A stretch of DNA of 29,279 nucleotides, taken from a virus. This document shows positions 1 to 29,279 of the stretch, one piece after another. Within the stretch, counting starts at the first letter, position 1. The number at the start of each line of letters is the position of its first letter. The notes beneath the pieces are model-generated. The model worked only from the letters and a program-made list of their open reading frames with translations, was not told the DNA's origin and made no database searches. The position numbers and the translations under genes were made by a program. The stretch spans positions 1 through 29,279 of the IMG/VR virus record IMGVR_UViG_3300046009_011060. One strand, written 5' to 3'.

Positions 1-1466
1 TAAACAGTGTAACGGTTGTTCAAGTTACCTGATTTTTGGATACCAAATGCGTAAGATGCTTTAGTTACATCACCATCAGAAGTTGAAGCAAATCCTGGGA
101 TTGATTCAAGGATAGTTGCAACTGATGGAGAACATACCATAAAGTTAGCACCACCACGTAAAGTCTTTTGGTGAATTTTGTTAGATACTTTTTGGAATTT
201 AGTACCTAATGTTTGGAACCATTGACCTTGTGTGTTGTAGAATCCTAAAGTGTCAAATCCTGTTTTAGCAGCATTTAATGAACGGTTATTTACAGCTGAC
301 CAATACTCATCTGCAGCAGAAGCATCTTGGATCAACATATCTAAGTTTTCTAAATCGATCTCAAGAGCGATATACTCAGACATGATTGAAGTTAATTCAG
401 CTTCAGCATCCAATGATTGGTATGCGTTCAAATCTTGAGCGAATTCTGGTGTCCATTGTGCTTTTAATTTTCTTGTTTTAGCAACAATAGCTTCAGATTT
501 CATCTGGATATTGATTTGTGGAATAGCTAATTGATCAGCAGAAGTAGATTCAGCATTTGGATAACCAGCACCGCTATTATCTTCGAAATCACCTCTATAG
601 TTATCAGCTGGTTGTTGGTTGTAGTAAACTACGTTTGTAGCAACACCATCAACTGGGATATCAGTAGTAGCTACTGAACCAGTGAATATGAAGTAAGTAT
701 AAGTACCATCGTTTCTAGTATATTGTGGTAACATTTTAGAAACAGTACCAGTTGTTAAAACTGAACCTGAAGATAATACAAATGCACGAACACCTTTTTT
801 ATCTGGGCGAGTTAAAGCAGCATCAGCTACACGAACTTCAGTAAATTGTCCTGCAGCAACTGAAGCAGATAATTCAGCAGCATATTGTACATCAGCCCAA
901 GAAGCTGTTGTTACTGTTAAGTTAGCATCAGAAATAGATGCTGAGAATTGGTTGATTGAATAAGCAAATCTACCAGCACCATATAAACCGTTAGAAGCAT
1001 CAGCATTAGCTCCTGGGTTAGTGTTACCATACATAGATGAAGTAGCACCATAAACATCCCCACCAGGACCAAATGGGCCAGTTGGAGCTGCTTTAGATGA
1101 AGCACCATATTGGAAATCTAGGAAAAATACAAGACCTGAAGGTAGGTTCATTGGTTGTACTGACATGAATTCTTTAGTTGATAAAGAACCAAATACTTTA
1201 CGTACCAATGGAAGAGCTACACCAGCCCATTGCTCACCTTGTCCTACGTTAAATGAAGCACCACCTAAGTTTGTTGAAGATTGCTCAACAACTAATTGTT
1301 TTGCTTGGTTTTCAAGGATCATAGCCATGTTGTTTTTATCAACTTCGCTTCCTAGTCCTTCTAATAGGCCTGTTTTAGACCATTTTGATGCCATTCTAGC
1401 AGCATCACTCTGCATGTTTTTCCAACCTGATGCAGAGCTTTCTAATAATGAATTAATACTTGACAT
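1..1466 (-). CDS. 23: Major capsid protein, T4 gp23-like (3' end outside window)
   Basis: The reading frame opens at an ATG at 1466 and runs off the left edge after 488 codons without a stop. It aligns by eye with T4 gp23, the precursor of the hexameric capsid subunit. The block VAKTRKLKAQW...EFAQDLNAY...DAEAEL...ALEIDLENLD corresponds to the T4 EAKSRQLKAAYSIELAQDL...DADAEL region, and SVQPMNLPSG to GVQPMNSPTG. The N-terminal stretch contains ILENQAKQLVVE, matching the T4 pro-region FENQEK; T4 is cut after E65, and here VVE ends at residue 61, with another possible site LLE|G at 34-37. The gene follows the scaffold gene with a 32-nt gap, as in T4. T4 gp23 is 521 aa, so only the C-terminus should be missing. 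Confidence 0.96.
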   Translation of the reverse strand, partial: MSSINSLLESSASGWKNMQSDAARMASKWSKTGLLEGLGSEVDKNNMAMILENQAKQLVVEQSSTNLGGASFNVGQGEQWAGVALPLVRKVFGSLSTKEFMSVQPMNLPSGLVFFLDFQYGASSKAAPTGPFGPGGDVYGATSSMYGNTNPGANADASNGLYGAGRFAYSINQFSASISDANLTVTTASWADVQYAAELSASVAAGQFTEVRVADAALTRPDKKGVRAFVLSSGSVLTTGTVSKMLPQYTRNDGTYTYFIFTGSVATTDIPVDGVATNVVYYNQQPADNYRGDFEDNSGAGYPNAESTSADQLAIPQINIQMKSEAIVAKTRKLKAQWTPEFAQDLNAYQSLDAEAELTSIMSEYIALEIDLENLDMLIQDASAADEYWSAVNNRSLNAAKTGFDTLGFYNTQGQWFQTLGTKFQKVSNKIHQKTLRGGANFMVCSPSVATILESIPGFASTSDGDVTKASYAFGIQKSGNLNNRYTV

Positions 1467-1498
1467 TTTGTTTTGTTTTTTGTTTTTAAATTAGTTAA

Positions 1499-2902
1499 TT
1501 AAATTAATCCAGCCAATTTCTGCATTCTTTTAAATACATCGTTTGACTCTACGATTGGTTGTTTTGTAGTTGGAGTATTAGTTACTTTTGAAGCTCTACC
1601 TAAGTTTTCTTTAATTGTAGTTTTCGATGTTTTAATTCCCTCGTTTAAAGTTTCGAATACAATTTTTACTTCACTTACGTTTTTAGCTTTGTCAAATGAA
1701 CTTAATACTTTCACTTTTTGACTTTCGTTTAAGTTTTTAGCTTTGAAGATTTTATTTGAATAAAGCAATTTAGCGTTTAATAAATTGATTTCATTCAATT
1801 CAGCTTTCAAAGTTTCGATTGTGGAAAGAGCTTCAGCTAATTCTTCTTCCATTTGAGTTGAATCACCTTTAGTTGCTTTTTTAATATCTTTTTCAATTTT
1901 TTCACTTTGAGAAACCATTTTTTCTATAGGAATATTTTTTTCCTTTGCTATATTTTGTAAAACAGTTAACATAAAATTCTTAGGATTACTGGGTTCCCCT
2001 GCTTCATCAAGGCTATCATCAAGGCTAAGACCTAGTTTATCTTGAATAAAATCTAAATTATCTAGGACTTTTTGTTTTAGGGCAGGATCCTTTTTCATAT
2101 CTGCTTGTATAATCGCCCATTTTTCATCCAATGTTCCTGTTTGTTGAGATCTTACTAAATCCATTATTATTTTTTCTAACTGTTCTTTTTTTACAGCTCC
2201 TTTAGTAAAATAATAAGCAGTACTTAATGCAAATAAACCCGCTGAAAAGCCTGCTGCGGCCCATTGTACTACTGTTGATGGATTAAAATCTTCATTAGTA
2301 GCATTTTTATTTTCTTCCATGTCTTCAATTTCTTTTAATAATTCTGCTAAATCTACTTCTTCTTCATCTTCATCAGACATTTCCATTTCTTCACCTTCTT
2401 CAGCTTCGAATTCAGGTCCTGCTTCCAATTCTTTATCTGCAATCATTTGCGCGATAACGTCTTCAATCATTGACTTAATTTCATCGTCTGAAAGGTCTTC
2501 CATTTCAGTGTCTTCTGTTTCTTCTTCCTCTTCCTCTTCTTCACCTTCTTCGGCTTCGTTAAGGTTTTCTTCCATCTCTTCTTCTTCGTTTAGCTCTGCT
2601 AAAAGTTCCTCTAAATCAACTTCGTACATATTTTCGCCTTCGCCTTCTTCCATTTCTTCTTCATATAATGAAGAATCATCTTCGATATTTCCATGACCTT
2701 TTACATTGATCATAGGGCCAAATCCGGCTTCATCTAACTCTTCTTCTTCTTTTTCCATTTCTTGAAGTTTTGCAGACAAAATAGATTTAAGTTGAGGTGT
2801 AAAGGTTTCTTCTAGAGCTGCTTTTGCGTTTGCTATAGCCATTTCTTTTACAGCTTTAGCTTCAGCGATTGCTTCTTTAAGCATTTCTCTGTTTGTTGCC
2901 AT
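1499..2902 (-). CDS. 22: Acidic prohead core scaffold in the gp22 position
   Basis: This 467-aa protein lies between protease and capsid genes, where T4 has gene 22, the major scaffold of the prohead core that is later digested by gp21. Residues about 48-195 are extremely acidic with long Glu runs. The ends are helical and Lys-rich, with coiled-coil character near 335-400. Sites fitting gp21 cleavage are visible: LKE|A at 8-11, IAE|A at 12-15 and LNE|A at 114-117. The protein is longer than T4 gp22 (about 270 aa) and contains a hydrophobic segment at about 209-231 flanked by charged residues, which is unusual for a scaffold. It ends in VFKRMQKLAGLI, a peptide that recurs at the N-terminus of two other proteins in this window. 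The role rests on position and composition, not on clear homology. Confidence 0.8.
   Translation of the reverse strand: MATNREMLKEAIAEAKAVKEMAIANAKAALEETFTPQLKSILSAKLQEMEKEEEELDEAGFGPMINVKGHGNIEDDSSLYEEEMEEGEGENMYEVDLEELLAELNEEEEMEENLNEAEEGEEEEEEEETEDTEMEDLSDDEIKSMIEDVIAQMIADKELEAGPEFEAEEGEEMEMSDEDEEEVDLAELLKEIEDMEENKNATNEDFNPSTVVQWAAAGFSAGLFALSTAYYFTKGAVKKEQLEKIIMDLVRSQQTGTLDEKWAIIQADMKKDPALKQKVLDNLDFIQDKLGLSLDDSLDEAGEPSNPKNFMLTVLQNIAKEKNIPIEKMVSQSEKIEKDIKKATKGDSTQMEEELAEALSTIETLKAELNEINLLNAKLLYSNKIFKAKNLNESQKVKVLSSFDKAKNVSEVKIVFETLNEGIKTSKTTIKENLGRASKVTNTPTTKQPIVESNDVFKRMQKLAGLI
1512..1535 (-). repeat. Repeat copy A: codes the FKRMQKLAG peptide at scaffold C-terminus
   Basis: These 24 bases match 19949-19972 at 23 of 24 positions; the single difference is C at 1520 against T. 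Both copies are read on the minus strand in the same frame and encode FKRMQKLAG, once at the end of the scaffold and once at the start of a different protein. A third, more diverged copy of the peptide lies near 18712-18735. Confidence 0.8.
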
Positions 2903-2971
2903 TTTTCCTAAATTTATTTTTTGTTGGGAAAGTACGTTTATTAAAAAAACGTAATAGAATTCATTTTATTG

Positions 2972-2999
2972 ATACCACATATATTGAGGGTGGTGGTAT
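2972..2999 (-). other. Hairpin in leader upstream of scaffold gene
   Basis: ATACCAC (2972-2978) and GTGGTAT (2993-2999) form a perfect 7-bp inverted repeat with a 14-nt loop, about 70 nt upstream of the scaffold start. No T-run follows on the minus strand, so it is not a standard terminator. It may be an RNA structure in the leader or a processing site. A second small inverted repeat, ACGTTT/AAACGT, lies at about 2934-2952. Confidence 0.4.
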
Positions 3000-3044
3000 A
3001 TTCTGTTATATGTATGTATGGAGTTTATTAAAGTCGCAAAAGAC

Positions 3045-3067
3045 AAAAAAAGCCCTCAAATGAGAGC
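3045..3067 (-). terminator. Rho-independent terminator after the protease gene
   Basis: Read on the minus strand, GCTCTC-ATTT-GAGGGC (3067 to 3052, six pairs with one G-U) is followed by seven Ts (3051-3045). It lies 24 nt past the protease stop. It would separate the 17-20-21 transcript from scaffold and capsid expression, which implies a separate promoter in 2903-3044. Confidence 0.8.
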
Positions 3068-3091
3068 AATTTCTGTACCGGTTTGCATATT

Positions 3092-3724
3092 TTAAAATAT
3101 TGGGCATGTGCCTTTAGCACATAGAATTTCTGTTAAGATTGAATTTGTACGAGCATATTCATCTAAATATGTTGAACGTGATTCATTTAATTGACCATTT
3201 TTCATCCATGAATCTGGGTTGGAAGGGTTAGATACTAGATCCCATGTAAGGAGTTCAAAATCGTCTTGGACTTCCATTACCTCGCCCATTTGTTTTAAAG
3301 AACCCATACCGCGAGAGGAAATACCAATTGTTAAACCATTGTTAACTAAAGCACCTGCTATACGTCCAGATAATGTACCTTTTTCTCCTTGATCTGAAAA
3401 TATTTCAACAGTTCCCCATATCTCATCTCCATCCCACCATACTTTTCTAATAGCATGAGATGCATTTTTTAGATTGATTACTTGAGAGTCTGGGTGATCT
3501 AATTCACCACATGTTTCGGTTGTTTTCTGGTTGATTTTGCGTTGAAAATTGTCGATTTCGCGTTCCCACAACTCACGTTTGTAATATCTTCCATTACCGT
3601 TTTTTACTTCAACGGTTGCTAAAACACCTTCAACAAATACGTTTCCGCCGTTTCGCATTCCCTCAACTAAACGAACTGGTTTAGGAGAGAATTGTCTAGT
3701 TTCTATTAAGAGTTGTTTGTTCAT
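3092..3724 (-). CDS. 21: Prohead core protease, T4 gp21-like
   Basis: This is the serine protease that matures T4-type proheads by cutting scaffold, capsid and internal proteins. The 210-aa product has the expected features of the gp21 family: the histidine motif GELDHPDS, the serine motif GISSRGMG (nucleophile Ser) and the downstream DLVSNPSNPDS block. I chose the ATG at 3724, four nt past the upstream stop at 3729. Twelve further codons are open upstream, but they overlap the preceding gene. The N-terminus MNKQLLIETRQF contains LIE|T, a possible self-cleavage site. The C-terminal region has LNE|S. It sits directly upstream of the scaffold gene, as in T4. Confidence 0.92.
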   Translation of the reverse strand: MNKQLLIETRQFSPKPVRLVEGMRNGGNVFVEGVLATVEVKNGNGRYYKRELWEREIDNFQRKINQKTTETCGELDHPDSQVINLKNASHAIRKVWWDGDEIWGTVEIFSDQGEKGTLSGRIAGALVNNGLTIGISSRGMGSLKQMGEVMEVQDDFELLTWDLVSNPSNPDSWMKNGQLNESRSTYLDEYARTNSILTEILCAKGTCPIF

Positions 3725-3728
3725 GTTT

Positions 3729-5579
3729 TTAGTAATTTTCATCATATGACATTTCATCATTTATCATATCATTTAATGATATTTCTTCTATGTCATTTTC
3801 AGTTTCATCAATTACTTCTTTTTTCTTTCCTTTGGTTTTACCAATCATTTTTTCAACTTTAGCCTTAGCTTGCTCTAGTTTTTTGATATCTTTTTCAAGT
3901 TCTTTAACTTTTTTCTTATCAGTTAAAGCTTTCATATCTTCATCCTCGTCAAGTTTACCAAGTTGAGATTTACGTTTGTCAATCAAAACATCAATTTTAT
4001 CTAGTTTGGATTGTAAAACTTCATGTTCTGCTTCTTTGTTGATATCTGCTAAATCTTTTTCTACACTTTCTTTAAGTGATTGAAGTTCTTTAAGATTTAA
4101 ATCTTCCCCTTCAAACATTGGTGGTGGGATAATAGCGACACCTCCTTTAGCGTTTGGTTTAAGATCTTCTAATTGTTTTTTAAATTTCATTAAAGCTCCA
4201 ACATTTATAGGTCTTCCTCTTCTTACTTCTCCTGATTCAGCTTGGGCTATTTTAGCATCGATTTCTTCAATTTTTTTCTCTATCCATTTTATAAGTTCTT
4301 CTACTTCATACCTATTGTCTTTAAATTTAATTTCATGATATAAAACGTCTTTTCCAAGTACAGGATAAACAGTTGTTTTTGAATCAGCAAATTTCTTAAA
4401 TAAAGCTCTAATCATCGGCCAATATCTATCTGATATTTCATTTGTAATGATTTTAAGACGATTTCTATTGTCAGCGATTTGTTTTTCTCTAGTACCTCTA
4501 CCTTTTTCCATTCCTTCTAGGGTTACATAAAGTAAATCTGAGATAAAAATGGTGTAGTCAGGGGTAATTCGGATATGAGGGATTTTTAATGATTCATCAT
4601 ATGAAGGTGCATTAGGTCCGGGATTTAAGAGATTAAATGCTTTTCTAACTTCAGGGGTTAAAATGTAGTAAGTTGGGATTTTTTGTTCTCCTTTTTCAAG
4701 ATTAGCAGTATTGATAGTTGGGATACCATAATTTCCTCCTCCTCTTACTTCTTCCAATTCAGCATCAATCATTTCACGGATTGCTTTACGAAGTTTTTCT
4801 TCTTCTAAAGAACCATATGTTTTAAATTGAGCTTTATTTGCTCTAATTGTTTTACCTTGTTCAGTTTTTAATACTAGGTTACCAACTTCGTCTTTTTTCT
4901 CTACTGTTACTGTAGTACCTTTATATTTTACTTTATCACCTACGTTAAGTTCTTTAGATTCATTTAAATTGCCGTAACCAGAAGATTTATATTTTCCAGT
5001 AGCCTCTTTTGGGGTACCTAATCCTGGGTGTTCAGTTACATAGCCTAAATCTTTAACTCCAAATTGGCCATCTTTTGTATAATGAATTGGATCTTTTGCT
5101 AAGTTTTTAAATACGATGTCTTTTAATTCTTGCATCGTTTTATCAGCATTTTTAGGATCTTTCATTTCAGCATAATAACCCATCATAATTTGATCAAATA
5201 TCAAATTGTCAGGATTTTTATCATCTGTTTTGTCATATTGTTTTTCAAGATCTTTTTCTACAGGTTTAGATACTTTTTTCTCTTCAGCTTTTACTTTTTC
5301 GTCTTCGTCTTTTTTCTTTTTAGCAGCTTCAGCTAAGAAATTTTCAAATGCTGTTTCATATGATTCTTTTTTCTTAGGTTCATATCCAGCAACCATACTT
5401 AAACCAACTATATTTTCTGATATAATGCTTTTTGTTTTAAGAGATGCAGCTGCTTCTTCAAATGTAGCAGAATTTGGTACTATATGAGGGAAGTCACGTT
5501 TAGCTTCTGCTAAGAAAACGCCTTTATGGCCTTTACCTTCTTTAATTAATAGATACTGATCTTGTAAGGTTTTTTTCAT
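3729..5579 (-). CDS. Large core-like protein with repeated protease sites
   Basis: This 616-aa protein is not one I can name. It lies between portal and protease genes, where T4 has the small core genes 67 and 68. It is highly charged: FLAE|A occurs twice (residues 22-26 and 81-85), fitting gp21 cleavage. LNES near 200 is followed by a beta-rich stretch (VGDKVKYKGTTVTVEKK) and by a helix LRKAIREMIDAELEEV. Residues about 270-480 look like a folded domain, and from about 490 to the end there is a long Lys/Glu coiled coil. The start overlaps the upstream stop as ATGA. I infer a prohead core or internal protein that is partly digested in maturation. A structural role outside the core cannot be excluded. 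Confidence 0.75.
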   Translation of the reverse strand: MKKTLQDQYLLIKEGKGHKGVFLAEAKRDFPHIVPNSATFEEAAASLKTKSIISENIVGLSMVAGYEPKKKESYETAFENFLAEAAKKKKDEDEKVKAEEKKVSKPVEKDLEKQYDKTDDKNPDNLIFDQIMMGYYAEMKDPKNADKTMQELKDIVFKNLAKDPIHYTKDGQFGVKDLGYVTEHPGLGTPKEATGKYKSSGYGNLNESKELNVGDKVKYKGTTVTVEKKDEVGNLVLKTEQGKTIRANKAQFKTYGSLEEEKLRKAIREMIDAELEEVRGGGNYGIPTINTANLEKGEQKIPTYYILTPEVRKAFNLLNPGPNAPSYDESLKIPHIRITPDYTIFISDLLYVTLEGMEKGRGTREKQIADNRNRLKIITNEISDRYWPMIRALFKKFADSKTTVYPVLGKDVLYHEIKFKDNRYEVEELIKWIEKKIEEIDAKIAQAESGEVRRGRPINVGALMKFKKQLEDLKPNAKGGVAIIPPPMFEGEDLNLKELQSLKESVEKDLADINKEAEHEVLQSKLDKIDVLIDKRKSQLGKLDEDEDMKALTDKKKVKELEKDIKKLEQAKAKVEKMIGKTKGKKKEVIDETENDIEEISLNDMINDEMSYDENY

Positions 5580-6031
5580 TGTTTTTGTTTTAATAAATCT
5601 AGTGCTTTATTTAAATATGCTAGAACCATTGTTGAAGGTTTATATATGTCGTATGAACCTGGGTTAGCGGCATAAAATTCAACAGTTTCATTTTTTGCAT
5701 TTGATACAAGTGGGGATATTTCTCTTAAAATATTTTCAATTTGAGTGAATTCGTTAAGTCTCTCATTTTGGAATTTTTTAGTCATAGGTAATTCTTCACC
5801 TTCTTCCCACAATTTTTTCTTATCGTAAGATTTTGGTTTAATATTTGGAACTGGTTTAAATCCCAATTTATAGTAATAAATATTTTTAGTTCCTTTAGAG
5901 TTAGTTTTAGAAGCAAAAGCAGCAGGTGTAGCATAATTTTCACCAGTTCCAGGAGAAAAAGAAGCACCACCTTGTCCAGTTGCGGACATTTCTTTTAACT
6001 TAGCTCTAATTATTTCTTTTAGCTTATCCAT
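5576..6031 (-). CDS. Small core or internal head protein candidate
   Basis: This 151-aa protein starts with MDKLKEIIRAKLKEM, an amphipathic helix with LKE at its end, like the other putative capsid-targeting leaders in the window. It is followed by a Gly/Ser-rich stretch (ATGQGGASFSPGTGENYATP) typical of small proteins encoded near the portal and protease genes of marine T4-like phages. The rest is basic and then helical. It overlaps the gene before it by 8 nt and the gene after it by 4 nt, so the three are probably translated together. By position it could replace T4 gp67 or gp68, but I see no sequence match that proves this. Confidence 0.7.
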   Translation of the reverse strand: MDKLKEIIRAKLKEMSATGQGGASFSPGTGENYATPAAFASKTNSKGTKNIYYYKLGFKPVPNIKPKSYDKKKLWEEGEELPMTKKFQNERLNEFTQIENILREISPLVSNAKNETVEFYAANPGSYDIYKPSTMVLAYLNKALDLLKQKQ

Positions 6032-6881
6032 TTACAGTTTCCAATTCATTAATTAAATCGTAATATTGTAATAAATCGATTAAATTATCATCTGTTACTT
6101 TAGAGGTTTTTGTTGGGGGTTGTAAAATAGAGATGATTTCGTTAATTTTTATTTTGGTAACCTGATTTTTAGTTTTTTTATTTAAAGTAACTAATTCACT
6201 TTTGATCTCATTTATTTTATTTGAATAAAATTCTTTTAAACGAGGTGTATTGTCTACTGAATTAATATATTCTTTTAGGACTGATTTTTGGTTGGTGTTT
6301 AATGTATCATATTTGTTATTAAATTTCTCCATTAATATTTTATATGTAAGGAATTTAATATCTTTATCTGATTTGTTGAACTCTTCAATAACTTCATCTT
6401 TAACAAAGTTAGCTTTAATAGAAGCAGCTGTTAAATGCTCTAAAATTGTAACCTTATTTGTTATAGTTTGCTCAGGGTTAGTAGGTTGGGTTGAGTGGGT
6501 GATTTCTAACAATGTATAGAATGCAGCGTATGCTTTGTAGTTAGGTAATTTATGATTAAAGAATGTATTTAAATCATAATGTTTTTGAATCTCATTAATT
6601 AAATTATATTTTTGTCTTTTAATAACACCTCTATTTAATGTTTTTGAAGACTCAACCAAAGTATTAATTACTATATTTGCTTTAGCCTCTGTTAAAGTAG
6701 TTTTCTTTAACAAGGTTTCATATAATTTATACTCACGCCCTAACTCTGTTTTTACAAAGTATTTCTTAAGTAAATCTTTTACCGGTGAATCTTTACCCTC
6801 TAATGTATCGGTAGTAATTTGTCGAACCAAAAGTTCAAAAAGGATTCCCGTATTCTTATACTTTGAATGTTTGACTTGCAT
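6024..6881 (-). CDS. Conserved phage protein between portal and core genes
   Basis: This 285-aa, mostly helical and basic protein begins MQVKHSKYKNTGILFELLVRQ. I recognise this start as a conserved hypothetical in environmental T4-like phages, always near the portal and protease genes. No catalytic motif, signal peptide or membrane segment is visible. It has its own perfect late promoter (TATAAATA at 6904-6897, 15 nt before the ATG), so it heads the transcript that continues through the core proteins and protease to the terminator at 3045. A role in head assembly is inferred from position only. Confidence 0.75.
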   Translation of the reverse strand: MQVKHSKYKNTGILFELLVRQITTDTLEGKDSPVKDLLKKYFVKTELGREYKLYETLLKKTTLTEAKANIVINTLVESSKTLNRGVIKRQKYNLINEIQKHYDLNTFFNHKLPNYKAYAAFYTLLEITHSTQPTNPEQTITNKVTILEHLTAASIKANFVKDEVIEEFNKSDKDIKFLTYKILMEKFNNKYDTLNTNQKSVLKEYINSVDNTPRLKEFYSNKINEIKSELVTLNKKTKNQVTKIKINEIISILQPPTKTSKVTDDNLIDLLQYYDLINELETVNG

Positions 6882-6893
6882 TCTGTTATATTT

Positions 6894-6909
6894 GTTTATT
6901 TATAAATAT
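6894..6909 (-). promoter_or_regulatory. T4-type late promoter
   Basis: The minus strand reads ATATTTATAAATAAAC, containing the exact T4 late -10 element TATAAATA (6904-6897), with the start codon 15 nt downstream. The same 16 bases occur at 11950-11935 before another late-type gene. In T4 this element is used by host RNA polymerase with gp55 and gp33; those genes are not in the window. Confidence 0.8.
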
Positions 6910-6920
6910 ATGAAAATTTG

Positions 6921-8813
6921 TTACTCGCGTATTTGTGACTCATCTAACAATGAATTCCCTCTAATATCAGATTCAAAAATCATCTGTTTCTTTTGATTTT
7001 TAATATCGTTGAACATTTTTGAATTTTTATTTCGTTGGGTTTTAGTTTCAAGTGCTAATGGAGACCCACCTTTATATTGGGGTCTGATTGAATCTGATTC
7101 ATCATTGTCTTTTTTAAGGCCTATGGCTCCTATTCTGTCTTTACCAAATGCATTATCTTGTGTATTTTTATTTGTAACATTTTCTTTTGGTCTACCTAAT
7201 GGTTCTTTTTCATCATATCCTTCAGGTACATCACCTTCGTATCTACCTCTTCCATATAGAGAAGCTAAATCATGTGGTGTACCATAAGATTTACCTGTTT
7301 CAAGTGGATCATTTCCTTCATTCTCAACTTGGGTTACACGGAATTTACGTTTAGCATCTTGGAGAATCAAGTCTCTATACTCATCATATTGATCTTCACT
7401 TAAATGGAATAGATTTTCATATATCCAATCAGTAGGCATTATTTTATTTTCGATCATTGTAACAGCTAAGTCTGTTTTTTCTTTCATTAATGCTACTCTT
7501 TCTTGATCGTATATGATTGAAGGTGTAGTTAATGATAGATCAAAATTTGTTAAACTCTCGTCAGTATAACCTTGAGAATATAAGTGAACCAATGCTATTT
7601 TAGTTAATTCTGAAACTACTATACGTTGGATGCGTTCAATTGTGCGGGCAAACCTAATATCTTCGGCTGCTAATGTTGCTTTACCTGTTAAGTCTTTTTC
7701 ATAACCCATAAATGCTTTTGGAACTTTAAGAGCAGCAAATAATTTGTCTCTTAAATATTCTACGTCGGTAATACCATCGTACTGTAAACCACCTAAAGTG
7801 TCAATTTTAGTTGCTTGATCATTACCACGTACAGGAATATAAAAATCTTCAAGTAAGTTTTGCATGTTGTACTTCAAGTTATAATCACCTGTTTGTTGAT
7901 CAATATATGGAGTACGTTTCATTTTGGAAATTGTTTTCTGCATAAAATTTTCTACTTCAGCAGGTGCAATATTTCCAACATTAATTGAGAATATACGTTT
8001 TTCTGGCGCACGAACAATTCTATGAATTAACATCGCGTCTTCCATCATTGTATATTGTTTAAACAATTTACGACCTGGTTCCAGATACGATCTACCATAT
8101 GGTAAAAAGTTAGTGTCAGTTAATAAACGAAAATGGGCCATTTCGTAATTGTCAAAATATATAGTATTTCCTTGAGCAGCAGAGTTTGGAACATTATAGT
8201 AACCATAGTCTGATGGAGATGAAATACCATCTGGGTCAAATCGGAATCTGATATCGTTGGGGTGGTCTCTATCATATCCGTCTTGTCTTTCAATATGGAA
8301 TGCATTGTATGGAATTACATTATACACACCAAATTTTTCTGAGATTTCTAATTTTAAAAAGAAATCACCATATTTCAGCATGTTTCTAATCCAAGGCCAC
8401 AAGTTAAATTCTACGTTTAGTACATCGTAAAATAAATTGTATAATATACGTTGAATATCTTCGTCTGAGCTTCTAATTTGAAGTACTTCTCCCATATCAT
8501 TACGTAAAGTACATTCGTCAGCTAATATATCTAACGCAGAAGCAACGATAGCATCCGTGTCCATAGCATCGTATTCTGAGTATAATGTAGGGCGTAATGT
8601 TTGGTAGTTGAAGCTGCTTTGATAACCGTATATTGAGGTATGTGAGTTGGTGTAAATCCTATTGAATCTATCTACCAATGCATTTGTTTCGTAATCTCCG
8701 GATTGTTGGATTTTGTTAATATCCATTACTCTAAGATCACCTCCTTCATTACGGATAATTACATCCGTTGAAAATAATCTTTTTAATCTTGAAAATAATC
8801 TAGTATCTGCCAT
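6921..8813 (-). CDS. 20: Portal vertex protein, T4 gp20-like
   Basis: This 630-aa protein is the dodecameric portal through which DNA enters and leaves the head. It is longer than T4 gp20 (524 aa), mainly through a low-complexity charged C-terminal tail (from about residue 500). Recognisable gp20-family blocks include YSEYDAMDTDAIVASALDILADE, LWPWIRNMLKYGDFFLKLE, the KLFKQYTMMEDAMLIHRIVRAPEKR stem segment (about 250-275), VPKAFMGYEKDLTGKATLA, and a final ESQIRE. It follows the terminase gene with an 8-nt gap. In T4 the tail sheath and tube genes 18 and 19 lie between 17 and 20; they are absent here. A near-match TATAAATT lies just upstream of the ATG. Confidence 0.95.
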   Translation of the reverse strand: MADTRLFSRLKRLFSTDVIIRNEGGDLRVMDINKIQQSGDYETNALVDRFNRIYTNSHTSIYGYQSSFNYQTLRPTLYSEYDAMDTDAIVASALDILADECTLRNDMGEVLQIRSSDEDIQRILYNLFYDVLNVEFNLWPWIRNMLKYGDFFLKLEISEKFGVYNVIPYNAFHIERQDGYDRDHPNDIRFRFDPDGISSPSDYGYYNVPNSAAQGNTIYFDNYEMAHFRLLTDTNFLPYGRSYLEPGRKLFKQYTMMEDAMLIHRIVRAPEKRIFSINVGNIAPAEVENFMQKTISKMKRTPYIDQQTGDYNLKYNMQNLLEDFYIPVRGNDQATKIDTLGGLQYDGITDVEYLRDKLFAALKVPKAFMGYEKDLTGKATLAAEDIRFARTIERIQRIVVSELTKIALVHLYSQGYTDESLTNFDLSLTTPSIIYDQERVALMKEKTDLAVTMIENKIMPTDWIYENLFHLSEDQYDEYRDLILQDAKRKFRVTQVENEGNDPLETGKSYGTPHDLASLYGRGRYEGDVPEGYDEKEPLGRPKENVTNKNTQDNAFGKDRIGAIGLKKDNDESDSIRPQYKGGSPLALETKTQRNKNSKMFNDIKNQKKQMIFESDIRGNSLLDESQIRE

Positions 8814-8821
8814 AATTTAAT

Positions 8822-10414
8822 TTATATAAGCCACGAAATATCTTCTTGGCCATTTGAGTAAGGGTTATTTATTTTAAATGGGTTGTTTGTATTTTTATCA
8901 ACATGCCCAGATGAATATCCACCTGAATATTGGGTTTGGTTGGTTCCTATTCCGTTAAGCATACTTTTTGTCATTTCCATTCCATTTTGTCTTAACTTAA
9001 ATGCTGTATCTCTTAAGAAACAAGCCATTGAACATGCCATCACAATATCATCATTGTATCCTGATTGGGCTTCTGCTCGGCCATTTCTCCATATAAATAC
9101 TTTCATTTCTTCTATAGTTCGAATAGATTGAATAACAATACTTCTATCTCGAACAGCTTCTTGAAACTTTCCAATTGAAATTGGGCGTGTACCAGAAGAC
9201 ATTGTAAATCCAGGGGTCATTTTGCTGTGGTCCATATATGGGTCAAAATAAGTATCCACTGTTAAAGCATTGCCTTTAGGTGAGTAATATAGATTATGGT
9301 ATCCTCTTTCTTGTATTGTTTGAATTGTTGACCATCCAATACTTGAATTTTCAGGTGCTAGTAAAGCATTGTTATATTCTGTTGCTATACTTGCTAACAA
9401 ATGGCCAAAATCTCTTGTACCAATTTGCCCTCTATATTCACCAACTTGTGTAAATGTTTCGATATCAAATATATGAAAAGTAGAGTAATCAGACCCGTCT
9501 CCTCTAGCAACATCGGCTGTAATTAAATAGTTTCTTGAATAATCTGCTGGTTCCCAAATCCATAAGTTTTGGTCTACACCACGTTTTTCAAGTGGTTCTT
9601 TTATATATGTTGTTGAATAAAAATCAATTTCATCTGCTAAAAATACAGTGTCACCTGAGGTAGCGAAATCACAGTCACACTCTTGAGCAGCCATTTTAGG
9701 TCCTAAAAGTGAATCTTGTTGGTCTCTCCATGATTGATCTCGTTCAGGATGGACTTGCCATGGTAAACGGATAGGTAAAAAGTTATTATCTCCCATTTCT
9801 GCGGCAGACCATGTTTTATGGAACCAGTTACCTGTACCATAAGGTGTAGATAACGCTATACATCCCCCTCCAGTAGCTAAGGTTTGTTGAGCTGATGCCC
9901 AAATTTCCCCAATACCATTAATGAAAGCTGCCTCATCTATTAGTAGCAAAGAAACTGCTTCTGAACGACCTGCATCACTTGATGCTGAAGTTGCTTTAAT
10001 TTGAGATCCGTTGTTTAATCGGAGTGTTAATTTGTTATCTTCTGCGGGTTTGTCTTTTTCTTTAAGCCATACAGGTAAGTTATCGTACATAAACTTAACT
10101 TTTGTAACCATGTTTTTAGCGGTTTCCTGTTTAGTTGCGATACAAAGTACATTTTTGTCTTGATGAAATAACATTAACCATAAAGAATATCCTGCTGATA
10201 ATGTTGATATACCTAGCTGTCTAGATTTTAAAACAATTGAATAGTTGTTTTCTTGAAATAATGTTAATACACGTTCCTGAAATGGGTATAAGTTAAATTG
10301 GATTCTTCCGCGTTTCGGATGCTGAATATAACAATATTTTTTCATAAAATATGCCGGAGATGAGGCGCATCTTATATATTCTTCTCGTATTGCCTGTTTC
10401 AGGTCTTGACTCAT
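8822..10414 (-). CDS. 17: Terminase large subunit, T4 gp17-like
   Basis: This is the 530-aa packaging motor: an N-terminal ATPase pumps DNA through the portal and a C-terminal RNase H-like nuclease cuts the concatemer. The ATPase shows VLKSRQLGIST at 62-71, a variant Walker A in which the usual Lys before Ser/Thr is Ile (T4: SRQLGKTT) and a Lys lies at 63. Walker B is LLLIDEAAF (D160, E161), and the coupling motif is ALSTPYGTGNW. The nuclease domain begins with ITADVARGDGSDYS, giving the first metal-binding Asp. The start is the ATG at 10414, overlapping the upstream stop by one base. Lys63 as the functional P-loop Lys is inferred from terminases of other phages with N-terminal Lys/Arg. Confidence 0.95.
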   Translation of the reverse strand: MSQDLKQAIREEYIRCASSPAYFMKKYCYIQHPKRGRIQFNLYPFQERVLTLFQENNYSIVLKSRQLGISTLSAGYSLWLMLFHQDKNVLCIATKQETAKNMVTKVKFMYDNLPVWLKEKDKPAEDNKLTLRLNNGSQIKATSASSDAGRSEAVSLLLIDEAAFINGIGEIWASAQQTLATGGGCIALSTPYGTGNWFHKTWSAAEMGDNNFLPIRLPWQVHPERDQSWRDQQDSLLGPKMAAQECDCDFATSGDTVFLADEIDFYSTTYIKEPLEKRGVDQNLWIWEPADYSRNYLITADVARGDGSDYSTFHIFDIETFTQVGEYRGQIGTRDFGHLLASIATEYNNALLAPENSSIGWSTIQTIQERGYHNLYYSPKGNALTVDTYFDPYMDHSKMTPGFTMSSGTRPISIGKFQEAVRDRSIVIQSIRTIEEMKVFIWRNGRAEAQSGYNDDIVMACSMACFLRDTAFKLRQNGMEMTKSMLNGIGTNQTQYSGGYSSGHVDKNTNNPFKINNPYSNGQEDISWLI

Positions 10415-10980
10415 TATTTTTTAATTTTTATATTGTTAATGACTGCAATAGTATCTTGCATACATTCACTATATACTTTGGAAGTGTAATATGGTTTAAA
10501 TTTTAATAATCCCCATAAATATTTTTTATCCCAATCCTTATATAAAAATGTTGTTATGTTATCTTTAAATTCTTTATCTGTGAATGATATGGAATCTTTT
10601 TTAATAAACCCCGAAAATTTGTAACATTTTTCAGCTAAGGTAAAATATGCTTTTTCAGCTATACTATCTTTTTTTAATACTGTTGTAGTTAAAGTAGAAT
10701 CTTTGAAACGATATCTAGTTTCTACTATATCGGTAATGTTTTTAGTTTTAATATTTAATACTTTAGCTAAAGAATCATATTTTGGATATAACTTTTTAAG
10801 TTCACTTAATGTAAGTGCTTGTTGTCTGTTTTTATCTTCTATAAGAGCAATCATATTATTATTGTATCGTTTTCTTTCTTCTTTTTCATGTTGATACAAT
10901 TTAAATAAACCATACAATGCTATTAAACATATTGTTAATGCTGCTAATAATCCAAGTATTATTTTAGTTCTTATAGTCAT
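10414..10980 (-). CDS. Membrane-anchored coiled-coil protein, spanin-like
   Basis: This 188-aa protein has a short basic start, then a hydrophobic helix at about residues 8-27 (IILGLLAALTICLIALYGLF), then a long charged helix to about 70 with coiled-coil character. The remainder is mixed and Lys-rich. One N-terminal membrane anchor plus a coiled coil is the layout of Rz-type inner-membrane spanins, which act in the last step of lysis. No overlapping Rz1-like lipoprotein gene was found and no other lysis gene is nearby, so this is a weak suggestion. Its stop overlaps the terminase start by one base. The terminator at 10988-11023 lies directly before its ATG, so its promoter must overlap that region. 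Confidence 0.6.
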   Translation of the reverse strand: MTIRTKIILGLLAALTICLIALYGLFKLYQHEKEERKRYNNNMIALIEDKNRQQALTLSELKKLYPKYDSLAKVLNIKTKNITDIVETRYRFKDSTLTTTVLKKDSIAEKAYFTLAEKCYKFSGFIKKDSISFTDKEFKDNITTFLYKDWDKKYLWGLLKFKPYYTSKVYSECMQDTIAVINNIKIKK

Positions 10981-10987
10981 AATTTTT

Positions 10988-11023
10988 AAAAAAAAGTGTC
11001 TGCCGATATATTAAAGCAGACAC
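10988..11023 (-). terminator. Strong rho-independent terminator
   Basis: On the minus strand GTGTCTGC (11023-11016) and GCAGACAC (11003-10996) form a perfect 8-bp stem with a 12-nt loop, followed by eight Ts. It ends the transcript of the gene at 11083-11925. A smaller inverted repeat, AACCA/TGGTT (11045-11061), lies between that gene and the terminator. Confidence 0.88.
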
Positions 11024-11082
11024 ATGATTGTATTAGTATATTAGAACCATTTAAATTGGTTTTAATTTAAAAGTTATTTTTA

Positions 11083-11925
11083 TTAGAATAATTTATCTAA
11101 TTTAGATTGGATTTCTCCGTTTAATTTATTTAATTTTTTAAGTTCGCCCATCAAATCTTCTCTTTCTGTACCTTCAGCTCCTTTAATTTTACTAGCTAAT
11201 TCTTTCATTTTATCTTTGGTTTGAGTTTGGGTTTTCAAAAGAGCATCTTTATCGTTAGCTATCCTATCTAATTTAGGAGTTTTAGAAGCTGCTGCGGCTG
11301 CTTTATCAGTTTCTGTTGCTTTAGGTTCAGATACTTTAGGTTCAGATATTTTAGGTTCTTTTGCTACTTTGGGTTCTTTTTCTGTTTTTTCACCAGCTAC
11401 TTTACCTCTTTTTTTATCTGATTTACTTAAATATGGAGTAAAGTTAGGTAATTCTTCTCCAGTTTTAGGATTTTCAAAGTATTCATCCTCTGGGCGGTTT
11501 AAGAATTTTCTTATTTCTTGGTTGTTGAATGTTGCTGTATCAACTCCCATATCTTTACTTAATTGATTAGTATCTACTGTACCTTCATCTTCTAATTTAG
11601 TTAATAGGAGATTAAGGGCTTTACTTTTAGATGTATTTTCATCTCTAAATTTATTTAAAGTTGATTTAAACCCTTCCATATCGGATATATCATATATTGG
11701 GGTTTCATTTAGTTGATCTTCTTTAATTTTTTGACCGCCCGTTGTTTTAATACTTTTAATATTGCTATCTTTTTTTAATCTAGCTATTTCTGCCTTATCT
11801 GCAGGGGTATTATATGCCATAACATCTGTTTCACCTTTTGCATTAGTAACAGTAACATTAGATTCTTCATTCAATGCTGCAGCAATTTCTTCACGTACGA
11901 TTTCAAGTAAACGGGATTTTTTCAT
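11083..11925 (-). CDS. Core or internal head protein with targeting-type leader
   Basis: This 280-aa protein begins MKKSRLLEIVREEIAAALNEES, an amphipathic helix ending in LNE, matching the other putative capsid-targeting leaders. A second LNE|T lies near residue 74. The middle holds a small, possibly folded domain (about 75-150). It is followed by a low-complexity stretch with repeated KEPK/SEPK units (about 183-205), an Ala-rich segment, and a C-terminal coiled coil. The gene is transcribed alone: a perfect late promoter lies 12 nt before its ATG and a strong terminator 60 nt after its stop. A separate late transcript suggests high expression, as expected for an abundant head component. No homologous family is recognised. 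Confidence 0.75.
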   Translation of the reverse strand: MKKSRLLEIVREEIAAALNEESNVTVTNAKGETDVMAYNTPADKAEIARLKKDSNIKSIKTTGGQKIKEDQLNETPIYDISDMEGFKSTLNKFRDENTSKSKALNLLLTKLEDEGTVDTNQLSKDMGVDTATFNNQEIRKFLNRPEDEYFENPKTGEELPNFTPYLSKSDKKRGKVAGEKTEKEPKVAKEPKISEPKVSEPKATETDKAAAAASKTPKLDRIANDKDALLKTQTQTKDKMKELASKIKGAEGTEREDLMGELKKLNKLNGEIQSKLDKLF

Positions 11926-11934
11926 TTTAATATA

Positions 11935-11950
11935 GTTTATTTATAAATAT
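11935..11950 (-). promoter_or_regulatory. T4-type late promoter
   Basis: The minus strand reads ATATTTATAAATAAAC, identical over 16 bases to the element at 6909-6894, with TATAAATA at 11945-11938. The ATG follows after 12 nt. It overlaps the stop codon of the upstream P-loop kinase gene, so a late promoter is set at the end of an accessory gene. Confidence 0.8.
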
Positions 11951-12480
11951 TAAGAAAATACTATTTGTTTAACTTTCTGTATTCTTTCTTCGAGGGTGCC
12001 TATTAAAGATGTAAAGTTTTTAATTTTATGAGGGTATTTTCTTAATATATTCTGTATTTCAAGATCAATTTCATCTCTATACTTAGCATCTGTTGTTCTA
12101 ACACCATTATCCTCTATTTCAACTCCCGCAGGTGATATATAAAATATATAATCATATTCTCCAATCAAATGAGCGGCGGCTTGGTTAATTTCATCCCCAA
12201 CATAATATGGAATCGACTCAGCTAAACGTGTAAAAGCTATTACATCTATGACTGTACGGTCTGTTATGACTTTCTCCATAAGCAATTCAGACGCACGTTC
12301 AGCTAAAAACACAAATTGACCTTTTATTGTTGAATCTGTATTTAATGGGATACCTAAATCACGTAAATATTTTGAACGTTCTGTTGCAAAATAATATTCA
12401 CTAAATTCTGGTAGTTCTTTTAAAGCATTAACTAATGTAGTTTTACCTACAGACATTGTTCCACAAAAACCTATTTTCAT
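11950..12480 (-). CDS. P-loop nucleoside/nucleotide kinase-like ATPase
   Basis: This 176-aa protein starts MKIGFCGTMSVGKTTLVNAL, with a clear Walker A (GTMSVGKTT, 7-15) at the extreme N-terminus. The next region, ATERSKYLRDLGI, and the later VITDRTVIDVIAF and DYIFYISPAG resemble the AAA_28/NadR-type kinase family, which includes the kinase domain of NadR and assorted phage nucleotide kinases. The DR in ITDRT is typical of the Walker B strand in nucleotide kinases. The substrate cannot be read from sequence. It is the last gene of the accessory block, and an AT-rich 87-nt gap separates it from the next gene upstream. That gap holds a small inverted repeat, GTAAT/ATTAC (12496-12509), and no clear promoter. 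Confidence 0.75.
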   Translation of the reverse strand: MKIGFCGTMSVGKTTLVNALKELPEFSEYYFATERSKYLRDLGIPLNTDSTIKGQFVFLAERASELLMEKVITDRTVIDVIAFTRLAESIPYYVGDEINQAAAHLIGEYDYIFYISPAGVEIEDNGVRTTDAKYRDEIDLEIQNILRKYPHKIKNFTSLIGTLEERIQKVKQIVFS

Positions 12481-12567
12481 ATTTTATTTTTTGCTGTAAT
12501 TAAAATTACCACTTTTAATATATTATATTATTTTGAGGTAACCAAATTATTTTATTTTTTAATTTTA

Positions 12568-12804
12568 TTATTGTATATCATTTACATAATTAATAAATTC
12601 AAGAATAGATTGTTTATGTTTTGAAGAATTTTTAGCTGTCTCTTTTAACATAATATGTAAATCATGTTCACCTTCTTCTAACGTGTTAGTAAATGGTCTT
12701 AATATTGATTCAGCTAGTTCATGTTCTCCATCTTCACCATAATCATGGATATCATTTAAATAAAGATTAATATATTCAGTTAATTTATCCTTGGAGAGTT
12801 TCAT
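12568..12804 (-). CDS. Small acidic hypothetical protein
   Basis: This 78-aa, acidic, mostly helical protein (MKLSKDKLTEYINLYLNDIHDYGEDGEHEL) has no recognisable motif. The ATG overlaps the 3' end of the DUF6884-like gene by 20 nt, which suggests translational coupling. Conserved-looking His/Asp/Glu residues (HDYGEDGEHE, EEGEHDLH) could bind a metal, but this is speculative. Confidence 0.6.
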   Translation of the reverse strand: MKLSKDKLTEYINLYLNDIHDYGEDGEHELAESILRPFTNTLEEGEHDLHIMLKETAKNSSKHKQSILEFINYVNDIQ

Positions 12805-13267
12805 ATATGTAATTTTTAATTCTTTTAAATACTTCTTGAAGTTTACTTAATTGACTATTTAACCATTTTAAACGTTGACCGAATCTTTTACCAGCCATTG
12901 GAGTTTCTATATTTGACTCAGGAATATATTTAAGTAATGGTTTGATATATTCATTCCCTGCTAAAAATATAAATTTATTTTTTTCAGGGTTTAATCCTCT
13001 AGATTTCATTTCTTTATAAACTTCTTCACCCCATTTTTCTTTTTCTTCTTTATTAAAATCTTTTAAAGTTAAATCATATGGTTTTAATTCTTGATTTAAA
13101 TTAACTAAATGATGTTTAGCTGATAAAATATACATTTTATCTGGTTTAAGAGTTTTACCATATTCTAATGTTTTTTGGAACATTGGAGATGCAGAATATA
13201 ATTCTTGAGCTGGGGCTGGGTATGGGGTTTTAGATTTAGTGCAGCTTAAAAGGACTATTTTGGCCAT
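12785..13267 (-). CDS. DUF6884-like phage protein
   Basis: This 160-aa protein has the pattern LLSCTKSK...PAPAQELYSASPMF...YILSAKHHLV...LKPYDLTL, which I recognise as the family usually listed as DUF6884. It is common in phages and mobile elements, where the blocks read SCSKSK, PAxELY and ILSAKHGLV. The function is unsettled; the conserved Cys, Lys and His suggest an enzyme. Its C-terminus is basic and helical. It lies between the P-loop kinase and the MoxR/VWA group and is separated by about 20 nt from the gene upstream, so all of these may share one transcript. Confidence 0.65.
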   Translation of the reverse strand: MAKIVLLSCTKSKTPYPAPAQELYSASPMFQKTLEYGKTLKPDKMYILSAKHHLVNLNQELKPYDLTLKDFNKEEKEKWGEEVYKEMKSRGLNPEKNKFIFLAGNEYIKPLLKYIPESNIETPMAGKRFGQRLKWLNSQLSKLQEVFKRIKNYIYETLQG

Positions 13268-13287
13268 TTATATTTTGGTAATAAATA

Positions 13288-14322
13288 TTAATAAGTCTGT
13301 ATTTCTTTAATGACATTTTTCTTAAATAGTAGATTTATATGAATCTTAAAACAATTCATAAAATCTTGAGAATACTCAGGATGTTTTTCTATTAAAATTG
13401 GTAAAAAATAATCAAATATTGTTGGGTTATGTTTTGTGGAAGATATATGAGTGTATTTTTTCATTTGTCTTTTTAAATAATTATAATTTTTATTATTTGA
13501 ATTATTTTGTTTCAATTTATAAAAATAATTAAATAAATAAATAAAATACGGTTTTGAAGATTCAAACTCCATATTAGCCATAATTTCCTTAGCTAAATTA
13601 AGGTTAGATTCATCTTCACTAGTTATCATATTAATAATATTTTCAAAAATATCTTCATCTATAGATAATCCTTCATTTACAACATCATTTATATTATGAT
13701 CAAATATAACTTTAAGATTATACTGTTCTATTATATTAAATATATTTAAGAAAAAATTTACATTATCTACTGCTTTTTTATTACCCCAACTGTTATTTAT
13801 TGGAAGGCATTCTATTAAAGGATATTCTTTTATTAAAGAAAAATTAATATCAATATTGATATAATCTTGGTATTTTTCAGGTGAAATAAAATAGTGTGTT
13901 ATTTTTTCTTTACCTATTTCATCAATTCTACTCCAATCATTAATGTTGTTAATATATTTTTGAAATAATGGGTTTTCTAAAATAACTTCTGAAGGGACTA
14001 TGTAATAGGGGGAAAATTGTTTAGGTGAAGTATAAGAAGAAGATATAAAATCATGATTGATAATTAATGCATCTATTTTATCTAACTTTCTAGCTGTTTT
14101 TATGTTAAGTTTATTTTCTTCTATATAATTTTTTAATTTATATGAAGGAAATTCTGAAAGGGGGGTTAAGTAAGTGGTTGTATTGTCTTCTAATTTATTA
14201 TCTTTGTTGAGTTCATATAGGTTTTGATATTGGGTTATTTTATCTTTTAAAATATATCCTTTTATCGGAGTCCAACTTTTATATAATTCTTTTCTATTCC
14301 AATTTAAAAATGCTCCTACCAT
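13288..14322 (-). CDS. Helical partner protein of the MoxR/VWA cluster
   Basis: This 344-aa protein lies only 2 nt after the AAA+ ATPase stop, so the two are almost certainly co-translated. The N-terminal half is mixed, with an unusual number of Asn, Ile, Lys and Tyr. The C-terminal part (about 225-300) is helical, with a segment reading EDESNLNLAKEIMANMEFESS, which suggests HEAT-like or similar helical repeats. No catalytic motif is visible. MoxR-type ATPases often work with a VWA protein and a third, less conserved component; this could be that adaptor or substrate. The base composition is even more AT-rich than the head genes. The function is unknown. Confidence 0.65.
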   Translation of the reverse strand: MVGAFLNWNRKELYKSWTPIKGYILKDKITQYQNLYELNKDNKLEDNTTTYLTPLSEFPSYKLKNYIEENKLNIKTARKLDKIDALIINHDFISSSYTSPKQFSPYYIVPSEVILENPLFQKYINNINDWSRIDEIGKEKITHYFISPEKYQDYINIDINFSLIKEYPLIECLPINNSWGNKKAVDNVNFFLNIFNIIEQYNLKVIFDHNINDVVNEGLSIDEDIFENIINMITSEDESNLNLAKEIMANMEFESSKPYFIYLFNYFYKLKQNNSNNKNYNYLKRQMKKYTHISSTKHNPTIFDYFLPILIEKHPEYSQDFMNCFKIHINLLFKKNVIKEIQTY

Positions 14323-14324
14323 AA

Positions 14325-15506
14325 TTATTTACTTAAAAATTTAATTAATACTTTGTCTAACATTAATAATTTAAACGCTGATGAGTTGCCATTATATATT
14401 GATTTTACAATATTATATTTTAAGTCTACAGCGAATAACTCTTCATTCATTAAAAATGATAATCTATTAATAATTGGTTTTTCTATTTTATTTTCTTTAC
14501 TATAATATAAACTGTAATTAATTAGTCGAGTTGAGATGATTGATGCCAAATCTGCTCTATAATCTTTATCTTTTCCTATAATTCCTTTTAAAGTATTAAG
14601 AACATATTCTTCACTTTCATGAGTCAATATAGTTTCAGGTGAAATAATTTTATCTAATTTATTATTGATAAACATTGTAAATAATGTAGTAAATTCAGAC
14701 CCAACTGATCCTTCTCCAATCATTTGAATTAAATATAAACTATCATCAAATGAAGAAATCGATGAAATTGAATTGAAAAATGTTGTAATACTTCTTGAAT
14801 TAGTATCTATTGAAACTAATTCTGGGTGTTTTAAGAGGAAATTAATACATCTATTATCTATTTGGTTGTTTTCAGCCCATTCACTCCAACATTTAATATC
14901 AAATTTTAAATTAACTGAAATGAATCGTGTTTTTTGGGCGTTATCTATACTATTAACTAAATATTCTCCATTATCAGGGTTAGCAGTTAATATGATATGC
15001 CAATCTTTAGGTAAAGACCAACTTATATATTGTTGTCTATCTATTAGTTCCATAACAGCTTGTATAAACCTAATATCTGCTCTATTCCAATCATCTAATA
15101 ATAAAATTCCACCATTTGTTTTCCCACTAATCCATTCAGGTGGACAATAACTCATTCTATTTTGGCCGGTGAATTTATATCCTAGTTTAGTATATTCTTC
15201 AACAGCATGCTCATCAATCCAAAGATAATCATTATCTGTTTTACATACTTCAAATTGCCTAATTGGAAATCCTACTAAATCTCCTAATTCTTCAATCTGG
15301 GCTAAATTTAATTTTACAAAATTTAAATTCAACTCATTAGCTAATTGAATAATTGTTGATGTTTTTCCAATCCCAGAATCACCTATAACTTCAGTTGCTA
15401 CAGGTAATTTACCATTTTCTTGTAAATAACGATTATTTACAACAATATGAGTTAGAAATTCTTTTGCCTCACTAATGTTTAGTGAAATTTGTTTACTTTT
15501 TGACAT
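14325..15506 (-). CDS. MoxR-family AAA+ ATPase
   Basis: This 393-aa protein has a full AAA+ core: Walker A GDSGIGKTS (42-50), Walker B LLLDDWNRAD (135-144), sensor 1 LTANPDN (173-179) and a likely arginine finger in AQKTRF (about 190). The DDWNRAD form of Walker B and the ANPDNG sensor are typical of MoxR ATPases, which act as chaperone-like remodelling machines. MoxR genes are usually next to a VWA-domain gene, and here that gene (15569-16777) lies immediately upstream in the same orientation. The C-terminal 180 residues are helical and not recognisable. A TATATTTAA element lies 23 nt before the ATG. What it remodels, virion parts or a host complex, is open. Confidence 0.85.
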   Translation of the reverse strand: MSKSKQISLNISEAKEFLTHIVVNNRYLQENGKLPVATEVIGDSGIGKTSTIIQLANELNLNFVKLNLAQIEELGDLVGFPIRQFEVCKTDNDYLWIDEHAVEEYTKLGYKFTGQNRMSYCPPEWISGKTNGGILLLDDWNRADIRFIQAVMELIDRQQYISWSLPKDWHIILTANPDNGEYLVNSIDNAQKTRFISVNLKFDIKCWSEWAENNQIDNRCINFLLKHPELVSIDTNSRSITTFFNSISSISSFDDSLYLIQMIGEGSVGSEFTTLFTMFINNKLDKIISPETILTHESEEYVLNTLKGIIGKDKDYRADLASIISTRLINYSLYYSKENKIEKPIINRLSFLMNEELFAVDLKYNIVKSIYNGNSSAFKLLMLDKVLIKFLSK

Positions 15507-15529
15507 AACTTTTATTTTTTTAAATTTAA

Positions 15530-15538
15530 TTAAATATA
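15530..15538 (-). promoter_or_regulatory. TATATTTAA element before the MoxR gene
   Basis: The minus strand reads TATATTTAA, 23 nt before the ATG. The same nine bases occur 14-23 nt before four other genes (motifs at 16793, 18172, 19269 and 24634). The sequence is close to the Bacteroidetes -7 box TAnnTTTG. A promoter role is inferred from recurrence and position. Confidence 0.5.
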
Positions 15539-15557
15539 CGAATTTAATTTTAAAGGG

Positions 15558-15578
15558 CCAAACTAATGTTAGTCTTGG
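15558..15578 (-). terminator. Weak hairpin at the end of the VWA gene
   Basis: On the minus strand CCAA-G-ACTA / TAGT-TTGG can fold around the stop codon of the VWA gene, followed by CCCTTTAAAATT. The stem has a bulge and the T-run is short, so any terminator would be weak and could let transcription continue into the MoxR gene. Confidence 0.3.
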
Positions 15579-16777
15579 ATTTTAATTATATTACCCCATC
15601 CATTTTCTTTAACTGTCTCTATAGTTTCTCCATTAGAACATATTACAGTTAACATAGGTTTGAATGTATTAGATGTTTTTTCTCCTATAAATCCATCAGT
15701 TAATATAATTAAACTACTGTATTGTTTATGTTTATTTATATAATCAATGAATGGATTCATATTTGTGCCTCCTCTACCTTGAACAAAATCTGGTATTTTG
15801 CCTTTATATTCATAAACATTTTGAATATCAGCATCCCCCTCAGCTACAGTTATAACAATACCTGTTTTGTACATATGGTATATTTCGTTAAAAAATTCTA
15901 TTAAATCTTTTTCTCTTACCGATCCGGATGTGTCTACACCTACTAACACATGTTTTTTAGGTTTGATTTTTAATGCTGGGTTTTCTTTGTAACGTTTATT
16001 TAATTTACGTCGTGTTTTTTTAGTGTATATTTTAGATGAAGATCCAAAAAATCTCCTAAAATAAGATTTCCAATCATATGAAGGAGGTGTTATTTCAAAT
16101 ATACTATCAATATAATCTTTTAATTCACTAGGAATAAATCCTCTACTTCTATCTTGTTGACTTTCAATAATGTTTTTTATTTGATGTTGAATTTGAGAAG
16201 AAATTAATTTTTTATCGGCTTCAGATAAATCATCAAATTCAGCCCAAGTTGAATGTAAATTACTTGCTTTAGAACCATGAGTACCTCCAGAACTTGGATC
16301 ACTATCTAACATAGCATTTAAAGCAGGACTAGTTCCATCTTTTTTAGCTTGTTCTAACAGTTCATAATATACTTTAGTACCAGCTTTTTCTGGTAGTTTC
16401 AATTCAGGGAATATAGATAGTAAGAGAATATCATCTGATGGATAATATTCTGGAGTTAAATATTGGTTAATTTCTAAATCAGCGGCTATATTATGTAGTT
16501 CATGATTAGGAAACCATTCTCTATCTTCTAAATGTTTGAAACAAATATGAAGTAATTCATGTTTAAGAAGACCTATTTTCTTTTTATCAGTGTCTAAACT
16601 CTCCCAAAATTCCTCATTAATTGCTAATTGATAATTAATATTATTTTTACAAACACCAGCAGTTGGTAAATCTTTTCTAACTACTTTATTTAAGGTTGAG
16701 AGAAAAATACCATAGAATGGTTCACTTAACATTAATTGTTTACCTATACGGCTAACATCATTTAAAATATTTGACAT
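15569..16777 (-). CDS. Metallopeptidase-like plus VWA-domain protein
   Basis: This 402-aa protein combines two domains. The N-terminal part has a zinc-peptidase motif LLKHELLHICFKH (HELLH at 73-77) and a downstream HNIAADLEIN, as in the putative metallopeptidase domain DUF2201_N. The C-terminal part (about 276-402) is a VWA-like domain with an intact MIDAS start DTSGSV (282-287), a GRGGTN motif, and LIILTDGFI near the end. A basic linker with KKTRRKLNKRYK joins them. This layout is known from bacterial proteins encoded next to MoxR ATPases, and the MoxR gene follows directly. The protein is likely the substrate-binding partner of the ATPase. Whether it cuts peptides is unknown. A TATATTTAA element lies 15 nt upstream. 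Confidence 0.85.
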   Translation of the reverse strand: MSNILNDVSRIGKQLMLSEPFYGIFLSTLNKVVRKDLPTAGVCKNNINYQLAINEEFWESLDTDKKKIGLLKHELLHICFKHLEDREWFPNHELHNIAADLEINQYLTPEYYPSDDILLLSIFPELKLPEKAGTKVYYELLEQAKKDGTSPALNAMLDSDPSSGGTHGSKASNLHSTWAEFDDLSEADKKLISSQIQHQIKNIIESQQDRSRGFIPSELKDYIDSIFEITPPSYDWKSYFRRFFGSSSKIYTKKTRRKLNKRYKENPALKIKPKKHVLVGVDTSGSVREKDLIEFFNEIYHMYKTGIVITVAEGDADIQNVYEYKGKIPDFVQGRGGTNMNPFIDYINKHKQYSSLIILTDGFIGEKTSNTFKPMLTVICSNGETIETVKENGWGNIIKIQD

Positions 16778-16792
16778 AACTTTTATTTTTTC

Positions 16793-16801
16793 TTAAATAT
16801 A
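16793..16801 (-). promoter_or_regulatory. TATATTTAA element before the VWA gene
   Basis: The minus strand reads TATATTTAA, with an A-rich spacer of 15 nt to the ATG. It is the same element as at 15530 and would allow the VWA and MoxR genes to be started separately. Promoter function is inferred. Confidence 0.5.
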
Positions 16802-16829
16802 TAAATGGTCTCTTGATAGGCCAAATTTA

Positions 16830-18152
16830 TTAGAGTAAATTTTCTACTACATAAATTGCTTGAGCACCCGATACTGTAATACCTCTTGCACTTAAAGCAT
16901 CACCCACAAAATGTACGTTAGGGTAATCAATCAAACTAAGGTTTTCATAATCTACTTTAACTTCAGGTGACAAATATTTTACCTCTGGTATATAGATTCC
17001 CCAATCATCTCCTAATGTTGGGAATACTTTTTTCATATCTTCAATAAAATCCTCTACATATTGAAAATAACCACCCATTATTTCTCTTACACCATCTAAA
17101 AATTCAATTTGGTATGATGTTACATTATTTCCTTCAGATGTTTGAGAAGGAACACGTGATGGACTGTAATATAAACCTGTTCCTCCAAATTGTAATTTAG
17201 ATACTACATCACGTGACCACTTAAATGGATCTTCAATACCGTTAATTTCCATTAGGATACCAAAGTTAGTCATATTGTTTCTATATGTTTCGTCTTTTTT
17301 AGCGTGTCCGTTATATGAATGATCTCCATATGTTTCCTCTACAGCAACATAAGCTGCATTATTGTTTGTACAAAATGAACGTAATGAAACACCTTCATCA
17401 TCAAATTTTCTATACAACTTAAAGTCATATGAAATATCAATTAGTTTTTGAAAGTGTTCTTGTGGTGCTTCAAATCGAACACCAATTTGTACTGATTTAG
17501 GTTCATCTGGGAGTTTATATTGGTTGGCTAATTGTTGAGCAAAGTCAATGCCTGATTTACCTACTGCAAATATAAGTTTATCATATGAAACTTCAAAATC
17601 CGGAAATCCTTGTTTAGTAATAACATCTTGGTCTAATTCTTTAACAAGTACTAAATTTGAATCAAATACTATAGATGTTACTTTAGCTTCCCAATGAAAT
17701 TGTACACCTTTTTCAACTAAATAATCGTACCAATTTTTAGCAATTTCAGATAGATAATCTGTTCCTACGTGCCATACAGGAAATAATCGTAAACCAAAGT
17801 ATGGTTTAATAAATTCAGGTTCAGATTCAGGATTTGAACATTGTACTTCCTCTGGTTTAGGGTGGAAACGTTTAAAATTAGTAATTACTTGATCCATCAA
17901 TTCCATTGCTTTATCCTCACCACAGTATTTAGATAATTGGCCCCCAATTGCTGTGTGGTATGTTAATTTACCATCAGACCAACCTCCAGCACCTAAAAAG
18001 CCTGTCATTACCTCTTCAGGTTTGCGATTATATGGATCTTTACCCATATCAATTACAGTGATAAGGTTTCCAGGATATCCATTATCCACTAATTTTGTTG
18101 CAGCATTTACGCCTGCTACTCCGGCTCCTACTATTATAATTTTTTTGTCCAT
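16830..18152 (-). CDS. FAD-dependent dehydrogenase (COG2509-like)
   Basis: This 440-aa protein begins MDKKIIIVGAGVAGVNAATKL, a Rossmann dinucleotide-binding site (GAGVAG, 9-14), and ends with VHFVGDALSARGITVSGAQA, the usual FAD-contacting C-terminal motif GD...RG...A. The middle block GAGGWSDGKLTYHT, followed by ISEIAKN-type helices and LIFAVGKSG, matches the FAD-dependent dehydrogenase family COG2509. I chose the ATG at 18152 because the Rossmann strand starts there; a 23-codon upstream extension is open but unlike the family. A TATATTTAA element lies 19 nt upstream. The substrate is unknown. Such an oxidoreductase is unusual inside a phage head and accessory region and may be of host origin, although the codon use looks like the phage. 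Confidence 0.82.
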   Translation of the reverse strand: MDKKIIIVGAGVAGVNAATKLVDNGYPGNLITVIDMGKDPYNRKPEEVMTGFLGAGGWSDGKLTYHTAIGGQLSKYCGEDKAMELMDQVITNFKRFHPKPEEVQCSNPESEPEFIKPYFGLRLFPVWHVGTDYLSEIAKNWYDYLVEKGVQFHWEAKVTSIVFDSNLVLVKELDQDVITKQGFPDFEVSYDKLIFAVGKSGIDFAQQLANQYKLPDEPKSVQIGVRFEAPQEHFQKLIDISYDFKLYRKFDDEGVSLRSFCTNNNAAYVAVEETYGDHSYNGHAKKDETYRNNMTNFGILMEINGIEDPFKWSRDVVSKLQFGGTGLYYSPSRVPSQTSEGNNVTSYQIEFLDGVREIMGGYFQYVEDFIEDMKKVFPTLGDDWGIYIPEVKYLSPEVKVDYENLSLIDYPNVHFVGDALSARGITVSGAQAIYVVENLL

Positions 18153-18171
18153 AATAAATTTTAAATTGATT

Positions 18172-18180
18172 TTAAATATA
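18172..18180 (-). promoter_or_regulatory. TATATTTAA element before the FAD dehydrogenase
   Basis: The minus strand reads TATATTTAA 19 nt before the ATG, directly downstream of the terminator-like hairpin at 18190-18211. The terminator-then-promoter order makes an independent start of this gene likely. Confidence 0.5.
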
Positions 18181-18189
18181 ATTAAGAAA

Positions 18190-18211
18190 GGCCCAATCGT
18201 AAGATTGGACC
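18190..18211 (-). terminator. Terminator-like hairpin
   Basis: On the minus strand GGTCCAATC and GATTGGGCC form a 9-bp stem with one G-U pair and a TTAC loop, followed by TTTCTTAATT. The U-tract is interrupted, so strength is uncertain. It would end the transcript of the gene at 18271-18756. The rest of 18153-18270 holds only the promoter-like element and AT-rich leader. Confidence 0.6.
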
Positions 18212-18270
18212 ATAGATCCATTTTTTTAATATTAAGTCGAACGGTTATGAATCGTTATATACGATATTTA

Positions 18271-18756
18271 TTATTGATAAGTTTCAAACATATCATCAGC
18301 TAAATCCCAATCTTTTCCAGATTCGGTAATTACATTAATATAATTTACAAAATCATTAGTTAAATCATCAATATCCATTGCTTTGTAACTTAATTTTTTG
18401 CTAGGATTGTAACTAGGATCCATATACCCAGCATCAAAATCCTCATATAAGTTCTCAACAAATCCTTTTATTAAAGCAATAATATAATTATTATCTAAAG
18501 GTTTATCATCTCTTAAAGGTAATAATGATTTAAAATAAGGAATAGCTTTAATAAGATCACTTTCAAGTTGTTCTATATCTAAATACCCTCTATTAATATC
18601 ATCTGTCCATTTAGATGGTAATTCTTCATCATCATCTGGGGTAATATAGTTATTTTTAATTGATAAATCATCATATTCTTTCAATTCAGATTCAGTAATT
18701 AATCCAGCTAATTTTTGCATACGACGAAATTCTTCATTTAATGGTTGTTTTTTCAT
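18271..18756 (-). CDS. Acidic protein with MQKLAG targeting-type leader
   Basis: This 161-aa acidic protein begins MKKQPLNEEFRRMQKLAGLITESE. The segment FRRMQKLAGLI is the same peptide as the scaffold C-terminus and the N-terminus of the gene at 19363-19983. It is followed by ITE|S, a fit to the gp21 cleavage rule. The remaining 130 residues are helical with many Asp and Tyr, and no known domain is recognised. I infer that the leader docks the protein in the prohead core and is removed on maturation, so the mature acidic domain would be packaged. The gene precedes a terminator-like hairpin. The start is an ATG with an A-rich leader. Confidence 0.7.
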   Translation of the reverse strand: MKKQPLNEEFRRMQKLAGLITESELKEYDDLSIKNNYITPDDDEELPSKWTDDINRGYLDIEQLESDLIKAIPYFKSLLPLRDDKPLDNNYIIALIKGFVENLYEDFDAGYMDPSYNPSKKLSYKAMDIDDLTNDFVNYINVITESGKDWDLADDMFETYQ

Positions 18757-18774
18757 AATTTCATTAGTTATATA

Positions 18775-19254
18775 TTATACATATTGGGTGACCCATTTTG
18801 GTTTATTGTTTAATTTTTTCCAATCTAATTTTTTTACTTTTACCTTGTCATTAATATAAAAATTCTTATACGCTTCCACAGTATCTTCTAATTTATATTG
18901 ATCGGGCATACACTGAGGAGGGTTAACAAATCCGGTATCAGGGATACTAGGTTCGTTATTTTGTAACCATTCAAGTACGTCTTTTGTCTTATGTTTTTTA
19001 CCATATCTTTTTTCAAATTCATCACATATTTCTAAACCATGAGATATAAGCCATCTATAATGTTGTATTGATTCTCTTACCCATTTTGATGATGGGTGGT
19101 TGGTGTGTGATTGTTTATAAGGAGCAGTTGAGCCGCTTACCCAATGAGCAGTACTACACATTTGTGCACTTTCAATCTGCATTTTTCTAATATGATCATC
19201 TGCTAATTCACGCGCAGCAATGATCGGATTTTCATTAATATAAAATATATTCAT
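18775..19254 (-). CDS. Conserved phage protein (MNIFYINENP family)
   Basis: This 159-aa protein belongs to a family that I recognise from many marine and cyanobacterial myoviruses, where it is annotated as hypothetical. The conserved blocks are MNIFYINENPIIAARELADDH, KMQIESAQMCSTAHW, YKQSHTNHPSSKWVRES, HYRWLISHGLEICDEFEKRYGKKHK, PPQCMPDQYK and the closing AYKNFYINDK. The many conserved His, Trp, Arg and Glu residues suggest an enzyme or a nucleic-acid-binding protein, but I know of no proven function. A strong terminator and a TATATTTAA element lie back to back upstream, with the ATG 14 nt after the element. Confidence 0.75.
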   Translation of the reverse strand: MNIFYINENPIIAARELADDHIRKMQIESAQMCSTAHWVSGSTAPYKQSHTNHPSSKWVRESIQHYRWLISHGLEICDEFEKRYGKKHKTKDVLEWLQNNEPSIPDTGFVNPPQCMPDQYKLEDTVEAYKNFYINDKVKVKKLDWKKLNNKPKWVTQYV

Positions 19255-19268
19255 AACTCTTATTTTAT

Positions 19269-19277
19269 TTAAATATA
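19269..19277 (-). promoter_or_regulatory. TATATTTAA element directly after a terminator
   Basis: The minus strand reads TATATTTAA beginning one base after the T-run of the terminator at 19279-19312, and 14 nt before the ATG. Transcription ends and restarts here, which supports this element as a true promoter better than at the other sites. Confidence 0.55.
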
Positions 19278-19278
19278 C

Positions 19279-19312
19279 AAAAAAAAGTAGCCCAATCCAA
19301 AGATCGGGCTAC
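19279..19312 (-). terminator. Strong rho-independent terminator
   Basis: On the minus strand GTAGCCCGATC and GATTGGGCTAC form an 11-bp stem with one G-U pair and a TTTG loop, followed by eight Ts. It ends the transcript that includes the gene at 19363-19983 and probably the dense small-gene cluster upstream of it. Confidence 0.9.
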
Positions 19313-19362
19313 AACTCCAAAAATATTTTTTAAGTGACTAGGTTATAGATCTAGTCTAAATG

Positions 19363-19983
19363 TTACACAGCTGCTATTTTTTTAGCTAAATCTACTACTT
19401 CAGAAGATTTAAAAGCAGATAAACCACTTTCTAAACCTTGCATTACTGTTGAATGAGCTTCAGTAGCACCCATTCCGCTAGATATAGCAGCAGCTGCTAA
19501 CACGGCAGCATATAAACCATGAGCGGCTTTATGTAGTTCAGATTTTTTATCATGAACATCTTGATTACTATATTTTGATGGAAATGCTTTTTTTAACATA
19601 GCACCAATGGCATCCATGTAAGTATGTTCTAGGGAATGTCCCCATTTTTTAAGAGCATTACCTACAACTGTTCCTTGTTTTTTATCTTTTTGGAATACAG
19701 ATGATACTACATTTACTCCTTTACCTAAAGCACTAATTAATCCAGGTGCTCCAGCAATTAAGCCTAATGTTAAAGCGGCTCCTTCTTGGAGTTCTTTATC
19801 TTTTGGGGAAGTTTGGATTGATGATACACTAGATTTAAGGGTTGCTAATGCTTGTTTTAAACCAATTTCGGCACCTTTATCAGCTTGTGGGTCTGTTGAT
19901 GCTGCTGGTTTATTATTATTCGGGGTAGTTTCTTCTAAAATAATACCTGCCAATTTTTGCATTCTTTTAAATTCTTCAGTCAT
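19363..19983 (-). CDS. Hydrophobic Ala/Gly-rich protein with MQKLAG leader
   Basis: This 206-aa protein begins MTEEFKRMQKLAGIILEETT, the leader peptide shared with the scaffold C-terminus and the gene at 18271; ILE|E is a possible cut site. A linker rich in Asn, Pro and Ala follows. Two hydrophobic helices, at about 70-95 (LGLIAGAPGLISALGKGVNVV) and about 163-180 (AAVLAAAAISSG), flank an amphipathic, His/Lys-rich middle. The composition fits a membrane-active protein, for example one that helps genome delivery, but this is speculation. No family with known function is recognised. The strong terminator at 19279 lies 50 nt past the stop. Confidence 0.72.
   Translation of the reverse strand: MTEEFKRMQKLAGIILEETTPNNNKPAASTDPQADKGAEIGLKQALATLKSSVSSIQTSPKDKELQEGAALTLGLIAGAPGLISALGKGVNVVSSVFQKDKKQGTVVGNALKKWGHSLEHTYMDAIGAMLKKAFPSKYSNQDVHDKKSELHKAAHGLYAAVLAAAAISSGMGATEAHSTVMQGLESGLSAFKSSEVVDLAKKIAAV
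19949..19972 (-). repeat. Repeat copy B: codes the FKRMQKLAG leader
   Basis: It matches 1512-1535 at 23 of 24 bases, in the same reading frame, although the two host genes are otherwise unrelated. Near-identity at DNA level, including third codon positions, suggests recent copying or gene conversion and not only selection on the peptide. Confidence 0.8.
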
Positions 19984-20031
19984 TTTATTTTTTGTTATAA
20001 ATATGGTTTAAATGTTGATCTGTTATGGGGA

Positions 20032-20307
20032 TTATGCTTTAGTTACGCTAGTAATTTTATATGGGATATTACCTGTCATGTCTTCTACTCTATCCTTCCA
20101 AAACCCAACAGGGAATTTTGGGTTAAGTTTTTGCAGTTGGGATGGTTCAAGTGTAATTACTGTACTGTCTGGATGGGATGGGCCTCCATCCATTTCAGAA
20201 GCAATATAATCAACTAGATATCTTCCAGGTTCAGTCACAGCTAAAGTTTCGTTCAAAATTTTAATGATTTCTTCTTTGATAAGTTGTTTAAGTTGAGATG
20301 TTTTCAC
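20032..20307 (-). CDS. Small protein with targeting-type leader, GTG start
   Basis: The coding frame starts at a GTG (20307-20305) that overlaps the upstream stop as GTGA; no ATG fits. The 91-aa product begins (M)KTSQLKQLIKEEIIKILNET, an amphipathic helix ending in LNE|T, nearly the same as the leader of the gene at 25584-25850 (KDLKQLIKEEIKNILE). The body (EPGRYLVDYIASEMDGG...GFWKDRVEDMTGNIPYKI) is not recognised. It is the last gene of the tightly overlapped 20032-21741 run, which supports co-translation. Confidence 0.7.
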   Translation of the reverse strand: MKTSQLKQLIKEEIIKILNETLAVTEPGRYLVDYIASEMDGGPSHPDSTVITLEPSQLQKLNPKFPVGFWKDRVEDMTGNIPYKITSVTKA

Positions 20308-20564
20308 GATTTATGTATTTTTAATTTTAATGTTCCTGTTCCTTTTATTACACGATGCCACTCATGTCTTGGTATAAATATACGTTCTTTTAGTGAGGTA
20401 GGCAAATGGTTATCTAATTGAAGTTTCCAATCTGTATCTTCTAAAATTTCGATAGTTCTATCTTCATTATCACGGTGCCATAACAGTTCAATTGGATCTA
20501 TATTTTCGTTAAATTCACGAATAATATATTTGTCTGTAACTTCTATGTCTGTGTATGGGGTCAT
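20304..20564 (-). CDS. Cupin-like small phage protein
   Basis: This 86-aa protein has the block LLWHRDNEDRTIEIL...WKLQLDNHLPTSL...IFIPRHEWHRVIKG, which I recognise as a short beta-barrel protein widespread in phages. The WHRD, HEWHR and alternating strands fit a cupin-type fold, and the His residues could bind a metal. It has no targeting-type leader, unlike its neighbours, which is a useful contrast. It overlaps both flanking genes by 4 nt (ATGA upstream, GTGA downstream). The function is unknown. Confidence 0.68.
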   Translation of the reverse strand: MTPYTDIEVTDKYIIREFNENIDPIELLWHRDNEDRTIEILEDTDWKLQLDNHLPTSLKERIFIPRHEWHRVIKGTGTLKLKIHKS

Positions 20565-20821
20565 TTTTCTTTAGGTAAAAACCAATTTGAACACCATTTT
20601 GAAGGATCTTTAATTTGATTTCCTTCATTATCTACTAATTCAGCTGTTCCCATATGTTCTTGATAATATGAATTACCACACATATGTTTCCCCTCAACTT
20701 TACTTTCCCATTCTATATAGTAAAATTTACAAACATGACAACCAAACCCTACTGGTGAATACATGTAAGCAGGTGATTTTGGTGATTTTTCCTCTTTAAG
20801 TAAGTCTATTAATTTAATCAT
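20561..20821 (-). CDS. Four-cysteine HiPIP-like protein with targeting-type leader
   Basis: This 86-aa protein begins MIKLIDLLKEEK, nearly identical to the leader of the ART-like gene at 22424 (MIKLIDILKEIT). The body has four cysteines, C28-x2-C31-x16-C48-x28-C77, ending in KWCSNWF. The order CxxC...C...(G/K)WCxxW is that of high-potential iron-sulfur proteins (HiPIP), which hold a 4Fe-4S cluster, although the last spacing here is longer. A zinc site is the alternative. No signal peptide is present. Position among leader-bearing genes suggests that it is packaged. Confidence 0.62.
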   Translation of the reverse strand: MIKLIDLLKEEKSPKSPAYMYSPVGFGCHVCKFYYIEWESKVEGKHMCGNSYYQEHMGTAELVDNEGNQIKDPSKWCSNWFLPKEK

Positions 20822-20824
20822 TTG

Positions 20825-21349
20825 TTAAAAGTCTAACATTTTAAAATTTCCTTTATCATCAATTCCAATATTTTCTTGATGAAAATCTAATTCATCATAT
20901 CCTTCCTTCTCTAATATTTTATCAACATCTTTATATAATTTTTTTAATTTAAGAGTCATTTCAAGTAATTCAGGATGTTGTTTTATAACAACATCTAAAG
21001 GATTATCAGGATCAAATTTTTTAGGGTTATAAAATGGGATTGATTTGAAGGGATTTAATAATGATGTAAGTGATTTTAATTTATTATAATATTCTATAAT
21101 AGGTTTAATATTTAATTTTTCAATAACTAAATACTTACCAGTTACTTTATATACTTTAGGAAAATATTTTGGATGATTTCTAAACATATCAGCATGATAT
21201 TGGATATCTTCAGGGTTGTTATAATTGGATATTTTAATAACTTTAGAAGGGTCGATTTTAGAGGGATAAGCAGTAAATACTCCTCCACTTCCTAATTCAG
21301 GTTTAGATAAGATATTTAATTCATTTAATATTTCAAGTAATTTAATCAT
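20825..21349 (-). CDS. Minimal protein-kinase-fold protein with targeting-type leader
   Basis: I chose the ATG at 21349, which overlaps the upstream stop as ATGA; five codons further up are also open. The 174-aa product begins MIKLLEILNELN, a leader like those of its neighbours. Kinase-like features follow in order: a Gly-rich loop ELGSGGVFTAY (18-28), the ATP-binding Lys in VIKIS (K39), a hinge-like LVIEKL (about 74-79), the catalytic-loop pattern DFHQEN (D155, N160) as in GDLHPxN of APH-type kinases, and MLDF (D173) at the position of the metal-binding Asp. The protein ends right after that Asp, so the C-lobe is almost absent. It may be an active minimal kinase or a non-catalytic ATP-binding relative. 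Confidence 0.7.
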   Translation of the reverse strand: MIKLLEILNELNILSKPELGSGGVFTAYPSKIDPSKVIKISNYNNPEDIQYHADMFRNHPKYFPKVYKVTGKYLVIEKLNIKPIIEYYNKLKSLTSLLNPFKSIPFYNPKKFDPDNPLDVVIKQHPELLEMTLKLKKLYKDVDKILEKEGYDELDFHQENIGIDDKGNFKMLDF

Positions 21350-21741
21350 TTTGTTTTTCCCCATTTTTTACCTTTACCAGGTGTTTTACATTGTGAAGGT
21401 GTAGGACGACATGAAGGATATTTTGAACGTTTTTCTCCTTCTTTTCTACCACATGCTTTATAACCTCCATCTCCATCAGGTGCATTACAATCTACCCATC
21501 CACCTTCTTTTCCTTTAGGTCCTTTACGTTTGAACCAAGTACGAAGTGTTTCTTTAACTTTTTCTAAAAGTAATTCTTCTTTAACACCTTTCCAAATGTC
21601 TCCTTTTCTACATCTAACTACAGCACCTGATTTGTAAGCGGAAGGTTTATCGAATTTGCGGTCAGCAATGCGTAAACATCTGTCGCGTTTTTTTTCTTCT
21701 TCAGCAATAACCTCGTTAATAAGTTTCTGTAGTCTATCCAT
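21346..21741 (-). CDS. Cys-rich basic phage protein (DUF5872-like)
   Basis: This 131-aa protein starts MDRLQKLINEVIAEEEKK, a leader helix with INE|V and IAE|E. I recognise the body from marine phages: CLRIADRKFDKPSAYKSGAVVRCRKGDIWKG, then TLRTWFKRKG, GGWVDCNAPDGDGGYKACGRKEGEKRSKYPSCRPTPSQC, a pattern like the DUF5872 family. Six cysteines and many Lys/Arg suggest a zinc-binding, DNA-touching protein; this is inferred. The ATG at 21741 overlaps the upstream stop by one base; GTG and TTG codons at 21744 and 21747 are possible but less likely. The stop overlaps the next start as ATGA. Confidence 0.75.
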   Translation of the reverse strand: MDRLQKLINEVIAEEEKKRDRCLRIADRKFDKPSAYKSGAVVRCRKGDIWKGVKEELLLEKVKETLRTWFKRKGPKGKEGGWVDCNAPDGDGGYKACGRKEGEKRSKYPSCRPTPSQCKTPGKGKKWGKTK

Positions 21742-22412
21742 CACCAAAATCCTGAAAATGAAGATTTTAAACCTAATAATTTAGCATAACGTGGTAATCT
21801 ACATGACCAATATGATGCTTTTGTTCTATCTTTTTTGTTTTTACAATCGTGACGTGCTGCAAATGCTCTACGTGCCTCTGGATTGTTTATTTTAGCTGAT
21901 AAGCCGGATGTGTCTCCAAAAGATACTTTTTTTACTTTACCTTTATCTCTTACGTAAACATAGAATTTTTTAGATCCACCACGTTTTGGTTTCCCAATTG
22001 GTGGGTTCTTTTTACCTTCTGCTTCTTCAAGTTCTTCTTCCTCTAACATAGGTAAGTCTAAAGGTACTTTTTTACCTTCATACATTCCATATTCACCTAA
22101 ATTAGTTTCAAGTAAAATTTCTTTATCATCATCGTTTACATGAATAATTTCACGTAAATATAGGTAACGAGCTTCCGACCATAAATCGAGAAACGATTTA
22201 GAGCCATAACGGAACGTGTTTTCGGTGAGTGGGAGTTTTTTATCCACGTGATATCGCAGATTTTCCGATAATATATCTTTTTTAACTAAACTTTCGTTTA
22301 ATACTACTCCAGGATTACCTACATTGTCACAATCGTGACATCCACAATTGCAAGAATCTTTTTTAGGTGGAGTAGATAATACTTCTTTAATTAAATTTCT
22401 TAGACGTTCCAT
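21741..22412 (-). CDS. Modular virion-type protein with Cys cluster
   Basis: This 223-aa protein begins MERLRNLIKEVLSTPP, a targeting-type leader. A Cys cluster CNCGCHDC (about 22-29) follows, which may bind zinc. Next is a block I know from environmental T4-like phages: LSENLRYHVDKKLPLTENTFRYGSKSF, EARYLYLREI, LLETNLGEYGMYEGKKVPLDLPM. After an acidic linker, the C-terminus reads GGSKKFYVYVRD, KVSFGDTSGLSAKINNPEARRAFAARHDC, YWSCRLPRYAKLLGL, a conserved basic module often seen in phage structural proteins. LSE|N, LTE|N and LLE|T sites recur through the N-terminal half. A head-associated role is inferred; the exact function is unknown. Confidence 0.75.
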   Translation of the reverse strand: MERLRNLIKEVLSTPPKKDSCNCGCHDCDNVGNPGVVLNESLVKKDILSENLRYHVDKKLPLTENTFRYGSKSFLDLWSEARYLYLREIIHVNDDDKEILLETNLGEYGMYEGKKVPLDLPMLEEEELEEAEGKKNPPIGKPKRGGSKKFYVYVRDKGKVKKVSFGDTSGLSAKINNPEARRAFAARHDCKNKKDRTKASYWSCRLPRYAKLLGLKSSFSGFW

Positions 22413-22423
22413 AAATATAAATA

Positions 22424-22993
22424 TTATTCAGCTGCTCTTCTAAAAGAAGAAGTAGATTTAGCTTGAGAAAATTTAAGTGGAATATTTTTAGATTTAATCC
22501 AATCCAGAACAAAATTATAATCATTCAATATTTCATCATAATATTTAGTACCTTCATGATAATCTTTAAGATATTCTTTAAAACTATCTGGGCTGATAAT
22601 GGTGATTTCTTCAATATAAGGGGTTAAATCAATCTCACCATATTTTTTAGAATTAATCCTTTCTTCAGCTTCATAATTTGGAGCGTTTTTAGAATATAAA
22701 TCTTCTCCACTTTCTATATCTGCGTATGGTTCAAATTTATATTTATTAGACATTTTATCTCCATCAAGTTTAATTCTAACATGATGTTTTTCTTCTGATA
22801 ATGTTCCTAAGTTAGGGTTTCGGGTAAATGAGTAATATTTATTTGCTGCAAAACTAGAAAAAGAAGGATCTAATATAATTTTCCCTTTATTTTTAATCAT
22901 TGAAGCAATAGTATCAGTATCAGTAAAATGATATATATCTCCTACTTGTTTACCTTCAGTAATTTCTTTTAATATATCTATTAACTTAATCAT
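22424..22993 (-). CDS. DarT-like ADP-ribosyltransferase candidate with targeting-type leader
   Basis: This 189-aa protein begins MIKLIDILKEITEGKQ, a leader with LKE and ITE|G, a close fit to the gp21 rule. The body follows the layout of small ADP-ribosyltransferases: YHFTD (21-25) near the start, YYSFTRNP (53-60) in the middle, HVRIKLDG (71-78), and YEAEERI (107-113) before a strand (YIEEITIIS). The His/Tyr-Ser/Glu order and the 'AE' before a C-terminal strand recall DarT-type and related phage ARTs, with E110 or E111 as candidate catalytic Glu. T4 packages and injects the ART Alt, so a packaged ART would be a functional parallel. It ends in RRAAE, as does the protein at 24676. Family membership is probable, activity unproven. 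Confidence 0.6.
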   Translation of the reverse strand: MIKLIDILKEITEGKQVGDIYHFTDTDTIASMIKNKGKIILDPSFSSFAANKYYSFTRNPNLGTLSEEKHHVRIKLDGDKMSNKYKFEPYADIESGEDLYSKNAPNYEAEERINSKKYGEIDLTPYIEEITIISPDSFKEYLKDYHEGTKYYDEILNDYNFVLDWIKSKNIPLKFSQAKSTSSFRRAAE

Positions 22994-23006
22994 ATATTAA
23001 TAAATA

Positions 23007-23519
23007 TTAGGAAAAATATGAATATTCCGGGAGGGTGGTTTCTAATTCGATAAATTTAGGGATAGATGAATGGGGGCTATTGAGTAATATATTTCTATAT
23101 TCGTCCCATATTTTATTTAAACCTTGATTAAATGATAATGCTCGTTTAGTTTTATGATTTTCATTATCAATGTTGTAAAAATGTTTTATAGTCTCATTAT
23201 TACATTTTGTTTTGATAATTAAATCAGTATTAAAGTTAGATAATTCTAATCCTTTTCTTAATAATCTAAAACATAATGTACCTTCAATAATTATTTGATT
23301 TCCTCTTCTTTGGTGCCAAGTAACATCGCTTATAAAAGCATCTAATGGATCTTTTAATTCTAAATATTCATCTGAAATGAATAATGGGCGATCAAGTTCT
23401 TGGGCTATTTTTCTAGCTATAGGGAGTTTACCAGTTTTAGTATATCCTAAAACAACTATTGTATTAAATTGGTAACAATATTGAATTAATTCAGGGGTAA
23501 CTAAATCTGTTGGACTCAT
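23007..23519 (-). CDS. P-loop protein coupled to phosphoesterase
   Basis: This 170-aa protein has an N-terminal strand and loop IVVLGYTKTGKLPIARKIAQEL, a Walker A-like G25-x4-GK31 in which the usual Ser/Thr after Lys is Leu. The following LFISDEYLEL, QIIIEGTLCFRLL (Walker B-like strand) and a helical C-terminus fit a small-molecule or nucleotide kinase fold. The missing Ser/Thr may lower metal binding; a Pro follows directly. The ATG overlaps the phosphoesterase stop as ATGA, so the two are probably made together. The substrate is unknown. An inactive nucleotide-binding protein is possible. Confidence 0.65.
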   Translation of the reverse strand: MSPTDLVTPELIQYCYQFNTIVVLGYTKTGKLPIARKIAQELDRPLFISDEYLELKDPLDAFISDVTWHQRRGNQIIIEGTLCFRLLRKGLELSNFNTDLIIKTKCNNETIKHFYNIDNENHKTKRALSFNQGLNKIWDEYRNILLNSPHSSIPKFIELETTLPEYSYFS

Positions 23520-24613
23520 AAAGTAAAGTAAATATTATTCTTTAAACCTTTAGTTCTATCCCATAATAATGCTTCAGCAGAACGTTTTGCTCCTATGTAT
23601 CCTTTTTTATGATGCCATGAATCTGATCCTGATAGGGAATTAAAGTATCTAATGATAACTCCTTGATATTCTTCAGTTGATTTGAATTTAATTTCTTTTT
23701 TATGATGTAAATGTCCTAAATGGAATTCTCTATATGTTGATAAGGCCCACTCTGTTGGTTTTTCATTAGCCATAATTAAGGGTAAATCAGTTACTTTCTC
23801 TTCATTACCATGCGTATAACCAATTAATACTTCGCCGTATTTGTAATATTTTCTAGGATTCGCGGAGTTATCTACAGTTACATTCTCATTGTTGTAAAAC
23901 CAACTTTCTAATGAATCACCTAAGTAAAAATTTCTTTCAAAATCATGGTTACCAGGAACCATAATAACATCTACTGGGGCAATTTGTTGGAGTTTATTTA
24001 TAGCATCAACTAATAATTGTCTACCTAATCTAAATGTTTTTTGCCATCTAGCATCTTCTTCTTGGGGGGTGCCTTTGGTTGTACTATTAAATGGGTGAGA
24101 TCTATCTGAGTTAAAGAAATCGTTTCCTATAGGGAAAACAATACGTTCAATATTTTTATTGGATGTTTCATCAATAAATTCTCCAACACATTGATTAAAT
24201 ATAGTACTAGCTATTTCTAAATTATAATCATGATTGGTTTCTTCAGACCATGCTATTTTACCTAAATGTAAATCAAAAATATTAAGTTCTAATAATAATG
24301 GTTCTTTATCTACTTTAGTTTTATAATTTATTTTTTCAACTTTAGGAGATAATTTTTTAATATCTTCAATGAATTCTTCTCGAATATTGTTTAAAGTTTC
24401 AGATTGTTTATTTTTTAACCAAACTTTTACTTGAAATAAAGGTGTTGTAATTATTTTATTATCAGGACCTTTTGCTCCTACTTCCCATGTATTAAGAACT
24501 TGTTTTTCAATTTCCCAACTTTCTAAAGATATATCATATATTTTTAAAAGATCATCAACTGTAACTACACGGTTAGTGATTTCGGATGATATAACTTTTG
24601 TATTTTCTTCCAT
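23516..24613 (-). CDS. Calcineurin-like metallophosphoesterase
   Basis: This 365-aa protein has all the metal-binding motifs of the family in order: D114-x-H116 (FDLHLG), GND at 163-165, GNHD at 221-224, H268 in GYTHGN, and GHLHH at 300-304. The N-terminal 110 residues are helical and lack a known domain. The FFNSDR and LGDSLESWFYNN segments are typical of a phage-encoded branch of the family. Substrates in the wider family include phosphoproteins, cyclic nucleotides and DNA ends (Mre11/SbcD), and sequence alone does not decide. It is coupled by a 4-nt overlap to the P-loop protein downstream and preceded by a TATATTTAA element at 20 nt. Confidence 0.85.
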   Translation of the reverse strand: MEENTKVISSEITNRVVTVDDLLKIYDISLESWEIEKQVLNTWEVGAKGPDNKIITTPLFQVKVWLKNKQSETLNNIREEFIEDIKKLSPKVEKINYKTKVDKEPLLLELNIFDLHLGKIAWSEETNHDYNLEIASTIFNQCVGEFIDETSNKNIERIVFPIGNDFFNSDRSHPFNSTTKGTPQEEDARWQKTFRLGRQLLVDAINKLQQIAPVDVIMVPGNHDFERNFYLGDSLESWFYNNENVTVDNSANPRKYYKYGEVLIGYTHGNEEKVTDLPLIMANEKPTEWALSTYREFHLGHLHHKKEIKFKSTEEYQGVIIRYFNSLSGSDSWHHKKGYIGAKRSAEALLWDRTKGLKNNIYFTL

Positions 24614-24633
24614 AAATTTATTTTAAGGTTTTC

Positions 24634-24642
24634 TTAAATATA
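24634..24642 (-). promoter_or_regulatory. TATATTTAA element before the phosphoesterase
   Basis: The minus strand reads TATATTTAA 20 nt before the ATG. A weak AT-rich hairpin, TTGGTT/AACCAA (24665-24646), lies just upstream and may end the preceding transcript. Promoter function is inferred from the shared motif. Confidence 0.5.
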
Positions 24643-24675
24643 AGATTGGTTTTTTATATAACCAAATATTTTATA

Positions 24676-25584
24676 TTACTCAGCTGCTCTAATATCCAGG
24701 TCTGGGGAAATTAAAGTATATACATTTTTTATAGTTCTAGTTTTTTTAAGTTGTCCTCCAGAAACATATGGTTTACCAAAATCTACTTCAACCCATTCAA
24801 CCATTCCTCTACTATCAGGTTCACCAGATCTAGTTCCTGAAGATGCTGCGGCTACAACATTTCCAGTTCCATAATCATCATGAGTGAAGCTGGTACCAGG
24901 TCTGTATGAGGTTTTTAGTTTATATGGGAGAGTATCAGGGTTAATTAATGTTTTTTCTTGGGTTGGTTCATCTAATGGTATCACATATTCAAAATCAGCT
25001 AAAGTAAGTATTTTGATAGGTTTAATAGGTTTTTTAGTATTTTTTAAGTGTTCAATAGATTTTTCTTCAATATCAGAGTCATCCCCTGTTCCTCCCATTA
25101 ATGTAATAAGACTATCATCTCCTATTAAGGCGTAATAGTATTTGTTTGTGTGGGATTTAATTATATCATTTTTAGTAGATTCTGTTGTAAAAAGTAAATC
25201 ATATTTTTCTCCTTGAGATGATAATACAGGTTTTAATATTTTATATACTACAACTTCTTTAAATGATGCAGGAATAGTTTTTATATGTTCTAGATATCCT
25301 AAACGTTTTAATAATTCACCTTCTATTTGGTTGATTAATGTTTCTTTAGTTTCTTGAACATTTCTATCTCCAACCATCTGTTGAGTTAAATTAGGTATAT
25401 CTAATATATTTTTCCTCTCAAATTTACGATCAACATAATGTTTAGTTAATTTAAGTTCATCTAAATCAACTACTTCACTTAATAATTTATGAAGCAATGT
25501 GACATCCTTAGGGTCCTTCATATCAGGGTATCCTTTAGGAAACTTATAAGCTATGCTATTTAAAAATTGTTCTAAAATATCCAT
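24676..25584 (-). CDS. Conserved phage protein with C-terminal HxxYGxGxV module
   Basis: This 302-aa protein begins MDILEQFLNSIAYKFPKGYPDMKDPKDVTLL, a start that I recognise from environmental T4-like phages but cannot assign. The centre (about 95-200) is mixed alpha/beta. The C-terminal part has FTHDDYGTGNVVAA and MVEWVEVDFGKPYV, a small beta module like the VxHxxFGxGxV element at the C-terminus of UvrD-type helicases, which binds partner proteins. The last residues are RAAE, shared with the ART-like protein. The ATG overlaps the upstream stop by one base, within the run of core-like genes at 25584-27915. A virion-related role is inferred from these neighbours. Confidence 0.7.
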   Translation of the reverse strand: MDILEQFLNSIAYKFPKGYPDMKDPKDVTLLHKLLSEVVDLDELKLTKHYVDRKFERKNILDIPNLTQQMVGDRNVQETKETLINQIEGELLKRLGYLEHIKTIPASFKEVVVYKILKPVLSSQGEKYDLLFTTESTKNDIIKSHTNKYYYALIGDDSLITLMGGTGDDSDIEEKSIEHLKNTKKPIKPIKILTLADFEYVIPLDEPTQEKTLINPDTLPYKLKTSYRPGTSFTHDDYGTGNVVAAASSGTRSGEPDSRGMVEWVEVDFGKPYVSGGQLKKTRTIKNVYTLISPDLDIRAAE

Positions 25585-25850
25585 TATAATTTCATATCAG
25601 CTATTTTTTTAACAGAAACGGCTAGACTGTTTTTTTGCATTGCCGGACTCATCCCTCCCCAAACAGCATCTAAAACTTGTTTTAATTCAGCAGGGTTGTT
25701 TATTTGAGATAAAGCATTTTTTCCTGGTCCTTGAAGGTAACCGATTAATTTTGCAACTTCAGCAGGGTTTTTTTTAGTAGGAGTGCCTTCAAGTTCAAGA
25801 ATATTTTTAATTTCTTCTTTAATTAATTGTTTTAAATCTTTGTTTTTCAT
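25584..25850 (-). CDS. Small protein with targeting-type leader
   Basis: I chose the ATG at 25850. The open frame extends 29 codons upstream, but that part is a Lys/His/Gln-rich reading of the upstream gene's 3' end in another frame. The 88-aa product begins MKNKDLKQLIKEEIKNILELEGTP, almost the same leader as at 20307. The body (AEVAKLIGYLQGPGKNALSQINNPAELKQVLDAVWGGMSP) is helical and resembles short proteins found near core genes in related phages. No known function. Confidence 0.7.
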   Translation of the reverse strand: MKNKDLKQLIKEEIKNILELEGTPTKKNPAEVAKLIGYLQGPGKNALSQINNPAELKQVLDAVWGGMSPAMQKNSLAVSVKKIADMKL

Positions 25851-25863
25851 GGTATAGAGTTGT

Positions 25864-26328
25864 TTATTTTGGTGTTTCTTCTGTTGGTGGTGTTTCAGCA
25901 GGTGTTTCTGCAGGTGCTTCTTCTGTTGGTGGTTCAAATCCTGGTTCTGTTCCTGTGGCTTCTTCTTTAGTTCCGTATCTTAAAATTTGAGCTATTGATT
26001 CAGCTGCACGTTCTTCTTCTGGGAGATTTCTTAGGTAATATTTTTTACCTTCTATTTGGGCTATCCAACTACGTTTACCGTAAATTAAATAAAAGTTTTG
26101 CCCATTTTTTAAATTAATTCTAAATGTAGTAGGACGTGGAGCAACCCAATCAATAGATTCCAAGAAATTATCGTATCCCTTAGTAAGCAAATCAATTATA
26201 ACTGATTTTAATTCTGGGAATTTAGTCAATTCATCGTATTGGGCTGCTTCTTCTTGTGTAACAGTATATGTTGAGTATACTTGTTTAACTAAACCTCTAA
26301 TTCTATTTTTAAGTTGATCACGAGTCAT
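25864..26328 (-). CDS. Conserved phage head-region protein
   Basis: This 154-aa protein has a compact N-terminal domain followed by a disordered tail rich in Pro, Glu, Thr and Ala (APAETPAETPPTEETPK). The block YDNFLESIDWVAPRPTTFRINLKNGQNFYLIYGKRSWIAQIEGKKYYLRNLPEEERAAESI is one I recognise as a conserved hypothetical of environmental T4-like phages, always beside acidic core-type genes. The N-terminal helix MTRDQLKNRIRGLVKQVY is amphipathic but lacks a clear L/I-x-E site. Start and stop lie tight against the neighbours. No enzymatic motif. Confidence 0.72.
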   Translation of the reverse strand: MTRDQLKNRIRGLVKQVYSTYTVTQEEAAQYDELTKFPELKSVIIDLLTKGYDNFLESIDWVAPRPTTFRINLKNGQNFYLIYGKRSWIAQIEGKKYYLRNLPEEERAAESIAQILRYGTKEEATGTEPGFEPPTEEAPAETPAETPPTEETPK

Positions 26329-27209
26329 TATTTTTTAGATTTAAGTTTAGCTAAAACTGCTTCTTTAATTTTCGCCTTCATAGCCTGTGAGGTAGCAATT
26401 TTACCTGCTTTTTCATCAGACATACCTTTATCTTTTAATGTATCGTATATTTCACCACGTTTTTTGATTTGTTTTTTAGACATTTCTTCAATGGCTCCTT
26501 CTTCACTTGCTATATTTACCATAGCATCAATTTGAGGTTCTTTTAACTCAAATTCAAGGTAATTTTTTGCACTACCTAACATAGTACATGCCTTTGTAAT
26601 TTTAGATTGCCACCAAGCTGGGAAATCAACTTCTTGATCTGATTTGTCAAATGGTTTTAGCATTTTATACAATGCAAGGGCATTTTGAGCAATTTTATAA
26701 AGTTCACCTTTGATCATATGAGGTTCATCATCTTGATGACCTAAATCAAGATCTTCCATCTGCATTTTCTTTTTATCTTGAGCAGCTTTTTTCATTGACT
26801 CTTCTTTATCTCCATCTTTATCAATATCTAGAAAATCAGGTTTAGCTTTCTTTTCAGATAATGGCTTAGATAAAGCCGCTTGAATCATTTCTTTTAATTT
26901 TTGATCTTTGTCCATAGTATCTTCAGTTGATGCTTCTTCAGCAGGTGTTTCTTCAGGTTGTTCTGCTTTTTTCTTTACTTGATTAACAGCAATTCCATAA
27001 GCATACATTTCTCCATCAGCCCCTCTAGTATCGTATAATTGATCTAAACGAGTATTAATAATAGCTTTAAATTTATCTATTATTTCTTTAGCTTGTTCTG
27101 AAGTAGGGCGGAATGATTCATTTAAAGAGTTAAAAGATCCAACGGAATCTTTTATTGGGTTTCCGTTGGGTTTTTTAGATTGGTTATTTTTAACTCTTTT
27201 TTCAGGCAT
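26328..27209 (-). CDS. Core-type protein with acidic calcium-loop-like motif
   Basis: This 293-aa protein contains several modules that I recognise from internal or core proteins of environmental T4-like phages. SLNE|S (28-31) and PLSE (116-119) are possible protease sites. Next comes FLDIDKDGDKEESMKKAA, with D128, D130, D132 and D134 spaced like an EF-hand loop but without the final Glu. It is followed by EPHMIKGELYKIAQNALALYK, VDFPAWWQSKITKACTMLGSAKNYLEFE and a C-terminal basic helical tail (KIATSQAMKAKIKEAVLAKLKSKK). The basic tail may contact DNA. It overlaps the gene after it by one base and follows the histone-like gene by 3 nt. Confidence 0.72.
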   Translation of the reverse strand: MPEKRVKNNQSKKPNGNPIKDSVGSFNSLNESFRPTSEQAKEIIDKFKAIINTRLDQLYDTRGADGEMYAYGIAVNQVKKKAEQPEETPAEEASTEDTMDKDQKLKEMIQAALSKPLSEKKAKPDFLDIDKDGDKEESMKKAAQDKKKMQMEDLDLGHQDDEPHMIKGELYKIAQNALALYKMLKPFDKSDQEVDFPAWWQSKITKACTMLGSAKNYLEFELKEPQIDAMVNIASEEGAIEEMSKKQIKKRGEIYDTLKDKGMSDEKAGKIATSQAMKAKIKEAVLAKLKSKK

Positions 27210-27212
27210 TTT

Positions 27213-27386
27213 TTATTCTGCTTTATCTTCTGCAGTTGAAGTTTTCTTAAATTCAGCGGCTAATTTTTTAATTGTATTAGCAGCACTTCTTGCTCTACCA
27301 CGAGCAGCTTTAGAAGTTTTAGCATGTTCTGTTTCTAAAATAGCTACAGCTTCTTTAATTGCGTTTAAAATTTCAGTTGTGTTCAT
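27213..27386 (-). CDS. Histone H1-like (Hc1-type) DNA-binding protein
   Basis: This short gene of 57 codons plus stop encodes a Lys/Ala-rich protein that starts with an acidic-amphipathic helix (MNTTEILNAIKEAVAILETE). It continues HAKTSKAARGRARSAANTIKKLAAEFKKTS, the same pattern as Bacteroidetes and Chlamydia Hc1-type proteins (G/KAARxRxRxAxxxIxKLAxEFRKxS). Those proteins bind and compact DNA. It lies within the core-type gene run, 3 nt before the next gene, so it is probably a late product and may be packed with the genome or act on host DNA. The similarity also supports a Bacteroidetes host. Confidence 0.75.
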   Translation of the reverse strand: MNTTEILNAIKEAVAILETEHAKTSKAARGRARSAANTIKKLAAEFKKTSTAEDKAE

Positions 27387-27414
27387 AGATTTTATTTTAT
27401 ATAGATTTAATTAT

Positions 27415-27915
27415 TTACTCATTACCTCCACCAATATATTCGCTAACGAAAAATTTTAGTGTATTTCCTACTTGTGTTTCAAGTTTTTCATTGTTCATTC
27501 CTTTAGCGATTTTAAATGCACTCATTAAATGGTCCATTAATTCGCCTTCTGTTCCTTCCATATTAGCTGCTACATCTTCTAAACCACCACCAGTTGTAGG
27601 TGCTTCTTCTGCAGGTGCTTCTTCAGTTGTATCAGTTGTTTCAGTATCAGTTGTTTCAACATCTTCTACTTCTTCATCTTTTTTCTTTTTTGCTTCGTCT
27701 AGATCTTCATCTTCATATAATGGATCATAAGCACTTGCTTCTTCAGCGTCTGTTTGACCAGGGTTATTAATATCTAGTTCTAATTCAGCTAAGATCATTT
27801 CACGAATTTTTCCACGAAGACCTCCTTCATTTAAATTTTCTTTTTTTAATATTGGGTTTAAATTCTCAATAGCTTTACTTTCTTTCAAGAATTTTTTTAA
27901 ATCAAAATTATCCAT
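27415..27915 (-). CDS. Acidic core-type protein with targeting leader
   Basis: This 166-aa protein begins MDNFDLKKFLKESKAIENLN, the leader in this window most like the T4 internal-protein targeting sequence (amphipathic helix with Phe and a final L-x-E|S). A second helix, LRGKIREMILAELELD, resembles one in the 616-aa protein (LRKAIREMIDAELEE). The middle is acidic with repeats of Thr-Asp-Thr-Glu and Glu-Ala-Pro (about 80-115). The C-terminus is a short helical domain. The acidic, low-complexity make-up fits a prohead core component that is degraded during maturation. A 2-nt gap separates it from the upstream gene. Confidence 0.75.
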   Translation of the reverse strand: MDNFDLKKFLKESKAIENLNPILKKENLNEGGLRGKIREMILAELELDINNPGQTDAEEASAYDPLYEDEDLDEAKKKKDEEVEDVETTDTETTDTTEEAPAEEAPTTGGGLEDVAANMEGTEGELMDHLMSAFKIAKGMNNEKLETQVGNTLKFFVSEYIGGGNE

Positions 27916-27917
27916 TT

Positions 27918-28538
27918 TTATTTGTTATTTGGGTATAAATATTCGGAAAGTAATGTTCCTATCACTCCTACTTTTTGTCTTATAAAAATCCATTCAGGAG
28001 TTACAATATTATGTTCATCAATAAATGAAATCCCCATTACACCTATTAAATGATTATTTAAATCATATAATCCAACCATACATAGAGATTTTGTTTTAAA
28101 TTGGGATGTTAATACATCAACCCCAAAAGTATTTTCTTCAATTTCTACATTTAAAATTTCAAGTTCTCCATTTTGATGCACTTGAGATAATGCTCTACCA
28201 AATAAAGATACTGGAATGTTTTGGAATGTAGTTTGTAATGGGGGGAGTACTGGGTTATATTTTTCATAGAACATGGAAAATTTTTGGATTGATTTTCCTG
28301 TTGGATAGAAATGGCCTCCATTATGGAATTGAGCTATCCAAACTCTATCACAATTTAATTCTTGCATTATGTCATCTAACTGATGGTCAATTAAAGCACT
28401 AGCTTCAAGAGCTTCGGTCATTAACATTGGTTTGGTTCTTTTTTCCATTTTGAGTTTAAACCAATTTACTACAATAGGTCCGAGTACCGCAGTTATTAAT
28501 GCTACTGCAATAGTTGTGATCATAGTTAAATTTTCCAT
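27918..28538 (-). CDS. Membrane-anchored GAF-like protein
   Basis: This 206-aa protein has one N-terminal membrane helix at about residues 5-27 (TMITTIAVALITAVLGPIVVNWF), followed by a basic stretch, so the body should face the cytoplasm. The soluble part carries IDHQLDDIMQELNCDRVWIAQFHNGGHFYPTGKSIQKFSMFYE, then a strand-helix pattern ending KSLCMVGLYDLNNHLIGVMGISF, which is a GAF-domain layout. Similar membrane GAF proteins occur in many environmental phages and are not characterised. GAF domains sense small ligands, but no output domain is attached here. It might sense or change the state of the host envelope. The gene sits 1 nt after the zinc-ribbon gene's stop. Confidence 0.7.
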   Translation of the reverse strand: MENLTMITTIAVALITAVLGPIVVNWFKLKMEKRTKPMLMTEALEASALIDHQLDDIMQELNCDRVWIAQFHNGGHFYPTGKSIQKFSMFYEKYNPVLPPLQTTFQNIPVSLFGRALSQVHQNGELEILNVEIEENTFGVDVLTSQFKTKSLCMVGLYDLNNHLIGVMGISFIDEHNIVTPEWIFIRQKVGVIGTLLSEYLYPNNK

Positions 28539-28539
28539 T

Positions 28540-29112
28540 TCATTTTTTTAGAGAGTTTAAATATTCAATTACTTCACTTAACGATTCTTCTGCTCGTTTT
28601 TTATCTATTCCACCAACCCATTTTTGAACATCACCTGCTTCGGTTACAAACCCTTCATTACTTTCAGATAGTTTATCTTGGATAAAACCTTTATATTCTT
28701 CTATGTAATGGTCAATTTCTCTATTATATGTTTCTTTACAATAGTCTTCCCATTTACCTTCAACTTTTAACTTAGTTTCAAATACAGTTCGACAATCTAA
28801 ACAATGGCCATATGATTTAAAATAATATGGATCTAATTGTTTTTCCATTACTTGTTTACAGTCTGGGCAAAATAATGGGATTGCTAGGGATTTAAATTTA
28901 TCTAATTTAGTAACATTTTCTTTAATTCCATCACGGATAGTCCAAGTTTTACCTTTAGATTCCCAAATATCACCTTCTTTATGTTCTTCTTCTTGTTCTC
29001 CAGTATAACCAATTCCTACAGTTGATCTGTCACCGTATTTACCTTTAACTAGGTTACGAAGACGTTCAACGTCTTTCTTTTGGAATTGTTTTTTTAAAAC
29101 GTTATCTGACAT
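28540..29112 (-). CDS. Conserved zinc-ribbon phage protein
   Basis: I chose the ATG at 29112, which lies 2 nt after the preceding stop; an upstream ATG at 29142 would overlap that gene by 28 nt. The 190-aa product begins MSDNVLKKQFQKKDVERLRNLVKGKYGDRSTVGIGYT and continues EGDIWESKGKTWTIRDGIKENVTKLDK, a conserved start known from many environmental T4-like phages. A zinc ribbon follows: CPDC near 84-87 and CLDC near 105-108. The C-terminus is helical, with LSE|S near 150. The function is unknown; the family is often encoded near the structural genes. Confidence 0.78.
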   Translation of the reverse strand: MSDNVLKKQFQKKDVERLRNLVKGKYGDRSTVGIGYTGEQEEEHKEGDIWESKGKTWTIRDGIKENVTKLDKFKSLAIPLFCPDCKQVMEKQLDPYYFKSYGHCLDCRTVFETKLKVEGKWEDYCKETYNREIDHYIEEYKGFIQDKLSESNEGFVTEAGDVQKWVGGIDKKRAEESLSEVIEYLNSLKK

Positions 29113-29114
29113 GT

Positions 29115-29279
29115 TTATTTGTTTGTTATTTGATCGGTCCATTCTCTAAACATCATATTACCTTTTTCATAGGCTTCTCTTTCTAATTCAGGTAAATCAC
29201 CTCCCTCGTTTGTATTTTGAGTTGTAATATTACCTAATTTACCATTACAATTTTGTTCATGATGAATCATTTCATGCGC
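29115..29279 (-). CDS. C-terminal fragment of HExxH metallopeptidase-like protein
   Basis: The frame enters from the right edge and ends at a TAA (29117-29115) after 54 codons. The visible part starts AHEMIHHEQNCNG, an exact HExxH zinc motif (HEMIH), and later ELEREAYEKGNMMFREW, with Glu residues that could be the third zinc ligand. I recognise this pair of motifs from short phage proteins of unknown role. The N-terminus is outside the window, so length and start cannot be judged. Confidence 0.65.
   Translation of the reverse strand, partial: AHEMIHHEQNCNGKLGNITTQNTNEGGDLPELEREAYEKGNMMFREWTDQITNK

Follow-up and report, generated by a model that had tools for sequence, protein, structure and literature searches.

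In a lineage of T4-like phages, the conserved C-terminal tail of a predicted gp22-like prohead scaffold protein recurs as the predicted N-terminal leader of many unrelated proteins. To judge from its sequence context, this peptide, (N/S)(D/E)xFxRMQKLAG(I/L)I, is probably a cleavable head-docking tag. Cleavable N-terminal targeting sequences are already known from T4; what is new is the identity of such a sequence with the C-terminal tail of the scaffold itself. Within a large uncultured family of T4-like phages, the reuse of this scaffold end piece as a probably removable N-terminal address label suggests a route by which proteins could be loaded into the head. The recruitment of T4-type proteins into the scaffolding core has been said to 'remain mysterious' (PMC9958956), and since scaffold and cargo have the identical peptide, this question reduces to that of one tail receptor. 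On balance, we lean towards a natural and widespread address code, in which cargo would enter the head by mimicking the C-terminal anchor of the scaffold, with the mimic at either end of the cargo protein and removed by the protease. Such a code would mark mostly uncharacterised injected proteins, including Acb1-like enzymes, and could be read from sequence alone.

The minus strand of the window (the whole analysed stretch of a virus record, 29,279 bases) encodes a T4-like head module (Table 1). The protease shares 30% identity with T4 gp21 (E 1e-23), and the catalytic motifs GEL[ND]HP and SSRG[LM]GSL are kept between the two proteins. A portal (Portal_T4, E 1e-67) and a terminase are encoded in the same module. 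Between protease and portal lies a gene for a large protein (3729-5579) with no Pfam or PHROG match above threshold. In T4, the gene for the scaffold protein gp22 sits between the protease and MCP genes. Flavobacterium phage immuto and Microcystis phage Mel-JY01 have scaffold genes homologous to the gene at 1499-2902, in the same protease-scaffold-MCP order, there with at least one small gene separating protease from scaffold. The product of the window's gene has no Pfam or PHROG match, and profile comparison with T4 gp22 (hhalign) gave a weak match (probability 20%, P 0.001, 31 colinear columns). We assign it to the gp22 type mainly on gene order. Among solved structures, no relatives were found for the scaffold or the cargo families. 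Hereafter, class A leader denotes the RMQKLAG-type tag and class B leader the pattern M..L..LIKEE (also MKLxxIILE).

Table 1. Features of the window, with positions counted from its first base (a slash marks the predicted cut)
Feature	Positions	Strand	Remarks
gp23-like major capsid protein (MCP); candidate receptor of the tag	3..1466	-	Pfam Gp23, E 4.4e-48; incomplete, at the window edge
gp22-like prohead scaffold protein of 467 aa, with the putative tag as C-terminal tail	1499..2902	-	between gp21-like protease and gp23-like MCP
C-terminal tag NDVFKRMQKLAGLI, residues 454-467 of the scaffold	1502..1543	-	tail conserved in the scaffold scan
IVE, residues 450-452 of the scaffold; predicted prohead-protease site releasing the C-terminal tag	1547..1555	-	I-x-E position
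gp21-like prohead core protease	3092..3760, start probably 3724	-	Pfam Peptidase_S77, E 6.8e-25
Class B leader proteins	11083-11925, 20032-20307, 20561-20821, 20825-21364, 21346-21747, 21741-22412, 22424-22993	all -	
Cargo candidate 1, 161 aa	18271..18756	-	carries leader
N-terminal leader MKKQPLNEEFRRMQKLAGLITE of the 18271-18756 protein; ends in protease motif ITE/S	18691..18756	-	
Cargo candidate 2, 206 aa, helical/hydrophobic domain, exchangeable leaders	19363..19983	-	carries leader; 20-member family
N-terminal leader MTEEFKRMQKLAGIILE of the 19363-19983 protein; ends in protease motif ILE/E	19933..19983	-	
LQE, residues 65-67 of the 19363-19983 protein; predicted protease site, the second in this protein, ahead of the hydrophobic domain	19783..19791	-	

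The peptide occurs exactly three times in the entire record of 29,279 bases. The scaffold ORF terminates with VESNDVFKRMQKLAGLI and a stop codon, the tag portion being NDVFKRMQKLAGLI, and the proteins at 18271-18756 and 19363-19983, both on the minus strand, have the N-termini MKKQPLNEEFRRMQKLAGLITESE and MTEEFKRMQKLAGIILEE. This bears out the preliminary description, which had reported one peptide at the C-terminus of the scaffold and at the N-termini of these two proteins. The match of the leaders to the scaffold tail (BLOSUM62 scores 47 and 56) was reached by none of 1000 scaffold shuffles and is far above chance.

In related phages, MQKLAG-type peptides lie almost exclusively at protein termini, and random positions were not seen. 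A position-blind DNA pattern scan of IMG/VR for RMQKLAG returned 123 ORFs, with 86 C-terminal copies (no more than 6 residues from the C-terminus), 34 N-terminal and 3 internal. A looser motif in 235 loci gave 143 C-terminal, 52 N-terminal and 5 internal copies, so that 195 of 200 were terminal; reversed and permuted motifs matched 0-2 times in 2.26 Mb, compared with 200 matches for the motif itself. The variant RMQMLAG, scanned independently, was N-terminal in 92 cases, C-terminal in 8, internal in 5 and at contig edges in 3. At least two of these five internal matches are plainly unrelated, and others have a start codon immediately before the leader. In these data the contigs are fragments and the start codon is the first ATG; the loci were partly selected by motif, which biases counts of leaders per genome, and terminal position itself was not a selection criterion.

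The tail was also recovered when scaffolds were collected blind to it, with the scaffold core domain only as query. Seventy of the 76 unique scaffold tails end with R[MFWL]..LAG, and the remaining six are near-variants, for example RMQKIAG and RMQKLAN. Among isolates, the scaffold of Flavobacterium phage immuto ends in RWQKLAGIIK and that of Microcystis phage Mel-JY01 in RMKKLAGIVK. A scaffold relative from an uncultured huge phage (LR756508.1, 484 kb, locus L570; also L571 and L573) has the tail SRMQKLADIS, and one ORF of the same 484-kb sequence contains the leader-like MDKSRFQELAGVLSED. The tag was also observed at the C-terminus of non-scaffold proteins (loci L102, L104, L173, L155, L228 and L235), several of which start with a class B leader, so that both of their ends may be cleaved. 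One ORF of contig IMGVR_UViG_3300032268_000759 (L396) has two tandem class A leaders, each with its own protease motif. The peptide was not found in the literature searched.

At the level of motifs, N- and C-terminal tags alike are joined to the protein body via a predicted site of the T4 gp21 type, [I/L]-x-E. T4 gp21 cleaves after L/I-x-E (PMC9026906). Past the N-terminal copies, [LI]xE lies within 10 residues of the tag in 92% of cases, compared with 8% for random 10-mers from the same proteins, and the typical junction reads LAG-I-I-T-E/S. Relative to the motif R, the 135 unique C-terminal copies have I at -9 in 112 and E at -7 in 114, and a site follows the tag in only one of them. Four of the five internal copies in the first set are flanked by protease sites on both sides. 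Because [I/L]xE stands on the body side of the tag in both arrangements, the protease could remove the tag from whichever end carries it.

Grouped by their mature parts, the 231 N-terminal leader proteins (446 loci) make up about 122 families, a count in which one large cluster may be chained. When 124 leader representatives were aligned, columns conserved at 90% or more were found only within the leader, namely R, M, Q, L, A, G and the protease-site Glu. Almost none of the mature parts match Pfam or PHROGs. With the leader as a sequence criterion, the proteins that uncultured phages would inject can be listed, here 231 that are nearly all unannotated. The preliminary description had proposed that scaffold and cargo share a targeting peptide able to function at either terminus; terminal placement, the protease motif on the body side and the roughly 122 unrelated families together lend this strong support.

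Of the two cargo candidates of the window, the 18271-18756 protein had no Pfam or PHROG match above cut-off, and no homologue among the fetched loci except in the window's own record. The 19363 protein was aligned with 19 relatives, some of which have the class A tag and others class B leaders, all ending in a similar site. The sole invariant residue of the family is E67, the Glu of the second LxE site. In seven relatives the gene is the immediate upstream neighbour of the scaffold gene, and in Mel-JY01 it comes directly after the MCP gene. The structure of the 19363 protein was predicted with a pLDDT of 64 (AF2), and Foldseek found no match below E 0.2 (PDB) or 0.49 (BFVD). A YExAFEHFL/YExAFENFL module is common to the head-module protein at 3729-5579 and 53 ORFs, and 40% of the ORFs with this module have a class A leader, compared with 4% of all ORFs. 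The exchange of leaders, the location in the head module and the sharing of YExAFEHFL thus tie the leader proteins to the head.

A gene for a pyrimidine-dimer glycosylase (Pfam Pyr_excise, T4 DenV family; window 18775-19254) lies between the two leader genes. Across the loci, which were selected for leaders, a DenV-family homologue adjoins class A leader genes in five of the nine that hold one. Similarly, denV in T4 adjoins ipII/ipIII.

Among injected proteins, early-acting counter-defence proteins are to be expected, the T4 example being the anti-restriction protein IPI. We observed 2H phosphoesterases resembling the anti-CBASS protein Acb1 with a class A leader in at least three contigs (L423, 3425-3991; L195, 4266-4829; L297, 4273-4836) and also in L561. 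The family scores just below the cut-off for Acb1 (26.8 bits, cut-off 27), and both HxT motifs of 2H phosphoesterases are present (HCTLLYG and HMTIGYL). We regard these proteins as candidate injected anti-CBASS proteins; an injected anti-CBASS enzyme here would parallel IPI, which is itself injected. PADLOC gave marginal matches only.

How the tag might work is suggested by the predicted structure of the last 128 residues of the scaffold (AF2), in which three helices are followed first by a disordered linker and then by an isolated helix spanning DVFKRMQKLA (455-464). The tail is amphipathic. As an amphipathic helix, it would tie the core to a receptor within the prohead; the likeliest candidate is the inner face or the N-terminal delta-domain of the coat protein, followed by a groove on the scaffold. 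Cargo would present a copy of the tail to this receptor, dock there and be enclosed during head assembly. Firing of the protease would remove the scaffold tail and the cargo leader; the core would then leave, and the cargo would stay behind in the head, unattached, until it is injected together with the DNA. In T4, too, the scaffold leaves the head. For the leader proteins, we infer head localisation, cleavage, packaging and injection from sequence features.

This arrangement, with the tail as anchor, the leader as mimic and the protease as release, is preferred because the scaffold tails of herpesvirus and P22 bind coat protein. In herpesvirus, the coat protein is the partner of the last 25 residues of the scaffold (UL26/UL26.5), which a protease related to gp21 removes at the M site during maturation (PMC12474303). 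Cleavage of a C-terminal tail that follows a maturation-protease site frees the core there, and a comparable predicted site, IxE at -9/-7, precedes the C-terminal tail in more than 80% of the tails described here. Reuse of the herpesvirus tail as a cargo leader is not described in that work (PMC12474303). In P22, the C-terminus of the scaffold binds coat, and engineered cargo has been loaded by fusion to this coat-binding part (PMC9962691). The P22 cargo is a laboratory construct with a C-terminal helix-turn-helix, whereas the tag here is natural, N-terminal, about 14 aa long and putatively cleavable. Complete genomes add to this picture: immuto encodes the tail and at least two leaders, on the genes at 25061-25456 and 111675-112139, and Mel-JY01 the tail and no class A leader. 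Since Mel-JY01 has a tail without a class A leader, the main task of the tail would not be cargo docking. The tail being universal and the leaders patchy, the tail probably came first and was borrowed by cargo.

Other explanations of the shared peptide were weighed against docking on a head receptor. The preliminary description had also noted that 1512-1535 and 19949-19972 agree in 23 of 24 bases, and had read this as recent copying of a DNA cassette. The match is present as claimed, trimmed to its best stretch (the whole codons of FKRMQKLAG give 24 of 27), and the third DNA copy matches at 19-20 of 27 bases over the same codons. However, in simulations under the codon usage of the window, two independent copies of FKRMQKLA share a mean of 20.8 of 24 bases, with P(>=23)=0.14, and 70% of the scaffold tails of other phages are as close to the DNA of the 19363 leader as the window's own tail. 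Given that the peptide is conserved, the DNA identity lies within chance expectation; codon bias and peptide conservation account for it. Silent positions vary, several of them in the third copy, and across phages the identical peptide is kept with different codons. The reading as a recently copied cassette is thus not sustained, and it is very improbable that the similarity reflects intragenomic copying and descent, without selection on function. The only hint of copying is a shared rare TTG (Leu) codon, one that tails often use and other N-terminal copies seldom do.

Pairing of leader and tail as self-associating helices, with cargo docking directly on the scaffold tails, would suit the presence of the same peptide on both partners, the predicted amphipathic helix on a flexible linker and the co-purification of T4 internal proteins with gp22 (PMC9026906). 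This is possible but doubtful: the tail exists without leaders in Mel-JY01, and the analogous tails of herpesvirus and P22 bind coat protein instead. Strict covariation of tail and leader within a genome was not found, residue 2 varying independently, with RM leaders beside RW or RF tails. By analogy, attachment of the tail to the coat shell is no less likely than pairing between helices. The peptide might also recruit the gp21-type protease to its substrates and load no cargo, as its constant proximity to an [I/L]xE site and the sites around internal copies would allow. We consider this improbable, since the motif stands upstream of the scissile Glu in leaders and downstream of it in tails and so is no fixed substrate determinant, and since most other [I/L]xE sites, such as those in the MCP, lack it. 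The mature parts, mostly of uncharacterised function, would also fit a different role of the tag at the ends of proteins, be it a degradation signal, binding to a host protein or membrane, or incorporation into the tail or baseplate. There is little to recommend such roles, as head assembly best accounts for the presence of the tag on the scaffold and for its association with prohead-protease motifs, and 19363-family genes adjoin scaffold and MCP genes.

If the tag docks cargo on a head receptor and is then cut off, it works like the capsid targeting sequence (CTS) of T4, and homology to that CTS is not claimed. Like the T4 proteins IPI, IPII, IPIII and Alt, in which a short N-terminal propeptide on unrelated cargo precedes an L/I-x-E site for gp21, the phages described here have a short N-terminal segment of 10-20 aa on unrelated proteins, an L/I-x-E motif and a gene for a gp21-type protease. 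The T4 capsid-targeting leaders are cut by gp21 at L/I-x-E (PMC9026906), and the cargo pool is variable in both systems. In contrast, the leaders of T4 internal proteins (MKTYQEFIAEA, MKTFKEFTS) do not resemble RMQKLAG and have no detectable similarity to T4 gp22 (P 0.75-0.84), whereas the leader here equals the C-terminal tail of the scaffold. According to a review, other core proteins of T4 do not share the CTS (PMC9958956), and the tag described here differs further in being also C-terminal, and internal between two sites. In phage P1, N-terminal residues of DarB direct the protein into the head (PMC9024508), which is likewise an N-terminal capsid targeting signal; a separate scaffold protein was not identified in the P1 study, and a relation to a scaffold tail was not reported (PMC9024508).

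Class B leaders start 7 of the 36 proteins of the window, where about 0.5 would be expected. We compared them with the acidic-region helices of the scaffold by running position-specific matrices over internal segments that share the pattern, and the comparison gave no sign that they mimic these helices; for most of them, the resemblance to the N-terminus of the MCP was not significant either. Each class B leader has an [I/L]xE site, and the leader resembles the 10-residue propeptide of T4 gp24, MAKINELLRE. In relatives, the class B motif occurs within the first 25 aa of 537 of 4657 ORFs, compared with 12-16 in the next two 25-aa bins.
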